Below are positions 1-64,000 of a stretch of 64,000 bases of DNA, piece by piece. The number at the start of each line of letters is the position of its first letter. Position 1 is the stretch's first letter. This stretch comes from Aureispira sp. CCB-E (GTDB taxonomy: Bacteria > Bacteroidota > Bacteroidia > Chitinophagales > Saprospiraceae). A program made the translations under genes and the position numbers. The notes under the pieces were generated by a model, which was not told where the DNA came from, searched no databases, and was given only the letters and a program-made list of their open reading frames with translations. The stretch lies in assembly GCF_031326345.1 (NCBI RefSeq), contig NZ_CP133671.1, positions 7,227,501-7,291,500 on the forward strand. Direction: 5' to 3'.

Positions 1-1321
1 TTGCTATTATTCTCAGAGTATCTTTATACATAATAACTCTTTTAAGCTGCGGACTATCAACATGCATTTTAAAAGGTCTACTCTGCTCTTTGTTAAAATA
101 ACATTGATAACCGTCTCCCTCTATAGACAAAATATCATTTTTCCAACTCAACTGAACTACCTTTCTTTTAGGAATTTCATAATAATGTCCTAATTGCTTG
201 GTTAGAAAATTCCAAGAGATTATACGTCCTTGGTCTGTCCCTATTAGCAAATTATCGTCTTTTCCTTTTAGCATCTCCCCTAGGCTTAAATCTAGTACAC
301 TCAGTTGGGTTTCTGGAATCAACTCTAACGAAGGTTTAGCAATAATATGTATACCTTTTTTTAGACTACTTAACCAATAATTTCCTTCTCGATCCATTAA
401 TATATCAGAAATACCTTCTTTGGGAAAGAGCACCTGTTTGTCTAGAGGATTAGAAGACAGCTTTAAAGCTCCTCCATCACTAGTTAATACCCAATAATTA
501 CCATCTAAAGTATTCCGCATATAGAGCGTTCTTTTCCCTTTTAAATGAAAAAGATTTGCAAATTTTGTTGTTATCATGTTAGTCGCCTCAGACCATGTAT
601 TAATAACAGGGTAATTTTCTTTGATTTGCTGTATAATATATATATGATTGCCCACATTAAGCAATTGTCCTTCCGTAAAAATGGATTTACCTTTATAAGG
701 AACTTTAAGTAGTTTTTGGTTCGTTACAAATCTCAAACTATCTTCTTCTAATTGATAAATACCTTTGCTTGTTAAAACATACAAATCATTCTTTTCATCT
801 AAAACAATTTGGTAAACTAAAAAATATCCATCTTTTTGACTCAAGGTTAGCAAATTAACCTTTTCAACCTCCCAACCTTTCTTTATTTTTTCAAATCGGT
901 ATAACATCCCTCCTAGCCTATCAAGGATGTTAATTACACCATCTTTTTGAACTAGAAATTCGGTCAAATCAACCATTTCTAATTCATCTATTTCTGTCAA
1001 ACGATGCAAACTATCATTTTCAACATAAAACACCTGCTTCTTAAAATTACGTACCCATATCCTGCCTTGTTTATCTTCATGTATTCCTGACAAAGCTTCC
1101 CCTTTTTGGTCTTTGTTTTTATAATAAAAAAAAGTTACACCATTATATTTACATAGCCCTTTATCCGTTCCTATCCATATATACCCCTTACTATCTTCAT
1201 ATAAATCATATACCTCTAAACTTGGCAAACCATCTTCTGTTGTTAACGTCCAAGAATAAGGGTGTTGTGCCAATAAAGAGAGGCTTGCAAAAGTAATAAG
1301 TATGCAAAGAAAGTATCTCAT
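1..1321 (-). CDS. Propeller sensor protein, N-terminal part (runs off left edge)
   Basis: The reverse strand is open from an ATG at 1321-1319 to the window edge, giving about 440 residues with no stop. It begins with a signal peptide (MRYFLCILITFASLSLLAQ) followed by HPYSWTLTTEDGLPS and YIWIGTDKGLCKYNG, the hallmark of two-component regulator propeller repeats. The protein is strongly similar along its whole visible length to the next gene upstream (1318-4365), so the missing part probably holds a Y_Y_Y domain, one membrane helix and a LytS-type histidine kinase (inference). Its ATG overlaps the TGA of that gene in an ATGA, so the two are translationally coupled copies from a tandem duplication. 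The propeller should sit in the periplasm as the sensing module. The input signal is unknown. Confidence 0.85.
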   Translation of the reverse strand, partial: MRYFLCILITFASLSLLAQHPYSWTLTTEDGLPSLEVYDLYEDSKGYIWIGTDKGLCKYNGVTFFYYKNKDQKGEALSGIHEDKQGRIWVRNFKKQVFYVENDSLHRLTEIDELEMVDLTEFLVQKDGVINILDRLGGMLYRFEKIKKGWEVEKVNLLTLSQKDGYFLVYQIVLDEKNDLYVLTSKGIYQLEEDSLRFVTNQKLLKVPYKGKSIFTEGQLLNVGNHIYIIQQIKENYPVINTWSEATNMITTKFANLFHLKGKRTLYMRNTLDGNYWVLTSDGGALKLSSNPLDKQVLFPKEGISDILMDREGNYWLSSLKKGIHIIAKPSLELIPETQLSVLDLSLGEMLKGKDDNLLIGTDQGRIISWNFLTKQLGHYYEIPKRKVVQLSWKNDILSIEGDGYQCYFNKEQSRPFKMHVDSPQLKRVIMYKDTLRIIA

Positions 1322-4300
1322 AAATCAGATGTAATAAAAGGAATCCAAAACTCTACTCTTGTTCCTCTAGAACTGCCATCTGCAGTTTTTAAGTCTGTTA
1401 TTTTCAAATTATTATAAGGATGAGGCACCTTCAAGACATCTTGTTGGAGAATAAGCAAGCGTTTTTGAGTCGTTTTTAACCCAGAAGAACGTTTAACATT
1501 TTCCATGTCTGTCTTTGCTGGTCGACCGATGCCATTGTCTTCTACACAACAGTAAACATAGGCTCCTTCTTTTTGAATGGATATTTTTAACTGTTTATCG
1601 GTCGGTTTGTGAAATAGACCATGCTTGAAGCTGTTCTCTATTATAGGCTGTATTAATAATGGAGGAATAAAATAGCCATCTAACAAATCCTCTTCTATCT
1701 TGAAGTCAATTTGCACTTGATTCTCAAAACGAATCTGTTCAAGGTTTAAGTAATTTTCTAAAAAATCCTTAATTTGATCCATAGAAATAACCTTCTTGCT
1801 TGAATATTGAAAAATCTTACGCAATAATTTTGCAAAATTAGACTGCAAATCCATTGCGAGTTCATTTTTATGCTGAAGCCATAAATTCTGAACAGCAGTT
1901 AAAATATTAAAAATAAAATGAGGGTTCATTTGTGATTGCAAGGCCTGCATCTGAAGCAAATTCATCTTATTTTGTTGCTGTTCTTCCCGCTGCTTATTTC
2001 GGAAACGAGCCAACACAATAGCCACAATTACAAGTACAATAGACAAACCAAAAAGCCCTTGCACCCACCAAATTTTCCAATAAGGTTTATCGATCACAAA
2101 TTGCACATCAATTGTCCGATTACTAGCGATTCCATCTTCATTGATTGCCTTTACTTGGAAGAGATAATTACCTGGATTCAATTGAGGAAAGCGCATCACG
2201 TTGATTGTACTAGGCTGAGAAATCCAGCTACTATCAATCCCTAGCATTCGATAGGTATACTTAAAGTTTCCCCTACTTTTATAGGAGATTCCTTCTAAGT
2301 AAATTGTCAAACTATTTTGTTTGTAATTCAAATGATAATGAGACGCTAAAGCAGTATCTTTATCATGAATAGCAATCCGTTTGAGATAAATGGAGGGAGA
2401 AACTAGATTTTGACTCGGTAGTTTTTTATCAAAAGAGACTAGACCTTTAGCTGTGCTCAACCACACACGGTCTCCCACAACAGCTATGTCTTGAATTTCA
2501 TGAGTAGGAATGCCATCTGCAACAGTATAAATACGGCTCTCTTTATTTTTAGGAGTAAATCGTTGAATGCCTTGATTAGATAGCAACCATAAATGCTCTC
2601 CATCAATTTTTAATTTTTGAATTTTATTACTAATCAAATTATCTCTGATAGAAAAATGATACTTAATCTTTAAGTCTTTATTCAAACCATAAATTCCACT
2701 ATTAATGGTACATACCCAGATAATATCTTTCTTCTGATCTCTTTCCATATAAACCCCTCTAATAGCATTTCCCTCTACATCCAAAATAGCAAAAGGGTGA
2801 CTACGTTCAGGATAACACATTAAGCTGTCGTCTCTAGCAATTAAGATTCGATTATTTATAGCATCTGGGATACCACAAAAACTAGATAATTTGGTCAATA
2901 ACTTATTGTATTTGATAACATCAAAATTAACTACTTCCTGTGTCTTGATGTAAGAAAATAAGTTCTCATCAAGCTGTTGAGAGCCTATATTGGGCGAAAA
3001 AGAACTAATAGCACTCCCAGTTGAGGTAAGGTTAACTATGTTATTTTTTTTATAGAAAAAGCTATTTCGCATAGCGATGACCAAAGGCTTAAATTCATAT
3101 TTTTTACTAGGTATAGCAGATGGTATATGTATCTCTTGATAGATATTTCCATTGACTAACAACATACCTCGACTCCAGTACAGTTGATTGCAACTTCCTT
3201 TAGGTATCTTAAATTCATCTTCAATGACATTCTCTTTTACATTAAGCGATACTATTTTTTCTTTTCCCGTTTCAATAAATATTGTTTCATCATCCTTTTT
3301 TTCAATTTTTCCAACACCATCATATTCAAGTATAGAGTTTTGAGTTGTATACTGATATATTTGTAAACTAGGAATAATATGCACCCCTCTAGATAAACTA
3401 CTGATCCAGTAATTTCCCTCTCGATCTATCACAAAGTCTGAAATACCTTCATTTGGAAATAGCAACAAAGTAGAGTCTGTTTTGCTGGTTGCACTTGAAT
3501 TAAAAATAGGTCCTAAACCTGCATCTAAAGTAAGTTGCCAAATTGTATTCTCATTGTCAACTCTTAATGTATGGTTTCTAGCGTCATAAAAATCGCTTCT
3601 AAAAGAGTTCCAAACAATTCCGACCTGATCTTCGCCTATTAACTGACTGATTTGGTAGGCATTGCCTTTCTCACTCTGAAGAAAAAACAAAGAATTTTCA
3701 TTGTCCTTAAATAAATAAACAGGAAGAATACTTCGACTATTGGCAGAGGATCTTGCAAAGTTTTTATTGGTAATAAAATGCACCTTATCATCCACACATT
3801 TAAACAAACCATAACTTGAAGTAAGATAAATAATATTATTAGCACCTTCTATTATGCTTACGATTCCTTTTCGCCCATTATCTAGCGTAGTATCGGCAGC
3901 AAAGACGCGCCAACTTTTCCATCGACCATCTTGTTTATAACAATACAGACTATCCCGTCTCTTATCCGTAACCCAAATTTCTCCAGTAGTCCCTACTAAA
4001 AAATCTTTAACTGTAATTTTGGAAGGTATTTCAAAATAGTGTAAGCTATCATTTTCTACATAAAAAATTTGATCTTTAAAATTTTGCACCCAAATTCTCC
4101 CCATTGAGTCTTCTTGTATCCCTGATACCGCCTCGCTTAATTCCTCCTTATTTTGGTAATAAAAAAATTTATTGCCATTATACTTACACAGACCTTTATC
4201 GGTTCCTATCCATATATATCCCTTGGTATCTTGGTACAAATCGTATACTTCTGAGCTAGGTAATCCATCCTCTATGGTTAAATTCCAGGCATAGGGGTGC

Positions 4301-4365
4301 TGTCCTTGAATCGTCAAGATATAACATACTAGTAAGTAGAAACTAAATAACAAGCGTACCCTCAT
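1318..4365 (-). CDS. Propeller/Y_Y_Y sensor histidine kinase (LytS-type)
   Basis: A 1015-residue sensor kinase. Residues 1-22 are a signal peptide, followed by repeated two-component-regulator propeller motifs (YIWIGTDKGLCKYNG near residue 50; NYWISSLSRGVHII mid-protein). A Y_Y_Y-like domain lies near 670-760 (YTYRMLGIDSSW, LNPGNYLFQVKAINEDG) and one membrane helix near 768-790. The kinase is of the His_kinase/LytS family: the phospho-acceptor is H816 in QSQMNPHFIFN, the N box is PIIENSFKHG (N911), and the ATP-lid glycines are in EDNGIG near 942. There is no receiver or AraC domain, so it is not a classical hybrid one-component system and needs a separate LytTR-type regulator, which is not in the window. 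It is the first gene of a tandem pair; its TGA overlaps the next ATG. Confidence 0.9.
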   Translation of the reverse strand: MRVRLLFSFYLLVCYILTIQGQHPYAWNLTIEDGLPSSEVYDLYQDTKGYIWIGTDKGLCKYNGNKFFYYQNKEELSEAVSGIQEDSMGRIWVQNFKDQIFYVENDSLHYFEIPSKITVKDFLVGTTGEIWVTDKRRDSLYCYKQDGRWKSWRVFAADTTLDNGRKGIVSIIEGANNIIYLTSSYGLFKCVDDKVHFITNKNFARSSANSRSILPVYLFKDNENSLFFLQSEKGNAYQISQLIGEDQVGIVWNSFRSDFYDARNHTLRVDNENTIWQLTLDAGLGPIFNSSATSKTDSTLLLFPNEGISDFVIDREGNYWISSLSRGVHIIPSLQIYQYTTQNSILEYDGVGKIEKKDDETIFIETGKEKIVSLNVKENVIEDEFKIPKGSCNQLYWSRGMLLVNGNIYQEIHIPSAIPSKKYEFKPLVIAMRNSFFYKKNNIVNLTSTGSAISSFSPNIGSQQLDENLFSYIKTQEVVNFDVIKYNKLLTKLSSFCGIPDAINNRILIARDDSLMCYPERSHPFAILDVEGNAIRGVYMERDQKKDIIWVCTINSGIYGLNKDLKIKYHFSIRDNLISNKIQKLKIDGEHLWLLSNQGIQRFTPKNKESRIYTVADGIPTHEIQDIAVVGDRVWLSTAKGLVSFDKKLPSQNLVSPSIYLKRIAIHDKDTALASHYHLNYKQNSLTIYLEGISYKSRGNFKYTYRMLGIDSSWISQPSTINVMRFPQLNPGNYLFQVKAINEDGIASNRTIDVQFVIDKPYWKIWWVQGLFGLSIVLVIVAIVLARFRNKQREEQQQNKMNLLQMQALQSQMNPHFIFNILTAVQNLWLQHKNELAMDLQSNFAKLLRKIFQYSSKKVISMDQIKDFLENYLNLEQIRFENQVQIDFKIEEDLLDGYFIPPLLIQPIIENSFKHGLFHKPTDKQLKISIQKEGAYVYCCVEDNGIGRPAKTDMENVKRSSGLKTTQKRLLILQQDVLKVPHPYNNLKITDLKTADGSSRGTRVEFWIPFITSDL

Positions 4366-4576
4366 AATTTCTGAACGAAATATATCTTAGGTTTTAAATT
4401 AAACAACAACCAAAATTCGCATTATCAACGACCAATAAATTATCATTTACATAATTTGAGCACCTAAAATCGATAAAATATACAGCTAATATAATCAGCT
4501 AGATGCAACTTTGCAAGTCGAGTTAATGAGCGATACAAAATACCCCCTGAATAGACCATTTCAGCTAATGAATGGA

Positions 4577-4618
4577 CAAATAAAAAGCGATCCCCTCTAC
4601 AAGTTTGGAAATCGCTTT
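4577..4618 (-). terminator. Rho-independent terminator of dapD
   Basis: Arms AAAGCGAT (4584-4591) and ATCGCTTT (4611-4618) flank a loop of about 19 nt. On the minus strand the hairpin is followed by a T-rich run. It lies just past the dapD stop. Confidence 0.65.
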
Positions 4619-4639
4619 CATTTTTATCTATTTGCTCTA

Positions 4640-5455
4640 CTACACAGCTACGTCAAAATCCCTTAAAGCATCATTTAGAGAAGTTTTCTTATTGGTACTT
4701 TCTTTTCTTTGTCCGATGATTAAAGCACAAGAGACTTGATAATCACCTGCTGGGAATTTTTTAGTGTAACTACCAGGAATTACAACAGAACGAGCAGGCA
4801 CACGCCCTTTGTATATAATAGGTTCACTTCCCGATACATCAATAATTTTAGTAGATTGAGTAATCGTGACATTGGCTCCCAAAACCGCCTCTTTTTCAAT
4901 ATGAACGCCCTCTACAACAATACATCGTGATCCTATAAAACAATTATCTTCAACAATGACAGGTGCGGCTTGCAAAGGCTCTAAAACGCCACCAATTCCA
5001 ACACCACCACTCAGGTGCACATTCTTGCCTATTTGAGCACAAGAACCAACTGTCGCCCAAGTATCTACCATTGTTCCAGAATCTACATATGCACCAATAT
5101 TCACATAACTTGGCATCATAATCACACCTGGTGCTACAAATGCGCCATGTCTTGCTATCGCATGAGGCACTACTCTAACCCCTAATTCTGCATAATTCTT
5201 CTTTAATGGAATTTTGTCATGAAACTCAAAAGGTGGCACCTCTATAGTTTCCATTTTTTGAATAGGAAAATACATAACAACAGCCTTTTTAACCCACTCA
5301 TTGACTTTCCATCCATCCTCTGTCGGTTCTGCGACACGAAGCTCCCCTTTGTCTAACAAATTTAATACTTTACGAATATTTGCTTGTGTTGCTGCCTCTT
5401 TCAACAGTCCTCGATCTAACCAAGCGGCTTCTATTGATTCTCTTAATGTACTCAT
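4640..5455 (-). CDS. dapD: 2,3,4,5-tetrahydropyridine-2,6-dicarboxylate N-succinyltransferase
   Basis: DapD transfers succinyl from succinyl-CoA to tetrahydrodipicolinate in the diaminopimelate/lysine pathway, which also feeds peptidoglycan. The 271-residue length is typical. The N-terminal helical region (about 1-90) carries the family motif WKVNEWVKKAVVMYF, and the middle is a left-handed beta helix of hexapeptide repeats (VVPHAIARHGAFVAPGVIM, GAYVDSGTMVDTWATVGSCA, GKNVHLSGGVGIGGVLEP). The catalytic Asp/Glu region around VDSGTMVD and the C-terminal PARSVVIPGS match the family. The cytoplasmic enzyme works as a trimer. It lies 11 nt downstream of the small membrane protein gene 5467-5964 and is probably co-transcribed with it, ending at the hairpin at 4577-4618. 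No other dap genes are adjacent. Confidence 0.97.
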   Translation of the reverse strand: MSTLRESIEAAWLDRGLLKEAATQANIRKVLNLLDKGELRVAEPTEDGWKVNEWVKKAVVMYFPIQKMETIEVPPFEFHDKIPLKKNYAELGVRVVPHAIARHGAFVAPGVIMMPSYVNIGAYVDSGTMVDTWATVGSCAQIGKNVHLSGGVGIGGVLEPLQAAPVIVEDNCFIGSRCIVVEGVHIEKEAVLGANVTITQSTKIIDVSGSEPIIYKGRVPARSVVIPGSYTKKFPAGDYQVSCALIIGQRKESTNKKTSLNDALRDFDVAV

Positions 5456-5466
5456 TGTGTGATAAT

Positions 5467-5964
5467 TTAATCCTGTGATTTATTTTTTTCTAAATTTTCA
5501 AGTATTTCTTGGGGCAACAATTGTTGCAAAACTTCTGGATGCTTTTTCAAAAAATAATACCAATAGTAGCTTCCAAAGAAAACAATTGTCTTTCCAAATT
5601 GAGTCGGTTGGTGAAAATGAATGGTAACTTTATTCCAAAACAACAAGCGATTTTCTTCTACTCTAGCAATACTATCATAGGTATACTGATACGATTTCAT
5701 AAAGTTAGAAACATAAAGATGTTCCGCATCCATTGCCACCCATTTTATTGGCAAAAACACAAGGTAGTAAATTCCAGCGGTTGACAAAACAAAGGAAACC
5801 ATCATCAAACGAGCTGTTGTAGGAGTAAAAGGTTCCTTTAAATTTTCTAGTGGATAAAAAAGTAAAGCCAAGGTTAAACCACCAAAAAAGCAAAACCAAA
5901 AGGTGGGCAAAAGTAACTTTAAGGTTAAGGTCCATGAAGAAGAGACCACCTGCATATTTTTCAT
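5467..5964 (-). CDS. Small membrane protein of unknown function
   Basis: 165 residues. Two membrane helices lie near residues 12-37 (LLLPTFWFCFFGGLTLALLF) and 53-73 (MMVSFVLSTAGIYYLVFLPI). A soluble, beta-rich C-terminal half follows (WVAMDAEHLYVSNFMKSYQY...SIARVEENRLLFWNKVTIHF) that looks like a small PH-like membrane-associated domain: two helices followed by a 'how this is displayed' strand pattern is common in bacterial PH-domain proteins (inference, low certainty). A charged tail ends the protein. It is 11 nt upstream of dapD on the same strand, so an operon is likely, but nothing links it functionally to lysine biosynthesis. I do not recognise a named family. Confidence 0.75.
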   Translation of the reverse strand: MKNMQVVSSSWTLTLKLLLPTFWFCFFGGLTLALLFYPLENLKEPFTPTTARLMMVSFVLSTAGIYYLVFLPIKWVAMDAEHLYVSNFMKSYQYTYDSIARVEENRLLFWNKVTIHFHQPTQFGKTIVFFGSYYWYYFLKKHPEVLQQLLPQEILENLEKNKSQD

Positions 5965-6145
5965 ATTTCTATTATTTTAAAACTCTACGACATTTTGACT
6001 CCTTCAACCTTACATCCTATTCAATTGATTATCAATCAATATCACTTTTTCATGATTAAAAATACCCAAAGCCCCAAAGTTCAATACATCATTTATCCTG
6101 CAATAATACGGCTTTTTTTGATAGCTAATGCCGCCAATTATAAAT

Positions 6146-6180
6146 AAAAAGCCTGTTAGACCAGATATCTAACAGGCTTT
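6146..6180 (-). terminator. Rho-independent terminator
   Basis: Perfect 13-bp stem, AAAGCCTGTTAGA (6148-6160) with TCTAACAGGCTTT (6168-6180) around a 7-nt loop. On the minus strand a T run follows. It serves the gene at 6202-7170. Confidence 0.85.
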
Positions 6181-6201
6181 CCAAAGAGGACATGCTGTTC
6201 T

Positions 6202-7170
6202 TTACAGTGCCGCCCCTTTTATATCATTTTTATAATTGTATGCTGTTTTTTTCGGCGTTCTAAATTGATAAGTTGCCAAAACACCGTTTCCATCCAAAAT
6301 ATTTGAGAACCCTGTGCAAACGAGATCTTTGGAATAGAAAATATGTTCGTCTCTAGTTCTTAGTTCCAGATCCATTTCACTATCATTTAGACGGTGCGCT
6401 GTTCTAAACTCTTGCAATTCTGGTGTCCAAGAAGCCAATTTAGTACCACTTAGCGTCAAAAGCGGTTTATCTTGGAAGTTATTGTTAATATACTGACTCA
6501 ATCGTTCAAGATGTTTCTCTGTTTCTTGGCGCAAACCTCGGTCTACAGGAACTCTCGTACTCAAAAAAGAAATTTGATCGTGTGTACTATCAATAAACAT
6601 TGATCCAACTAAGCTCACTGCTTGGTTGCCATTATAATAAACCGTGTCCAAATCTTTTAATTCATAACTAGAAAAGATAAACATGGCTGTATTGTTATTG
6701 CAAATTGTTTTGTTCCAGTAAGGCATTTTCTTGCCCAACTCCTGTGTTAATCGAAGTTCTAATGTAGGTTCTATTGGCGTTTGTATGGACAAAAAATCAG
6801 CCTCTAATCCCGAAAATGACTGTGCAAAAGCTGTAATACTTTCTTTGTCATCTAAAACTAGATGTGCTACCCGAACCTCTATATCGTCTGTAGGGGTCGA
6901 ATAGGTAAATTCTTGCGTTAGCGATTCCTTTATAAAAGTACAAAGGACAATACAAGCCAAAAAACTAGGAAAAATAATGGTGTTATTTCGAAGTACAAAC
7001 CCAACAAATCCAGTCCCTAGAAACAACAACATAATTGTTATAGCATGACTAGACAAAAAATAGTTGGCAGTTGTATCCAATGGAACAACCACTCCTAATG
7101 TCAACATTGTCACAAGAAACAGCCATAAAAGACTAATATTCTGCGACTTAATAAGGTTATTAAGTTTCAT
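6202..7170 (-). CDS. Membrane protein with a decayed EEP (endonuclease/exonuclease/phosphatase) fold
   Basis: 322 residues. Three membrane helices occupy roughly residues 12-90, followed by a soluble domain. The arrangement (short N-terminal helices, then VRVAHLVLDDKESITAFAQ, ADFLSIQTPIEP, and near the end LLTLSGTKLASWTPELQEFR) mirrors membrane-anchored EEP hydrolases, in which the equivalent motifs read N...E in 'LQE' and 'GDFN' plus Trp-Thr-Pro. Here the catalytic Glu is replaced (SIQ), the GDFN aspartate and asparagine are gone (LSGTKL) and no terminal SDH is found. If the homology is right, this is a catalytically dead member with a binding or scaffold role (inference). It is transcribed away from lpxH and has its own terminator. 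It may be a plain membrane protein of unknown function if the fold assignment fails. Confidence 0.6.
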   Translation of the reverse strand: MKLNNLIKSQNISLLWLFLVTMLTLGVVVPLDTTANYFLSSHAITIMLLFLGTGFVGFVLRNNTIIFPSFLACIVLCTFIKESLTQEFTYSTPTDDIEVRVAHLVLDDKESITAFAQSFSGLEADFLSIQTPIEPTLELRLTQELGKKMPYWNKTICNNNTAMFIFSSYELKDLDTVYYNGNQAVSLVGSMFIDSTHDQISFLSTRVPVDRGLRQETEKHLERLSQYINNNFQDKPLLTLSGTKLASWTPELQEFRTAHRLNDSEMDLELRTRDEHIFYSKDLVCTGFSNILDGNGVLATYQFRTPKKTAYNYKNDIKGAAL

Positions 7171-7627
7171 AGCGCAAATATATACAATTCCTATTAAAAA
7201 CTATAGTAAAATACCTAATTGACTATTGTTTAAGCGATTCTGTATACTAATTTTTTATTAAGAAAATATTAGATACTCTTCCCTATAAGCATCTATAATT
7301 ATTGATTTTGATTGTGATAGTTGCGTGTAATTTTGCAAATACATCTGATAGCAATTTTTTATTTTATTGAACTAAGTAGTGAAGCTAATTGCTATCCTCA
7401 TTAGATATAAATTCTTTTTTTTAAGAAACATTAACGTTTGTTTTTGATATTTGTTCCTTAACGACAATTATTGGCTTTTTATTACCGCTAAAGTATTATT
7501 TTTACAATTTTTATCTTGTTAAATAATAATATTGAATCAAACCTTTCTCAAAACATTGCAAACGTAATACATTTTCCATATACTAACTAACATTATTTCA
7601 TCCAAAAAGTTTGCCTTTGAAGCTACT
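7171..7627. other. Divergent intergenic region without a gene
   Basis: 457 nt of AT-rich DNA between divergent genes. It holds a 10-bp inverted repeat, GATAGCAATT (7347-7356) and AATTGCTATC (7387-7396), and a TAATTTTG at 7328-7335 that fits the Bacteroidota -7 box with a TTTG at 7307-7310. That spacing (17 nt) is short, so promoter status is uncertain. No convincing small reading frame was seen. Confidence 0.4.
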
Positions 7628-8401
7628 ATGAAAAAAATTTATTTTGCGTCCGATTTTCACATTGGGGTACCAACCCCCGAAGCAAGCAGACTTCGAGAAC
7701 AAAAAATTTTACGTTGGCTAAATAGGATTGAGCATGATGCAAAAGCAATTTTTTTAGTTGGAGACATCTTTGATTTTTGGTTTGAATATAAAACAGTTGT
7801 TCCTAAAGGAGCCATTCGCCTACTGGGAAAAATAGCTGAGTTAAGTGATCGGGGCATTGATATTCACTTTTTTGTTGGTAATCACGATATTTGGATGTTT
7901 GACTACTTTCCCAATGAGTTAGGAGTAACCGTACACCACCACCCCATTCAGTTGGAGTTAGGTGGCAAGTATTTTTTCATAGGGCACGGCGATGGTTTAG
8001 GTCCAGAAGATTATGGCTACAAACGACTAAAAAAAATCTTTACCAATCGATTCTGCCAATGGCTTTTTGGATGGCTGCACCCTGACATAGGCATGCGCAT
8101 TGCCAACCGTTCGTCTTCAGCTAGTCGTACCGCACAAATAGAGCCTGAGTATTTTTTAGGAAAAGATAAGGAATGGTTGTTGCTATATGCTAATTATAAA
8201 ATCAAACAATTGCCCTTTATAGATTACTTTATTTTTGGCCATCGACATTTGCCCTTAGATATTTTACTAGACAACCAGCACAGTCGTTATATCAATTTAG
8301 GAGAATGGTTCAACCAATGTACCTATGCAGAATTTGATGGGCAAGAACTGCATTTAAAAGCATTTGAGAATCCTTCTTTTAAGATAACCACCATTCGTTA
8401 A
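7628..8401 (+). CDS. lpxH: UDP-2,3-diacylglucosamine diphosphatase
   Basis: 257-residue calcineurin-like metallophosphoesterase of the LpxH family, which cleaves UDP-2,3-diacylglucosamine to lipid X and UMP in lipid A synthesis at the inner face of the inner membrane. All metal motifs are visible: D9-x-H11 (ASDFHIG), D46 (LVGDIFDFW), N85-H86-D87 (VGNHD), HGDG near 121, and GHRH near 214. The family's Arg/Phe-rich cap is present (KKIFTNRFCQWLFGWLHPD, IANRSSSASR). The start is the only sensible one, directly before the beta strand KKIYFASD. Gene 8419-9234 follows after 17 nt and is probably co-transcribed. Confidence 0.92.
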   Translation: MKKIYFASDFHIGVPTPEASRLREQKILRWLNRIEHDAKAIFLVGDIFDFWFEYKTVVPKGAIRLLGKIAELSDRGIDIHFFVGNHDIWMFDYFPNELGVTVHHHPIQLELGGKYFFIGHGDGLGPEDYGYKRLKKIFTNRFCQWLFGWLHPDIGMRIANRSSSASRTAQIEPEYFLGKDKEWLLLYANYKIKQLPFIDYFIFGHRHLPLDILLDNQHSRYINLGEWFNQCTYAEFDGQELHLKAFENPSFKITTIR

Positions 8402-8418
8402 TTCCTATAACGTTAAAT

Positions 8419-9234
8419 ATGTACATCATGCCGATACTACTTTTTTTGCTATGTTTTAGTTACTCAACCATTGGCTATGCTCAGGATTATACCTTCAAAG
8501 AACTGAAGAGTATTCCGAAAACTAGTCGCTGGATGGAAGTTGACAAAATGAAACAATTGTATTTGGTTGAAAATGCCCATACCTTACTCAAGTATAGTCC
8601 AGAAGGAGAATTGCTGTACCAATTTAATGAAAATAGCCTTGGTGAAATTTCTTATATTGATGTTAGCAACCCGTTTCGTATTTTGGTCTACTACAATGAT
8701 TATGCAACCGTCATTTTTTTAGATCGCACCCTTAGCGAAATCCAAAGGCATGATTTATCTGATTTGGATATTCCAGAAGTTCGTGCGTTAGGAACTGCTT
8801 CTGACAACAATATCTGGATATTCGATAACAATACCTATACCCTAAAAAAAGTAGACAGCCAAAATCAAGTGATTGCCGAAAGCCCTGATTTGAGTTTACT
8901 GTTAACAGAAGGGATAGATCCCAACCGATTAATCGAAGCAAATGCTAGGGTATATCTCAACTCTCCGAATATAGGCATCTTAGTATTTGATATTTTTGGC
9001 AACTATATCAAGACAATTGAAATTCTTGATTTGGATTATTTTCAAGTTTACGAAGGGCAAATTTTCTATGTTGAGCATAAAAAGTTTAAAACGTATCATC
9101 TTTTATCTTTTTTAACAAAAGAAATTAAATTACCAATATTGAGCGAAAAACTAGAGCAACTCTGTATTGCACAAGAGCGTTTATATATAAAATACCCTAA
9201 TAAAATAAACATTGTTGCTTTGAAGAAAAAATAA
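8419..9234 (+). CDS. Secreted propeller-like protein of unknown function
   Basis: 271 residues with an N-terminal signal peptide (ILLFLLCFSYSTIGYAQ). The mature part is a run of beta-strand pairs with regular hydrophobic/aromatic spacing (LYLVENAHTLLKYSPEGELLYQF, IWIFDNNTYTLKKVDSQNQV, VYLNSPNIGILVFDIFGNYIKTI), which suggests a beta-propeller of NHL/YVTN type. There is no catalytic motif. It follows lpxH by 17 nt and precedes tRNA-Phe. Proteins of this kind recur beside lpxH-like genes in Bacteroidota as far as I recall, but I cannot assign a role. A periplasmic or outer-membrane-associated location is inferred from the signal peptide. Confidence 0.75.
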   Translation: MYIMPILLFLLCFSYSTIGYAQDYTFKELKSIPKTSRWMEVDKMKQLYLVENAHTLLKYSPEGELLYQFNENSLGEISYIDVSNPFRILVYYNDYATVIFLDRTLSEIQRHDLSDLDIPEVRALGTASDNNIWIFDNNTYTLKKVDSQNQVIAESPDLSLLLTEGIDPNRLIEANARVYLNSPNIGILVFDIFGNYIKTIEILDLDYFQVYEGQIFYVEHKKFKTYHLLSFLTKEIKLPILSEKLEQLCIAQERLYIKYPNKINIVALKKK

Positions 9235-9255
9235 TTTCCTTTTTTTGAGAAAAAA

Positions 9256-9288
9256 TTTGGAAAACTGAAAGGATATGTCGTATATTTG
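9256..9288 (+). promoter_or_regulatory. Bacteroidota-type promoter of tRNA-Phe
   Basis: A -33 TTTG (9256-9259) and a -7 TATATTTG (9281-9288, consensus TANNTTTG) are separated by 21 nt. The start point would fall near 9295, about 18 nt before the tRNA. The -7 box is followed by TGTCGC, exactly as at the other tRNA promoter (51056-51086). Confidence 0.75.
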
Positions 9289-9312
9289 TGTCGCTTTCAA
9301 AGGAAAGGTATT

Positions 9313-9385
9313 GGCTTCTTAGCTCAGTTGGTAGAGCATCGGACTGAAAATCCGTGTGTCGGCAGTTCGAGTCTGCCAGAGGCCA
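9313..9385 (+). tRNA. tRNA-Phe (GAA)
   Basis: A full cloverleaf: acceptor arms GGCTTCT and AGAGGCC, D arm AGCTCAGTTGGTAGAGC, anticodon loop CTGAAAA with anticodon GAA, a 5-nt variable loop GTGTC, and T arm GGCAGTTCGAGTCTGCC. The 3' CCA is not encoded. It has its own promoter upstream and a perfect terminator 2 nt downstream, so it is a single-gene unit. Confidence 0.97.
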
Positions 9386-9387
9386 CA

Positions 9388-9421
9388 AAGCATCTTGAAT
9401 TCGTTCAGGATGCTTTTTTTT
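9388..9421 (+). terminator. Terminator of tRNA-Phe
   Basis: A 12-bp stem capped by a TTCG tetraloop (left arm 9388-9399, right arm 9404-9415, one G-T pair), followed by a run of seven or more T. Confidence 0.93.
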
Positions 9422-9580
9422 ATGTATACTCATGACCTATTTCGATTCGATTCTATCTATACACTTCTTCTCATTTAATACTATTAATTTGTACATTAGA
9501 ACTTGTTATATGAGCTAATCTATAAGACAATCACTCCTTAAAAATCTCCTATTAAGTGTCTAACAATTAAAACATTTGGT

Positions 9581-12007
9581 ATGAATTACGATGAATATGT
9601 TAAAATTAATCCCAATGAAATTTCCATTTATGACTTCAAAGGTAAATTAACGGAACTTCCCGAATATATTTTTGAAAATATTTCAGCTGTTGATATTTTG
9701 AATATTGATGCCAAAAATATAGCGTCTTTTCCACATAGTCTAAATAAACTAACTGTTCGACAAAGCATTCAATTTACGAATAATAAGATAAACCAGCTCC
9801 CTGATGTCATTTTACTCAATGCCCATCATCTCAAAAACTTGCACTTAAATGCGTATAAAGTAGACCTTTCAGAAGTGCTTTACCAATTTAAGCAACTTCA
9901 GGGCTTAAAATTAGACACCTTCAAGGGCAAACAACTCCCTCAAGCAATAAGTGAGTTAAGACAATTAAAATATCTTCAGTTACATTCAAAAATTGGAAAA
10001 AAAATTGCTCATCTTGATTTAGTTAAATTAATAGCTGAGTCAAAATCTCTTAAAGAAGTTTATTTCAATTTTGAACTCGATTTTAAGCAGATTGGCGATT
10101 CAATTATTTCCTTAGATAATCTGTCCAAAATCAGACTACAAGCATATCATAAAAATACTGATTTCTTATCCATAGGCTTATTAAAAAAAGCCTCTTTCTC
10201 TCTTTGGTGGAATAGCAAGCCTTTAAATAAGCAATTTCAACACTTAGTGAATCCACATAATTTTAGTTCCCTTCAACGCAAAATTTTATTTGCAGTTTAC
10301 TCTAACCAATTAAATTTAGTAAATCAACTTGTTGAGAATCCCTTTAAAGCATTCCTAAAAAATGAAACTCCTTTTCAAACAATATACCTTTCTCACCAAC
10401 TATCTCCTTCCTTAAAGAAAAGGACAAAAAAACTTTTACAAAGTGTATCTTTTACAACAAAAGAAGGCTTTATGAAGGACGATATAGTTTTGTTTAACCC
10501 AAAAACATCTATAGAATTTGCCATCCAAGCACTTTTATTAACCCAACAGATAGCTACAGAAGATCAACTAAAAGAGGTTTTAATAGAAATAGAATCTCCA
10601 TGGTTACGTCAAAAGGAAAATGAAGACTCTACTCTTCAAGTTCAAAAATTAATTCTTAGTAATCAAACCGAAAATATTTTATTAGCATTAGAAATTATTG
10701 ACGGAGGTGGTGCAACCGAAAAAATGTTAACAATGTTAGCTGTTTTAATGATGGCACACCCCAATAAAAATATTGCCAAAAAAGCAGAGAAATTATTCAA
10801 AAAATTGGGTTCTAGTACAACTTATAATTATATCAAAAACACCAAAATTTCTCTTAGGCGTTCTGGTAGTACTCTAAATAAAATTGACCGCCTATTTTAT
10901 CATGAAGTAGAACTAGATGAAATGACGTTTAGAATTTTACATGCTTTAATTGCTGGCGAGAATACAACTATTAAAGATATTTACAGAGGAACATTTTCTT
11001 TAAATGGTGAATACAACACATCTCTCCCTCTCCTAATCAAAGAATGCCATCAATTTACTCGTATTAACCTGCAAAAAACAACTGGCATTTTAATCAATCC
11101 TTCTTTAAAAACATTGAGTCATTTAGAACACTTAAATCAATTGGATATGGCTGGTTGTAAATATGAGATTGGAAAAGAGTTGTCTCTATTGACCAAACTA
11201 GAACGCCTCAATCTTTCCTCTAACCAACTTATTGACCCTACTTGCCTACAAGCATTACACCACCTAAAGTGGCTCAATTTAGAAGGTTGTTCGATTACAG
11301 ACTGGAGTTTCGTAGAACATTTGCCACATTTAAAGTACCTCAATATAGGGCGAAATAGATTGCAAGAAATTCCTAAATCAATCTTAAACCATCAAGGTCT
11401 ACAAGAATTGATAATCAAGCAAAATAAAATCAAGGTAATCCCTGATATACTCGCACAAAGTAGCCTTCAAAAGATTGACTTATCCAACAATCACATTGAA
11501 ATTATCAACTATAATATTTTCCATGCAAAAGGGTTAAGAGAATTATCCCTTCGATCTAATAAAATTAAAAATTTTGAGGCGAAAAAAATTCCTTCAAGTA
11601 ATGTTTTAAGAAGCCTCAATCTTGCTAGTAATGCCCTCTCTACATTTGAATTATTGCCATTAACATTCCCTAATCTTATGGAACTAGACTTATCAAAGAA
11701 TAAGTTAAACTCTTTAGATGACAGTATTTTTAAAACAACCAATCTTTCAAATCTAGCAGCTTCACACAATCAAATTACACAGCTTCCAATTTCGATCTCC
11801 AAACATTCTTTTACCCATTTATCCCTACAAAATAATTCTATTACAGAACTACCTGCTTTTGTTGACACATTATCTGTACAATACTTTGACTTGCGAAACA
11901 ATAACATTAGTGTCTTACACCCTTCTATTACCAATAGAAAAGACAATTATTCCAAATTATATTGGAAACTAAAAGGCAACCCTATTTCTCATATTCCCTA
12001 TCTATAA
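9581..12007 (+). CDS. Large leucine-rich-repeat protein
   Basis: 808 residues with no signal peptide. Leucine-rich repeats occur in two blocks: an N-terminal one (about 15-170; LTELPEYIFENISAVDILNI, LPQAISELRQLKYLQL) and a long C-terminal one (about 480-800) with classical 21-24-residue LxxLxLxxN units (LERLNLSSNQLIDPTCL, LKYLNIGRNRLQEIPKSIL, LRELSLRSNKIKNF, LSNLAASHNQITQLPISI). The middle (about 190-470) is helical and charged and resembles no repeat. The repeats are of the bacterial IPxxL/plant-like kind and suggest protein binding, probably in the cytoplasm. It stands alone between the tRNA and convergent mfd. A shorter LRR protein is at 41029-41733. The function is unknown. Confidence 0.85.
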   Translation: MNYDEYVKINPNEISIYDFKGKLTELPEYIFENISAVDILNIDAKNIASFPHSLNKLTVRQSIQFTNNKINQLPDVILLNAHHLKNLHLNAYKVDLSEVLYQFKQLQGLKLDTFKGKQLPQAISELRQLKYLQLHSKIGKKIAHLDLVKLIAESKSLKEVYFNFELDFKQIGDSIISLDNLSKIRLQAYHKNTDFLSIGLLKKASFSLWWNSKPLNKQFQHLVNPHNFSSLQRKILFAVYSNQLNLVNQLVENPFKAFLKNETPFQTIYLSHQLSPSLKKRTKKLLQSVSFTTKEGFMKDDIVLFNPKTSIEFAIQALLLTQQIATEDQLKEVLIEIESPWLRQKENEDSTLQVQKLILSNQTENILLALEIIDGGGATEKMLTMLAVLMMAHPNKNIAKKAEKLFKKLGSSTTYNYIKNTKISLRRSGSTLNKIDRLFYHEVELDEMTFRILHALIAGENTTIKDIYRGTFSLNGEYNTSLPLLIKECHQFTRINLQKTTGILINPSLKTLSHLEHLNQLDMAGCKYEIGKELSLLTKLERLNLSSNQLIDPTCLQALHHLKWLNLEGCSITDWSFVEHLPHLKYLNIGRNRLQEIPKSILNHQGLQELIIKQNKIKVIPDILAQSSLQKIDLSNNHIEIINYNIFHAKGLRELSLRSNKIKNFEAKKIPSSNVLRSLNLASNALSTFELLPLTFPNLMELDLSKNKLNSLDDSIFKTTNLSNLAASHNQITQLPISISKHSFTHLSLQNNSITELPAFVDTLSVQYFDLRNNNISVLHPSITNRKDNYSKLYWKLKGNPISHIPYL

Positions 12008-12036
12008 CTCTATTATTCCGAACATATCGACATCCA

Positions 12037-15000
12037 TCACTCCACCTTCTTCAATTCAACCACCTCTAGTACCTCTTTCTCCAAACGCTCCAAAATTTGG
12101 TAGGTTTCTTGAAAATTTTTGACATTCTCACAAACCAACATTAAATAACGCGTGGATTGTTTCAAAAAGAAGCGATGATCGCTCTTTTTTTGAATGTAAG
12201 CTAGTAAAGTTCCAAAGAAATCGCTATCAAAGAAGCTTGACTGTTGATCACTCAAAAAATAGCAACGTAGCTTGCGATTTTTAAGCATAATTCGTTCAAA
12301 TCCTAGCCCCTTAGCTTTCCAACGAATGCGAATAGCTTCAAAGAGATTGTTGACAGCTTTTGGTATTTGCCCAAACCGATCTTCCAACATAGCTTTAAAC
12401 TTAGCAATACCAGCTTCATTTTCTATTTTATTCAGCTCTTGATACAAACTCAATCGCTCTTGAATACTGACAACATACTCATCTGGAATCATTAAATCCA
12501 AATCAGATTCAATATTGACATCTTGTACAAACTCCCGTTTTTGCTCTAACTCTTCTTTGAACAAATCCTTGTAATCTGTCTGCTTTAACTCTTGGATCGC
12601 TTCATTTAGAATTTTTTGATACGTCTCATATCCCATATTCATAACAAAACCACTTTGCTCTCCTCCCAACATATTTCCTGCACCCCGAATATCCAAGTCT
12701 CTCATCGCAATATTAAAACCGCTTCCCAGCTCCGAAAATTGCTCTACTACTTGCAGTCGTTTTCTTGCATCAGAAGTCAATGTAGAAAGTGGTGGTGCTA
12801 AAAGATAGCAATAGGCTTTTTTGTTAGAACGCCCAACCCGACCACGCAATTGATGCAAATCACTTAACCCAAAATGATGGGCATTATTAATAATAATGGT
12901 ATTAGCATTCGAAATATCCAATCCTGTTTCAATAATATTGGTACACACCAACACCTCATAATACCCTTTGATAAAATCCATCAGGGTTTGTTCCAAAGCT
13001 GTCGCATCCATTTTGCCATGTGCCATTGCAATATCTGTATTCGGACACAATTGCTTTATCATAGAGGCCATATCCGCCAAACTTTGTACTCTATTATGAA
13101 CAAAGAATACTTGACCACCTCGATTGACCTCATTCTCAATAGCTTCCTTTATCATATCGCCACTAAACACTCGAACTTCTGTTTCGATAGGTTGACGATT
13201 AGGTGGAGGCGTATTGATAACCGACAAATCTCTAGCTGCCATCAAAGAAAACTGCAATGTTCTTGGAATAGGTGTTGCTGTTAAGGTTAATGTATCTACA
13301 TTAACACGCATGTTTCTCAGTTTCTCTTTTGCCCCTACACCAAACTTTTGCTCCTCATCTACAATCAACAAGCCCAAGTCTTTAAACTTGACTTTTTTGT
13401 TTAAGATGGCATGCGTACCAATTAACAAATCAATATCACCAGCTTCCAAGGCTTTATAAATAGCCGTTTTCTCTTTAGAGGTTCTAAAACGATTGATATA
13501 TTCTACCTTTACATCAAACTTTCGGAGGCGTTCTCGAAATGTTTGTGCATGCTGCAAAGCCAATATAGTTGTTGGAACTAAAACGGCAACCTGTTTGCCA
13601 GCAACAACAGCTTTAAAAGCAGCACGAACGGCAATTTCTGTTTTACCAAATCCAACATCACCACAGATTAAGCGATCCATTGGATAAGGTTTCATCATAT
13701 CCTCTTTAACTTCCTGTGTTGCTTTGGCTTGATCAGGGGTATCTTCATAAATAAAAGAAGCCTCTAGTTCATTTTGCAAATAGCTATCGGCAGGAAACTC
13801 AATTCCTTGCGTAGACTTTCGTTTGGCATACAATTTAATCAAATCAAAAGCCAATTCTTTGATCTTCTTCTTGGTCTTGCGCTTCGTATTTGCCCAAGCA
13901 TTGGAACCCAATTTATGAATACTAGGAGAAGTCCCTTCTTTTCCTGTAAATTTAGAGATTTTGTGTAGGGATTGAATACCAACATATAGAATGTCATTAT
14001 CCTTATAAACCAACTTAACTGCCTCTTGTTCTTTTCCTTGCAATTCAATTTTTTCTAATCCACCATAACGCCCTACACCATGGTCAATATGCGTCACATA
14101 ATCCCCAGGTTTTAACTCACTAAGTGCTTTTATTTTTAAGGCTGTATTTTTGTCGAACCCTTGACGCAAACGAGAACGATGGTAGCGTTCAAATATTTGA
14201 TGATCGGTATAAGCAGCAACTTTTAAGTGATGATCAACAAAACCTTGGTGGATGGCATTGGGAACTGCATGCCAATTGATCTGCACCTCCATATCTTCAA
14301 AAATACTATAGAAACGCTCAATTTGCTTGCTGTTCTCTGCAAAAATATAGTTGGTAATGCCTTTCTCTGTATTTTCTGTTAGATTCTGGATGAGCACCTT
14401 AAAGTTTTTATTAAAACTTGGCTGTGGTGCTGTTTTGTAATTAATAACTGTTGTTGGCTCCAAAAGCGTCTCGTTGCTCAACTCTAAGACAGAATACTGC
14501 TGCAATGCTCCAACAACTTCTCGTGGGTACAAAAATGCGGCACCTTTGAGCAACAATGCTTCTTCTTCTCGAGATTTAGTCACGACTTCATCCTCTGTTA
14601 AATTAAATTCTGACGATTTTTCAAAACAGATTTGCAACTTATCCAATAACATTTGCCCGTTGGCTACCCAAACAGCCGTTTCTGAGGGAAGCACTTCCAA
14701 TAAAGAAACTTTTTGCTGGGCTTCAAACTCTGTATTCACATTGGGCACAATCGTTACAAAGGCAATCTTGCGCGTAGATAATTGAGAGGTTGGATCAAAC
14801 GTTCGAATACTCTCGACCTCTACATCAAACAACTCTACTCGATACGGATGCTCATTGCCATAAGAATAAATATCAATAATCCCTCCACGCACAGAAAACT
14901 GCCCCGGTTCATACACAAAATCAACTCTTGAAAAGCCATATTCAACCAGTATTTCGACTAAGAAAGGCACATCCAATTCTGTTCCTACTTTAATTTCAAT

Positions 15001-15435
15001 AGCTGCATCCTTTAAATTAGAAGGAGCTACTACTTTTTCAAATAAAGCTTCAGGATAAGTAACCACAACGGCAGGCGCATTAGGATGCTCAACCAACTTA
15101 CTTACTGTTTCTGTTCGTTGCAAAACATTGGTTCGATCTAGTTTATCGAATCCCATTGGACGGCGATAAGAGTCTGGGAAAAAAAGTGCTTCTCTTTTTT
15201 TAGGCAACAAAGAAGTAATGTCATTCTGCCAATACGCTGCTTCTTCTTTGTCTGAGGCAATAACTAAAAAAGGCTTTTGACTCATTTGATTAATCGCAGA
15301 TATTACAAAGGCAGGTTGCGCCCCTACCAATCCTTTTAGTTGTAAAGTTGGACGTTTTGTTTGATTCAGTGCAGTGGCTATTTGGGTACTGCGAGAATCC
15401 GTTGTATATTGCTTAAAAAGTTGCTCTAAATTCAT
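12037..15435 (-). CDS. mfd: Transcription-repair coupling factor
   Basis: A 1132-residue Mfd, the ATP-driven translocase that removes stalled RNA polymerase and recruits UvrA to lesions. The UvrB-homology region is N-terminal (about 1-330), with the SYGNEHPYRVELFDVEVESI motif. The RNA-polymerase-interacting CarD-like domain is near 440-520 (PGDYVTHIDHGVGRYGGLE). The helicase core follows, with Walker A GDVGFGKTEIA, the DEEQ box (VDEEQKFGV), TATPIPRTLQ, and motif VI region QLRGRVGRSNKKAYCYLL. The C-terminal TRCF domain (DLMIPDEYV...LEDRFGQIP) ends near residue 1110. Length and domain order are normal. It is convergent with the LRR gene, with 29 nt between stops. A TATCTTTG at 15465-15472 on the same strand is a likely -7 box. 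Confidence 0.98.
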   Translation of the reverse strand: MNLEQLFKQYTTDSRSTQIATALNQTKRPTLQLKGLVGAQPAFVISAINQMSQKPFLVIASDKEEAAYWQNDITSLLPKKREALFFPDSYRRPMGFDKLDRTNVLQRTETVSKLVEHPNAPAVVVTYPEALFEKVVAPSNLKDAAIEIKVGTELDVPFLVEILVEYGFSRVDFVYEPGQFSVRGGIIDIYSYGNEHPYRVELFDVEVESIRTFDPTSQLSTRKIAFVTIVPNVNTEFEAQQKVSLLEVLPSETAVWVANGQMLLDKLQICFEKSSEFNLTEDEVVTKSREEEALLLKGAAFLYPREVVGALQQYSVLELSNETLLEPTTVINYKTAPQPSFNKNFKVLIQNLTENTEKGITNYIFAENSKQIERFYSIFEDMEVQINWHAVPNAIHQGFVDHHLKVAAYTDHQIFERYHRSRLRQGFDKNTALKIKALSELKPGDYVTHIDHGVGRYGGLEKIELQGKEQEAVKLVYKDNDILYVGIQSLHKISKFTGKEGTSPSIHKLGSNAWANTKRKTKKKIKELAFDLIKLYAKRKSTQGIEFPADSYLQNELEASFIYEDTPDQAKATQEVKEDMMKPYPMDRLICGDVGFGKTEIAVRAAFKAVVAGKQVAVLVPTTILALQHAQTFRERLRKFDVKVEYINRFRTSKEKTAIYKALEAGDIDLLIGTHAILNKKVKFKDLGLLIVDEEQKFGVGAKEKLRNMRVNVDTLTLTATPIPRTLQFSLMAARDLSVINTPPPNRQPIETEVRVFSGDMIKEAIENEVNRGGQVFFVHNRVQSLADMASMIKQLCPNTDIAMAHGKMDATALEQTLMDFIKGYYEVLVCTNIIETGLDISNANTIIINNAHHFGLSDLHQLRGRVGRSNKKAYCYLLAPPLSTLTSDARKRLQVVEQFSELGSGFNIAMRDLDIRGAGNMLGGEQSGFVMNMGYETYQKILNEAIQELKQTDYKDLFKEELEQKREFVQDVNIESDLDLMIPDEYVVSIQERLSLYQELNKIENEAGIAKFKAMLEDRFGQIPKAVNNLFEAIRIRWKAKGLGFERIMLKNRKLRCYFLSDQQSSFFDSDFFGTLLAYIQKKSDHRFFLKQSTRYLMLVCENVKNFQETYQILERLEKEVLEVVELKKVE

Positions 15436-15771
15436 ACTGGCTTATTATTTCTGGATAAGAATTGCAAAGATAACAATTCTATCTTTAACATGTTCTAGGC
15501 AAGAAGTTAAGCTACCAAAAAAACAATGCTTGTTCTACTTTTATGCTTGTTCTATTCTAAAATTATTAATTTTAAATGGTCAACCTTGCTCGTTATTTTG
15601 TATTTTTAATACTTGAATTTCCTAGGGTTAGAATTATAAACGTTGTTCGATTTTCTACACAAAAAAAACCTCCAATCAAAAAGCAATATTAGTTTAAATT
15701 AAATTTTATGTGTCTTTGGACTTTTTTCTAAAGTTCCAACTATCTATTTTTATTTTAATACACTACTTGAC
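15436..15771. other. Intergenic region between mfd and 15772
   Basis: 336 nt, strongly AT-rich, between divergent genes. Apart from the possible mfd -7 box at 15465-15472, I see no gene, hairpin or repeat. Confidence 0.4.
15465..15472 (-). promoter_or_regulatory. Possible -7 box for mfd
   Basis: TATCTTTG on the minus strand, 30 nt before the mfd start, fits TANNTTTG. No TTTG lies at the expected distance (the nearest TTG is about 27 nt further out), so this is tentative. Confidence 0.4.
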
Positions 15772-16230
15772 ATGAGTCCCTTTATCAAAATATTCAATTA
15801 TTTAAAAACTAAGTTTAAAATTTTGTTACTCAGTACTATTCTTGTCCTTAGTTTTATAATTGTACAACATGTTGGGCAGTACACTTCTTTTGGGGTCAAA
15901 TATGGAATAGCCTTTATTGTTGCTCTGCCTTTGATTTTAGCTTGGTTTGCTATAGAACGAAAGTTTGAACAACAAATAGATTCTGATCATCAACGTTCAC
16001 TAGTTTGGATTTTCTTATTTCTCTTCATCATTCCAATAGGAACCTATCACATCCTTCTCTCCGAATGGAATTATCAATATTATACTCCTATGTGTGACTG
16101 TGACGAAAACGATAGTCAATCGGATAGAGTTGGAGCTATTTGTAACGATGGTTTTAAGAGTCATGCAACAGGAAGAGGTACTTGTTCAGAACATGATGGT
16201 GTTCAAAAGTGGCAGTGCCAATGCGATTAA
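15772..16230 (+). CDS. Membrane protein with a C-terminal DUF3761-like Cys domain
   Basis: 152 residues. Three membrane helices lie near 17-36 (ILLLSTILVLSFIIVQHVG), 43-61 (YGIAFIVALPLILAWFAIE) and 78-97 (LVWIFLFLFIIPIGTYHILL). The tail (about 108-152) is Cys-rich: CDCDENDSQSDRVGAICNDG, then TGRGTCSEHDGVQKWQCQC. The block A-x-C-x-DG...GTCS-x-H-x-GV-x-x-W is the signature of DUF3761, a small domain usually found on secreted bacterial proteins. With an odd number of helices before it, the domain could face the periplasm, where the Cys pairs would be oxidised (inference). There is no clear operon partner. Role unknown. Confidence 0.7.
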   Translation: MSPFIKIFNYLKTKFKILLLSTILVLSFIIVQHVGQYTSFGVKYGIAFIVALPLILAWFAIERKFEQQIDSDHQRSLVWIFLFLFIIPIGTYHILLSEWNYQYYTPMCDCDENDSQSDRVGAICNDGFKSHATGRGTCSEHDGVQKWQCQCD

Positions 16231-16818
16231 CTAATTGAATTTCTATATCATTAAAGGCACTATATACGATTGTCCGTACATCCTATCATGAGCGATCACT
16301 TAACTAGTAAGTTTTTGCCCCTCCTTTCACATACATCCCAAAAGTATTAACGAAGTTTACTATCTCAAAAACACAGTAGCCACAAAGGATAACAAAATTT
16401 AAATCTACCACACTTATACTCAACAAAATACAGCTCTTTCAGGACTTAATATTTAGTATAAAAACAATATTTTTTTAAATAAGTAACAAGGGCTTCTATA
16501 TTTTTTTTTACTATATTGCTCTTTTACAGTTGTTTTTTGTCCTGATTCTACGAAGTATTGACATCTATATTTCAGCAAAAATAGCTTAACAAATAGCTCT
16601 TTTTGAGACGTTGCCTATCGACATATAATTATAGTTCATTGAAACCACGCAGTAGCAACGCAGCTAACTAAAAGCAAAGCTTCAATTATCAAGCTAATAT
16701 AAATATATATATTTTTTATCTTTTTAATAAAAAATCAGCAAACTAGTAACATAAAATACTCCCATTAATATTATAACAAACCAAACACCCTTTTTTTAAC
16801 CTCAAAAAGTATATACCA
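16231..16818. other. Intergenic region with dispersed repeat copy A
   Basis: 588 nt without a convincing gene. It contains repeat copy A (16643-16670) followed by AT-rich DNA with TATCTTTTTAATAAAAAATC (near 16715), similar to the stretch after the core in copy C (58460). The rest shows nothing identifiable. Confidence 0.5.
16643..16670 (-). repeat. Dispersed intergenic repeat, copy A
   Basis: Read on the minus strand it contains GCTGCGTTGCTACTGCGTGG, two changes from the shared core GCTGCGCTGCTACTACGTGG seen at 46544-46568 and 58331-58355. The flanks GGTTTCAAtG match copy B as well. Confidence 0.7.
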
Positions 16819-17517
16819 ATGTCCACTATTTTAGAAACGGCCGTTCTTTCCCTACAAACTTGGAACGAAGTTCGTAACGATGGTGCCGCCACTCGAAATT
16901 ACTTTAATCAAGGAGCTTACTTTCAAATATCTAGAGATAATTTTAATCAATGGAATTTAAACGCACCTAGTAGCTTACATGCTTACATGGGACTAACTCA
17001 AGCAATTGGGCAAACCAATTTTTCGCTTGCATTATATTGTGTGGATAATATCACCGATTCAAAGCCTGTTCCCAATCATCTAGTTGAATTCAACACTAAT
17101 ATTAAACAAAGCATTTACCAACGATCGGTCCTTCCCAATGCTCATTTTATATTTGAGAAAGATCCTCCTGACCCTGTAAAGCCACAGATAGATACTTTAA
17201 CAGCGTTAAAAGATTCCAAAAAATGGATTCTACACAAAGACCATTGGTTGCTTCGACAGAAAGATTTTGTTCAAGTTTTTATTATTCCCTTTGAAAACTT
17301 AAGTCACCTCTTTGCAAATGAAAATGTTACCAACATTGTTCTTTTACCGGCATTGAATGAAGTTGGTGAGAATGATTTTGAGCTCCATCTAATACTTTGG
17401 GGACATACTTTAGAAGGTATGTTAGCCAACTATCCTGTTGATGGGGTTCGTGCCAATCCCCCTTATGATACTCCCTCAAATTTCCAGCTACTTGATTATG
17501 CCTTAAGTTCTAAGTAG
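16819..17517 (+). CDS. Protein of unknown function, first of a tandem pair
   Basis: 232 residues, no signal peptide, no membrane helix. It is homologous over its full length to the next gene (17582-18259). Shared blocks are WNEVR, YFNQGAYFQ, HAYMGL/HAYLGL, SL-x-x-x-VD-x-ITD, HKD-x-W, QVF-IPF, LILWG and SNFQL. The regular mix of strands and short helices suggests one compact globular domain of about 220 residues. I do not recognise the family and see no catalytic triad or metal motif. It lies ahead of a membrane protein, a kinase and a regulator on the same strand, with about 65 nt to its paralogue, so the set may be one transcription unit. Confidence 0.75.
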   Translation: MSTILETAVLSLQTWNEVRNDGAATRNYFNQGAYFQISRDNFNQWNLNAPSSLHAYMGLTQAIGQTNFSLALYCVDNITDSKPVPNHLVEFNTNIKQSIYQRSVLPNAHFIFEKDPPDPVKPQIDTLTALKDSKKWILHKDHWLLRQKDFVQVFIIPFENLSHLFANENVTNIVLLPALNEVGENDFELHLILWGHTLEGMLANYPVDGVRANPPYDTPSNFQLLDYALSSK

Positions 17518-17581
17518 TTTTTATCACTAGAGGAATAACTGCATTATTTAAACATCACATTTACACCCAAAACAATACATT

Positions 17582-18259
17582 ATGAGCTCAATAATATCCA
17601 AGGCAAGTCAAGCTATTCGAATTTGGAATGAAGTCAGAAAAACCCCTACTGCCGTTATTAATTATTTCAACCAAGGAGCTTATTTTCAACTTTTTAAAGA
17701 AGATTATACAACTTGGAAATCACGTAAACCCAGTTATATACACGCTTATTTGGGATTGGTGCAACCTCCTACAAAAGCCCACTTTTCTTTAAGTATGTTT
17801 TCTGTGGACAGCATTACCGACAAAACTCCTGTCGAAACAAACTGGGAAGCCTTTGAAACCAACCTGAAACACAATCCTTATCGAGCTGCGATCATTCCAG
17901 ACCCAAGTATGAATTTAATAGATAGTTCTCCTATCATCACCCCTCTTGAAGGGTTAACCCGTTCAATTCAATGGGCTTTGCACAAAGATTTATGGATTGA
18001 GAAACAAAACGACTTAGTCCAAGTGTTTGAAATTCCCTTTAGTGATCTATCCGTATTATTTGAAGAAGAATTCGCAGATTATATCATTCTTTCTCCTGCT
18101 CTAAAAGAACAAGAAACACCCAATGCATTTGCAATTGATCTAATCCTTTGGGGTTATAATTCTAATGGAGTTACCTGGAATCGATCAATGGATTTTCTCA
18201 GACCTGCTCCTCCTTTTTCCTTTCCATCCAATTTTCAACTTATAAAGTATGCTTTATGA
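17582..18259 (+). CDS. Protein of unknown function, second of a tandem pair
   Basis: 225 residues, a diverged copy of the preceding gene with the same block order (WNEVRKTP, YFNQGAYFQLF, HAYLGLVQ, SVDSITDKTPV, ALHKDLWIEKQND, QVFEIPF, DLILWGYNSNG, SNFQLIKYAL). It keeps the length and all conserved aromatic positions, so both copies are probably functional. Its last codons overlap the start of the membrane protein at 18249, which points to translational coupling with the signalling genes downstream. The role is unknown; a ligand-binding or effector role tied to the signalling genes is only a guess from context. Confidence 0.75.
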   Translation: MSSIISKASQAIRIWNEVRKTPTAVINYFNQGAYFQLFKEDYTTWKSRKPSYIHAYLGLVQPPTKAHFSLSMFSVDSITDKTPVETNWEAFETNLKHNPYRAAIIPDPSMNLIDSSPIITPLEGLTRSIQWALHKDLWIEKQNDLVQVFEIPFSDLSVLFEEEFADYIILSPALKEQETPNAFAIDLILWGYNSNGVTWNRSMDFLRPAPPFSFPSNFQLIKYAL

Positions 18260-18926
18260 TAATATGCTCCATTTTTTCAACGCTTTATTAACCGTAACAG
18301 AACTTTCGATGTTCATTGCTGGGGTTACCGTTTGTTATTATCTCAAGCAACTATCTCACTTATACAAATTAATAGGGAGTTATATTGGCTTAAGTATTTT
18401 AGTCGAACTACTAACGACCTATTTTATGAGTAGTACAGGCTATAATTTATTTTTATTGCCAGTTTATAGCTTTGCCGAATTAGCCATATTCTCAACGATA
18501 TACCTCTGTTTCTTTTTCGAAGAAGAAAAGAGCACTTTAAGAAATTTGTTATTATTGGCACATGGGCTCATTATTTTAGATATTCTGTTCTTGTGCGACC
18601 TATTTAATGCAGAAACATTTTATGCTTTTAGTAAAGTTGTTGCAGACATTGCCATTATACTACTTTGCTTAAGATATTATTGGACTATATTAAAGGAAAA
18701 AACACCTATTGATAAAGAACGATTGTTGCTCAATTCTATGTTTATTGGATATTTTTCTATCAATAGCATTATATTTTTATCAATTAATTTTTTAGTCAAT
18801 GAATCCTTGTATTTAGTCACCCCTTTTTGGATGCTGAATGCATTAAGTGCACTATTACTTTATTCATTTTTGACCTATATGATATGGCAGCATGGCAAAA
18901 CCCAGAAAACTTCGCCCTATGGTTGA
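18249..18926 (+). CDS. Multi-pass membrane protein, possible sensor partner
   Basis: 225 residues with about seven membrane helices spread through the whole chain (for example LLTVTELSMFIAGVTVCYYL near 12-31, LIGSYIGLSILVELLTTYF near 39-58, LLLLAHGLIILDILFLCDLF near 95-115, FWMLNALSALLLYSFLTYMI near 195-215). There is no enzyme motif. It overlaps the stop of 17582-18259 at its start and overlaps the kinase gene by about 43 nt at its end. This layout, a seven-helix protein coupled to a NarL-type kinase that has only one helix of its own, suggests it supplies the membrane sensing part (inference). A second in-frame ATG five codons in is an alternative start. Confidence 0.75.
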   Translation: MLYDNMLHFFNALLTVTELSMFIAGVTVCYYLKQLSHLYKLIGSYIGLSILVELLTTYFMSSTGYNLFLLPVYSFAELAIFSTIYLCFFFEEEKSTLRNLLLLAHGLIILDILFLCDLFNAETFYAFSKVVADIAIILLCLRYYWTILKEKTPIDKERLLLNSMFIGYFSINSIIFLSINFLVNESLYLVTPFWMLNALSALLLYSFLTYMIWQHGKTQKTSPYG

Positions 18927-19642
18927 GTATTGTATTCGCTTTCGTCATAGCCCTAATTGGAACATTTGTCTATTTCACTAGGCTCTATTTCGTTCGGATA
19001 TTAAGAGAACAACAGAAACTACAAAAAACCATTGTTGCCCATCAACAGCAGTTGTTGGAAGATAGCATTCTGGTGCAAGAACGAGAACGCAATCGAATTG
19101 CTGCCGACCTGCACGACGATTTGATTTCTAAACTTAATATTTCTTTATTAAGCCTACATACTACGCCCAACTTAGACGATCTTAGCACTATGTTGCAAGA
19201 TAGTATTATTTTAGCAAGACGCATTTCACACGACCTAAGTCCGCCCCTATTGGAGCAAAGCAATTTGTATGAGCTATTAGAGGGCTTTCTAGATCCCATA
19301 CAAGAACATCTTAAAATCAATTTATCCTACTCGTGTACAATAGAAAAAGACTTGTCTAATCCTACTAAATTGCAAATTTTTAGAATTGCTCAAGAGGTTA
19401 TTAATAATATTCTAAAACATGCCCAATCGACTACCTTAAACATTCATTTGCATCAAGGAAAATATTTTGTTGGGCTAAAAATTATAGATAATGGAATTGG
19501 GTTTGATATCAATCAGAACACACAAGGTCTCGGTTTAAAAAATATCACACTTAGAAGTCAAAGCTTGAAAGGAGTATTCCGATTTAACTCTAAGCCTCAG
19601 CAAGGGAGTTCTTTTTTATTTTTCAAAAAACACCATATATGA
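18884..19642 (+). CDS. NarL/DegS-type sensor histidine kinase
   Basis: 252 residues from the ATG at 18884. A longer reading from 18827 would overlap the upstream gene by 100 nt and adds no recognisable sequence. One membrane helix (about 11-31, FALWLSIVFAFVIALIGTFVY) is followed by a short coiled coil. The HisKA_3 dimerisation box ERNRIAADLHDDL has phospho-acceptor H77, and the HATPase domain has QEVINNILKHAQ (N box), DNGIGFD and GLGLKNI. It has no periplasmic sensor domain and is coupled by overlap to the multi-helix protein upstream and by ATGA to the regulator downstream. It should phosphorylate that regulator. Confidence 0.92.
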   Translation: MAAWQNPENFALWLSIVFAFVIALIGTFVYFTRLYFVRILREQQKLQKTIVAHQQQLLEDSILVQERERNRIAADLHDDLISKLNISLLSLHTTPNLDDLSTMLQDSIILARRISHDLSPPLLEQSNLYELLEGFLDPIQEHLKINLSYSCTIEKDLSNPTKLQIFRIAQEVINNILKHAQSTTLNIHLHQGKYFVGLKIIDNGIGFDINQNTQGLGLKNITLRSQSLKGVFRFNSKPQQGSSFLFFKKHHI

Positions 19643-20325
19643 ATTTAGAATCTACCACTATTCAATTAGCAATTGTCGATGATGAACAACTAATCGTAAA
19701 ACTATTAGAAGGCTTTTTTTCTCAACAACAAGCAACCACTGTAGCACTTTCTGCTTTTGGGGGCAAAGACTTTTTGCAGCAATTAGCCACACAAACGACT
19801 CCTATTGATATTGTTCTACTTGATTTAAAGATGAAAGATATGGATGGTATTGAAGTTGCTACCATACTAAAAGACAACTACCCCAATATTCATGTTATCG
19901 TCATTTCTTCTCACTACCAAAAGTCCTTTATGGGCTATATGCTAAAAACAGGTGTTAGTGCTTTTTTGCCTAAGGGAATTTTGCCACAACAACTTTTGGA
20001 AATTGTAAAGACAGTTCATCAAAAAGGCTTTTATTTCTTACCTGAGCAAATCGAAGTAATGCGTACTCAAATTGCTCCCAAAGCCCCTAGACCAAAACTG
20101 ACACTGCAAACAACGCTAACTAACAGAGAAAAAGAAATTTTGGAATTGATTTGCCACCAAAAAACAGCTCAAGAAATTGCTGACAAACTTTTTATTACCA
20201 AACGAACCGTTGAGGGGCATAAGAACAACTTGTTATCTAAAGTAGGGGTTAAAAATACAGCAGGACTGATTATTTATGCTATTAAAGAAAAAATCGTTGA
20301 TATCAATTCTCTCAATGTGTTGTAA
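19639..20325 (+). CDS. NarL/LuxR-type response regulator
   Basis: 228 residues. The receiver domain (about 8-125) has the acidic pair in IVDDEQ, the phospho-acceptor Asp in IVLLDLKMKDMDG, and the switch Ser and Lys in VIVISSHYQ and AFLPKG. A linker follows, then a LuxR helix-turn-helix (about 165-225) with LTNREKEILELICHQKTAQ and FITKRTVEGHKNNLLSKVGV. Its start overlaps the kinase stop in an ATGA, so kinase and regulator are made together. The terminator-like hairpin at 20396-20428 ends the unit just before the RiPP-like locus, which is the nearest possible target (inference). Confidence 0.95.
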   Translation: MNLESTTIQLAIVDDEQLIVKLLEGFFSQQQATTVALSAFGGKDFLQQLATQTTPIDIVLLDLKMKDMDGIEVATILKDNYPNIHVIVISSHYQKSFMGYMLKTGVSAFLPKGILPQQLLEIVKTVHQKGFYFLPEQIEVMRTQIAPKAPRPKLTLQTTLTNREKEILELICHQKTAQEIADKLFITKRTVEGHKNNLLSKVGVKNTAGLIIYAIKEKIVDINSLNVL

Positions 20326-20395
20326 CAACATCTCATCTACTTTTTGTCCTCTCTCTGAAAAATACATTAAAACAAAATAAATATTAAAAAGTTGT

Positions 20396-20428
20396 AAAAA
20401 TACCTACTTTTTTAGAACAGGTATTTTT
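20396..20428 (+). terminator. Terminator after the two-component genes
   Basis: Inverted arms AAAAATACCT (20396-20405) and AGGTATTTTT (20419-20428) give a 10-bp stem whose 3' arm ends in five T. It separates the regulator from the protease gene. Confidence 0.65.
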
Positions 20429-20499
20429 ACTCTGTTCTCCCATAACAAAAGTTTGCATCTTTGGATTGTTCATTTATCCCAGTTAAATAACCATCCATT

Positions 20500-22437
20500 A
20501 TGAAGAGCGATTCCACCTCGACTTCGAGTATTCCCAACTCAGGTCTAGCGACACCCAAAACTAGTTCCCTTAATGACTTACTCCCTGATCTTGATCGTTT
20601 GTGGAACCAAACCAAGGGAGATCCTTCCATTTGTATTGCAGTCTTAGACAGTGCAATAGATCAACAACATGCTTGTTTTGCCAGTTCTAATCTATCCATA
20701 ATCAATACAGCTGATTCTAGCGATCAGTTGCTCTCAGAACATGGCACAAGTGTTGCCAGTATTATTTTTAGCCAAGATGTGGAATTACAAGGTATTGCTC
20801 CTCTATGCCGAGGAATTGGCATTAGCATATATGCCGAAAAAGACCAACAGTTGCAGCCTACCTCCCAGATGAAGCTAGCGCAATGTATAGAGCTTGCCAT
20901 AGCAGAAGGAGCAGAAATTATCAATATCAGTGGAGGGCAGTTCTCTAATTCCAGCGTAGCGGATTTATTGCTATCCAAAGTCCTAAAAAAATGCCAAGAC
21001 AAAGGCATATTAGTTGTTGCAGCAGCAGGCAATGATGGTTGTGAGTGTTTGCATCTGCCAGCGGCAGAACCTTCTGTCTTAGCAGTAGGCGCAATGGATC
21101 ACAACCAACAGCCCTCTGATTTTAGCAATTGGGGCAAAGCCTATCAAAGAAATGGATTGCTTTTTCCAGGTAACAATATCCCTGTTGCGATTTTTGAGAA
21201 TAAATTTAGTCACAAATCAGGTACCAGTTATGCCACTCCTATTGCATCGGGTATCGTTGCGCTGCTTCTCAGTCTTTCACGACAACAAAATCTATCTCAC
21301 ACAGCACAAGACATTTTTCATCTACTACTACAATCGGCTACTAAATGCGATGCTAACCAACAAGACAACTGCGAAAAAACGCTTGTTGGTACCATCAATA
21401 TTGCAGCAGCCCTCCAAGTAATTCTAGGAGATCAACTATCGCCTAGTCAGATTAATAATCTAAAATCATCAACTTCCAACCATTTTATTAATTCAAATCA
21501 AACAAAAGAAATCATGTTAGAAAACAATCAAGGCATCGAAGTAGCAGAAGTCAATTTATCTGCTAATATCCCAACTTCTCTAGACCAACAACCAACAGCT
21601 CCAGAAACAGTTTCTACCAATCAAGGTATCACACCATCTTGTGGCGAAAACAAATCGTGTGGATGTAACAGTGGAAAAAGCAAAGCCATTGAAAATGTTT
21701 ATACCATAGGAACCTTGAGTTACACCTTCCAGAGCACCTCTAGACAAAATGCATTTGACCAAGCAATGGGAGACAGAAAAAGCATCAACAACGCCAAAGA
21801 TGTTATTTCTTTTTTGAAAAAAAATCCAGAAAAATCAGAAGATCTGCTTTGGATTGTCAAATTGGACGAAACACCAATCTATGCGGTTCATCCTGTTGGA
21901 GGATATGTTCGAGAAACGTACGAACAGCTTCGTGAAGCACTAGACGATTTACACGATGGCAAAATCCACCGCATATCTATTCCTGGAATCATAGCGGGGT
22001 CAGTTACCTTGATGAATGGATTATCAGTTCCTGTTTTAGTTCCTGTAGGTCATCAAATGTATGGTTGGAAAACTACAGACATTGCATCCGAAGAACTAAG
22101 TGCTGGAGCTTTAGGAAACTTCCTAGATCGTATCTATTATGAATTGAGAAACACAGGCAGAACCCCAGAAGAACGTGCCATCAACTTCGCAGCAACCAAT
22201 GCTTGGCAAGCAGAACAAGTCTTTTCGTCTACAGCCAAAGAAGGGATGGAATTGCTTTCTATTGATGTAGCTCGTAGTCCTATTTGCGAGCCAAACTCAG
22301 ATTGTTGGGATGTCAAATTAACCTTCTTTACGCCTTCTGATACAGATAAAGCAAAATTGGTCTTCCGATTTACAATTGATGTCAGTTATGCGATCCCTGT
22401 ATCTATTGGTGAAGTTCGCTCTTGGTCTACCTACTAA
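20500..22437 (+). CDS. PatA/PatG-type subtilisin protease (cyanobactin maturation family)
   Basis: 645 residues with no signal peptide, so cytoplasmic. Residues 36-305 form a peptidase S8 domain with an intact triad: D50 (CIAVLDSAID), H81 (SEHGTSVAS), S243 (SGTSYATP), and oxyanion N178 (AAAGNDGC). The surrounding wording (GDPSICIAVLD, IINISGG, CLHLPAAEPSVLAVGAMD, FSNWG) is that of the cyanobactin PatA/PatG proteases, not of secreted subtilisins. A Cys-rich linker (CGENKSCGC, 381-389) leads to a C-terminal domain (about 399-645; VYTIGTLSYTFQS, LDETPIYAVHPVGGY, GSVTLMNGLSVPVLVP) like the C-terminal region of PatG/PatA. In known systems these enzymes cut leader or follower from precursor peptides, and PatG also macrocyclises. 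Two candidate precursors lie immediately downstream. The N-terminal oxidase of PatG is absent. Confidence 0.92.
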   Translation: MKSDSTSTSSIPNSGLATPKTSSLNDLLPDLDRLWNQTKGDPSICIAVLDSAIDQQHACFASSNLSIINTADSSDQLLSEHGTSVASIIFSQDVELQGIAPLCRGIGISIYAEKDQQLQPTSQMKLAQCIELAIAEGAEIINISGGQFSNSSVADLLLSKVLKKCQDKGILVVAAAGNDGCECLHLPAAEPSVLAVGAMDHNQQPSDFSNWGKAYQRNGLLFPGNNIPVAIFENKFSHKSGTSYATPIASGIVALLLSLSRQQNLSHTAQDIFHLLLQSATKCDANQQDNCEKTLVGTINIAAALQVILGDQLSPSQINNLKSSTSNHFINSNQTKEIMLENNQGIEVAEVNLSANIPTSLDQQPTAPETVSTNQGITPSCGENKSCGCNSGKSKAIENVYTIGTLSYTFQSTSRQNAFDQAMGDRKSINNAKDVISFLKKNPEKSEDLLWIVKLDETPIYAVHPVGGYVRETYEQLREALDDLHDGKIHRISIPGIIAGSVTLMNGLSVPVLVPVGHQMYGWKTTDIASEELSAGALGNFLDRIYYELRNTGRTPEERAINFAATNAWQAEQVFSSTAKEGMELLSIDVARSPICEPNSDCWDVKLTFFTPSDTDKAKLVFRFTIDVSYAIPVSIGEVRSWSTY

Positions 22438-22512
22438 GCCTCCAATCAATAGAGCTATCAATAAATATTAAAACTTTATTAATTTATTATTCACTTTTAA
22501 ATTCTTTTAATC

Positions 22513-22686
22513 ATGAGAATTCCAATGCAATCCATGCCTATTGGCAATCAGCTTAATTACAATGCTAAAGCAACTGGTGTTAACGAATCTGGTCTTCCTT
22601 GCACACTTTGTAAGTTAGCTTGTAACCAGTTATCTGGTGTCGCAAAAACACTTTGTCTACTAGCCTGTGATAAAACTGTCTGCTAG
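22513..22686 (+). CDS. Candidate RiPP precursor peptide 1
   Basis: A 57-residue peptide starting 75 nt after the protease stop. Residues 4-11 (PMQSMPIG) and 15-17 (NYN) are identical to peptide 2. A low-complexity polar stretch leads to S26-G27, then a hydrophobic residue, and the Cys-rich part begins at C30. Six cysteines at 30, 33, 37, 48, 52 and 57 give the pattern CxxCxxxC-x10-CxxxCxxxxC, and Cys is the last residue. About 34 of 57 residues match peptide 2. The leader/core split after S26-G27 is inferred from conservation. No GG-type or cyanobactin-type (LAELSEEA) leader is present. It ends in a hairpin terminator whose arms are shared with peptide 2. Confidence 0.85.
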   Translation: MRIPMQSMPIGNQLNYNAKATGVNESGLPCTLCKLACNQLSGVAKTLCLLACDKTVC

Positions 22687-22698
22687 AATTATTTTCTG

Positions 22699-22734
22699 AG
22701 CACAAAAGCTTTCAATCTAGTTTTTGTGCTTTTA
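22699..22734 (+). terminator. Terminator or attenuator after peptide 1
   Basis: Arms AGCACAAAA (22699-22707) and TTTTGTGCT (22722-22730), then TTTATT. The arms are the same as in the hairpin after peptide 2, showing that the terminator was duplicated with the gene. Confidence 0.75.
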
Positions 22735-22834
22735 TTCTAATTAATAGTCCACTAAAAATCCTTCATAGACTGCTAACGCTATAACAATACAGGTCTAATG
22801 ACAAAAAATAGTGGTCTACAAAAACCAACGTATT

Positions 22835-23008
22835 ATGAAAACTCCAATGCAATCTATGCCTATTGGCATTAAAACCAATTACAACACTTCTTCAAAAGGA
22901 ATCACTACTTCAGGAATTGCCTGTACTCTTTGCAAAACAGCTTGTCAAGTTTTACCTATTGGTGCCAGACAACTTTGTGAATTAGCTTGTGACAAAACTG
23001 TCTGCTAG
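22835..23008 (+). CDS. Candidate RiPP precursor peptide 2
   Basis: A 57-residue paralogue of peptide 1. The ATG at 22835 aligns exactly with the start of peptide 1; an upstream in-frame start at 22811 would add eight residues without similarity. It keeps PMQSMPIG (4-11), NYN (15-17), S26-G27 and all six cysteines (30, 33, 37, 48, 52, 57), plus CTLCK (30-34) and the C-terminal ACDKTVC (51-57). The differences fall mostly at 18-25 and 38-46. The even spacing of Cys with Leu/Ala between them suggests two amphipathic helices tied by disulfides, or thioether/other modification. Bacteriocin-like activity is a guess. Confidence 0.85.
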   Translation: MKTPMQSMPIGIKTNYNTSSKGITTSGIACTLCKTACQVLPIGARQLCELACDKTVC

Positions 23009-23024
23009 TCTAACATGCCCTTAG

Positions 23025-23060
23025 AGCACAAAAACAACTAGTTGTTTTTGTGCTTATTTT
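23025..23060 (+). terminator. Terminator after peptide 2
   Basis: A perfect 13-bp stem, AGCACAAAAACAA (23025-23037) with TTGTTTTTGTGCT (23042-23054) around CTAG, followed by TATTTTC. Confidence 0.8.
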
Positions 23061-23087
23061 CAATGAACCTCTAATAAAGCTTCTATT

Positions 23088-24398
23088 ATGACTCCTACTT
23101 ATTCTAGAGAACAACAAATTTATAGCCTTTCTTTTTCGACCAATTCTGCCTTTGGGCTATCTTGGCCGCAAAGTGATTGTAAAAGTGGTATGGCTGCTAT
23201 GCAGTCCTATGTAACCAAAGTATCCAAAGATGTTCTTGCCCAAACAACGACACTCATTGGAACATGGAATTCCGTTTGGGGACCTGTTGTTTATGCTCAA
23301 AATCCTACCTCCAACTCTGTTCATGCAGACAATACAATGGGTGCCTACTACAATCCATCAGAGCAACTGTTGGTAATTTCTATTGCTGGTACCAATTCTA
23401 TCTCGACCTATGGTTGGTTGGTTCAAGACTTCTCAGTCAATAGTTTGGTAGAATGGGAATCCATCACTGGTGTTTCCTACTCTGGGCACATTGCCAAAGG
23501 CACCAGTATTGGTTTACAAATTTTATTGAGTATGAAAGATGATACGGGCAATACGCTCCTAGAAAGTTTGCGCTCGTATATTGCAAGTAATACGATTCCA
23601 ACGGGTATAGAAATAGCTGTTACGGGGCATAGCCTAGGAGGTGCCCTAGCCCCAACATTAGCTCTTTACCTATCAGACAAAAAAGCAACTTGGGACCCTT
23701 CCAATAAGGCACAGCTCTCCACTTATCCAACTGCTGGTCCGACTCCTGGCGACAAGGACTTTGCCACCTATTATCAAAAACAAATCAAAGCCAATAAAAT
23801 CGCTTATCATAGCAAATACAACACGATTGATGTTGTTCCACACGCATGGCAAAGAAGTGACCTAGCTCAAATTCCAACTTTTTATGAGCAACATATAAAA
23901 CCTTCTAGTGCGGATACACCCAATCAATCTATTTTAGGCAGCCTTGTGACACTTGCTTCTTTTATCGCTATGGCAGACAAAATTGTGGTTGTTCCCCACA
24001 AAAATCCCTATCAGCAAATTCAACCTTCGACTCCTTTGCAAGGAACATTTGACAATTCAGTCGATTTAAAAGCTATTGCAGCCATTGCCTTTGTCAGTGC
24101 TTTGAACTTACCAAAAAATCTAAAAGATGCCTACTTACCAGTGATTAGTCAATTCACTCGTTTTGTAGCTCAGGCTGCCACACAACACACAACAGCCTAT
24201 TACCCCTTATTAGACATTGTCAATTTTATGACAGCTTATAAAAATATTATTAATAACAACAAACCAAAAGACAGTACAGTTTTAACTCCTGACGAACTTG
24301 CCATCAAAGATACCCTCAAAGTAGATCTGAATGAGATAGAAGTAGCTGACTTAGTGCTCGCTTATCAGCAAAACAAAGCTCCAAACGATTCTGAATAA
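23088..24398 (+). CDS. Class 3 lipase-like alpha/beta hydrolase
   Basis: 436 residues without a signal peptide. The core matches the lipase class 3 fold: LVISIAGTNSISTYGWLVQD carries the oxyanion region, the nucleophile elbow TGHSLGGALAP holds S182, and a likely catalytic Asp is in NTIDVVPHAW near 245. The terminal His is not obvious. The remainder (about 260-436) is mostly helical and unassigned. It starts 79 nt after peptide 2 and is closed by a strong terminator, so it belongs to the same locus as the protease and peptides. It could act on an acyl or ester group of the product or on a target membrane, or it could be an unrelated passenger; the sequence does not decide. Confidence 0.8.
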   Translation: MTPTYSREQQIYSLSFSTNSAFGLSWPQSDCKSGMAAMQSYVTKVSKDVLAQTTTLIGTWNSVWGPVVYAQNPTSNSVHADNTMGAYYNPSEQLLVISIAGTNSISTYGWLVQDFSVNSLVEWESITGVSYSGHIAKGTSIGLQILLSMKDDTGNTLLESLRSYIASNTIPTGIEIAVTGHSLGGALAPTLALYLSDKKATWDPSNKAQLSTYPTAGPTPGDKDFATYYQKQIKANKIAYHSKYNTIDVVPHAWQRSDLAQIPTFYEQHIKPSSADTPNQSILGSLVTLASFIAMADKIVVVPHKNPYQQIQPSTPLQGTFDNSVDLKAIAAIAFVSALNLPKNLKDAYLPVISQFTRFVAQAATQHTTAYYPLLDIVNFMTAYKNIINNNKPKDSTVLTPDELAIKDTLKVDLNEIEVADLVLAYQQNKAPNDSE

Positions 24399-24423
24399 TT
24401 TTGGGCTGGCTTATTTTCCCCTT

Positions 24424-24462
24424 AGGTAACAACAAGTAAATAGACGGTTGTTACCTTTTTTT
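24424..24462 (+). terminator. Terminator closing the RiPP-like locus
   Basis: Arms AGGTAACAAC (24424-24433) and GTTGTTACCT (24447-24456), a 10-bp perfect stem with a 13-nt loop, then a run of T. Confidence 0.9.
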
Positions 24463-24518
24463 ATATCCTAGCTCTAAATTATTCTGATTGTATGCATAAA
24501 AAACTCCTCTCATAGACA

Positions 24519-24526
24519 TATCTTTG
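24519..24526 (+). promoter_or_regulatory. Possible -7 box for 24614-25744
   Basis: TATCTTTG followed by TG fits TANNTTTG and lies about 88 nt before the first start codon. The nearest TTG is 28 nt upstream, too far for a good -33 box. Confidence 0.4.
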
Positions 24527-24613
24527 TGATTATTTTCGTTATTGATAATAATTCAGAGACAGATTCTCTTCAATCAATAAACCTTGATAACGAATGAATT
24601 TAAATAACATACT

Positions 24614-25006
24614 ATGGCAAAATTTGACGGTATAGATATTATCGAAGACGAACTTTATGATGACAGTCAAGAAGGAGATGCAATATGGCTCAACACAAGA
24701 TTTGAGATCAAAACTATGTTAGGATTAAACAAACTACCTGACTTACAAGGCATTTTATTTGCAATTGGTTTGCAAGAGCTTGGGCAAATTCGAGACGAAT
24801 TCACTAAAGAAGAGAGACAGGACTTGATGCATATTGCTGTCTGCCGATTGTTGAGTTATGATGGTTATTACGAACTAGAAGGCTATGACGAAGATGGTTG
24901 GCCTCATTGGAAACAAATGGCGATTCCACCTGCTGGACGTGCTCAACAAGAAGTTTTGTTAAGAAGAAAAATTGCCGAATATATCGAACACGTAAAGAAC
25001 AGTTAA
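24614..25006 (+). CDS. Small acidic cytoplasmic protein of unknown function
   Basis: 130 residues, acidic at the N-terminus (DGIDIIEDELYDDSQEGD) and helical afterwards, with an aromatic block YDGYYELEGYDEDGWPHWKQ near 84-103 and a basic C-terminal helix (RRKIAEYIEHVK). There is no signal peptide, membrane helix or Cys. It ends 3 nt before the cyclophilin start, so the two are almost certainly one operon. I do not recognise a named family. Confidence 0.75.
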   Translation: MAKFDGIDIIEDELYDDSQEGDAIWLNTRFEIKTMLGLNKLPDLQGILFAIGLQELGQIRDEFTKEERQDLMHIAVCRLLSYDGYYELEGYDEDGWPHWKQMAIPPAGRAQQEVLLRRKIAEYIEHVKNS

Positions 25007-25009
25007 TCC

Positions 25010-25744
25010 ATGCACAAACAAGTTTATTTATTGCTATTAATCGGTCTTTTGATAAGTGCCTGTGGTTCTCCTACTGCTGACTCCACAGAAGAAGAAGATA
25101 CTATTGCCACACTTCCTAGACCCAAAGTCTCCATTACAACACAATATGGGGAGATGATTATTGAATTATTTAATGAAACCCCCAAGCACCGAGATAATTT
25201 CTTAAAACTAGCTCGAGAAGGTTTTTACGATGGGCTACTGTTTCATCGAGTACAACCCAATTTTATGATTCAAGGAGGGGACCCCGACTCTAGAGATTCT
25301 GTCCCACCAGAACAGTATCTTGGCATGGGGAACGCTGAGCATCGTATCCCTGCTGAAATATCGACCAAATTTATCATGCGCCAAGGTGCTTTGTGTGGTT
25401 TTCATAAAGGCATTGGGCACCACCCCGATAAGTCTTCTAATGGCTCCCAGTTTATGATTATTCATGGGCAACCTCTTAAACAATATCAAGTAAAGGAGTT
25501 ATCATTAAAAACAAAAGTCGATTACACGCCCGAACAAATCGAGCTTTACGAAATGTATGGTGGTACACCGCAATACGATAATATGTATACGATATTTGGG
25601 CAAGTGATAAAAGGTATGCCTGTCTTAGAAAAAATCGTATCTGCCAAAACCTATCGCTCTATTGAACCAACTTGGCCTGATCGTCCAGTAGAAGATATTC
25701 GCATGGTTGTAAAAGTCATTGATGCTCCTTCAACAGCATCGTAA
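25010..25744 (+). CDS. Cyclophilin-type peptidyl-prolyl isomerase, lipoprotein
   Basis: 244 residues. A lipoprotein signal peptide with lipobox LISACG puts the acylated Cys at 18, so the protein should be anchored on the periplasmic side of a membrane. The cyclophilin domain (about 43-238) shows LFNETPKHRDNFLKLAREGF, LLFHRVQPNFMIQGGDPDS (the catalytic Arg is in FHRV), GSQFMII and YTIFGQVIKGM. An insertion around 95-150 (YLGMGNAEHRIPAEISTKFI) is usual in Bacteroidota members. It catalyses proline isomerisation during folding of exported proteins. It is in an operon with 24614-25006. Confidence 0.93.
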   Translation: MHKQVYLLLLIGLLISACGSPTADSTEEEDTIATLPRPKVSITTQYGEMIIELFNETPKHRDNFLKLAREGFYDGLLFHRVQPNFMIQGGDPDSRDSVPPEQYLGMGNAEHRIPAEISTKFIMRQGALCGFHKGIGHHPDKSSNGSQFMIIHGQPLKQYQVKELSLKTKVDYTPEQIELYEMYGGTPQYDNMYTIFGQVIKGMPVLEKIVSAKTYRSIEPTWPDRPVEDIRMVVKVIDAPSTAS

Positions 25745-25769
25745 AGAACTTTCATTTTACCATTTATTT

Positions 25770-25830
25770 AAGAACTCAAAAGAAATAAAGCTCTTCTAGC
25801 TGTACTTATTTCTTTTGAATTCTTAATTTT
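25770..25830 (+). terminator. Terminator after the cyclophilin gene
   Basis: A long inverted repeat, about 19 bp with one mismatch (25770-25788 with 25806-25824), ending in CTTAATTTT. The stem itself is AT-rich. Confidence 0.7.
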
Positions 25831-25862
25831 AGTACTTCGTGCCACTTTACCAAAAGCAAGTT

Positions 25863-28130
25863 ATGAGTAAGAAAAAAAAATCACCATCTAAAAAAGCTAC
25901 GCCCTCTACTTCTAAAGCTAGCACTCAAAAAGACAAAAATTCTAACCCCTCCCAAGAATTACAAGTAAAAAATTCTTTTTGGGTCAATCATAAAATGCAT
26001 TTGATTCTTGTCTTCTTTCTAAGTGCAGCTTTGTATGCCAACACGCTAGGGCATCAGTATGCTGTTGATGATAGCATTGTTATTCTCCGCAACGAATTTA
26101 CCAAAAAGGGATTTAAGGGAATGCATGGTATTTGGACTGAAGATACATTTACAGGTTTTTTTGGGAGCAAGCGAAACTTAGTTGCAGGTGGTCGTTATCG
26201 TCCTCTTTCTCTAGCAACGTTTGCTATTGAATTGCAACTGTTCGGTGAGGTGGTAACAAGCTCAGACGGGCAACCTGCTTTGGACAAAGATGGAGATAAA
26301 AACTATCGGGGCAAACCGTGGATTAGTCATTTTGTCAATATGCTGTTGTATGCTTGGCTTTGTGTAGTTATTTACTTGATGTTGTTGCAAATGTTTAATC
26401 CTAAAAGGACTCAAAATAATTTAAAAGGTTATTTTATAGCCTTAGCAGGTGCCTTACTTTATGCAACACACCCAATTCATACTGAAGCAGTTGCCAACAT
26501 CAAAGGTCGAGATGAAATTATGGTTTTGTTAGGCTCTGTATTGGCTGTCTATTGGGTCTTAAAAGCTGCTGTAGTAGAACAAAACAAAGCACTTTTCTAT
26601 GAAGTTGGTGCTATTTTGGCTTTCATTTTTGCGATTTTTTCAAAAGAAAATGCGGTTACCTTCCTAGCTATTATTCCTGCTGCGCTTTACTTCTTTACCA
26701 AGAAAGAACTTCCAGAAATCCTAATAAAAACAGTTCCTTATATTGTTATTGTTGGTATTTTTTGGTTTGGAATCCGAGGTCCAATTTTAGGAGATGCCGC
26801 CTCTGTTGTGAGTACGAACAACGCCCCTGCAACCGAATTAATGAATGATCCGTTCCTAAAAATTGAAAACAACCGCTACGTTTCTTATACTAACGAAGAG
26901 CGTTTGGCAACAGTATTGTACACTTGGGGCAAGTACATCAAACTACTCATTTATCCAGATCCACTGACAAATGATTATTACCCAAAGCATATTCGTACCA
27001 ATATGGATGTTATTCCGACCTTTTCAATGCCTGAGGTCTTACTTTCTGTATTGCTGCATTTTATTTTAGGTATTTTATTAATCTTGGGTACCCTCAAACG
27101 AAAAGCATATGCGTTCTTTATTCTATTTTATTTGGCAACTTTCTCAGTTGTTTCAAATTTAATTTTTCCGATTGGAACCAATATGGCCGAACGCTTCATG
27201 TTCCTACCTTCAGTTGGCTTTAGTACGCTCTGTGCCATGGGATTATACGAACTAGTTCAACGAGCTTCAAACCGAGGTAAAAGTTGGGTGGATGCCTTGA
27301 GAATTCCAACAGCTGTATTAGGAGTTCTAGTCGTTCTATATTCTATCAAAACATGTACTCGAAACCTTGCTTGGTATGATGACTATACATTATTTACCAC
27401 AGATATTGTACACTCTCCTCATAGTGCAAAATTAAACAATGCCGTTTCGGGTGTGCTACAAGATAAAGCCAATCGCTCCAATAACTCTATAGAGCGTAAA
27501 ATGCTGATTGAAAAAGCATTGGGACATTCAATTACAGCGACACAACTGCACCCTACCTATAACAATGCTTGGTTGTTGCGTGGTAATGCTAATGTGATGT
27601 TAGGTGGCGTAAAAAAACAAGAAGGTGCCAATAATACCAATCCTCAAACCAAACGAAGTCTTTTCGAAGAAGCATTGAAGTACTATGATGCGGGTATACA
27701 GGCTTATAACGAAGTACTTCGCTTGCGCCCAGACCACCCAGATGTTCACCGCAACTTAGGCGTTGTTTATAGAGATCGTGGTAATTTATTGGGGCAACAT
27801 TTAGGGCAAATAGATGCTTCGATTGCTTCGATTGAAAAGTCTTTGACTTATTCAAATAAAGACTTTGAAAGCTTCCGTTTGTTGGGGATTGCTTATGGTA
27901 TAAAGGGCATGCAATTGCAACAAGCAGGTCGCCTCCAAGAAGCAACCAATTCTCACTATACAGCTATCAAAAACCTAGAGAAAGCGTTAGAGATAACACC
28001 CAATGCAGTTCCTATTCTTTACAATTTAGAAATTGCTTATCGCCAATTAAATCAACCAGAGAAAGTAGAGGAATATCACCAACGATGGAAGAAAATTGAC
28101 CCAGAATACGATCCAACTAAGCAGCAATAA
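25863..28130 (+). CDS. TMTC-like membrane protein with C-terminal TPR repeats
   Basis: About 755 residues from the ATG at 25863; a GTG start at 25839 is possible, but the basic Lys/Ser-rich start MSKKKKSPSKK is the more natural one. About 11 membrane helices (45-470) include the family landmarks YAVDDSIVI (acidic pair in the first loop, expected catalytic position), GGRYRPLSLATF and ATHPIHTEAVANIKGRDEI. This is the DUF1736/TMTC arrangement, whose eukaryotic members are O-mannosyltransferases. The C-terminus (about 500-750) has TPR units (HPDVHRNLGVVYRDRGNLLG, FESFRLLGIAYGIKGMQLQ). The likely role is a GT-C-fold glycosyltransferase of the inner membrane; substrate unknown. It is a single gene. 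Confidence 0.85.
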   Translation: MSKKKKSPSKKATPSTSKASTQKDKNSNPSQELQVKNSFWVNHKMHLILVFFLSAALYANTLGHQYAVDDSIVILRNEFTKKGFKGMHGIWTEDTFTGFFGSKRNLVAGGRYRPLSLATFAIELQLFGEVVTSSDGQPALDKDGDKNYRGKPWISHFVNMLLYAWLCVVIYLMLLQMFNPKRTQNNLKGYFIALAGALLYATHPIHTEAVANIKGRDEIMVLLGSVLAVYWVLKAAVVEQNKALFYEVGAILAFIFAIFSKENAVTFLAIIPAALYFFTKKELPEILIKTVPYIVIVGIFWFGIRGPILGDAASVVSTNNAPATELMNDPFLKIENNRYVSYTNEERLATVLYTWGKYIKLLIYPDPLTNDYYPKHIRTNMDVIPTFSMPEVLLSVLLHFILGILLILGTLKRKAYAFFILFYLATFSVVSNLIFPIGTNMAERFMFLPSVGFSTLCAMGLYELVQRASNRGKSWVDALRIPTAVLGVLVVLYSIKTCTRNLAWYDDYTLFTTDIVHSPHSAKLNNAVSGVLQDKANRSNNSIERKMLIEKALGHSITATQLHPTYNNAWLLRGNANVMLGGVKKQEGANNTNPQTKRSLFEEALKYYDAGIQAYNEVLRLRPDHPDVHRNLGVVYRDRGNLLGQHLGQIDASIASIEKSLTYSNKDFESFRLLGIAYGIKGMQLQQAGRLQEATNSHYTAIKNLEKALEITPNAVPILYNLEIAYRQLNQPEKVEEYHQRWKKIDPEYDPTKQQ

Positions 28131-28224
28131 AGTAAATTTTTTTCCTTTGAATTAAACCTTTGATAAGTACTGAAGTCTTAATGTTATCAACAAAATTCTC
28201 CAAACATTAAAAATTGTAACGATC

Positions 28225-28545
28225 ATGAAGATTCAAAATTTGTTATTTGTACTGATTGCTTTATTCGGATTAGGCTTCAACGCTAATGCTCAAACAACCC
28301 AAAAGGAAGTTGTTACCAAACAGGTAAAACAAAATGCCAGAATTAATGACGGTGTTCGCTCTGGAGAATTAACTCCTGCCGAAGCAAAAAAATTAAAACA
28401 GCAACAGCGTGATATTAATCGAACTAAAAGAGCAGCTAAAGCAGATGGTGTTGTGACTAGAAAAGAAAAAGCGGTTATTAAACACAAACAAAATCGTGCT
28501 AGTGCTAATATTGCTCGCAAAAAAAATAATGAACAAACTAGGTAA
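28225..28545 (+). CDS. Small secreted basic protein
   Basis: 106 residues. The signal peptide (LLFVLIALFGLGFNANAQ) is followed by a very basic, helical mature part of about 83 residues. It holds a repeated R-I-x-DG-x-x-SGELT-x-x-E-A-x-x-L-x-x-x-Q theme and a second DG-x-x-T-x-x-E-x-x-x-I-x-x-x-Q (ADGVVTRKEKAVIKHKQNRA), similar to small periplasmic proteins found across Proteobacteria and Bacteroidota without known function. It is monocistronic with its own terminator. Confidence 0.8.
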   Translation: MKIQNLLFVLIALFGLGFNANAQTTQKEVVTKQVKQNARINDGVRSGELTPAEAKKLKQQQRDINRTKRAAKADGVVTRKEKAVIKHKQNRASANIARKKNNEQTR

Positions 28546-28567
28546 ACTTATCTTAAGTTCTAATCAT

Positions 28568-28605
28568 AAAAGGTCAACTTCTAACATGAGGTTGACCTTT
28601 TTTTT
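28568..28605 (+). terminator. Terminator after 28225-28545
   Basis: A perfect 11-bp stem, AAAAGGTCAAC (28568-28578) and GTTGACCTTTT (28591-28601), with a continuing T run. Confidence 0.93.
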
Positions 28606-28658
28606 ATAAAAATTTCTATATTTTGTATCTTATTCCTTCTTTTCTTAATTGATTCAAA

Positions 28659-30677
28659 ATGAAAACTTTTGCTCCCATTAAAACAGTCCTTTATTGTTTT
28701 TTTTTAACAACATTGTTTTTCTCCACAACTGCTGCACAAAACAATTCAACGTTTAAGATTCCTCAATATATATTAGACACGCCAAGTGATTCTTTAAAAA
28801 TAGAGTTATTGGACGCTATCTGTGCCGAATTGGGACGTTTTCATCCAGAAGAAGTTTTATTTTATAGAAAATTTATTTGCAAACTAGCTAAAAAAAATAA
28901 TTTCGACCACACGCTTTTTGTTTTTTCAACTAAAGTCGTTGATGCTTTCATTTACCTTCGACAACCTGATAGTGCTGTTGTCTATGGCTTGAAAACTCTA
29001 GAATGGGCTAAAACAAAACAAGAAGAACTAAAAGAAGAAATATTTGCTTGGCTTTATAATGATATGGGGTTTGCTTATAATCAGTTAAAAGACTACCCCA
29101 CTGCTCTGACATATTATTTTAAAGCTCTAAAAATTAAAGAACAACTCAACTCGCCTTCTATTCATTCTACTTATAATAACATAGGAATTGTTTATATGAA
29201 GTTTGAGAAGCACGATAAAGCACTAGAGTATTACAAAAAATCTTTAGCCTTAAAACGAAAAATTAATAATCAATCAGGAATTAGTAAGAGTTTATCTAAT
29301 ATAGGACTCGTTTATAGGCAAATAAAGAACTACCAACAAGCAAGGCAGTATTATCAACAAGCCTTGGAGCTTAATTTAAAACTAAAAGATTCTGTGGGCA
29401 TTATCAATAACTATGTTTCTATCGGGCAACTAGCGTATTGGCAGGATGACTATGAGCGTTCTATAGCGTATTATAACAAAGCACTTGAATTGAGGATGAT
29501 ACAAGGTAACCCTCAATTAATTGGCGAAATTTTACTTGACATTGCAGAAATGCACTTAAAAGCTCATCAATTTCCTGAAGCACTACAACACATTCAACGA
29601 GCGGAGCGAATCATTCGAGAACATCAACTTGATATCAACACCTTTCGAGTTTATCAGATTTATGCTGACTATTACAACCTAATGAATAACAGCGAAAAGG
29701 CCTCTTTTTATTACCTACAATACAAAGCCATCGCCGATAGTATCGAACAAGAGAAAAATGCTAATTTCATTGCTGAGCTGGAAACAAAGTACGAATCAGA
29801 GAAAAAAGAGCAAGAAATCAAATTGCTCAAGCAACAAAATATTATTTCTAGCTTAGAATTAGAGCGCATCCAAACTCAACGAAAGTGGATTTTTAGTGTC
29901 CTTTTTTTACTGGTCATAATTATTAGTGTTCTTATTTCATTGTATCGGTATCGTTCTAAAACCAATAAAGAACTAGAAATACTCAATTCTACTAAAGATA
30001 AATTATTTACCATTATTGGACACGATCTCAAAAATCCTTTAATCGGTTTTCGCTCTATCACTCAATCTCTATCGAGCAACTTAGAGTCTATGGATAAAAG
30101 CTCTATTTTATATTTTATTCAAAAATTAGAAAAATCATCCAATGAGTTGTATTTGCTCATCCAAAACTTATTGCAATGGGCTATTAATCAAAGCGGGAAA
30201 TTAAGTAATACCCCACAGCATTTTGCTTTAGAGCAGCTGGTTGCAGATGTCTTTAATTTATTTAAGATCAATGCAGATCGAGAACAAATTGCGTTAATTA
30301 ACGCAGTCCCTCCCAATAGTATCGTGTATGCCGATTTAAAAATAACCCAAACTATTCTTAGAAATTTAATTGATAACGCGATTAAATTTACTTCCAAAGG
30401 TGGCAAAGTATATGTACAAGCCAAAACCATTGGTAACACAATTGAAGTTTTGGTCAAAGACACTGGCAAAGGTATGTCTGAAATAGAGCAAAGTAATTTA
30501 TTCCAACAGACTGTACCAACAGTTGAGCATCATATCCCTCAAAAAGGAACAGGAATTGGGCTGCTTCTTTGCAAAGAATTAGCCGAACGTCTTAGTAGCA
30601 CTATCAAAGTGAATAGCACTCTAGGCAAAGGCACCATTTTTAGTTTTTCATTACAACAATCACCTCAAAATGCGTAA
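28659..30677 (+). CDS. TPR sensor histidine kinase
   Basis: 672 residues. A signal peptide (1-26) and a periplasmic TPR array (about 60-340; YFKALKIKEQLNSPSIHSTYNNIGIVY, ALEYYKKSLALKRKINNQSG) are followed by a coiled coil (365-408) and a membrane helix near 410-430 (WIFSVLFLLVIIISVLISLY). The cytoplasmic kinase has a HisKA box (LFTIIGHDLKNPL, H455) and a HATPase (LIDNAIKFTSKGGKV, DTGKGMS, GTGIGLLLCKELAE). Unlike most Bacteroidota TPR kinases of the HisKA_3 class, this one uses a HisKA box while its partner is a LuxR-type regulator. The stop overlaps the regulator start by 8 nt. Confidence 0.93.
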   Translation: MKTFAPIKTVLYCFFLTTLFFSTTAAQNNSTFKIPQYILDTPSDSLKIELLDAICAELGRFHPEEVLFYRKFICKLAKKNNFDHTLFVFSTKVVDAFIYLRQPDSAVVYGLKTLEWAKTKQEELKEEIFAWLYNDMGFAYNQLKDYPTALTYYFKALKIKEQLNSPSIHSTYNNIGIVYMKFEKHDKALEYYKKSLALKRKINNQSGISKSLSNIGLVYRQIKNYQQARQYYQQALELNLKLKDSVGIINNYVSIGQLAYWQDDYERSIAYYNKALELRMIQGNPQLIGEILLDIAEMHLKAHQFPEALQHIQRAERIIREHQLDINTFRVYQIYADYYNLMNNSEKASFYYLQYKAIADSIEQEKNANFIAELETKYESEKKEQEIKLLKQQNIISSLELERIQTQRKWIFSVLFLLVIIISVLISLYRYRSKTNKELEILNSTKDKLFTIIGHDLKNPLIGFRSITQSLSSNLESMDKSSILYFIQKLEKSSNELYLLIQNLLQWAINQSGKLSNTPQHFALEQLVADVFNLFKINADREQIALINAVPPNSIVYADLKITQTILRNLIDNAIKFTSKGGKVYVQAKTIGNTIEVLVKDTGKGMSEIEQSNLFQQTVPTVEHHIPQKGTGIGLLLCKELAERLSSTIKVNSTLGKGTIFSFSLQQSPQNA

Positions 30678-31311
30678 AATATCTATTTTCATTGTTGACG
30701 ATCACGAGATTTTAAGAGATGGAATTCGTGCATTATTATTAGGAACAAATATTCAGGTTCTAGCAGACTTTTCAGGATCTTTGGAACTTTTTGAACGCCT
30801 CAAAACACAACAACCCGACTTAATTTTGTTAGATATTATCATGCCTAACAGGAACGGTCTTGAAGTCTTAGAACAACTAAGAAAAGAATATGCTGATATT
30901 CCTGTTTTAATGTTTTCTGCCGAAACAGAAGAACAACGCATTCAACAAGCAGTACAGAAAGGGGCTATGGGCTTTTTACCTAAGGATTGTACCAAAGAAG
31001 AATTGGTAGAAGCAATTGAAACCGTTGTCAAAAATCAAAATTACTTTGGTTCTTCCATTTTATCAACCATTTTTAAGGGTTATGTCGCCAATACTCAACA
31101 AAATCAACACTCAAAACTATCCGAACGAGAGGTTTCTATCATTCAGTTGCTTTGTGAAGGACTCGGATACAAACAAATTGGAGAACAATTATTTATTTCT
31201 CCTAGAACAGTAGAAAGTCACAAACAAACCATTTTTAAAAAATTGGATATTAGCAACAATGCTCAACTGGTCAAGTATGCCATTAAACATGGTATGACTA
31301 GTTTAGATTAA
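30670..31311 (+). CDS. NarL/LuxR-type response regulator
   Basis: 213 residues. The receiver domain (about 4-120) has IVDDHE, phospho-acceptor in LILLDIIMPN, VLMFSAE and GFLPKD. The LuxR helix-turn-helix (150-208) reads LSEREVSIIQLLCEGLGYKQ and FISPRTVESHKQTIFKKLDI. It overlaps the TPR kinase gene by 8 nt and is its evident partner. It should bind DNA as a dimer once phosphorylated. Targets unknown. Confidence 0.95.
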   Translation: MRKISIFIVDDHEILRDGIRALLLGTNIQVLADFSGSLELFERLKTQQPDLILLDIIMPNRNGLEVLEQLRKEYADIPVLMFSAETEEQRIQQAVQKGAMGFLPKDCTKEELVEAIETVVKNQNYFGSSILSTIFKGYVANTQQNQHSKLSEREVSIIQLLCEGLGYKQIGEQLFISPRTVESHKQTIFKKLDISNNAQLVKYAIKHGMTSLD

Positions 31312-31387
31312 GTGTTGCTATTTTTGTTGCTGTTGTAATAATTTATATATTGGCTGCAATATATCATTCACTAAATAAACGAATATA

Positions 31388-32080
31388 ATGAATGCAATTA
31401 TAACAGGAGCTACTAAAGGAATTGGTCGTGCTGTAGCCGAATTATTTGCTCAAAATGGCTTTAATGTTGCTATTTGTTCTCGCACACAAACCGACGTTGA
31501 TGCGTTAAAAAAACACTTAGAAGACACCTACTCTATTGAGGTTATTGGTCAAGTTGTTGATATGTCTAAAAAAGATGCTGTCAAAAACTTTGCTGCTGCT
31601 ATTGTTAAACAATGGGCTAGCATTGATATTTTGGTGAACAATGCAGGCGTATTTATTCCTTGTGAGTTAGCGCAATCTGAAAATGAATCTGCGTTCGAAA
31701 TGATGATGGATTTAAACCTATATAGCACTTATTACATGACTCAAAGCATACTTCCTAGTATGATTACGCAAAAAAAAGGGCATATTTTTAACATGTGTTC
31801 TATTGCTAGTATCATGCCTTATGGTGCCTATGCTGTTTCTAAACATGCTATGTTGGGTTTTTCTAAAGTTTTGAGAGAAGAAGTAAAAGATAAAGGCATT
31901 CGAGTTACGGCTGTCATGCCAGGAGCTACCTATACAGCATCTTGGGAAGGAACAGATTTACCTGAGGAACGTTTTATGAAAGCAGAAGACATTGCACAAA
32001 CACTACTCGACATTTATAATCTGAGTGATCGAACAGTTGTAGAAGAAATTTTATTGCGTCCTCAATTGGGGGATATTTAG
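31388..32080 (+). CDS. Short-chain dehydrogenase/reductase
   Basis: 230 residues, classical SDR. The cofactor motif is TGATKGIGRA (7-16), the adenine-pocket residues give VVDMSK near 56, NNAGVF lies near 85, the catalytic Ser is in NMCSIAS, and Tyr-x-x-x-Lys is in YAVSKHA near 150. The Arg in AICSRT after strand two favours NADPH. The substrate cannot be read from sequence; these FabG-like enzymes with a VMPGATYTASW loop and an unremarkable C-terminus are often annotated as 3-oxoacyl-ACP reductase-like or sepiapterin-reductase-like. It is monocistronic with a terminator at 32099-32132. Confidence 0.9.
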   Translation: MNAIITGATKGIGRAVAELFAQNGFNVAICSRTQTDVDALKKHLEDTYSIEVIGQVVDMSKKDAVKNFAAAIVKQWASIDILVNNAGVFIPCELAQSENESAFEMMMDLNLYSTYYMTQSILPSMITQKKGHIFNMCSIASIMPYGAYAVSKHAMLGFSKVLREEVKDKGIRVTAVMPGATYTASWEGTDLPEERFMKAEDIAQTLLDIYNLSDRTVVEEILLRPQLGDI

Positions 32081-32098
32081 GGATAGTTACTAAAAAAA

Positions 32099-32132
32099 GA
32101 AACCTAACTCGGTGGGAGCCAAGTTAGGTTTA
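32099..32132 (+). terminator. Terminator after the SDR gene
   Basis: Stem AACCTAACT (32101-32109) with AGTTAGGTT (32122-32130), preceded by A-rich and followed by TTTAA. The loop includes a GG/CC pair. Confidence 0.7.
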
Positions 32133-32333
32133 AAACATACTATCTAATCTATAAAAACACACATCTTAATTCAAGGTTGAAACTTCATGGTTATTGAAGT
32201 TGAATATAGTTTGGAAAAACATCGTTGTTATTCTTAACTACACTTCTTAATGCAGCCCTAATTAAAAGTGTGAACATTATGTGATTTTTTTTTTATTTTT
32301 TTTTATAAAAAATCTTCAAAACGCCTCTTTTTC

Positions 32334-32356
32334 AAAAAAAAGCCCCCTAGAGGACT
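32334..32356 (-). terminator. Terminator of 32382-33128
   Basis: On the minus strand, AGTCCT/GGGGCT forms a short hairpin (32341-32356, with G-T pairs) around CTAG, followed by seven or more T (32334-32340). Confidence 0.6.
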
Positions 32357-32381
32357 CTACTTATTGCCCTCAAAAACAATT

Positions 32382-33128
32382 CTATTTTAGCAGATAGACT
32401 ATATTTTTAACAGGGTATGGCGAACAGGTTGATTTTATATTTTCAAAAATAAAAATATCTCCTTGTTGAGCATTTGAAATCATTGCTTGCGTTGTTTCAT
32501 CAAACATTCCTCGTTTATTTTGATTGGCATGGACAGCCCTCTTACCCTCTTTATTGATGTGAATCAATGTATAACTTTCCGCATCGCAACGAGCAGGTAC
32601 CCTCTCATCGTGTTTTAACATGAGTACGTCTTGTTGCTTAAACTCCTCTACCGTAAATTCTACTCGTTTGGTATCTACTGGCTTTCGATATTTACCGACA
32701 TAAGCATCGGGAGCAGGTATCTCTACAACATCAAAAATTTCAGAAACAACAATTCCCTTAGAAGTATCTTTGGCAACGACCTCTACAGCGATTCCTGGTA
32801 TTTTTTCGGTATAACTGTACAAACCTTTGGTCAAATCAGCAGGTATTAACTCTCCTCCACTTACAGATACATCTAAATGAGCAGTATTCCCTCCTTCAGC
32901 ATAAACCTTGACGGTACTCGGCATCCCTACATAAAAGATCTTTTTTCTAGTTCCACCTTCAATATATACAGGAGGGTGAGAAATTACTTGAGGAGGGATA
33001 GTGTCCGTAGTTGTTACTGTTGTTATTTCTTTGTCGTCGTTCTTTTGTACTTTTTTTGTTGTTCCACAACTTGTACCGAGAAAAAGCCCGCCACAGACAA
33101 GTAATAAAATTTCTATTTTCATTTGCAC
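32382..33128 (-). CDS. Lipoprotein with GldM C-terminal-like domains
   Basis: 248 residues (MQMKI start, or MKI two codons in). The lipoprotein signal ends in GTSCGTTKK, with the acylated Cys near 21. A Thr/Lys-rich linker follows. The block FYVGMPSTVKVYAEGG...DVSVSGGELI and later DVVEIPAPDAYVGKYR resembles the C-terminal Ig-like domains of the gliding/T9SS ring protein GldM (FYVG-x-x-N/S, SGG, V-x-x-IP-x-P-x-A). The remainder (VEFTVEEFKQQDVLMLKHDE ... GDIFIFENIKSTC) fits the last GldM domain. It lacks GldM's membrane helix and coiled-coil ring. It could be a periplasmic accessory of the secretion machinery, or simply a shared fold; the assignment is by motif only. Confidence 0.6.
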   Translation of the reverse strand: MQMKIEILLLVCGGLFLGTSCGTTKKVQKNDDKEITTVTTTDTIPPQVISHPPVYIEGGTRKKIFYVGMPSTVKVYAEGGNTAHLDVSVSGGELIPADLTKGLYSYTEKIPGIAVEVVAKDTSKGIVVSEIFDVVEIPAPDAYVGKYRKPVDTKRVEFTVEEFKQQDVLMLKHDERVPARCDAESYTLIHINKEGKRAVHANQNKRGMFDETTQAMISNAQQGDIFIFENIKSTCSPYPVKNIVYLLK

Positions 33129-33351
33129 TACCTTATTTTATTTTGTTTTTAATACTTAACGCCTTATTAACCTTTCCTTAAGAAGAATAACGCCATTCGT
33201 TCCTTAAATTTACAAGAGATTGACAAACCACCACTTATAACTCCATTCCTTCTGTACTTGGATGGTTTAAACCTTTTATCATTTTAACAAAAGTGGTCAA
33301 ACCAATTACCGCTAATAATTCTGTTCAACCACTTGTAAAAATTATACTAAT

Positions 33352-35019
33352 ATGAAAACTTTTTTTAATCGAAAAGCTTGGATTTATGGATTGAGTTTAA
33401 CTATGATCACCTCTAGCTCTTCCAACTCTATTTTTGCACAAGATAGCAATACTAGTACAGACCACAAAGTTACAACCATTGAGAAAAATTTGAATAAAAA
33501 TGTTCGAGTTTTTGTAAATAATGCTCCTTCTGAAAGTTATGAAGGGCAGATTGCTTACCACTGGGAACCTTCCCAAGAAGAAGAAATAGAAGTAATAGAT
33601 AACAAGCCGAAGTTAGGTGTTTTGCTAAAAGGAAACGAATCGGGAGTTGTGGTATTAAAAACATTCCCCAATACTACTGCCGCAGAAATTGGGCTACAAG
33701 AAAATGATAAAATTATAAGTATTGATGGAAAAAAGACCGCTAACATTGCGAATCTACATGAGATAATTCAAGGTCATCAAGTTGGGGATGCTATTGTAGT
33801 CCAATACGAACGAGATGGAGCAACGCATACAGCTGCTTCTATTCTTCGCTCTACTTCCCAAAATCATTATCTAAATCACCGTCAAAATTACAATTACACC
33901 TACTCTTGGAGTTCTAATTCTGATGGGTACTTAAAAGAAAATGCTTGCGAAAAGTTAGAAAAACTATACGGCAAACCGTTCTTGGGAGTTTACCTTAGTA
34001 GCCCTCATACAGATGGAGGCGATGGTGCTAGATTGTCTTCTATTATCAAAGGAACGGGTGCTGAAGCTGCGGTATTAAAAGCAGAAGATAAAATTACTAA
34101 AATGGATCAAACTCCTATTCAGAGCAGCAAAGAAGCCATTCAGTTTATTCAAAGTAAAAAACCTGGTGACCAAATTCAAATTCAAGTTGTCAGAGACAAC
34201 AAAACCATGCTAATTGAAGCAACACTCGGCTCTTGGGCAAATAACCCTAGAACTGCTGCTAAAATCACTAAATTAGAAGAATATTGCGCAGAAAATCAAC
34301 AAGAAGAACAAGAAATGCAAGAAAGTGCTTGCGAAAGATTAGCTGAAATGTATAGCAAGCCTTTTTTGGGAGTCTATCTTAATCATGCTTCCAATGAAGA
34401 CGGTAGTGGTGCTCGGCTGTCTTCTATCATCAAAGGAACAGGTGCCGCTGCTGCGGTATTAAAAGCAGAGGATAAAATTACTAAAATGGATCAAACTCCT
34501 ATTAGCAGTACTAAAGAAGCTATTCAATTTATTCAAAGTAAAAAACCTGGTGACCAAATTCAAATTCAAGTTGTCAGAAACAACAAAACCATGCTGATTG
34601 AGGCAACACTCGGCTCTTGGGCGAATAACCCTAGAACTGCTGCTAAAATTACGAAACTAGAAGAATACTGCGAAACCAATACTTTTATTCAAGAAGAAAC
34701 ACCAATAGAAGCACCCAAAGAAGATTTGCCTCAAAATATGAAAGACTTGGTTCTTCCAACTTTTGAAACCAAAGCTGTTATGGAGGTATTCCCTAACCCA
34801 ACTGCCGATATTGTTAACATTCGATTTGAAGGAGAAAAAGCCCCATTAACAATTCAGGTGCTTGGCTTAGACGGTCGAACCATGTTTAGTAAAAACATTC
34901 AAAATTTTGAAGGAAATTACAATGATCAAATTGACTTATCTAAATATCCTTCTGGTACTTATCTCATCAACTTGATGCATGGAGAACAACAAATTACCAA
35001 ACAAGTTATTGTAGAATAA
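33352..35019 (+). CDS. Triple-PDZ protein with type IX secretion sorting domain
   Basis: 555 residues: signal peptide (about 1-30), three PDZ domains (about 82-170, 210-310, 338-440) and a type IX C-terminal sorting domain (about 470-555; VFPNPTADIVNI ... LSKYPSGTYLINLMHGEQQITKQVIVE). PDZ1 has the carboxylate loop KLGVLLKG and AAEIGLQENDKIISIDGK. PDZ2 and PDZ3 are near-identical over about 117 residues (ARLSSIIKGTGA, AVLKAEDKITKMDQTPI, SKKPGDQIQIQVVR), starting with conserved Cys in ACEKL/ACERL and ending in EEYC. There is no protease domain, so this is a secreted scaffold or adhesin that binds peptide C-termini rather than a HtrA-like enzyme (inference). It stands alone with a terminator downstream. 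Confidence 0.9.
   Translation: MKTFFNRKAWIYGLSLTMITSSSSNSIFAQDSNTSTDHKVTTIEKNLNKNVRVFVNNAPSESYEGQIAYHWEPSQEEEIEVIDNKPKLGVLLKGNESGVVVLKTFPNTTAAEIGLQENDKIISIDGKKTANIANLHEIIQGHQVGDAIVVQYERDGATHTAASILRSTSQNHYLNHRQNYNYTYSWSSNSDGYLKENACEKLEKLYGKPFLGVYLSSPHTDGGDGARLSSIIKGTGAEAAVLKAEDKITKMDQTPIQSSKEAIQFIQSKKPGDQIQIQVVRDNKTMLIEATLGSWANNPRTAAKITKLEEYCAENQQEEQEMQESACERLAEMYSKPFLGVYLNHASNEDGSGARLSSIIKGTGAAAAVLKAEDKITKMDQTPISSTKEAIQFIQSKKPGDQIQIQVVRNNKTMLIEATLGSWANNPRTAAKITKLEEYCETNTFIQEETPIEAPKEDLPQNMKDLVLPTFETKAVMEVFPNPTADIVNIRFEGEKAPLTIQVLGLDGRTMFSKNIQNFEGNYNDQIDLSKYPSGTYLINLMHGEQQITKQVIVE
33937..34671 (+). repeat. Intragenic duplication of PDZ units 2 and 3
   Basis: Two copies of about 350 nt, 33937-34287 and 34321-34671, offset by exactly 384 nt (128 codons). 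They are nearly identical at DNA level in the middle, including silent positions, so the duplication is recent or kept uniform by gene conversion. Confidence 0.85.
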
Positions 35020-35067
35020 GTAGTTGTATTGGGATTCTCTTGGCAACAAGTTCTCCTTAAATCATAG

Positions 35068-35101
35068 ATGCCGAAAAAGCTTCGTTTTTTCGGCATTTTT
35101 A
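35068..35101 (+). terminator. Terminator after the PDZ gene
   Basis: An 11-bp stem ATGCCGAAAAA (35068-35078) with TTTTTCGGCAT (35086-35096), then TTTTTATT. Confidence 0.9.
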
Positions 35102-35422
35102 TTGATGCCTTTTCTAGCAATTTCCGTTCTACTAAAGAGAACAAAAAGAAAGATAAAACGTTGAGGTAATTACTTTGTTTCAGCCCTTTCTTGTTAATCT
35201 ACCATTCATGCTACGTAATTTTAGTACGTATTAAGTTTGGTAAAAAAAATTGAGTACCTTAGATTTTAATATTTAGCTGCACTACTACTATGTGGTGATG
35301 GATTAGTTCGCTAGGCTCATGACCTTGGGCTTTTGTGCTACTAGCACAAGCCTACTCGGCAAGCTTCGTTTTTTTCTTTTATCAACAACCAATTGTCCGC
35401 TAAAAATAGGATAAAACTTATT
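35102..35422. other. Intergenic region with dispersed repeat copy E
   Basis: About 320 nt without a gene. It holds repeat copy E (35272-35322) and, after it, an inverted pair GTGCTACTAGCAC (35336-35348). No clear promoter for 35423. Confidence 0.5.
35272..35322 (+). repeat. Dispersed intergenic repeat, copy E
   Basis: The core reads GCTGCACTACTACTATGTGG, three changes from the shared core. It is followed directly by a second module, GATTAGTTCGCTAGGCTCAT (35301-35320), which recurs inverted in copy C at 58494-58515 with a single change. Confidence 0.75.
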
Positions 35423-36847
35423 ATGTTGAACAAACGTCTCCAATCTTTAAGCATTATGAAATTGTCTAACTTAGTGATGATTTTTGCTTGGTGGGTAGTT
35501 CCTTTATGGATGTATGGCGTATTTGACGATGGGATGTTTTATTCTGCTATTTCCCGCAACCTTGTATTTGATGCTCAAGCAACAATTTGGGATTTAAAAG
35601 TTTCCAATACATTAGATAATAGTTTTAATGGCCACCCTCCTATGGCTTTCTGGATTCAAAGCTTGTTCTTTTGGGTACTCGGAGACGTCTATTGGCTAGA
35701 GCGTACGTTTTCTCTGCTCATGGCTTGTTTGACCATTTTTCTGATACACCAATGTTGGCAATTATTTTACAAATCGGGCAGTAGTTTAGCTATTTTTTTT
35801 TGGACGTGTATTCCTATCATTGGATGGAGTTACGGTAACAATATGCTTGAAAATACTTTAACTTTATTCACGACTACAGCCATTTGGATTCATCTGAAAA
35901 ATATATCGACTGATAAACATTGGATTGGTTCTGTTTTCCTTTCCAGTTTATTGATATTTGGAGGCACTTTAGTCAAAGGTCCTGTTGCCTTGTATCCCTT
36001 GGCTACCTATATTATTTATGCCTTGCTGTATCAACGAAATTTACTAGGCAAAGCAATCTTAGCTACTACTGCTACAGGGATTTTTATGGCTCTTTATTAT
36101 TGGTTGCTTTTTATAACCAGCCCTAGAGCGCTAACGTTCTTCGAAGTCTATTTAGAACTTCAGTTAAAAGGGTCTTTATCGGGCATGGATAGCTTAGCAG
36201 AACACCGTTTTTTTCTCCTTCAAGCAATTATAGAAGAATCCCTTATTGTTGTTAGTTTATTAGTTGGTATGCACCTACTCACTAAGATTTTCGCCATTCC
36301 TGTTCAAGAAAAAATCAATTGGCGGTTGTTTTTTTTATGGTTTCTTATTGCTTGTTCGGCTTCTTTGCCTATGCTCATTAGCCCTAAACAACTACGTTTT
36401 TATATTGTGCCTTCTATGCTTTTTTACTGTCTGAGTATGGCAACTTTTATTTTTCCTACCTTTAAAGCTTTGATGCACTATTTTTTGAAATTTGAATCCC
36501 TCAATAAGTTGTTAAAAATAGGCCTTATGCTAGGGTTAGTACTGTGTGTTGGTCTAAGTATCAGAAATATGGGAAAATATGCTCGAAGTTATGATGTCTT
36601 GCCCGATAGTATGGCAATTGGTCAGATAATCCCACCTAATACAATTGTACATATTCCTCCTTCTTTATACAAAATTTGGAATTTGCATGCTTATATGTAT
36701 CGCTATTTTTATATTGATTTATCCACTGTATTTACCCATCAAGATTACCTAATTCTTCCCAAAAGAAAAATATTAAATACAACAGAATACGAAGAAATTG
36801 ATTTAAATCTAACGTCATTTAGACTATACAAACGAGTGGTTCAATAA
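35423..36847 (+). CDS. GT-C-fold membrane glycosyltransferase (ArnT/PMT-like)
   Basis: About 474 residues from the ATG at 35423; the reading can be extended to a TTG at 35393 but the ATG is preferred. About ten membrane helices. The first periplasmic loop has FDDGMFYSAISRNL, with the acidic pair typical of the catalytic site of dolichyl/polyprenyl-phosphate sugar transferases, followed by SFNGHPPMAFWIQSLFFWVLG (the 'HPP' block of the ArnT/GT83 and GT39 families). The C-terminal part is a small soluble domain (IPPNTIVHIPPSLYKIW). It should transfer a sugar from a polyprenyl carrier to lipid A, protein or glycan at the outer face of the inner membrane. The acceptor is unknown. No glycan cluster surrounds it. 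Confidence 0.85.
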   Translation: MLNKRLQSLSIMKLSNLVMIFAWWVVPLWMYGVFDDGMFYSAISRNLVFDAQATIWDLKVSNTLDNSFNGHPPMAFWIQSLFFWVLGDVYWLERTFSLLMACLTIFLIHQCWQLFYKSGSSLAIFFWTCIPIIGWSYGNNMLENTLTLFTTTAIWIHLKNISTDKHWIGSVFLSSLLIFGGTLVKGPVALYPLATYIIYALLYQRNLLGKAILATTATGIFMALYYWLLFITSPRALTFFEVYLELQLKGSLSGMDSLAEHRFFLLQAIIEESLIVVSLLVGMHLLTKIFAIPVQEKINWRLFFLWFLIACSASLPMLISPKQLRFYIVPSMLFYCLSMATFIFPTFKALMHYFLKFESLNKLLKIGLMLGLVLCVGLSIRNMGKYARSYDVLPDSMAIGQIIPPNTIVHIPPSLYKIWNLHAYMYRYFYIDLSTVFTHQDYLILPKRKILNTTEYEEIDLNLTSFRLYKRVVQ

Positions 36848-36870
36848 GCTCATTTCAGCCCTACACCACA

Positions 36871-37881
36871 CTAGGCACGAATAGAAGATATGTGCACAAT
36901 TTTTTTACTAACCCGATTGGTTCCATTGGTAACGGTCACATAATAGACCCCTGAAGGTAAACCAGGCATATTAAAATAATACTTTTTAGATTGAGTAGCA
37001 TGGGTTGGTATTTCATAAATCAATTTACCCGTGCTATCGTACAACTGCATTTGTACATCTTGCTCCTCTGATAAATCAACATCAATTGTTATTTTCTCTT
37101 TTAAAGGATTTGGATAAATACCTATTGCATCTTCAAAATTCCGTTTTCGCTCAAAATCTCCATCAACTTCAATGACCAGAGATTGGACACAAACCATCTG
37201 CATATTCGCTCGGCTACTAGTACTTCCTGTAAAACCAAAATAGACACTTTGAGTACCACCAAAAATCTCATTGATCAAGTCTTTTTTGTACGTGATTCGA
37301 ACTTCTCCGTCAAAATAAATACAAAGTTCCTGTTTGGATGGAAACCACGTAATCTGAACATCATGGTATTCACAATCTCGCACATCTTTGCCATATTCTT
37401 TTGCTCGAATAGGTGCAGTCAATGGTTTTCCTAAATTACCATCTTTTACCAACGCTAAGTGAGGTTGGTACAAATCTTTGTGGTTTCTATTAAAGCGGGT
37501 ATCAATTTCCAAAGCCAAAGAAGGAGCGATCCCTTCACAGTTGCTTGATTTTCCGAACCCCATTACCGAACCATTGCATCCTAGCGCATCATAGCTGTTA
37601 GAATCCGTATGCATAACAAAAGCGATCCCTTCTCCAGCATATTTCGAACAGCCCAAATTAATGGCAAAACGCAAATTAATGGCATTCGTTAAATCAATAG
37701 GAAATTCGCACCAAAGGCTACCAACGTCATTAGATGATTCGTGAGATGTTAAACGATAACAATTCTCCGACATGACTATGGTAGATCCATTTAGTGTAAA
37801 CGAAGGTTGTGCTATAAGTATCGTAATCTGACTGGACAAAATAAGACATATTGTTATCAGATACTTGGACTTAGTTTTCAT
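36871..37881 (-). CDS. Secreted L-type lectin-domain protein with type IX sorting domain
   Basis: 336 residues. A signal peptide (1-25) precedes a bacterial L-type lectin domain (about 28-240): GEGIAFVMHTD, LALEIDTRFNRNH (the metal-site acidic pair), DVQITWFPSKQELCIYFDGE and YFGFTGSTSSRANMQMV are the conserved strands. The C-terminal type IX secretion sorting domain (about 258-336) has IGIYPNPLKEKITIDV and GLPSGVYYVTVTNGTNRVSKKIV. The protein should be exported through the Por machinery and attached to the surface or released, where the lectin binds a carbohydrate. It is convergent with the glycosyltransferase 23 nt away. Confidence 0.92.
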   Translation of the reverse strand: MKTKSKYLITICLILSSQITILIAQPSFTLNGSTIVMSENCYRLTSHESSNDVGSLWCEFPIDLTNAINLRFAINLGCSKYAGEGIAFVMHTDSNSYDALGCNGSVMGFGKSSNCEGIAPSLALEIDTRFNRNHKDLYQPHLALVKDGNLGKPLTAPIRAKEYGKDVRDCEYHDVQITWFPSKQELCIYFDGEVRITYKKDLINEIFGGTQSVYFGFTGSTSSRANMQMVCVQSLVIEVDGDFERKRNFEDAIGIYPNPLKEKITIDVDLSEEQDVQMQLYDSTGKLIYEIPTHATQSKKYYFNMPGLPSGVYYVTVTNGTNRVSKKIVHISSIRA

Positions 37882-38450
37882 TTACAGAAAAGTATACTAA
37901 TTATTTTTGCAAGATGTATTTTCTTCATTAATACTTCGTAGATCTTTTAGCTTTCACAAGACACCTTACCCAAAAGATGATTATCAAAACTTTAAAAATC
38001 AAAATAATAAAACCAAATTTTATTAATAATCAACTGCGCAGCACACACCTAGTCAACTAACGCGCTTTGCTTAGTTTGCTACGCTGCTACTGCGTGTTTT
38101 CTACGAAGCGATATCTTCATTAGATCGCTAAATATTGCTTATGGCACCACAGGAACGCTCTATTTTTTGTTCGTGAATGCACATTGTATAAGCATTGAGT
38201 GAGTTTTGTTTGTTTTGTTGACAGCAAAACAACCCTAAACTCAATTCTATTGCGCTTTGTTTGGCATTGATTTGTGTAAAATCTTGCTATCGAGTTTGTA
38301 TGGATTGATTACATTAATTATTTTCCATTTAACAACAAATGATAACAAATCATAGTTTTTGCACAAAACAAGTTTTGGTCCATAGTCCTTTGACTACAGG
38401 ATAGAGGGGCACATTTAACAAATATAATCTTTTTTCAACAGTTTCAATAC
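37882..38450. other. Intergenic region with degenerate repeat copy D
   Basis: 569 nt, no gene. The middle (about 38070-38310) is a diverged copy of the dispersed element: the core at 38074-38098, then ATATCTTCATT (near 38109) and TTTGTGTAAAATCTTG (near 38272), which correspond in order to ATATCTTCATT and TTTGTGTTAAAATTTTG of copy C (58393-58424). Nothing else recognised. Confidence 0.5.
38074..38098 (+). repeat. Dispersed intergenic repeat, copy D core
   Basis: GCTACGCTGCTACTGCGTG is close to the shared core GCTGCGCTGCTACTACGTGG with two changes. It is the most diverged of the clear copies. Confidence 0.6.
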
Positions 38451-38861
38451 CTATTTACCTTCATACTCCACATAATTCCGTGGCGTTTCGTACAAACGAA
38501 CCATCAAATCGTATTTTTCATCCAGTTCGTTTCTTAAAATTTGCCAAATTACAAACGCAATATTTTCTGCAGTAGGGTTTAAATTTTTGAATTCTTCTAC
38601 TTGTAAATTTAGGTTTTTATGATCCAGTTTGTCCTCTACATGCTCCTTAATTATATCCGACAACAGCTTCAAGTCGATCAAATAACCCGTTTCAGGATCT
38701 ACTTCTCCACTTACTTTGACCTCTAATTCATAATTATGCCCATGGTAATAACTATTATTACACAATCCAAAAATAGCTTCATTCTTTTCTTCTGACCAAT
38801 TAGGATTGTGCAACCGATGAGCGGCATTAAAATGTGCTTTTCGAAATACTGAAATATACAT
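38451..38861 (-). CDS. queD: 6-carboxytetrahydropterin synthase / 6-pyruvoyl-tetrahydropterin synthase family
   Basis: 136 residues, standard length. Zn ligands are in KAHFNAAHRLHNP (His) and YYHGHNYELEV (His-x-His). The catalytic Cys is in FGLCNNSYYHGH, and the substrate-anchoring Glu is near the C-terminus in RLYETPRNYVEYEG. It makes 6-carboxy-5,6,7,8-tetrahydropterin from 7,8-dihydroneopterin triphosphate, the second step toward queuosine. A biopterin-type role is possible, because the family cannot be split by sequence reading alone. No other que genes lie nearby. Confidence 0.88.
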   Translation of the reverse strand: MYISVFRKAHFNAAHRLHNPNWSEEKNEAIFGLCNNSYYHGHNYELEVKVSGEVDPETGYLIDLKLLSDIIKEHVEDKLDHKNLNLQVEEFKNLNPTAENIAFVIWQILRNELDEKYDLMVRLYETPRNYVEYEGK

Positions 38862-39227
38862 ATCTTTTCAAAAAAAATTTATTTTGGTTCTTTATTAATT
38901 CGTAAACTATTCGTTTTTAGCCACTTCCTATTCTAAAATCTTAAACATTACCAAAACGAGTAGCATCCTAACCATCAATCAAAACCATATTTAACTAATA
39001 ATCCATACAAAACAAGATTGTTTTTCATTTCCTTTGACAAAAAAAACAAAAAATTCATGAACTATTAATAACTAAAACGCTAGAAATATGTTGTTAAATA
39101 AGTAAATATATTATCAACAAGAACGCAAGTAATATCCAAATTAACTAATAATTGACGGACTATTAAACTTACAAACTACCGAGTAGTCGTGTCGCTAACT
39201 ATTACTTAATAATATCTAAATAAAATT
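38862..39227. other. Divergent intergenic region
   Basis: 366 nt, very AT-rich, between queD and the glutathione peroxidase gene. No TANNTTTG with a matching -33 box, no hairpin and no small gene could be supported. Confidence 0.4.
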
Positions 39228-39719
39228 ATGAACACACCTCAAAGCATCCATAAATTGACCCTTAAAGGTTTAAAAGGCAATGAAATTAACTTTTCTGACT
39301 ATGCTGGAAAAAAAATCTTGCTCGTAAATGTAGCTTCAGAATGTGGTTTGACACCACAATATGCACAATTAGAAGAAATGTATCGAGAGTTTTCTGATAA
39401 ATTTGTCATTGTTGGTTGTCCTGCCAACAACTTTGGTGGACAAGAACCAGGCTCTAATGAAGACATTGAAAAATTTTGTAGATTTACTTATCATATTAGT
39501 TTTCCAATGACAACAAAAATTTCTGTAAAGGGAGACGATAAGCATTATTTGTACTCCTTTGTAACAGAAAAAGCACAAAACGGTGTTCAAGATTCTGAAG
39601 TAAGCTGGAATTTTCAAAAATATGTTTTTGATGAACAAGGTTTTTTGACCCATGTTTTCGATCCTCAAACAGAACCTGCTTCTGATGAGGTACTATCGGC
39701 TTTAGGTGTTTCGGCATAA
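39228..39719 (+). CDS. Glutathione peroxidase-family (thioredoxin-dependent) peroxidase
   Basis: 163 residues. The catalytic tetrad is complete: C39 (NVASECGLTPQY), Q72 (NNFGGQEPGS), W127 and N128 (VSWNFQKYVFD). A resolving Cys at 85 (IEKFCRFTY) sits in the helix position used by thioredoxin-dependent members, so thioredoxin rather than glutathione is the likely reductant. There is no signal peptide, so it is cytoplasmic. It reduces hydrogen peroxide and alkyl hydroperoxides. It stands alone, and a set of overlapping inverted repeats follows before holB. Confidence 0.95.
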   Translation: MNTPQSIHKLTLKGLKGNEINFSDYAGKKILLVNVASECGLTPQYAQLEEMYREFSDKFVIVGCPANNFGGQEPGSNEDIEKFCRFTYHISFPMTTKISVKGDDKHYLYSFVTEKAQNGVQDSEVSWNFQKYVFDEQGFLTHVFDPQTEPASDEVLSALGVSA

Positions 39720-39740
39720 GCTAGTTTGAATGTCTCCTCA

Positions 39741-39826
39741 AAATTTATTTCTTTTCAATCCAAATAAATTTGGTACTTTGATAAATTGTGTGGAAGTTTA
39801 AAGTACCAAAACATAATTTATCAAAG
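39741..39826. other. Chain of three overlapping inverted repeats before holB
   Basis: AAATTTATTT/AAATAAATTT (39741-39750, 39762-39771), TTTGGTACTTT/AAAGTACCAAA (39769-39779, 39800-39810) and CTTTGATAAATT/AATTTATCAAAG (39776-39787, 39815-39826). Each left arm overlaps the neighbouring pair, so the hairpins exclude each other. This may be a terminator for the upstream gene combined with an attenuator or alternative fold in the holB leader. Confidence 0.6.
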
Positions 39827-39843
39827 TTGACCAATCAATTAGT

Positions 39844-41001
39844 ATGCTATTTAAGGAAGTATTTGGGCATGAAAAAATAAAGCAGCACCTTGTCGAGAGT
39901 TATCGTGCAGAACGAACAGCACACGCTCAAATTTTCTTAGGTAAAGAAGGAAATGGAGCACTGGCATTAGCTTTAGCTTATGCTCAGTTTTTGCTGTGTG
40001 AACAACCCGCCGACCAAGATGCATGTGGCACTTGTGGTGCTTGCCGCAAAACCAATAAATACGTCCACCCTGATTTACACTTTTCTTATCCAACCGTTGG
40101 TTCAAAGGCAATTAGTACCAATTTTATAAAAGAATGGCGTGCTGCTATCACCGAAAATCCTTATCTCAATGCCAATCAATGGCTTGAATACTTAGGAGCA
40201 GAAAATAAACAAGGAAACATTACCAAAGATGAATGTGTTTCTATCGTCCAACGCCTAAGTTACAAAGCACTAGAAGGGCGCTTCAAAATTATGATTTTAT
40301 GGCTTCCTGAATACTTAGGTAAAGAAGGAAATCGCTTGCTAAAACTCATCGAAGAGCCTCGTCCCAATACTGTATTTTTATTGATTTCTGAAGAAGAAGG
40401 TAAAATATTGAATACCATTTTATCTCGTTGTCAACTAGTGAATATTCCTCGATTAGAAGACGAGCAAATTGCCAAAGCGCTGGAACAAAACAAAAATTTA
40501 AGTGCTCAAAAAGCACAGACAATCGCATATTTGGTTGAAGGCAACTACAACAAAGCTTGCGCTTTGGTAGAAGATATGGATGATAACAATGCAACCCTAT
40601 TTGTCGATTGGCTACGGGTTTGTTACCAAGGCAAACCACAAGAGATGGTACAATGGGTGGAAGGTATTGTGAGTGGCAAACATCCTCAAAAAGACTTTTT
40701 CACTAAAATGGGGCGCAAGGATCAGGTCGTTTTTTTGCAATATGCACTTTACTTTCTAAAAGAATTCTTGAGCTTACAACTAGGAGGTGGTCAATTAAAA
40801 GTACGCCTTCAAAAGGCAGAACTGACAACAGCTCAAAATATGCTAAAAGTAATTGGAGTGGATCAACTTCAAGAACTGATTACGCTTTTTGATGAAACAG
40901 CGTTCCATGTAGAACGCAATGGCAATCCTAGAATTTTATTCCTAGATGTTTCTATCAAAATTCATCATATATTGAGACGTCCTAAGTTGGTTGTGCAGTA
41001 A
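39844..41001 (+). CDS. holB: DNA polymerase III subunit delta'
   Basis: 385 residues. An AAA+ clamp-loader domain N-terminus (FGHEKIKQHLVESYRAERTAHAQIFLGKEGNGALALALAYA) has a degenerate P-loop (GKEGNGA), as expected for delta', which does not hydrolyse ATP. The zinc module is CEQ...CGTCGACRK (four Cys between 52 and 69). Sensor region LLKLIEEPRPNTVFLLISEE and the SRC motif (LSRCQLVNIP) are present. The C-terminal collar is less conserved. It forms part of the clamp loader with gamma/tau and delta and loads the beta clamp, whose gene (dnaN) is 3.8 kb away. The gene is single. Confidence 0.95.
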   Translation: MLFKEVFGHEKIKQHLVESYRAERTAHAQIFLGKEGNGALALALAYAQFLLCEQPADQDACGTCGACRKTNKYVHPDLHFSYPTVGSKAISTNFIKEWRAAITENPYLNANQWLEYLGAENKQGNITKDECVSIVQRLSYKALEGRFKIMILWLPEYLGKEGNRLLKLIEEPRPNTVFLLISEEEGKILNTILSRCQLVNIPRLEDEQIAKALEQNKNLSAQKAQTIAYLVEGNYNKACALVEDMDDNNATLFVDWLRVCYQGKPQEMVQWVEGIVSGKHPQKDFFTKMGRKDQVVFLQYALYFLKEFLSLQLGGGQLKVRLQKAELTTAQNMLKVIGVDQLQELITLFDETAFHVERNGNPRILFLDVSIKIHHILRRPKLVVQ

Positions 41002-41028
41002 TCTGATGATAAATTGCTTTATTCAAAT

Positions 41029-41733
41029 ATGGAAGATAAAATTGAAAAACTCTTATTCTCTCCGAATATTAACAATGTAGAATTAGCGTTAATTCTAGCC
41101 AAGAATGAAGGCATGCCAATAGAACAACTTCCCACTGTTCAATGGATTCTACGCCACGTCTTTAAGCTCGAAGCACTTCCGACCAATTTTGAAATTGATG
41201 CCAAAGTTATCACAGCATTTACTACTAAAAAAACAATAGAATTAGCTGGAAAATTAGGATGTATACCTGAAAATGTATACCTACTAAAACATCTAATTAA
41301 GTTATCCCTTGATTTTGAAAACCAAGAAGGACATTTATCCAATGCATTATCTAAGCTTGAGAATTTGACTATTCTACAAATTAAAAACTATACCTCTACA
41401 CTACCATCTAATTTATGGGCTTTAAAGAAATTAAAATCCTTAGAAATTACGCATTGTCCTGATTTATCTGAAAAGAGTTCAATATGGGAAATGAATTGGC
41501 TCGAAAGATTAGAGTTGGAAAACTGTAACCTACATAAAATTCCGCCATCCATTCAACAATTTGAACATTTAGATTATTTTTCTATTCAAGAAAATCCTAT
41601 CAAAAAGCTACCCAATGAGCTACTAAACCTTCCCAAATTAAAGTTTATATCCTGCTATCAATGCCAAAACTTGACTATTCCTTCCTACCAAATGGAAAGT
41701 TTTAATAAGGCTGGCATAATCCTATTAAAATAG
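41029..41733 (+). CDS. Leucine-rich-repeat protein, small
   Basis: 234 residues from the ATG at 41029 (an upstream TTG at 41014 adds five residues). No signal peptide. The N-terminal half is helical (about 1-85) and resembles the start of the helical middle of the large LRR protein. The C-terminal half has about six LRR units (LSNALSKLENLTILQI, LPSNLWALKKLKSLEI, LERLELENCNLHKIPPSI, LDYFSIQENPIKKLPNELL, PKLKFISCYQC). It starts 27 nt after holB but has no functional link to it. Cytoplasmic protein-protein interaction is the only role that can be suggested. Confidence 0.8.
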   Translation: MEDKIEKLLFSPNINNVELALILAKNEGMPIEQLPTVQWILRHVFKLEALPTNFEIDAKVITAFTTKKTIELAGKLGCIPENVYLLKHLIKLSLDFENQEGHLSNALSKLENLTILQIKNYTSTLPSNLWALKKLKSLEITHCPDLSEKSSIWEMNWLERLELENCNLHKIPPSIQQFEHLDYFSIQENPIKKLPNELLNLPKLKFISCYQCQNLTIPSYQMESFNKAGIILLK

Positions 41734-41754
41734 TCACTTAAACATCACCCCTCA

Positions 41755-43125
41755 TCAATCCCCAGATAAAAAACCTCTTTTAGCAATTTTTAGCAATTTA
41801 GGAATTTCTTTTTGTTTGTATTCAGGAGCCAGTTCTACCGATTTACTAAAGTCTGCTGTCGCCTTGTCGTATATTTTCAAATTCAGATAGTAAGTACCAC
41901 GATTATAATAGAATTCTGCAATTTGATTATTCAATTCTATTGCTCGGTTAAAATCTTCCAAGGCATTATTGGTCACTCCTTTATCCATCCAAATCAAGCC
42001 ACGATTACTATACCCAAAAGCATTTAAAGAATCCATTTGAAGCGATAAATTGACATCTTCCAAGGCACCATCATAATCTTTCAAAAGACGCCTAGCATTT
42101 CCCCTATTGTTATAGGCATAGCTTGAAAAAGGTGTTTTTAAATCTGCGGCGGTTGTAAAATCTACCACTGCATCTTCATAAGCTTTCAAATCAATATTGG
42201 CATAACCTCTTCGGATATGCGTTGCAGCATCTTTGGGGTTAATTGCTATTGCTTTATCATAATCCTTAATGGCCTCTTTCGCCTTGCCCATATTGGCATA
42301 AGTATAGCCTCTCGAAATATACCCCATATTAGCTGTTGGGTTAATTTCTATTACTTTAGAAAAATCTTTAATCGCATTTTTATAATCTTTTTGCATCCGA
42401 TAAGTCAAGCCCCTTTGATAATAAGCTTTTGCAAAATCGGGCTTCAACTGAATTGCTTTGGTTAGGTCTAACAAACCAGCTTCTATGGCATCCGTCCCTA
42501 CTCGAATGGTACCACGATGGTAGTAAGCCGCTGCATCCTTAGAATTTAAGGAAATTGCCTTTTCCAAATCAACCAAGGCAGCATCAAACTCTCCCAACAA
42601 TCGTTTCGAAAAGCCCAACAAAGTATAAATATCACGATACTGTTCGCTAGTAGTCGTTCGAAGTTCCTTCAGTTCCAACACTTTCTCAAAATCCTTGATC
42701 GCTTCTTGATTGCGGTTAACCTCTTGGTATGTCAATCCTCTATTGTAATAAGCATCTAAATGTTTAGGACTTAACTCCAGTACGGTACTATAATCCATAA
42801 TGGCATTTTCAAAATAATCCATCGCTCGATAGCACTTGGCTCGATTATAATAAGCATCCATATCTTCGGGACTTAGTTCTACTACCTTATCAAAAACTTC
42901 TTTTGATGCTTCATGTTTATTTTGTTCAAACAAAGCCCGCCCCTTATTTGTCAACGCAAATACGTATAGAGAATCTATTTCCAAAGCTGCATTATAGCTA
43001 TCGACTGCTTCAGCATATTTTTTTTCTTTAAAGAATACATTCCCTTTTTGATAATACGCTTTGGCGGTTTGTCCCAAAACATTATTAACAACAATCATTG
43101 CAAAGAATAAAGTAAGGTATTTCAT
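41755..43125 (-). CDS. Secreted TPR-repeat protein
   Basis: 456 residues. A signal peptide (about 1-19, ending VLGQ) is followed by about twelve TPR units filling the chain, each near YYNRGxxYxxxxxxxxAIxDFxKxIELNP (ALEIDSLYVFALTNKGRALF, AYYNRGLTYQEVNRNQEAIK, GYISRGYTYANMGKAKEAIK). There is no other domain. TPR proteins of this make-up sit in the periplasm or on the outer membrane and act as scaffolds. The upstream region (43126-43275) carries four direct repeats of ATTCGGACA that could be regulatory for this gene. Confidence 0.9.
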   Translation of the reverse strand: MKYLTLFFAMIVVNNVLGQTAKAYYQKGNVFFKEKKYAEAVDSYNAALEIDSLYVFALTNKGRALFEQNKHEASKEVFDKVVELSPEDMDAYYNRAKCYRAMDYFENAIMDYSTVLELSPKHLDAYYNRGLTYQEVNRNQEAIKDFEKVLELKELRTTTSEQYRDIYTLLGFSKRLLGEFDAALVDLEKAISLNSKDAAAYYHRGTIRVGTDAIEAGLLDLTKAIQLKPDFAKAYYQRGLTYRMQKDYKNAIKDFSKVIEINPTANMGYISRGYTYANMGKAKEAIKDYDKAIAINPKDAATHIRRGYANIDLKAYEDAVVDFTTAADLKTPFSSYAYNNRGNARRLLKDYDGALEDVNLSLQMDSLNAFGYSNRGLIWMDKGVTNNALEDFNRAIELNNQIAEFYYNRGTYYLNLKIYDKATADFSKSVELAPEYKQKEIPKLLKIAKRGFLSGD

Positions 43126-43204
43126 ATTGTAAGTTTTTATCTAAGAGCTCAATATATTTTCTCTAAAAATCAAAAATGAGACCGTTTTAGTTTTGTTGCC
43201 TTTT

Positions 43205-43264
43205 ATTCGGACAAAAACTCAATTATTCGGACATTATTCAGACAAAGCACTTTTTATTCGGACA
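43205..43264 (-). repeat. Four direct repeats TGTCCGAAT
   Basis: On the plus strand ATTCGGACA starts at 43205, 43224 and 43256, with one variant ATTCAGACA at 43236. Spacing is 19, 12 and 20 nt. They lie between the AlbA_2 gene stop and the TPR gene start. Confidence 0.8.
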
Positions 43265-43275
43265 ATTATGACCAA

Positions 43276-44628
43276 TTATAGCTTAGAATCCTTGACCTTA
43301 TTATCTCCAAGAAAAGTATAAAAAGCGCCTTTCGTAGTACCATGTTTTACTAACAACTGATGTACTTCTACCAATTCATTAATATCTCTTCTGGCAGTTC
43401 GGTCTGTTATCGTATTAATCTCTTGATAGATACTATTGGTAATTTGCCCATGCTCTTTTACGTATTCGAGTCCTTTCAGCTGTCGCTCACTCAAATCAAG
43501 GCTATCCAAGTAATCCTCCGTGTATTTATTTTTATATAGGGTAATGGCAATGCCTCCACCCAACAATTCAATTTTAGGTTCTGGCAATGCCCACTTTTGA
43601 CACTCCTCAATTACCTTAGGGATTCCTCTTCCCCAAGCCTCAATCAAACCTCCCTTAAAACACACTTCTGCCAAGATAGGATTTTTGGGCAAAGAAGGAT
43701 GTTTCTCTTTTAGATTCTCTATTGTCAAGCCCGACGGCAAGCTACCTTCGTTCCAGACCATCATTTTATCCTTGTACAAACTAATCTGAATAGGGGCTTG
43801 AATATAAGTTCGATGTACCAAGGCATTTAATAAAATTTCTCGTATTGCCAAAGGAGGATACTCTGGACGTTCCTGTCGTTGCAATCCCTTATAAGAAATC
43901 GTAGCCGTAATATATTTGGCATCCAAAATCGCCATTACCTTATCTGCCAATTCTATGATGTTGCCCTCTACGGTTTCTTGTGATAATAATTCCGAATCGG
44001 AAGTGCCAAACTTTCCAATTTTGATATACGCTGTAGGGTAAAAATCTCTCGGGTCATCGCCAAATAACAAAATAGCAGCTCTTTTTAAACGTCCTTTTTT
44101 TTGTAAGCGAAGGTTCTTTAAGACCTCTTCCATCGTATCCGAACCAATAGAAGGAAGTCGTTGACTAGAAATAGCTCCTTGCTTAAACAATTGGATCGTC
44201 TCTTCAGACAAATCATCCAAAGTAGCCTGAGGCTCTAAAATCGCATCCCAAGTTTTTCCAGACTTGCGCATCAAAAAATCATTCAAAGCTGTTCCTTGCA
44301 AAATTTGTTTGGTACTCCCCGAACGATAATAATATTTTCCTTGATAAGAAATTGGAACATCATAAGCATCGACAACAATTTCGATATAATATTTATCCTG
44401 CTCCAAAAGTAAGTTAACATCACACAAAATCCCTAGATTACTAAGAATTTTGCCAGGTAGGCTTTCCATCCGATGTCGATACTTACGCAACCCCACCACT
44501 TTGCCATCGTCGTCAATTCCCAAATAGATACGCCCTCCTTGTGCATTGGCAAAACCACAAATCCATTTTAGATATTCATCTTTCCACAAAAGTTTCCATT
44601 CTGTATTTTGGTTTTCTCTCATTGGCAA
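43276..44628 (-). CDS. AlbA_2-domain putative transcriptional regulator / ATP-binding protein
   Basis: 450 residues. The N-terminal AlbA_2 (Schlafen-like) domain has ENQNTEWKLLWKDEYLKWICGFANAQGGRIYLGIDDDGKVVG, with the usual GRIYLGIDDDG glycines. A middle region carries LRLQKKGRLKRAAILLFGDDP. A HATPase_c_4-type domain lies near 250-370 (PPLAIREILLNALVHRTY, IWNEGSLPSGLT-like MVWNEGSLPSG, WGRGIPKVIEECQ). The C-terminus is a winged helix (YVKEHGQITNSIYQEINTITDRTARRDINEL). Members are annotated as ATP-dependent DNA helicase RecG-like or transcriptional regulators; the real role is not established. The C-terminal HTH argues for DNA binding. It is frequently part of mobile or defence gene sets in Bacteroidota (established tendency). 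Confidence 0.88.
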   Translation of the reverse strand: MPMRENQNTEWKLLWKDEYLKWICGFANAQGGRIYLGIDDDGKVVGLRKYRHRMESLPGKILSNLGILCDVNLLLEQDKYYIEIVVDAYDVPISYQGKYYYRSGSTKQILQGTALNDFLMRKSGKTWDAILEPQATLDDLSEETIQLFKQGAISSQRLPSIGSDTMEEVLKNLRLQKKGRLKRAAILLFGDDPRDFYPTAYIKIGKFGTSDSELLSQETVEGNIIELADKVMAILDAKYITATISYKGLQRQERPEYPPLAIREILLNALVHRTYIQAPIQISLYKDKMMVWNEGSLPSGLTIENLKEKHPSLPKNPILAEVCFKGGLIEAWGRGIPKVIEECQKWALPEPKIELLGGGIAITLYKNKYTEDYLDSLDLSERQLKGLEYVKEHGQITNSIYQEINTITDRTARRDINELVEVHQLLVKHGTTKGAFYTFLGDNKVKDSKL

Positions 44629-44729
44629 TTGGTATTAGAATAATTATTTTCAAGCTTCTAAAATTCAAGCAAATATTTTATTGTTTTGTTACAAAATACC
44701 ATTTTTCTAATAAAAATACTATCCCAAAC

Positions 44730-44760
44730 AAAAAAGGCTGTTCCTCAAAGGAACAGCCTC
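44730..44760 (-). terminator. Terminator of dnaN
   Basis: A 9-bp stem GGCTGTTCC (44736-44744) with GGAACAGCC (44750-44758). On the minus strand it is followed by six T. Confidence 0.92.
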
Positions 44761-44792
44761 ATTCTATTATTCTCTCTCTATAAGAGCAAGTC

Positions 44793-45911
44793 TTATACAT
44801 TTAACATAACAGGCATCACAAGCATCAACAAATCTTCGTTGGGGGCTTGTTCTTCTGTTCTAAGGATACCAGCACGATTGGGGCTAGACAACTCAATACG
44901 CACGTTATCTCCACCAATTGTGTTCAACATTTCAATTAAAAACTTTGCATTGAAACCAATTGTCATCGCATCGCCATCATAAAAACAAGGCAATTGTTCG
45001 GTAGCTCGGTTAGAAAAATCCAAATCTTCTGCCTCTATTGTCAAGCTGCTGTCCGATATTTCCAATTTGACCTGATTGGTTGTTTTGTTAGCATAGTTTG
45101 CAATACGTTTCAACGAATTTAAGAAATCCGTTCTTGTAATGCTCATTGTATTGGGATTATCCGAAGGAATAACCGCTCCATAATTGGGATAATTTTCATC
45201 AATAAGGCGACAAGACAATACTTGGTTTCCAAAATAGAAAATCGCATTGGTATCATTATAAGTGATATTCACACTTTGATTGCTATTAGACAACGCATTT
45301 TTCAACAAATTTAATGCTTTTTTGGGCAAAATAAAAGCCCCATCAAGTTCTGTGTCAATATCCGTAAAGCTATATTTAACCAGCTTGTGTGCATCCGTTG
45401 CTACAAAAGTCAACCCTTCGCTATTGATTTGAACAAATACCCCTGTCATTGCCACTTGCGACTCATTCGTACTTGTTGCAAACAATGTTTTGTTGATTCC
45501 TTCTAACAATACCGTTGCAGGAATATCAATATTATCCACCTTATCAGGAGATGGGATTTTTGGAAAATCATTTCCATCTTCTCCTGCCAACTTATATTGG
45601 CCAAACTGAGACGTAACAGCAACAGCAAATGTTTCTAAGTCAATAGAAAATTTTAAAGGTTGTGTAGGCAATTGCTTTAAAGTATCCAACAAAATTCGAG
45701 CAGGAATTGCGACACATCCATCTTCATCTGCATCTACATGCAAAGCAGCCGTCATAAAAGTTTGGTTATCGGTAGCCGTAATGGTCAAGGTATCTCCTTC
45801 TATTTTGAATAAAAAATCTTCCAATATTGGCAAGATAGGATTAGAGCTAATTGCCCCATTAATAATTTGAAGTTGCTCCTTAAGGTCTGCTGAAGAAATA
45901 GAAAATTGCAT
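44793..45911 (-). CDS. dnaN: DNA polymerase III beta clamp
   Basis: 372 residues. Three clamp domains of the usual size: MQFSISSADLKEQLQIINGAISSNPILPILEDFLF (domain 1 start), IPATVLLEGINKTLFATSTNE (domain 2, with the FVQINSEGLTFVATDAHKLV block) and ITRTDFLNSLKRIANYANKT (domain 3), ending MLLVMPVMLNV-like LMLVMPVMLNV. The homodimeric ring tethers polymerase III and repair proteins to DNA. It is not next to dnaA as in many genomes. It is transcribed alone and ends at the hairpin at 44730-44760. Confidence 0.97.
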   Translation of the reverse strand: MQFSISSADLKEQLQIINGAISSNPILPILEDFLFKIEGDTLTITATDNQTFMTAALHVDADEDGCVAIPARILLDTLKQLPTQPLKFSIDLETFAVAVTSQFGQYKLAGEDGNDFPKIPSPDKVDNIDIPATVLLEGINKTLFATSTNESQVAMTGVFVQINSEGLTFVATDAHKLVKYSFTDIDTELDGAFILPKKALNLLKNALSNSNQSVNITYNDTNAIFYFGNQVLSCRLIDENYPNYGAVIPSDNPNTMSITRTDFLNSLKRIANYANKTTNQVKLEISDSSLTIEAEDLDFSNRATEQLPCFYDGDAMTIGFNAKFLIEMLNTIGGDNVRIELSSPNRAGILRTEEQAPNEDLLMLVMPVMLNV

Positions 45912-46671
45912 GGTTTGATTTTACAATAATTTGTTAGAAAATCATACTAAAAAGAATTTGTCTCCTGTACATTTATACATCCTATTTTTAAAACTTAAAT
46001 TTGAGTCGCCAAGTAAAATACTTATAAGGCTCTTAAATCTAAGTACATAATAATTTGAGGCTTGGTATTGGGTAATGTTTTGTAGAGGAACGTCTGAATG
46101 CATACCGACCACATCTAACATTACTTATACAAATTCTTTTAATTCTGTATAATATGGTTTTGAGGTTGCCAATTCATCCTTTTTTAGGCTGATAGTAACA
46201 CTATCAAGGCTCAAAAAAACTGCCCATAAAGGCAAAATCAAGCATTTGTAACTTGAAGATAGAATTTAAACAGGCTCTAACTACAAAAATAGTGTTTTCT
46301 TCGTATAAAGGAAATTTATTGAGGGGATTATAGACAAGAAATCCGAAAGGGCTTTTTATTTGCTCATTTCAATTATCATAATATTCTCATAAAAACACTA
46401 AAATTTCAAACACAGCAACAAAAAAGGGCTTTTTTTGTTATTTTTGTGCAATCAATTTTTAAGACTAAAGAAATGGAATTTTTAGATAAAAAATTCTGTT
46501 CTATCCAATAATACTCTAGAAGTATTTATCATTACTCCGTTGAAACCACGTAGTAGCAGCGCAGCTAAATCATATTAGTTTGATTATCAGCAAGATGCTT
46601 TTTTACGTTTTTCGTAGGAAAACTAAAAAATCAACGGAGTATTAATTTATATCATAAAATAGCAAACAACA
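45912..46671. other. Long divergent intergenic region with repeat copy B
   Basis: 760 nt. It holds repeat copy B (46544-46568) about 100 nt before the Nfu gene, an isolated TATTTTTG (46439-46446) without a good -33 box, and an AT-rich remainder. No gene was supported. Confidence 0.5.
46544..46568 (-). repeat. Dispersed intergenic repeat, copy B
   Basis: On the minus strand GCTGCGCTGCTACTACGTGG is identical to copy C. It is flanked by GGTTTCAACGGAG, whose inverse CAACGGAGT recurs at 46632-46640, so this copy is bounded by a short inverted repeat. Confidence 0.75.
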
Positions 46672-47292
46672 ATGGAAGATAAAAAAATGACTAAACCACC
46701 GGTAATGCTTTATACAGAGCAAACACCCAATCCTGAGACATTAAAATTTGTCACCAACCAAATGTTGTACCCTCGCAAAATGGCTGATTTTCCTGCTGAT
46801 CAACAAGAGTTGGCTGCCGAGTGGTCTCCATTAGCAACAGCCTTGTTCAAATTTGACTACGTTCAAGGGGTTTATATTTGTAATAACTTTGTAACGGTCA
46901 CCAAATCTCCAGAAACAGAGTGGGCAACAGTCATGATGGAGTTAAAAACATTTATCAAAGCTTATGTAGAAGAAGGAAATGTGATCATGAAAGAAGGCTT
47001 TGAAGATATTAAAGCCCAATTGGAAGCTGAGGAAGAAGAACAATATACGGGTGACGATGCCGAATTGGTTGGAAAAATCAAACAACTATTGGATAAATAC
47101 GTTCGCCCAGCCGTAGAAATGGATGGCGGGAACATCAAATTTCATTCTTTTGAAAATGGTGTGGTCAATGTGGTCTTACAAGGATCTTGTAGCGGCTGCC
47201 CATCTTCGTCAGGGACACTAAAAGTAGGCATCGAAGGAATGCTCAAACGCATGGTTCCCGAGGTTAAATCAGTAGAAGCAATCATGGGCTAA
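46672..47292 (+). CDS. Nfu/NifU-type iron-sulfur cluster scaffold
   Basis: 206 residues. The Nfu N-terminal domain (about 12-100; YTEQTPNPETLKFVTNQML, FKFDYVQGVYICNNFVTVTK) is linked by an acidic helix to a NifU C-terminal domain (about 128-205) with the cluster-binding CxxC in GSCSGCPSSSGTLKVGIE. In this family a dimer holds a 4Fe-4S cluster and passes it to target enzymes. It is cytoplasmic. MEDKKMTKPP is the start used; a second ATG five codons in is possible. No suf or isc genes are adjacent. Confidence 0.93.
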   Translation: MEDKKMTKPPVMLYTEQTPNPETLKFVTNQMLYPRKMADFPADQQELAAEWSPLATALFKFDYVQGVYICNNFVTVTKSPETEWATVMMELKTFIKAYVEEGNVIMKEGFEDIKAQLEAEEEEQYTGDDAELVGKIKQLLDKYVRPAVEMDGGNIKFHSFENGVVNVVLQGSCSGCPSSSGTLKVGIEGMLKRMVPEVKSVEAIMG

Positions 47293-47387
47293 GGTGTAAT
47301 TTCCATATAGAATTATTCACTTGCTTTCATGCAAAACCGAGCTCAAATGAACCTTCATTTGGGCTCGATTTAAAAAGACACGACAAC

Positions 47388-48110
47388 ATGCAATCACAAT
47401 TTAGTGCGATCCCCGTTATTACTAAGAACCTCATCATCTTGAACCTTTTGATGTTCTTAGCGGCACAAACATTAGGCAATGCTATTGCTCCTCATCTAAT
47501 GATTTATTATGTGCAAAATCCCATGTTTCAACCCTTCCAACTAGTAACTTCCTTTTTCATGCACGGTGGAATTATGCATATATTTTTTAATATGCTGGTT
47601 TTATTTATGTTTGGGGCAGATACAGAGCGAACCTTGGGACCAAAAAAGTTTTTATTTTTGTACCTTTCAGCAGGCTTCGGAGCCAATTTGCTCTATTTAC
47701 TAGCTAATTATGGCTATGTTCAATACTTGACACAAGGCTTGTCTCCAGAACAATTTGCCTTTGCAACTGGACAAATCAATCAAATTGCAACCACCTTGTA
47801 CAGTCCTGAATTAGATAGCATCCGAGCAACAGCGGGCAAAATTTGGTATACTCCGTCATTAGGTGCATCGGGTGCAACGTATGGCGTATTGTTTACCTTT
47901 GCCATGTTGTATCCCAATAGGATTCTCTACCTAATTATCCCTCCCATGCCTGTCAAAGCCAAATATTTAGCCATTGGGTTTGCCTGTATGGAGTTGTATC
48001 AACAAGTTTATGGAATCAATACCAATATTGGCCACTTTGTTCACTTGTCGGGAGCAGCTATTGCAGTTCTTTTGGTTTGGTTCTGGCGAAAACAAGGGGC
48101 TAGATTTTAA
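47388..48110 (+). CDS. Rhomboid-family intramembrane serine protease (first of two)
   Basis: 240 residues, six or seven helices. Landmarks: FMHGGIMHIFFNMLVLFMFG (the H-x-x-x-N block of helix 2 and the L1 loop), GASGATYGVLF with the nucleophile Ser, and GHFVHLSGAAIAVLL with the catalytic His. An insertion (about 100-155, including GQINQIATTLYSPELDS) between helices 3 and 4 is common in Bacteroidota. It cleaves within or near transmembrane segments. A second rhomboid follows after 150 nt; the tandem pair is a widely conserved Bacteroidota arrangement. Confidence 0.92.
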   Translation: MQSQFSAIPVITKNLIILNLLMFLAAQTLGNAIAPHLMIYYVQNPMFQPFQLVTSFFMHGGIMHIFFNMLVLFMFGADTERTLGPKKFLFLYLSAGFGANLLYLLANYGYVQYLTQGLSPEQFAFATGQINQIATTLYSPELDSIRATAGKIWYTPSLGASGATYGVLFTFAMLYPNRILYLIIPPMPVKAKYLAIGFACMELYQQVYGINTNIGHFVHLSGAAIAVLLVWFWRKQGARF

Positions 48111-48260
48111 GAGAATCTTAAAAACAAAAAAAACAGGCTCGAATATTCGGAAGTCTGCAACTTTATCAAGAACTTAGTATGTTGTACCAAAAGTCACTGT
48201 TTTTACAAGTATTTTGAGACATATCTATTTAGCAAATAACACAAGAACTCAACAGCAACC

Positions 48261-49223
48261 ATGGCAACAAACATCTGGGAAGATTTAAAGCTGCGTTATT
48301 ATCAAGGAAATACCATAATTCGTCTGATTATGGCCAATGTTGCCGTGCATGTTATTATACTGCTCGTCTCCGTGGTATTTTATTTGGCAACCGCAACCAC
48401 AGAGCCTTATTTCAGCTTTATCAGAGAGTGGTTTTATTTCCCTTCAGAAATTGAAAAAATCCCTTTTCGCTTTTGGAGCATTTTTACCTATATGTTTTTG
48501 CATGACTTACGGGGTATTTTTCATATTCTGATGAATATGCTTGTGTTATTCTGGTTTGGTAGTCAACTCAATAGTTTAATTTCAAACGATAAAATTTTTC
48601 CCATCTATATTTGGGGCGGTGTTGTAGGAGCCTTATTTTTTGTCATTGGGTATAATATTTTTCCTCCATTTTGGAATTCCACTGGCAATCTAGTAGGGGC
48701 ATCGGCGAGTGTGATGGCCATTGTTTTGGCCGCCGCTACCCTCAATCCCAAAGGGCGCATGCGCTTTTTTCTGATTGGAGACGTTGAATTACAATACATT
48801 GCTTTAGCTTGGGTTATTTATAATCTAATTGTCATTCCTGGTGATAATCCAGGTGGCGCATTAGCACACTTGGGCGGTGCTTTTATGGGATGGTTTTTTA
48901 TTTATCAATTACGCCGAGGAGTAGACTTATCAAAACCGATTCGCAATGTAGGAGATTGGTTTTTGAGAAAGAGAAGACAGCCTACATCTAAAAAGAAAAA
49001 AACACATCAAAGAGCCGAAAGTCCTTACAAAGCCAAAATGAAGGTTTATAAAGGAAGCCAAAAATCAGATTATTATGGCAATGAGTACGGTCGCTCTTTT
49101 ATGCAAAAATATAAGGAAATGTCTAGAGAAGAATGCCTAGATGCTATTCTGGATAAAATCAAACGCTCTGGATACGACAGTCTTTCAGAAGATGAGAAAG
49201 TATTCTTAGATCGCTATCGCTAA
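48261..49223 (+). CDS. Rhomboid-family protease with cytoplasmic tail (second of two)
   Basis: 320 residues. The rhomboid core (about 18-225) has YMFLHDLRGIFHILMNMLVLFWFG, GASASVMAIVLAAATLNPKG with the nucleophile Ser, and GALAHLGGAFMGWFF with the catalytic His. A long basic tail (about 235-320) follows: KRRQPTSKKKKTHQ, then a conserved-looking end DAILDKIKRSGYDSLSEDEKVFLDRYR. That last helix-rich motif is the DUF6576-type tail of Bacteroidota rhomboids. The partner at 47388 lacks this tail. The two may form a functional pair; substrates are unknown. Confidence 0.92.
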   Translation: MATNIWEDLKLRYYQGNTIIRLIMANVAVHVIILLVSVVFYLATATTEPYFSFIREWFYFPSEIEKIPFRFWSIFTYMFLHDLRGIFHILMNMLVLFWFGSQLNSLISNDKIFPIYIWGGVVGALFFVIGYNIFPPFWNSTGNLVGASASVMAIVLAAATLNPKGRMRFFLIGDVELQYIALAWVIYNLIVIPGDNPGGALAHLGGAFMGWFFIYQLRRGVDLSKPIRNVGDWFLRKRRQPTSKKKKTHQRAESPYKAKMKVYKGSQKSDYYGNEYGRSFMQKYKEMSREECLDAILDKIKRSGYDSLSEDEKVFLDRYR

Positions 49224-49283
49224 CTCTTTTGTACCATCCCATTTCCTAATCTACTCAAATTACTGAGAACTCCTACTTTATTC

Positions 49284-50372
49284 ATGTTTCGTTGGTTAAA
49301 GAATACCTTTACTAAGTTATTATTTGGAGCAAATATTATTGTTAGTTTACTCCTACTTTGTTCTTATTTGGCAATATGGATTCCTCCTTCTACCTTTTAC
49401 TGGTTTGCTCTTTTGGCAAATGGTTATCCTTTTTTGCTGTTAATCAACCTGCTGTTTGCTTTTCTTTGGCTCTATCGACGCAAACGCTATTTTTACCTTT
49501 CTCTGATTGCTATCTTTTTAGGTGGTTCACATTTATTCAATTTAATTGGGTTCAATTGGTCCAATACAGCACCGTCAGAAAATAGTGTCCGAATCATGAG
49601 TTATAATGTGCGTTACTTTAATGCTACCGCCTTATCTGATAAAAAGAAATTAGAACAAGCGCAACAAAAAATATTGCGTACCATAGAAGCCCAAGCGATT
49701 GATATTTTTTGTGGTCAAGAGTTTTCAGGAAAAACAGCTCGATACAACCAAACCGCCAAACAATTTTTGGAAGACAAAATGGGCTTAACGTACCATTTTC
49801 AAGGAGGAGGCAGCAGCTTAGCTATTTTCTCCAAATATCCAATTCTAAAAAAAGGAACCATTGACTTTCCCAATAGTTACAATGGTGCTATTTATGCTGA
49901 TTTAAAATACCATGGTAAAACAATTCGCGTCTATTGTTTTCACTTACAATCTATTGGATTGGGGAGTGATGAACATGAGCTTTTTGACGAAGACAACTTA
50001 TCAACACTAGGTCAAAACGCTACACAAAAAAAATATCAACGCATTAATAATAAATTAAAAGAAGCATTTTTGCAACGAGAAGAACAAGCCAATTTTATTG
50101 CACAACATATTCACAATAGCCCCTACCCTGTTTTGGTTTGTGGTGACATGAATGACACCCCAAGTTCTTATGCTTATGGGCAACTTGCTCAAAATTTGAC
50201 CGATGCTTTTCGAGAAAAAGGAAGTGGTTTAGGAAGCACCTACGCAGGTTTGCTTCCCTTTTTGCGTATCGACTACATTTTTACCAGTCCAATCAATAGC
50301 GTTGAAGCCTTTCGAGTCGTTTCTAATACTTCATCTGACCACTATCCTATTTACACTCATATTCGGTTTTAG
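49284..50372 (+). CDS. Membrane-anchored EEP-family hydrolase
   Basis: 362 residues. Three membrane helices (about 13-90) precede an endonuclease/exonuclease/phosphatase domain (about 103-362). All catalytic motifs are intact: MSYNVRYFN (Asn), FCGQE (Glu), YCFHLQS (His), VCGDMNDTPSS (Asp/Asn) and SSDHYP (Asp/His). The domain faces the periplasm if the helices are counted as three (inference). Bacteroidota genomes commonly have this gene after the two rhomboids. Its substrate is unproven; a phosphodiester of lipid, nucleic acid or cyclic nucleotide type is possible. It contrasts with the catalytically empty relative at 6202-7170. Confidence 0.9.
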   Translation: MFRWLKNTFTKLLFGANIIVSLLLLCSYLAIWIPPSTFYWFALLANGYPFLLLINLLFAFLWLYRRKRYFYLSLIAIFLGGSHLFNLIGFNWSNTAPSENSVRIMSYNVRYFNATALSDKKKLEQAQQKILRTIEAQAIDIFCGQEFSGKTARYNQTAKQFLEDKMGLTYHFQGGGSSLAIFSKYPILKKGTIDFPNSYNGAIYADLKYHGKTIRVYCFHLQSIGLGSDEHELFDEDNLSTLGQNATQKKYQRINNKLKEAFLQREEQANFIAQHIHNSPYPVLVCGDMNDTPSSYAYGQLAQNLTDAFREKGSGLGSTYAGLLPFLRIDYIFTSPINSVEAFRVVSNTSSDHYPIYTHIRF

Positions 50373-50393
50373 GTACATGTTTTCAGACTATAT

Positions 50394-51035
50394 TTACACC
50401 AAAGCTAAAAACCCTTTCAGGTGATTTGTTATATCCGTATTCGCTGGGTGCCATAAAGTGTGTATTCCTGCTTGTCGAGCACCAACCAAATTAGGAGCAT
50501 TGTCGTCTATAAAAAGTGTCTCACTAGCCTTCAACTGTGCATCCTTCAACACATACTCAAAAGCTTCTACATTTGGCTTACGAGCACCAATCAAATGAGA
50601 ATAATACGCTTTATCAAACAAAGCATCAAAATCTGTAATACCATGCTCCTGCTTGGCAATATCCGTAAATGCTGTTAAATGAATGCTATTGGTGTTGCTC
50701 AATAAATAAACGTTGTATCCTCGTTCTTTTAGATCTTGAATTAACGTCAATCCCTTAGCAGGAATATCCAACAACATGGCATTCCAAGCCGTTTCTAACT
50801 GTTCTTCAGTCACTGCATTTTGATTGTATTGTTGCAACGCTCCTATAAATTTAGTGGCATCAATTGCCCCAATTTCAAAATCATTAAAAATATTTTCCTG
50901 ATGAAGTAAAGTAGAAATACGAGCATATTCGGCTTTGCTGCCCGCTAAGGCACAAAAAGCTGCCTCTGTCCACTGTGGTTGTAAGTGGATTAATACACCT
51001 CCCAAATCAAAAATTATATTTTTTATCGCCTCCAT
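50394..51035 (-). CDS. HAD-superfamily hydrolase (YihX-like)
   Basis: 213 residues. HAD motifs: I IIFDLGGVLIHL (nucleophile D10), II YLLSNTNSIH (Ser/Thr), III GARKPNVEAFEYVL (Lys) and IV FIDDNAPNLVGARQAG (acidic pair). The four-helix cap lies between motif I and II. This subgroup dephosphorylates small sugar phosphates such as alpha-D-glucose-1-phosphate; the substrate here is not readable. Convergent with the EEP hydrolase gene; no operon. Confidence 0.9.
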   Translation of the reverse strand: MEAIKNIIFDLGGVLIHLQPQWTEAAFCALAGSKAEYARISTLLHQENIFNDFEIGAIDATKFIGALQQYNQNAVTEEQLETAWNAMLLDIPAKGLTLIQDLKERGYNVYLLSNTNSIHLTAFTDIAKQEHGITDFDALFDKAYYSHLIGARKPNVEAFEYVLKDAQLKASETLFIDDNAPNLVGARQAGIHTLWHPANTDITNHLKGFLALV

Positions 51036-51055
51036 GGAATTATTTTTTAGAAAAA

Positions 51056-51086
51056 TTGTTTTATTAAATACAAATGCTTATTTTTG
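51056..51086 (+). promoter_or_regulatory. Bacteroidota-type promoter of tRNA(CAT)
   Basis: A -33 TTG (51056-51058) and a -7 TATTTTTG (51079-51086) are separated by 20 nt. The -7 box is followed by TGTCGC as in the tRNA-Phe promoter at 9256-9288. Confidence 0.7.
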
Positions 51087-51159
51087 TGTCGCACAAGATA
51101 AGAAGAAAGTATGAATTCTTGGATTCCAAAAATTAACTTTCAATTAATTTGATGTAAAT

Positions 51160-51233
<74 letters not shown>

Positions 51234-51246
51234 CACCAACAAAAGC

Positions 51247-51282
51247 AAAGCCCTGTAAGTGAACAACTTGCAGGGCTTTTTT
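51247..51282 (+). terminator. Terminator of tRNA(CAT)
   Basis: A 14-bp stem, AAAGCCCTGTAAGT (51247-51260) with ACTTGCAGGGCTTT (51266-51279, one G-T pair), then TTTTG. Confidence 0.92.
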
Positions 51283-51319
51283 GTTTTCCTTTCTTACTCT
51301 TTTTATAAAAGAATTGTTT

Positions 51320-51871
51320 TTAAATTTTTCTAAGTATCTCAAGTACATCCTTTTTCCTTTCTTCTAAATGTTCTGGAAACTCTATATACTCCAAATCATC
51401 TTGAGAGTAAACATCATATATTCGAGTCTTAGGCTTTATTTTGAAAATATCCCCATTCACTAAACCTATAACATATCCCCCTCTTATTACTAGCTTTATA
51501 TGATTCTCATTTCTAAACCAACTATTATCTGGTAAGAAATATATCCCTTCTTCCCCATCGCATAAAATATAAACTAGATGTTTATTTGTGATTTTCACAT
51601 CCTTTTGAATTTCTTTTAGGATTACTGTATTGCCTTTAGTCTGGGCAGTTAAAGGATATTGGAAATTTGAGCATTCCTTTTCTGCTGTAATTAATTTCCT
51701 TATAGCATTGGGAATAACTTCATTCTTAGCAAACTCATCTAAATCATCAACCTTTTCCTTTTGAAGTTCCTCTGCTAGCAAAAGACATTCTTTTAGTCTG
51801 GCTTCTATAGTATTTATTCCTGCACTATCTACTTCATCAACTTTTCTTCTTAATTTTTCTGCTATTGTCAT
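51320..51871 (-). CDS. Protein of unknown function in the accessory block
   Basis: 183 residues, no signal peptide or membrane helix. The N-terminal third is a coiled-coil-like charged helix (EKLRRKVDEVDSAGINTIEARLKECLLLAEELQ) and the rest is beta-rich (LVYILCDGEEGIYFLPDNSWF, IKLVIRGGYVIGLVNGDIFK), ending in a helix (LEERKKDVLEILRKI). No family recognised. It lies downstream of the toxin-antitoxin genes on the same strand, and its position next to a tRNA and an IS110 copy points to an accessory origin. It is not obviously part of the toxin module. Confidence 0.65.
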   Translation of the reverse strand: MTIAEKLRRKVDEVDSAGINTIEARLKECLLLAEELQKEKVDDLDEFAKNEVIPNAIRKLITAEKECSNFQYPLTAQTKGNTVILKEIQKDVKITNKHLVYILCDGEEGIYFLPDNSWFRNENHIKLVIRGGYVIGLVNGDIFKIKPKTRIYDVYSQDDLEYIEFPEHLEERKKDVLEILRKI

Positions 51872-51955
51872 ATTTTTTAGGGCTTATCATGGTAATCAAT
51901 TATACCAACTTTTATTATTTAATTCTACTTCTATTGAAGCATCTAGATATACAAA

Positions 51956-52396
51956 TTAGTCTATTACCACATAAAGATAATATTTTCCATCATGTGACTG
52001 CATTCGCCCTCCTCCTCTACGTTGATTCATATTCTGAGGATGACCTTCATACATCTCTATATAATAATTCTCTAACAAATCTATATAATCCTCTCTTGAG
52101 CTTACACATAACAAATACATTTTAGAATAATCATTATAATTCGCAGCTCTTGCTTCTCCTCCATCACCTAACTTAAAACTATTACAGGTTCCTATTAGTA
52201 AATTCAAGTTTCTAGTAATTCTTTGTTTTATAGTACTCAAATCATCCCTGACCTTATACCTTATCAAAAATTCATCACTAATATAATCTTTATTTATTCC
52301 TGATATTCTATCTGATTTTGTTTTATCTGTCAACATCTCATTTAAAATAACAGCTCCTCCTATCACACCTGCTAATGTTGCTAAAAACCTAAACAT
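51956..52396 (-). CDS. Small membrane-anchored protein of unknown function
   Basis: 146 residues. A short N-terminal hydrophobic helix (about 2-20; FRFLATLAGVIGGAVILNEML) would anchor it. The remainder is a polar alpha/beta region (DEFLIRYKVRDDLSTIKQRI, MYLLCVSSREDYIDLLENYY) and ends in KYYLYVVID after a Gly/Arg-rich loop (QRRGGGRMQS). It starts 37 nt after the antitoxin gene stop on the same strand, so it may be in the same transcript. No recognised family. Confidence 0.65.
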   Translation of the reverse strand: MFRFLATLAGVIGGAVILNEMLTDKTKSDRISGINKDYISDEFLIRYKVRDDLSTIKQRITRNLNLLIGTCNSFKLGDGGEARAANYNDYSKMYLLCVSSREDYIDLLENYYIEMYEGHPQNMNQRRGGGRMQSHDGKYYLYVVID

Positions 52397-52432
52397 GATA
52401 ATCTATTTAATTAATATTTTTTATATAAGACC

Positions 52433-53431
52433 TTATACGTGTTTTAAATAGTAAGCATAAGAGTAGTCAATAATACTTTTTGTTTCATGGTTATCTAACC
52501 ATGCTAGTTCTTCATGACTGGCATTTACTATTTTCTTGGTATTGTATTTTTTAAACTTCTTCTCTATTGCATTTAATACATCTAACTCTTGAGGGCTAAA
52601 TAGATCTTGGTTGAAAGCCCCTCCTGTAGGAACACTAAACTTCTTTCCCCAAAATCCATTAGGGAATTTTACATCTGAAATTACGATAACACCTTCTCTA
52701 TCCAAAAGCTCAAAAATACTTTCAAAAGTAGTAGGCACAGGACCTCTTTCTATTGCCCTATATTCCATCCCACTCATAGAATACCCTGTTTCTCTAAAAG
52801 AGAGAAAATCTGAGTAAAATAGTAATTTGTTCAACATTGTTTTCATTGGTTGAATTGCATTAGCAAAGTAAACCACCATCTCTCTTATCTTGTCAAGAGA
52901 AGCCTCTTTATATCCCGTTTTAATATTTGGTTGCTCATTACTAAATAACAATTGCTCCCAATAATAATCCTTAGAACGTTTAACATTAGATAAGGTATTT
53001 ATCCGAGCAAATACCTTTTTCTTTTGAGTCTCATTCAACGCCTCAGATATTTCAACCAAAAACTTAAACTGTTTAGGGTCTTTAGCTACTTGGATTATCT
53101 TACCATTTGAACGATTGGGAACTTCCCCATTTTCATAATCTCTATAAGTATTGGGTCCAAATCCTAAAACCTGAGACATTTTTATCGCAGATAAGTTATA
53201 CTTTTCCCTAATTTCTTTTATTTCATGAATAAAAGGCAGGTTGTGCTTATCCCTGTATTGGCTATGAACCTGTTCTACATTTATTTCGTCAAGCTTAGTA
53301 GTGGTAAACTTTTCTCCACTATCTTTACATAAATAAAAATGGTATTCAATTTTAAACTTTTCTTTTCTAAAAGTTAATACTAAAGGCTCTACCTTTTTTA
53401 CCATTTCTTGACCTGTTATTGGACTTTTCAT
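52433..53431 (-). CDS. Panacea-domain (SocA/DUF4065) antitoxin with MqsA-like HTH
   Basis: 332 residues. The N-terminus (1-70) is MqsA-like (MKSPITGQEMVKKVEPLVLT ... LCKDSGEKFTTTKLDEIN), but only one of the four zinc cysteines of MqsA is left (C35). An Xre-type helix-turn-helix follows (about 72-120; LSAIKMSQVLGFGPNTYRDYENGEVPN). The C-terminal two thirds are a Panacea domain (about 190-332; MLNKLLFYSDFLSFRETGYSMSGMEYRAIERGPVP), known from the SocA antitoxin and many diverse toxin-antitoxin pairs. The toxin gene precedes it by 21 nt. The HTH should let it repress its own promoter, where a perfect palindrome lies at 53820-53833. Confidence 0.92.
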   Translation of the reverse strand: MKSPITGQEMVKKVEPLVLTFRKEKFKIEYHFYLCKDSGEKFTTTKLDEINVEQVHSQYRDKHNLPFIHEIKEIREKYNLSAIKMSQVLGFGPNTYRDYENGEVPNRSNGKIIQVAKDPKQFKFLVEISEALNETQKKKVFARINTLSNVKRSKDYYWEQLLFSNEQPNIKTGYKEASLDKIREMVVYFANAIQPMKTMLNKLLFYSDFLSFRETGYSMSGMEYRAIERGPVPTTFESIFELLDREGVIVISDVKFPNGFWGKKFSVPTGGAFNQDLFSPQELDVLNAIEKKFKKYNTKKIVNASHEELAWLDNHETKSIIDYSYAYYLKHV

Positions 53432-53452
53432 TCTATTCTTTTTATTCTCTTA

Positions 53453-53794
53453 TTAATTAAAAGGATAATTCATTGGGTGTTCAGCGAAATGAAAAGAAAT
53501 ACATATCGTTGAGCAATTAAAAGCTCCCATTGTTACTTTTATATACACTTCTCTGCCTTTGACCAGTTTTCCAAATACCCACAAATCAGGACCTCCATTA
53601 TTATCACCAAGTGGTCCTTCTGAGTAATCTTCTACAGATAAATTTTTGACTATATTCTCTCTCTCTAGAGGACTTATCTCTAACTCAAGTAGTGTTTCTC
53701 TGTTTTTCTCCCGTGCATAAAAAACTATATTAAAAACACTAAGTTTAGCTTTAAAATCATCTAAAAACGCTTCAACATCATCTTCTGTAGCCAT
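53453..53794 (-). CDS. MqsR/RelE-fold-like type II toxin
   Basis: 113 residues. The C-terminal half (LSVEDYSEGPLGDNNGG, DLWVFGKLVKGREVYIKVTM, CISFHFAEHPMNYPFN) matches the small toxin family that pairs with MqsA/Panacea antitoxins in Bacteroidota. The order of strands (WxFGxxVxGxEVYIKV, then ISFH) follows MqsR, an mRNA interferase with a RelE-like fold. The acid/base residues are not certain. The toxin gene comes first and the antitoxin second, as in mqsRA. The toxin is likely to act on translation (inference). Confidence 0.87.
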   Translation of the reverse strand: MATEDDVEAFLDDFKAKLSVFNIVFYAREKNRETLLELEISPLERENIVKNLSVEDYSEGPLGDNNGGPDLWVFGKLVKGREVYIKVTMGAFNCSTICISFHFAEHPMNYPFN

Positions 53795-53819
53795 TGTAAA
53801 ATATAATTAACCAATAAAA

Positions 53820-53833
53820 ACACTTTAAAGTGT
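53820..53833. promoter_or_regulatory. Palindromic operator of the toxin-antitoxin operon
   Basis: ACACTTTAAAGTGT is a perfect 14-bp palindrome placed between the -7 box (53853-53860) and the toxin start codon (53794), just past the expected transcription start. It is the natural site for the antitoxin's HTH. Confidence 0.7.
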
Positions 53834-53852
53834 AAAAACTAATAATAGACTA

Positions 53853-53884
53853 CAAAAATACAACTTTATAATTAAAAACGCAAA
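53853..53884 (-). promoter_or_regulatory. Promoter of the toxin-antitoxin operon
   Basis: On the minus strand TTTG (53884-53881) and TATTTTTG (53860-53853) are separated by 20 nt, a full match to the Bacteroidota -33/-7 pattern. Confidence 0.75.
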
Positions 53885-53890
53885 TCAAAA

Positions 53891-53926
53891 TATTTTGTTT
53901 TAAAAATTAAACTATTTTGTTTTAAA
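53891..53926. repeat. Paired direct repeat upstream of the toxin promoter
   Basis: TATTTTGTTTTAAA occurs at 53891-53904 and 53913-53926, 22 nt apart (about two helical turns), directly upstream of the -33 box. Confidence 0.65.
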
Positions 53927-54002
53927 TATTAACTTTTACACAAAAAAAGGTACTGTTATAAAATCCAAGAAAGAATGAATAAAAAATAGTATTTTTATGA
54001 AA

Positions 54003-55079
54003 TTAGGAAGTCTTAGGACTATCCTGTGTAGCCTCAGCTAGTTCTGGGGCTATATTTTTTTCTTGTTTTAGCTCTTCATAATTTTCAATGTAAGATTGTT
54101 CATTTTTCCAAAGCACATATATTAAACACAGTAATCTACGCTCTAAGGCAATATTAGCAACCTTTTTAGGTTTTCCCTTTTGAACAATTCTCTTGTAAAC
54201 AGCCTTGAATTGAGGATTGAATCGGGCTGCAACCATAGCTGGAAAATAAAGTGCCCTACGAATATGAGCATTTCCTTTTTTAGAAATTCTAGTTTTACCT
54301 TTAATAGATGTTCCTGACTGTCTCTGAACAACATCCAAACCAGCAAAAGAGGTTAATTGTTTAGCTGACTTCACCATATCGAAACCAGCTGTTTCTGCGA
54401 TAACAGTTAGTGCAGAAAAAATCCCCACCCCCTTTATCGTACAAACTTATTGTACCCGAGTAGCTATTTTTTGATCCTGCTCTAATACCCTCAAGATCTC
54501 CTGTTCACAGGATTTAATTTGAACCTCTATTTTTTTGACTAATTCTTTCAAGCTCTTTTTTATAAATTTATCCCCTTGCTCTGACGCCTCTATACTACTG
54601 ATTTGGTTTAAGAGCATTGTTCGATTTTCTTTTAAACTGACTCTAAAACGACAAAGTCCTTTAAGTTTTTTGTAAATGGGAGCGGGGGGATGCCACTCCG
54701 AAAACTTTCGCTCTACTCCAAACCTAGCCAAAGCTTGTGCATCTGCACTATCCGTTTTTGTTTTTTGATTTAAACTTCCTATATAGTGCTTTGCTTTATT
54801 GGGCAAAACCACATGAACCGTTTTTTTTATTTTGTGTAAATGATAGGCTAACGATTCATAATAAACTCCTGTAGCTTCCATCAGATAAACCATTTCAACA
54901 CTCTGGTTTTGTTGCTTCTTTGACCAACGAACAAAGCGATTAAATCCTTTCTTATCATTTGAAAATTCCTCTACTTCTGATAAGTAAACGTTTTGATCCA
55001 ATCCTAAACTGCATACACAGACTGTAAATGTCAATTTTGAAATCTCTATCCCCACACATTGTTTTTGTAGCTTTTCCAT
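54003..55079 (-). pseudogene. IS110-family transposase interrupted by one in-frame stop
   Basis: The reading frame from 55079 to 54003 equals 358 residues plus one internal TAA at 54449-54447. The N-terminal part (210 residues) is a DEDD RuvC-like domain (CVGIEISKLTF, YLMEATGVYYESL, TKTDSADAQALARFG). The C-terminal part is a Transposase_20 domain (IKGVGIFSALTVIAETAGF, LTSFAGLDVVQRQSGTS, KTRISKKGNAHIRRALYFPA). The codons after the TAA stay in the same frame and continue the protein (VCTIKGVGIFSAL), so a single base change explains the break. The first catalytic acid, normally Asp in GIDVSK, is Glu here. A later GTG at 54428 allows the fragment to be read separately, but that would lack the catalytic domain. 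Confidence 0.93.
54003..55079 (-). mobile_element. IS110-family insertion sequence (ends not resolved)
   Basis: The element is defined by the transposase remnant above. IS110 elements have no terminal inverted repeats, and none are seen. The non-coding flanks 53935-54002 and 55080-55258 are where a bridge RNA would be encoded in an intact IS110. The boundaries cannot be fixed without a second copy or an empty site. Confidence 0.75.
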
Positions 55080-55258
55080 AAGATCAAGTTTTGTTGACCT
55101 ATTTTCTTCCTCACCTTTTCTTGTCTCTTATCCAAGCTTACTCTTTGTAGCTTTAAGTACTGTTCTGGCTCTAAAGAAATAAAGGATAAGGGCAATCTCT
55201 TTTTTACGATATAGCATCTACTTATCTCAGGCTGTCTTTGCTCCTTATCCAAGGTCAC

Positions 55259-55292
55259 AAGAGGCTGTCTGAAAAGGGCAGCCTCTTCTTTT
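55259..55292 (+). terminator. Hairpin downstream of the IS110 remnant
   Basis: AAGAGGCTG (55259-55267) pairs with CAGCCTCTT (55279-55287), followed by CTTTTATT. It may be a terminator or part of the IS110 end. Confidence 0.5.
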
Positions 55293-56064
55293 ATTAATAG
55301 GCATTTCTATACTCTTCTCTCTTAAAGTAAATCTTAGAACAAAATAAAGATTACCTTGCTCTCAACTGTAAGTTAAAACCTGACCTAACAACCTACCAAT
55401 ACTAAGTTCCCTTAGTATAAACAAGTACTTACACTTGTAAAAAACCAATAATTTATGGTTTAAAATTATTTAAAAAAAATCAATAACTTAGTATCCAACT
55501 TAGCGAAACTAACGACATTTGAAATTATATTTATTTAATTCATAAATCAGTGCCTATCGATACTTGCGAAGTTTCAAAAGGAAACTATAAAATTTAACAT
55601 CCCAAAATAATGTCTAAAAAATGCTCTAAAAGCCCTTGTTTTAGGGATTTTTCAGGTCTTTTTTTTGCGATTTTAGCACTCTATTTTGACTCGTATGTCC
55701 TATAAATGCAGACTTATGGTAAAATTAAATATAATTCCGTTTATCGTTAGAACCGCTGTATCCAACTAAATTACTAAATAAGATTAGTTACATTATTATT
55801 CGTTGGTACCACATCTAGTACGACTACGTGCTACGTCCCCTCAAGATGGTATAACAGGTATAACAATAGAAATATACTTCTTCAAATCCTCTCTGCTAGC
55901 TTATTAGGGCTTGTTTCCTAATATGTGATAAGCATAGCTATCACTTCTAATAGCACAAAATTTCATTACATACGATTCTGTACGCACTCTTTTGATACCC
56001 CATTGAGTGTGTAACAATCATTAATTGCCTATGAGGCATCAACAATTTTAACCAAATTATTATT
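55293..56064. other. Long intergenic region without a gene
   Basis: About 770 nt. AT-rich, with a hairpin-like AAAAGCCCTTGTTTTAGGGA near 55627 and a weak echo of the dispersed repeat near 55808-55836 that is too diverged to call. No gene and no clear promoter for 56065 was found. Confidence 0.4.
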
Positions 56065-58257
56065 ATGAAAAACTTATTATTGCTATTTATTCTTTCCCTC
56101 TTTTTGATACCAATAGCATCCTCCCAAAGTAGTTTATGTCCAGACAATATATTTGTGAATGGAGATTTAGAAAATGGGACACCAACCGCTTCACACCAAG
56201 ACATTGCTAACGCCGTTGGTTATAGCCGCATTTGGGCTCCTGGTAGTTGGGCTGATTATTATACCGCTACAACAGGTCCTTTTAGTCCTCCAGCTCCACC
56301 TTCTGGAAACTATGTAAGCTGTTGGATTGCCAACTATGCTGGTGGTGGCACAACTTATAGAGAAGGTTTTAAGGGAGAACTCAATGTCACTCTACCACCA
56401 AACACAGGAACCTATACCCTCACTTTTGACATGGCTTGCCTTGGTGGTTGGGGAAATTCAGAAGTAGCCGTTTATGCACTACACAACCCATCAGGAGGCG
56501 ATGCTCCATTTTCACCCACAGGAGCTTTTACGCCTGACAATATGAGCTTGTTCCCAACAGGAACTACTTTTTTGTTGAATACAATCCCTGTTAATGCAAG
56601 CACCTGTATCTCCAATACAAAAACCAATCAAACAGTTATTATTGATACTAATGATCCAAACTATCCTGCAGGAGGAATGACGCATATTTTTATTACTCAT
56701 AGCGACAATAGCAGCATTAATGGGGCTCGTTATATGGGCTTTGATAATTTCTGTCTGTCTGTTTCCAGTGATTGTCCTGGTAGTTATGTGAGCAATGGTG
56801 ACTTAGAATCGGGAACGCCAACAGCATCTCACCAAGATATTGACAATGCAACTGATTTTGGTCGTATTTGGGCAACAGGAAGCTGGGCAGATTATTATAC
56901 CGCTACAACAGGTCCTTTTAGTCCTCCAGCTCCACCTACTGGAAACTATGCGGGCTGTTGGATTGCCAACTATGCGGGCGGTGGTACAACTTATAGAGAA
57001 GGTTTTCAATCTAAATTGGTCGCTACCATTTTACCTAACACAGGTTCTTATACACTTAACTTTGATATGGCTTGCCTTGGTGGTTGGGGAAATTCAGAAG
57101 TGGCTGTTTATGGGATTAACAATCCATCCAACACAACTGGTTTGACACCAACAGGCGCCTTTACTCCTTCCAATACAGCCTTATTTGGAGCTGCTAATAC
57201 GATATTATTAGGTACGATTAGTATCAATAACACTACCTGTACTAGTAATGTCAAAGTCAATCATAGCTTAACATTTAGCTCTAGTACTGGGGGTGGTTTT
57301 CCAGCCTCAGGTATGACACATTTCTTTGTGACGCACAGTGACAATAGTGGTATCAATGGTGCTCGTTATATGGGTTTTGATAACTTCTGTCTCCAATCGG
57401 CTCAAGATACAGTCCCTTGTCCTAAAATTACCAGTACCAAAACAACTTGTATTGATGATGTCAACGGAGACGGTGTACCAGATTATAACATTGAAATTTT
57501 TGTTGATAATCCTGGCATTCTTAACTTCTTGACAACTTGTGGTACTATTTCTCCATCTTCTTTGTCTGTTCCTACAGCAGGAGTTTATAATTTAACGGTT
57601 GTTTCTAACGGAACTTGTAGTCCCTTCCAATTCGAATATCAGTCTTTGGATGCCAATCAACAAGATTGTTGGAGAGAAGAAATTTTCATTCAGTTGCCAC
57701 CTTGTAAAGACGATTGTTTGTGTGACGAAAGTTTCTTTGATGCTGTTAATTTAGGATTTAATGCGGTTTTAGATTGTCCTAATGATGTATTTACTCCAAT
57801 CGGCTTGCTAGATTGTGACCGAGTAACTTGGTCTATTGATGGTACAGCTATTGTGTCAACGGTTGGAAATAATCCATTCACCAATCCACATATTACAGGA
57901 CACTACGAAGTTTGTATGACAGTAACGAGAACACAAGCAGATGGAAAAGTTTGTCAACATAGATTCTGTCGTCAAATGCACTCTTCTTTAGTTTGTAGAA
58001 TGGCTCGTATAGGCGTCACACCGAACCCAGCAAGTGATAAACTTACACTGACATGGAGTACTGAAAATGTACCGGATCAAATCTCCATTAGTGTCTTTAA
58101 TGCCAATGGTATTGAAGTAGAAAGAATAGATGCCATCAATGGTCATGAAGGACAATTACAAATTGATATTCAGAAACTAGATAGTGGTATGTACTTTATA
58201 AAAGCAGAAGGTGCACAATATGCACCAATGCCGATTAAATTTGTAAAAAAGGGGTAA
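56065..58257 (+). CDS. Secreted repeat protein with type IX sorting domain
   Basis: 730 residues. A signal peptide (1-20, ending ASSQ) is followed by two tandem copies of a domain of about 210 residues: FVNGDLENGTPTASHQDI at about 30 and YVSNGDLESGTPTASHQDID at about 240. They share WADYYTATTGPFSPPAPP, CWIANYAGGGTTYREGF, FDMACLGGWGNSEVAVY and THSDNS-x-INGARYMGFDNFC. The fold looks like a jelly-roll carbohydrate-binding or DUF642-like module (inference). A Cys-rich middle (about 455-640) and a C-terminal type IX sorting domain (about 650-730; IGVTPNPASDKLTLTW, LDSGMYFIKAEGAQYAPMPIKFVKKG) follow. It is probably a surface adhesin or carbohydrate binder. Monocistronic. Confidence 0.88.
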   Translation: MKNLLLLFILSLFLIPIASSQSSLCPDNIFVNGDLENGTPTASHQDIANAVGYSRIWAPGSWADYYTATTGPFSPPAPPSGNYVSCWIANYAGGGTTYREGFKGELNVTLPPNTGTYTLTFDMACLGGWGNSEVAVYALHNPSGGDAPFSPTGAFTPDNMSLFPTGTTFLLNTIPVNASTCISNTKTNQTVIIDTNDPNYPAGGMTHIFITHSDNSSINGARYMGFDNFCLSVSSDCPGSYVSNGDLESGTPTASHQDIDNATDFGRIWATGSWADYYTATTGPFSPPAPPTGNYAGCWIANYAGGGTTYREGFQSKLVATILPNTGSYTLNFDMACLGGWGNSEVAVYGINNPSNTTGLTPTGAFTPSNTALFGAANTILLGTISINNTTCTSNVKVNHSLTFSSSTGGGFPASGMTHFFVTHSDNSGINGARYMGFDNFCLQSAQDTVPCPKITSTKTTCIDDVNGDGVPDYNIEIFVDNPGILNFLTTCGTISPSSLSVPTAGVYNLTVVSNGTCSPFQFEYQSLDANQQDCWREEIFIQLPPCKDDCLCDESFFDAVNLGFNAVLDCPNDVFTPIGLLDCDRVTWSIDGTAIVSTVGNNPFTNPHITGHYEVCMTVTRTQADGKVCQHRFCRQMHSSLVCRMARIGVTPNPASDKLTLTWSTENVPDQISISVFNANGIEVERIDAINGHEGQLQIDIQKLDSGMYFIKAEGAQYAPMPIKFVKKG
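56254..56937 (+). repeat. Intragenic domain duplication in 56065-58257
   Basis: Two copies offset by 636 nt (212 codons). An exact run of about 48 nt is shared (56254-56301 and 56890-56937), and long stretches on either side are near-identical. Confidence 0.85.
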
Positions 58258-58284
58258 TTTAAAGTCTTTGTAATGAAATAGTGT

Positions 58285-58320
58285 AAGAGGAGTATTCTGT
58301 TTAGAATACTTCTCTTTTTT
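58285..58320 (+). terminator. Terminator after 56065-58257
   Basis: Stem AAGAGGAGTATTCT (58285-58298) with AGAATACTTCTCTT (58303-58316, one G-T) around GTTT, then six T. Confidence 0.9.
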
Positions 58321-58330
58321 AATAACAATA

Positions 58331-58515
58331 GTTAGCTGCGCTGCTACTACGTGGTCGTTAAAAAACTTTATTAGTTTGATAATCAATAGGTTATATCTTC
58401 ATTGCATTTTGTGTTAAAATTTTGATTATCAAACTAATATAAATGTGCTTTTTTATCTTTTTGGTAAAAAAGTAAAAAACTAAGCTTGCGCCCTCATGAG
58501 CGTAGCGAACTAATC
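58331..58515 (+). repeat. Dispersed intergenic repeat, copy C (most complete)
   Basis: The core GCTGCGCTGCTACTACGTGG lies at 58335-58354. Then comes a 16-bp inverted repeat, TTAGTTTGATAATCAA (58371-58386) and TTGATTATCAAACTAA (58422-58437), and at the far end the second module in inverted orientation (58494-58515). The full unit is about 185 nt, bounded by the two modules. Confidence 0.75.
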
Positions 58516-58867
58516 AACGAACTACTATAATAATACACCATTGTTATATCTGCTTCTGATAAGATAAAGTTTTGTTTCTTGCTAATAAATTAATTTCCAT
58601 TCACATGGAACTTTCTTGTTCTAAGGAGAGTTGGTTGGTATGTGCTCATTCTGCACACTATTTCAGGTTATCATTCTTAAATCCTTTCAATTTTTCTATC
58701 GTGTAATTTTCAATTTTAGATATCAACTTTTTCTTTTTTAACGCTGTACTATAACTTTCTTTTAGAAAGGGCTTTGTCCCTTCTTAATAAGAAAAACATT
58801 GCTATATGGAGAACGACCACTCTATTCTAGCCATAGTACAGTAGAATTGATCTAAAATTGGCACGTA
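58516..58867. other. Intergenic region before the RNA-processing gene
   Basis: 352 nt after the repeat unit, with no gene. It holds short T-rich tracts and no TANNTTTG with a matching -33 box. Confidence 0.35.
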
Positions 58868-61861
58868 ATGAAAACTCCAAAACAAAAACTAAAACCAAGT
58901 TGGGAGGTACACGACCGTATCTTATGGGATCCCAAACTTAATGCCTTAGCATTCTATATCGGTTATGAGGACCGTATGATAAAAGATGCTCTTGGTGAAA
59001 AATTATTAATTGACTGGGCAAGCAATGATATTCCTTGGAATAGAGTGCAATATATTCGCTGCGCCAATACGATTGTTTGGGATAGAGCCAAACGTATTGA
59101 TTTGTTTGAGGACAATGAGCTACCAGCAGAGGCATTTAGAACTGATAGTCAACATCTTCAAGCTTCAATTTTGATTGATAACATTCCTATTGTCCCTCAA
59201 CCAACCTATGTTGCAACACTCCAAGATAGAACCAGTATTTTTACCATAGAAAACTGTTTTGTAGAATCTCTAAAATTAGTGAGTTATAATTTATTAACGG
59301 ATAAATACCATTCTATATCTGCAAACAGTGAGGCAAGGCATACTGCTATTGTTCAATATCTGCAAGAACAAGACGCAGATATTATTTTATTGCAAGAAGT
59401 AGATGCTCCAATGCTCGAAAAATTATTAAAAGCAAATTGGAAACAGCCGATTTATACTTCGGATATCAAACGAAAAGCAGCTACTTATTATCAAGAGCTA
59501 GTTGTTCTATCAAAATACCCTTTTTCATGGGTAGAATTTCAATATACTACGAATAAAAAGTTTCCAATTGCTAGTTGGAAATTTAACGGTCAGCCATTTC
59601 ACGTTGCGAACGTACATTTGTCTAGTAATCGCACCAACAATGCCACAACTGTTCGGCAAGAACAGTTACGTATTCTATTACAGTATTTGAATCGCTTAGA
59701 AGGGACTATTTTGATAGGAGGTGATTTTAATAGTCGAGGACAAGAAGGATTAGAATTATTAGACAAAGAACAGTTTTGGGATGCATGGAGCACTCAACAT
59801 CCTCATAAAGATGGATATACCTTTGAACCAAGTTATAATCCTCTAGCAGCAATATCTACCCTAACAGGTCTGCCTGCACGCTTTGATCGCTTTTATATTC
59901 GAACGAGCCAAGAACAATATTGGAAAATAGAGCAAGCAGCTTTATTCGCCAATCAAATGACAACAATGTCCTCTCCTATGTCTTTGCCTTCTGATCACTA
60001 TGGTTTATCGTTAAATATTATTCATCAAAAGGCTACGGAAAAAATTGAGCCACCAAGCAATTTTTGGAATACGATTGCTTCGACCTATCGCAGTGCTATT
60101 GTTATTCTTCCAGATGAGCATACATCGAAAAAAGTCCAAACAATACGGCAACAATTTGATCGAAAATACAACCGATGGATGCCTCATATTACATTATTGT
60201 ATGGCTTTTTACCAGATCGATATTTCGAGCAAGCAGCACAAGAATTAAGCACTGTACTCAAAGCGTTTTCAGTATTTGAATTAGAATTAAAACAATATCA
60301 ATTTTTCAATCAAAAAACAGAAACAATTGCTTGGCTAGAACCTGTTGAGCCCAATCAAGGTGGTCATTTGAAAAAATTACAACGTTTGATGCAACGTTTA
60401 TTTGTAATGCAAAATGGGTTACCCAAAACAAAACTATCCTTTACTCCTCATTTAAGTGTTGGTCAATTTAGGTCAATTGAACTAGCTAAGGAATCATTAC
60501 CTCCTTGGAAAAAGACTAATTTTAAAGTCAAGCGTCTTGCACTTATCAGTCGTTGTCATCAAGAAGCATTTAAAATAAGATATACAATTGATTTAGAAAC
60601 TGGTATTATTAATAATAATGCACCATCAAAAGTAGACGAACAGAATTTAGTTGAATTATTAAGTAATAAAAAAGCTGTAATATCTTTTCCAGAACAACAA
60701 AATAGGTCAATAATACTAGACATAATTCAGACTACTTGTGATAACATATTAGGTCAAGAGTACAAACTACATCAATTAGGTTCAACTGCTTTAGGTACCA
60801 ATACCAGCACAAGCGATTTAGATATCTTGGCTGCAATTCCTAACGAATTAGACCCTCTAGCTTTTTTAGAAAGAGTACAAATACAACTAAAAGGCTGGTA
60901 TGAAACAGCTAGATTAATACAAGATGCCCAAGTTCCTATTTTAAAACTAAAAATGGAGGGCATTTCTATCGATTTGTTGTGTGTAGCCTATCCTACAGCA
61001 TTCATATCATTGGATAACCTATCGGAAAAACATCGGTACTATTTCAGTGCACAAGACTGGCAAGCAGTAACTGGAATTTTGGAAGCAAATTCCATTCTGA
61101 CCTACAGTCAAAGAAAAATTTCGCTAGATAGTTTTCGCTGGTTTGTAAAAGCCATAAAAATATGGGCAACCGCTAGGAAAATAAAGGGAAATGCCTTTGG
61201 TTTTTTGGGAACCTATTCATGGACTATCTTAGCTCTTTGGGTGCTCGATCGTATTCCAAAGCAGGAAGATTTAGAGGACATTAGTACACTGATGCCTTAT
61301 TTTTTCTCTCTCTTATCTCAATACAACTGGGCGCAACCTATTACTTTAATAAAAGAGCCTCGCTATCATCTGAGAGAGAAACAAGATCGAATGCCAATTC
61401 TAACAACGATCAAACCTTATTATAACAGTGCTAGAAATGTGACTCGATCTACTGCTAGTATATTGCAACAAGAATTGAATAGAGGCAATGAAATTTTAAA
61501 AAATCAAAAGAAAGGAGCTATTTCTTGGAAATCTTTGTTTATGGCTATTGATACTTCCTCTACAATAAATCTAACGATAAACATAAAAGCTAAAAGTTTG
61601 GAGCAATTAAATCAGGCTTGTGGTTGGGTCGAAGGGCATTTGGTAGGGCTTATTATTGCGTTAGAACAAGTCTCTAATTTGATAATTCGCCCCTACCCTA
61701 GTATAGAATATAGGCATAATAAAGCTATCCTTCAACTAGGGTTGCTCTATCCAGATAGAGATAGTTTAAAGGCGTTGCTCCAACCTTATCTTAAAGACTT
61801 TATAGCATCTTTTGATTTTGACAATAAAGAACAACAATTGAAGTTTTCTTTTACCTTTTAG
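58868..61861 (+). CDS. RNA end-processing fusion: MJ1316 + EEP nuclease + 2H phosphoesterase + nucleotidyltransferase
   Basis: 997 residues in four modules. (1) MJ1316/DUF504 RNA cyclic-group recognition domain, about 12-82: RILWDPKLNALAFYIGYEDR, DIPWNRVQYIRCANTIVWDR. (2) EEP domain, about 134-386, intact: N141, E177 (LLQEVD), H250 (NVHLSS), D286/N288 (GGDFNSR), D376/H377 (SDHYG). (3) 2H phosphoesterase (2'-5' RNA ligase fold), about 408-575: H440-x-T442 (PHITLLYGF) and H528-x-S530 (PHLSVGQF). (4) Pol-beta nucleotidyltransferase with a poly(A)-polymerase-like core, about 600-830 and on: S639 (LGSTALGTNTS), D650-x-D652, D702 (ISIDLLC). All four active sites look complete. The set reads as a single-chain machine that recognises, trims, opens and re-extends damaged RNA 3' ends (inference). 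It is a lone gene, convergent with rpoC. Confidence 0.9.
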   Translation: MKTPKQKLKPSWEVHDRILWDPKLNALAFYIGYEDRMIKDALGEKLLIDWASNDIPWNRVQYIRCANTIVWDRAKRIDLFEDNELPAEAFRTDSQHLQASILIDNIPIVPQPTYVATLQDRTSIFTIENCFVESLKLVSYNLLTDKYHSISANSEARHTAIVQYLQEQDADIILLQEVDAPMLEKLLKANWKQPIYTSDIKRKAATYYQELVVLSKYPFSWVEFQYTTNKKFPIASWKFNGQPFHVANVHLSSNRTNNATTVRQEQLRILLQYLNRLEGTILIGGDFNSRGQEGLELLDKEQFWDAWSTQHPHKDGYTFEPSYNPLAAISTLTGLPARFDRFYIRTSQEQYWKIEQAALFANQMTTMSSPMSLPSDHYGLSLNIIHQKATEKIEPPSNFWNTIASTYRSAIVILPDEHTSKKVQTIRQQFDRKYNRWMPHITLLYGFLPDRYFEQAAQELSTVLKAFSVFELELKQYQFFNQKTETIAWLEPVEPNQGGHLKKLQRLMQRLFVMQNGLPKTKLSFTPHLSVGQFRSIELAKESLPPWKKTNFKVKRLALISRCHQEAFKIRYTIDLETGIINNNAPSKVDEQNLVELLSNKKAVISFPEQQNRSIILDIIQTTCDNILGQEYKLHQLGSTALGTNTSTSDLDILAAIPNELDPLAFLERVQIQLKGWYETARLIQDAQVPILKLKMEGISIDLLCVAYPTAFISLDNLSEKHRYYFSAQDWQAVTGILEANSILTYSQRKISLDSFRWFVKAIKIWATARKIKGNAFGFLGTYSWTILALWVLDRIPKQEDLEDISTLMPYFFSLLSQYNWAQPITLIKEPRYHLREKQDRMPILTTIKPYYNSARNVTRSTASILQQELNRGNEILKNQKKGAISWKSLFMAIDTSSTINLTINIKAKSLEQLNQACGWVEGHLVGLIIALEQVSNLIIRPYPSIEYRHNKAILQLGLLYPDRDSLKALLQPYLKDFIASFDFDNKEQQLKFSFTF

Positions 61862-61881
61862 ACAAGATTAAGTTAAGTGTA

Positions 61882-61918
61882 AACAAAAAGGAGCTGCTCA
61901 ACTAAGAACAGCTCCTTT
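61882..61918. terminator. Bidirectional terminator between 58868-61861 and rpoC
   Basis: A perfect 10-bp stem, AAAGGAGCTG (61887-61896) with CAGCTCCTTT (61909-61918), AT-rich on both sides. On the minus strand it ends in CTTTTTGTTT. Confidence 0.9.
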
Positions 61919-61941
61919 AATTTATCTTTCAGAGAAAATTG

Positions 61942-64000
61942 TTATTCTCCAATAATAACCTCTTCTTCCGCAGCAGCAGCTTCTGCTCTACGTTTCGCTT
62001 CAATTGCTTCCATTTTTTCCATGTCTGCAACAATAAGATTATCAAAATGTCTAAGACCTGTACCCGCTGGAATTTTCTTACCAACAATTACATTTTCTTT
62101 TAGACCTTGCAAAGTATCAGCAGAAGCAGAAATAGAAGCTGTACTCAATACTTTTGTAGTTTCTTGGAACGATGCAGCTGAAATCCAGCTCTTCGTACCC
62201 AAAGAAGATTTTGTAATCCCTTGTAACAATGGTTTTGCGGTAGCAGGAATAGCTGCACGTGCTTGTAAAACTTTACGATCGTTACGTTTCAAATAAGCCT
62301 TTTCTTCTTGGAATTGACGCTCAGTAATCAACATACCCGCTACAATTTTGCTAGAACCTCCAGCATCCTCAACGATTAACTTATCGTAAATATCTTCGTT
62401 CTCTTCTAAGAAATCGCTTTTTAGTACAGCCTCTTTTTCCAAGAACTTAGTATCACCAGCATCCAAGATTTGAACCTTGCGCATCATTTGACGCACAATT
62501 ACCTCAATATGTTTGTCATTAATTGTAATACCTTGTGCACGATAAACTTCTTGAACACCATTCACTAAATACTGCTGTACCGCAAACGGTCCTTCGATAG
62601 ATAAGATATCATGTGGTGCAATATTACCATTTGATAATGGCATACCAGCACGGACAAAATCTCCCTCTTGAACCAAGATATGACGAGAAAGTCCAATTAA
62701 GTACTTGCGTTTTTGACCATCTCTAGCCGTAACGATACACTCACGGTTACCACGCTTGATACGACCAAAACTAACAACACCATCGATTTCAGTAGCCACA
62801 GCAGGAGTAGATGGTTTACGTGCCTCAAACAACTCTGTTACACGAGGCAAACCACCCGTGATATCCTGGATTTTACCCATTACACGAGGAATCTTAACAA
62901 TTGCTTGTCCTTTTACTACCTTTTGCTCGTCGCTAACATCAATGAATGCGCCTACAGGTACGTTATAAGAACGAAGAGTCTCACCACTAGCATCTACAAT
63001 TTTAATGGCAGGTACTTGCTTTTTGTTTTTAGATTCAATAACAACAAACTGCTCGTGACCTGTTTGCTCATCACGTTCTACACGGTAAGTTTTACCTTCA
63101 ACGATATTTTCAAATTCAATGGAACCATCAAACTCAGTAATGATCGCTGCATTATATGGATCCCAATCACAGATTTTTTCTCCTTTAGTAATCATAGCAC
63201 CATCTTGGACATATAGTCCAGCACCATACATGATATAGTTAGAAGATAAAACGCGATTTGTTTTTGTATCAATAATACGTACTTCACCAGAACGAGAAAT
63301 AACAATCGGTAATTCTGTGCCTTTCTCTTCGTCTTTATAAGTTACCGTTCTTACACCATCAAATTCGATACGACCTTCAAACTTAGAAACCAAGCTTGAT
63401 TCTTCTACCGTATATGATGCCGTACCCCCTACGTGGAACGTACGAAGTGTTAACTGCGTACCCGGCTCACCAATAGACTGAGCAGCAATAATACCAACAG
63501 CATCTCCTAACTCTGCCAAGCGACCTGTTGCTAAGTTTTTACCATAACATTTTAGACAAACACCACGTTTTGCTTCACATGTTAAGACAGAACGTACAAT
63601 AACCATTTCAATACCTACTTCTTCAATCAACAATGCCATTTCAGGAGAAATAACTTCCTCTGTTGATACCAATAGTTCGTCTGTCTCTGGATGGTAAACA
63701 TTATGCAAAGGATAACGACCTTCGATACGATCACTCAAAGACTGAATAATCTTATCGTTTTCAATCAAGGCAGTACGTACAATACCTCTCAATGTACCAC
63801 AACTATCAATGTTAATCACTACATCTTGAGCAACGTCTACCAAACGACGTGTCAAATATCCAGCATCTGCCGTTTTTAATGCCGTATCCGCCAAACCTTT
63901 ACGAGCACCATGCGTAGAGATAAAGTACTCTAATACCGACAATCCTTGTACGAAGTTCGCCAATACGGGGTTTTCGATAATTGCTCCCCCAGTATCACCA
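61942..64000 (-). CDS. rpoC: RNA polymerase beta' subunit, C-terminal part (runs off right edge)
   Basis: The frame is open from the window edge ([20 protein letters not shown]) to the stop at 61942, giving about 685 residues of beta'. It contains the trigger-loop region [40 protein letters not shown], the second Zn site ([20 protein letters not shown]) and the bridge-helix segment [27 protein letters not shown]. The insert domains and jaw follow ([17 protein letters not shown]), ending in an Ala/Glu-rich tail [19 protein letters not shown]. It is the catalytic subunit with beta. rpoB and the start of rpoC lie outside the window. Confidence 0.98.

Follow-up and report, generated by a model that had tools for sequence, protein, structure and literature searches.

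Organisation of the locus

We analysed a window of 64,000 nucleotides from the genome of Aureispira sp. CCB-E. Within it, a gene for a PatA/PatG-type maturation protease is followed on the same strand by two small genes and a gene for a lipase-like hydrolase (Table 1). As originally predicted, the small genes encode paralogous peptides of 57 residues, identical at 34 of 57 positions (60%). YcaO (PF02624) had no match in the genome, and Pfam recognised no modifying enzyme or transporter among the ten flanking genes, five of which had no Pfam match. This agrees with the predicted lack of a YcaO protein, an oxidase and a transporter nearby. No immunity gene was identified, nor an exporter among the same ten genes.

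Table 1. Features of the locus, in positions of the window.
Feature	Position	Strand	Evidence or remark
Histidine kinase and LuxR-type response regulator	18827..20325	+	directly upstream of protease
PatA-type maturation protease, 645 aa	20500..22437	+	TIGR03895, Pfam domains, nearest PDB entries, triad
RSII-like GITPS (aa 376-380) in protease linker, candidate self-cleavage site	21625..21639	+	linker pattern in relatives
Precursor peptide 1, 57 aa	22513..22686	+	homologues adjoin PatA/G proteases in G703, G620, G1007, G990, G1021
Leader of peptide 1 (aa 1-26), IPMQSMPI and RSII-like GVNES (22576-22590)	22513..22590	+	motif comparison; AlphaFold2
Predicted mature core of peptide 1, GLPCTLCKLACNQLSGVAKTLCLLACDKTVC, 31 aa, 6 Cys	22591..22683	+	core HMM; predicted helices
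Hairpin with T-rich tail 3' of peptide 1	22698..22731	+	folding z -5.96
Precursor peptide 2, 57 aa, RSII-like GITTS (22898-22912), core from 22913	22835..23008	+	plan as peptide 1
Hairpin with T-rich tail 3' of peptide 2, start GAGCACAAAA as in first hairpin	23024..23055	+	folding z -3.92
Class 3 lipase-like hydrolase, 436 aa, co-directional neighbour	23088..24398	+	Lipase_3 53 bits
Possible closing terminator, 10-bp stem, 13-nt loop, T-run	24424..24456	+	folding z -0.95

The maturation protease

The protease scores 582.6 bits against TIGR03895 (PatA/PatG maturation protease; curated cut-off 421.05). Pfam places an S8 domain at residues 44-285, PatG_D at 400-499 and PatG_C at 535-642 (PF18065, 125 bits; PF18047, 50.6 bits); a linker spans about 318-399. 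Asp50, His81 and Ser243 sit at the catalytic triad motifs. The enzyme thus has the intact triad and the PatG-like C-terminus that had been proposed for it. Its nearest PDB entry is 4h6w (263.6 bits), which is titled N-terminal cyanobactin protease and which we take to be PagA. The PatA structure (4h6v) scored 229.8 bits and the PatG macrocyclase domain 135.2 bits. Residues 38-315 pair with residues 14-293 of PatA (278 versus 280 residues), which leaves no room for the macrocyclase insert of PatG, and none was found in the subtilisin fold as judged by this alignment. By these sequence comparisons the protease is of the PatA type, nearer to PagA and PatA than to the PatG macrocyclase. It is the only protein in the genome above the TIGR03895 cut-off, in line with the expectation of a single protease instead of a PatA and PatG pair.

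The precursor peptides

Both peptides carry a cyanobactin-like leader motif (IPMQSMPI in peptide 1, TPMQSMPI in peptide 2). Nineteen residues past it, at residues 22-26, lies an RSII-like site (GVNES/G and GITTS/G, the slash marking the predicted cut). GVNES and GITTS differ at several positions from the RSII consensus G(L/V)E(A/P)S given in an excerpt of the literature (PMC10885120). RSI and RSIII were not seen in either peptide on inspection by eye. The original prediction that RSI-, RSII- and RSIII-like motifs are all missing therefore holds for the first and third but has to be given up for RSII, and it had overlooked the leader motif. Both peptides end in LACDKTVC and share the core pattern CxxCxxxC-x10-CxxxC-x4-C. 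Met1, Pro4, the six Cys and Ser26, the residue before the cut, are invariant in the seven-row peptide family, and the core is conserved from just past the site. A product starting at Gly27 (a 31-mer) is more likely than the 30-mer first predicted.

Comparison of the two genes over 57 codons gave dN 0.315 and dS 0.957 (dN/dS about 0.33, from one paralogue pair); for the G1007/G990 pair the values are 0.100 and 0.149 (about 0.67). An AlphaFold2 model of peptide 1, built on two sequences (mean pLDDT 65), leaves residues 1-27 without helix or strand and mostly at low confidence, and predicts helices at residues 28-37 and 43-55, with pLDDT of 76-83 in the core blocks. The predicted product is a 31-residue helical hairpin with six Cys, not notably amphipathic in peptide 1. 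No signal peptide is apparent by eye in the precursor.

Existing family models hardly recognise such peptides. TIGR04446 (PirE-type precursor; cut-off 35 bits) did not recognise the peptides of the window. In searches of 11 genomes none of its matches fell on a peptide, and it had none among the 32 peptides scanned with NCBIfam. One weak hit, to the Gloeocapsa peptide (E 0.012, 14.2 bits), was seen, and the model was dropped as a precursor detector. Pfam and NCBIfam together named a single one of the 32, a Kunitz domain.

Recurrence of the protease–peptide pair

A profile of the two peptides was searched against 298 related genomes of the same order. The best foreign match was in G620 (E 4.2e-9, against 6.2e-4 in the genome ranked next); the three peptide matches there are 1.4-2.3 kb away from a TIGR03895 protease (614 bits) and on its strand. 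At E<=1, matches occurred in 136 of the 298, nearly all weak. In both Saprospiraceae and the Duganella family, a core of the Aureispira type adjoins the protease; a core HMM made from four Bacteroidota cores matches Duganella-family ORFs at E 2.3e-12 to 1.1e-11. In the own family (298 genomes, seven with PatG_C) the peptide profile (A2) matched five genomes, and in the Duganella family (195 genomes, eight with PatG_C) it matched three; every matched genome has PatG_C. The profile contains sequences from five of the eight genomes it matches, G753 is the same species and the G864 match is partial. At E<=0.001 it had no match in 478 sampled genomes without PatG_C (291 and 187 from the two families).

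Peptides with the leader motif were found at 16 of the 23 PatA/G loci examined, in four phyla, and 15 of these loci have an RSII-like site. The other seven are L010, L054, L058 and L076-L079; L077 had no leader peptide in a scan of the entire locus, its centre for the following count being set roughly (9000). A regular expression for the leader matched 28 times in 223 kb near the 23 loci and had no match in 190 kb at greater distance, the expectation from shuffles being 0.75. It was initially learnt on some of the counted loci and did not pick up peptide 2 of the window; two of the 28 matches are to be discounted (L078, chance-like; L054, PatB). Around 15 S8 loci scoring under the TIGR03895 cut-off it had no match in 54 kb.

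The spacing of leader and site is nearly constant. An RSII-like site lies 17-27 residues past the leader anchor in 31 of 36 peptides (mean 2.9 and maximum 11 in 2000 shuffles), and a stricter form in 21 (mean 0.53, maximum 4). Not included in the 36 are an identical copy in Streptomyces, the three peptides of family 1 at L073-L075, the G753 copies (same species), PatB of L054 and larger proteins. By the rule used, the two G703 peptides have no site, and it is uncertain whether G590 (PQ for PS) and G208_a (SVMPQ) have one. Among the 31 site-bearing peptides, Cys makes up 1 of 988 leader residues versus 143 of 1278 core residues. The cores range over six-Cys hairpins, ten-Cys peptides, Cys-free peptides, amphipathic peptides and a Kunitz domain.

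Two further sets of matches were rejected. Those in f73/g228 genomes (G446, G424, G435, G412) are weak, no protein there exceeds the TIGR03895 cut-off, and we took them as chance. For Streptomyces we make no claim to a core of the Aureispira type, because the core-HMM E values there (L057, 0.0028; L056, 0.024) are no better than those of L016 and L017 (0.0053 and 0.0066).

The search for the same pairing elsewhere, which the original prediction had called for, thus gave a positive answer, and its supposition that the protease processes the two peptides is very probably right. We recognised no literature on this pairing in the openly licensed part of PubMed Central.

Proposed maturation and alternatives

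We propose, with a probability of about 0.72, that the locus is a minimal branch of cyanobactin processing logic, one that works without modification. The N-terminal motif M-x-I/T-P-M-Q-S-M-P-I would direct the 57-residue precursors to the single PatA-type subtilisin, which would cut behind the Ser of the RSII-like site. The C-terminal 31 residues would be set free, probably without azoline rings or macrocyclisation, since YcaO, a macrocyclase and RSIII were not found. Outside the cytoplasm the six Cys probably pair as three nested disulfides over the helix-loop-helix, as in α-hairpinins, where Cys1 pairs with Cys4 and Cys2 with Cys3; the expected pairs are C30-C57, C33-C52 and C37-C48. The peptides probably act on other cells in a bacteriocin-like manner. 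The locus had been put forward as a candidate new peptide class; through their leader and RSII-like site, however, the peptides are linked to the logic of cyanobactin precursors, and a stripped-down, non-azoline, non-macrocyclic branch is therefore the better description.

The peptides could instead bind metal through CxxC...CxxxC or act inside the cell, with processing secondary. Six conserved Cys, no evident signal peptide and no recognised exporter in the flanking genes would suit this role. However, none of the 32 peptides matched a metal-binding family at E<=0.01 (a SUZ12 zinc-domain match on peptide 1, E 0.31, fails the cut-off) and cores at other loci are Cys-free, which makes it unlikely. 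Slightly less likely still is a role as propeptide-like inhibitors or regulators of the protease: the genes are adjacent, one relative has a Kunitz inhibitor core and a tight-binding pseudo-substrate would also keep the site conserved, but cores of varied kind behind a leader and site that keep their form are what one expects of a protease guided by a leader and handling variable cargo. The lack of a YcaO match, of a second protease above the TIGR03895 cut-off, of room for a macrocyclase insert and of an RSIII-like tail, with a core ending in Cys, makes it improbable that enzymes encoded elsewhere in the genome heterocyclise or macrocyclise the core as in an ordinary cyanobactin pathway, despite the common protease family, leader motif and RSII-like site and, in an excerpt of PMC6162287, published cyanobactins without heterocyclase. 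Small ORFs are common and weak profile matches widespread, yet chance adjacency can hardly account for homologues that accompany such a protease in another phylum (E about 1e-12), for the lack of matches in the sampled genomes without PatG_C and for the paralogue dN/dS.

Relation to known systems

We take NILPQQGQPVIR to be the PatE leader. The Aureispira leader motif resembles this peptide, crystallised together with a cyanobactin oxidase according to part of the report (PMC5108345), and the cut site resembles RSII as excerpted from PMC10885120, both as degenerate forms. Protease family, domain order and several precursor genes per locus are further likenesses to cyanobactin pathways. In contrast, Aureispira has one protease above the cut-off, without macrocyclase insert, RSI, RSIII or YcaO, a 31-residue core instead of a short excised cassette, and is not a cyanobacterium. 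A passage of a 2015 review describes cyanobactin clusters as known from cyanobacteria only and as always encoding two proteases (PMC4663559). Sphaerocyclamide-type clusters, as an excerpt of PMC6162287 describes, also have no detected heterocyclase or oxidase. Their A and G proteases are both retained and their products are macrocycles, whereas Aureispira has one protease and a C-terminal Cys.

α-Hairpinins, plant antimicrobial and trypsin-inhibiting peptides, have C-X3-C-Xn-C-X3-C in a helix-loop-helix (excerpt of PMC7191063), comparable to C33-X3-C37-X10-C48-X3-C52 in the helix-loop-helix predicted by the two-sequence model. The Aureispira peptides differ in having six Cys instead of four, a bacterial host and another precursor and maturation. 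The likeness is one of form, and we claim no common descent. To our knowledge, the lanthipeptide leader proteases NisP and AmyP lack PatG_D and PatG_C; their recognition motifs also differ, and lanthipeptide enzymes were not recognised near the Aureispira locus. Leader removal by an S8-family subtilisin is shared with them, as an excerpt of PMC10885120 describes.

In Bacteroidota, Streptomyces and the Duganella family, no modification step was recognised alongside the leader, the cut site and the A-type protease, and the cores vary from Cys-free peptides to a Kunitz domain. These pairs in other bacterial groups point to a peptide maturation simpler than the known system. PatG_C together with an LPxQxxPVxR-like leader offers a search handle for such peptide genes, and the Aureispira enzyme is a candidate for a minimal protease that would free disulfide-rich peptides by cutting behind a defined Ser.

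An RSII-like site in the protease linker

An unexpected observation was an RSII-like site in the linker of the protease itself, where GITPS runs on into CGENKSCGC. Of 19 aligned proteins, 18 have the pattern in their linker (mean 3.4, maximum 11 in 2000 shuffles), ahead of the domain of unknown function in each; the 19th has no linker. The Nostoc protease (L055) lacks the end of the S8 domain and the linker. Because the site is present in 18 of 18 linker-bearing proteins, the protease may cut itself. Cleavage at GITPS/C would separate the C-terminal domain from the protease. An excerpt of PMC4259220 calls the conservation of this PatA/PatG domain interesting and leaves it unexplained, and self-cleavage is a testable idea for it. 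More broadly, and tentatively, at somewhat less than even odds, PatA-type proteases with a cyanobactin-like leader could, in at least four phyla, form a general modification-free system for the maturation of antimicrobial-like peptides, both disulfide-rich and amphipathic. The heterocyclising and macrocyclising cyanobactins may then be an elaborated branch, and self-cleavage at the linker site would release the C-terminal domain or allow it to act.

Neighbouring genes

The upstream histidine kinase and LuxR-type pair is a possible regulator of the locus. The strong closing terminator proposed for the end of the locus folds no better than shuffled sequence (41 of 200 shuffles equally good), and the hairpins after the peptide genes, absent from the original prediction, are stronger. 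The lipase-like reading frame is real; its membership of the system is unsupported, as tblastn at E<=0.1 found no match in 21 other PatA/G loci and the lipase is present in 2 of 59 relatives besides its own genome, and we set it aside as a partner. At L052, the gene for another Lipase_3/DUF6792 protein lies on the strand opposite to the protease, at a distance of about 3.5 kb.

Recurrence of the protease-peptide pairing

The pairing of the protease with small leader-bearing peptides is real. Domain profile searches placed PatG_D and PatG_C in the 645-aa subtilisin of the window, the single protease of its genome above the cut-off of TIGR03895, the PatA/PatG maturation protease model. Its nearest solved structures are N-terminal cyanobactin proteases (4h6w, 263.6 bits; 4h6v, 229.8 bits), and the PatG macrocyclase domain scored 135.2 bits against it. 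The two downstream 57-aa ORFs share 60% identity. The locus aligned with that of Aureispira sp. CCB-QB1 over 4201 bases with 16 mismatches, one of which alters a leader residue in peptide 2. A profile built from the two window peptides only was searched in 298 genomes of the order. Its best foreign match was in genome G620 (E 4.2e-9), where a protease of 614 bits, sought only after the peptide match had been found, lies 1.4 to 2.3 kb from three peptide matches on the same contig and strand. The original prediction of a protease with two Cys-rich peptides stands overall; its claims of a missing RS motif and of a strong closing terminator do not.

PatG_C was present in 2 of 395 genomes of the phylum, in 7 of 298 of Saprospiraceae, the family of Aureispira, and in 8 of 195 of the Duganella family (Oxalobacteraceae in NCBI, Burkholderiaceae in GTDB). 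Among 23 PatA/G loci examined, plasmid records included, 16 contain short reading frames that bear the leader motif (the window, L038, L039, L048-L053, L055-L057 and L072-L075). In 15 of these 16, one or more peptides carry an RSII-like site; neither L050 peptide has one under the rule used. Their proteases combine S8, PatG_D and PatG_C, except in L055 (Nostoc), where the S8 end is missing. No leader-motif peptide was found in the other seven loci. The L010 protease is truncated and consists of S8 only; the L058 protease lies at the record end, with one flank covered by the peptide search; in L076-L079, PatG_C sits within frames of 291-505 aa; L054 is a cyanobactin cluster with the leader motif in PatB, not in a small peptide.

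Features of the window and of other PatA/G loci
Feature	Position	Remark
PatA-type protease	window 20500-22437	
Hairpin	3' of each of the two peptide ORFs	then class 3 lipase
Histidine kinase and LuxR-type response regulator	window 18827-20325	immediately upstream, same strand
Adjoining proteins of 232 and 225 aa	window 16819-18256	similar by eye; no Pfam match
Leader with GILPS immediately N-terminal of Kunitz/BPTI domain	L049 13438-13719	PF00014 56.8 bits
Arrays of ~60-73-aa peptides, leader MPxQxxPVDR	Streptomyces plasmids, L056 9740-10726; L057 9469-10611	sites such as SGVEAN, SGIEPS ahead of short cores
Duganella protease, truncated after S8 domain	L010 7947-9242	no leader peptide alongside
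Nostoc protease without S8 end and linker	L055 6944-8320	leader peptide present
Protein with two methyltransferase domains, PatG_D and PatG_C, annotated PatA/PatG protease	L054 9062-11461	no S8 found
PatB/AcyB-family protein of cyanobactin cluster	L054 11559-11774	begins with same leader-like motif, MRLPKLAPPVKR
PatG_D/PatG_C protein without protease domain	L051 11231-12370	several RSII-like sites in N-terminus (GAVEAS, LAIEPS)
139-aa protein, starts MALGINPSS	L048 14265-14684	as if cut site at N-terminus; no Pfam match
Proteins of 183 and 180 aa	L038 9061-9612; L050 7414-7956	similar by eye, internal LP-x-x-x-PP(I/V) motif; Cys-rich tail at end of L038 protein

A fixed leader regular expression, learnt partly on the loci in which it was counted, gave 28 matches in 223 kb near the loci against 0.75 expected from dinucleotide shuffles; two of the 28 are to be discounted (L078, chance-like; L054, PatB). 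It gave none in 190 kb farther from the loci, nor in the 54 kb surrounding a further 15 S8 loci. Three of the eight loci read only after it was written (L072-L079) matched, in addition to the L078 match. The expression overlooked window peptide 2 and members in L049, L052 and L075.

Predicted cutting site and cores

Published work places cleavage by PatA-like enzymes after G(L/V)E(A/P)S (PMC10885120). A relaxed RSII-like site occurs 17-27 residues past the leader anchor in 31 of 36 peptides (2000 shuffles: mean 2.9, maximum 11) and a stricter one in 21 of 36 (mean 0.53, maximum 4), both patterns having been composed after the peptides had been seen. The 31 sites lie at offsets of 19 (12 sites), 23 (8 sites) or, for the remainder, 20 to 26. 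Sites in some peptides are near the published consensus (NVEAS, GIEPS, AVEPS, GVEAN); the two Aureispira peptides have GVNES and GITTS, both at offset 19. In the 31 peptides having a site, Cys accounts for 1 of 988 leader residues and 143 of 1278 core residues.

An HMM trained on the cores (31-33 residues) from Aureispira, G703 and G620 was searched against 5989 ORFs and matched those adjoining the protease in genomes G1007, G990 and G1021 (E 2.3e-12 to 1.1e-11), which read ...QGVAPS followed by GIACTLCQMGCSALSGTAQQLCLAACAATVC, plus near copies. The core, as predicted from sequence, is common to different phyla. All sequences of the seven-row family share M1, P4, S26 and six Cys. A genome-wide profile, built with members from Aureispira, G703, G620, G1007 and G990, matched 5 of 298 and 3 of 195 genomes, every one PatG_C-positive, and none of the 291 and 187 PatG_C-negative genomes; profile and PatG_C counts refer to the same samples, as far as the rows listed show. 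Since the profile includes genomes it recovers, these zeros are the informative part.

Other cores differ in kind. G864, G703 and G985 share a second type of Cys-rich core that ends in ACCALRGAISWQGGGxAVAC, and one core in G590 is a Kunitz domain. Four of six Cys-free cores tested were more amphipathic than their shuffles (fractions 0.003-0.012), and a single plasmid supplied three of these; the remaining two were not (0.063, 0.0875). Net charge of the tested cores ranged from -2 to +2. The Aureispira core gave 0.186 in the same test.

Predicted product and history

Azolines and macrocyclisation are unlikely, given one protease and no RSIII-like tail. YcaO, the azoline cyclodehydratase, had no match in the Aureispira genome. 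Nine of 12 genomes searched had none; in G1007, G990 and G1021 it is on another contig than the protease or ~330 kb away from it. The Aureispira locus resembles the leader-removal step of the cyanobactin pathway, but tests for macrocyclisation and for azoline formation came out negative. We read the locus as a variation on a known theme, a probable cyanobactin-type leader removal without these two steps. An AlphaFold2 model based on the two window peptides has a low-confidence N-terminal part, helices at 28-37 and 43-55, and core blocks with pLDDT 76-83. The spacing C33-X3-C37-X10-C48-X3-C52 agrees with the alpha-hairpinin Cys motif as given in PMC7191063; C30 and C57 would likely form a third pair. 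A reasoned guess is that the peptides are directed at other cells.

In a protein tree, the Bacteroidota label must change four times, and well-supported branches compel three of these changes. The G590 protein is placed with Acaryochloris (99/98), and that of G208 with two proteins from the Duganella family (99/98). Transfer between phyla probably took place; exact positions are unsure because the Aureispira branch is long and defective proteins are in the tree. No paper on the protease-peptide pairing was recognised among openly licensed papers.

Linker site and neighbouring regulators

In 18 of 19 aligned proteins, the linker between the S8 domain and PatG_D also carries an RSII-like site, in many cases with Cys pairs behind it (shuffled linkers: mean 3.4, maximum 11). 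The pattern used was composed after the alignment had been seen and is less strict than the RSII of the literature; 23 of 175 other 55-aa windows from the same proteins match it too. The count includes the second L054 protein, whose linker joins methyltransferases to PatG_D; the 19th protein (Nostoc) has no linker. The Aureispira linker reads GITPS followed by CGENKSCGC. From these sequences we infer that the protease may cut its own linker. Alternatively, the linker site could act as a pseudo-substrate and keep the protease inhibited.

Regulators also lie upstream elsewhere: by annotation, response regulators in L053 and BTAD regulators in L056 and L057. Reading by eye placed AraC-like proteins close to L048, L050 and L051.
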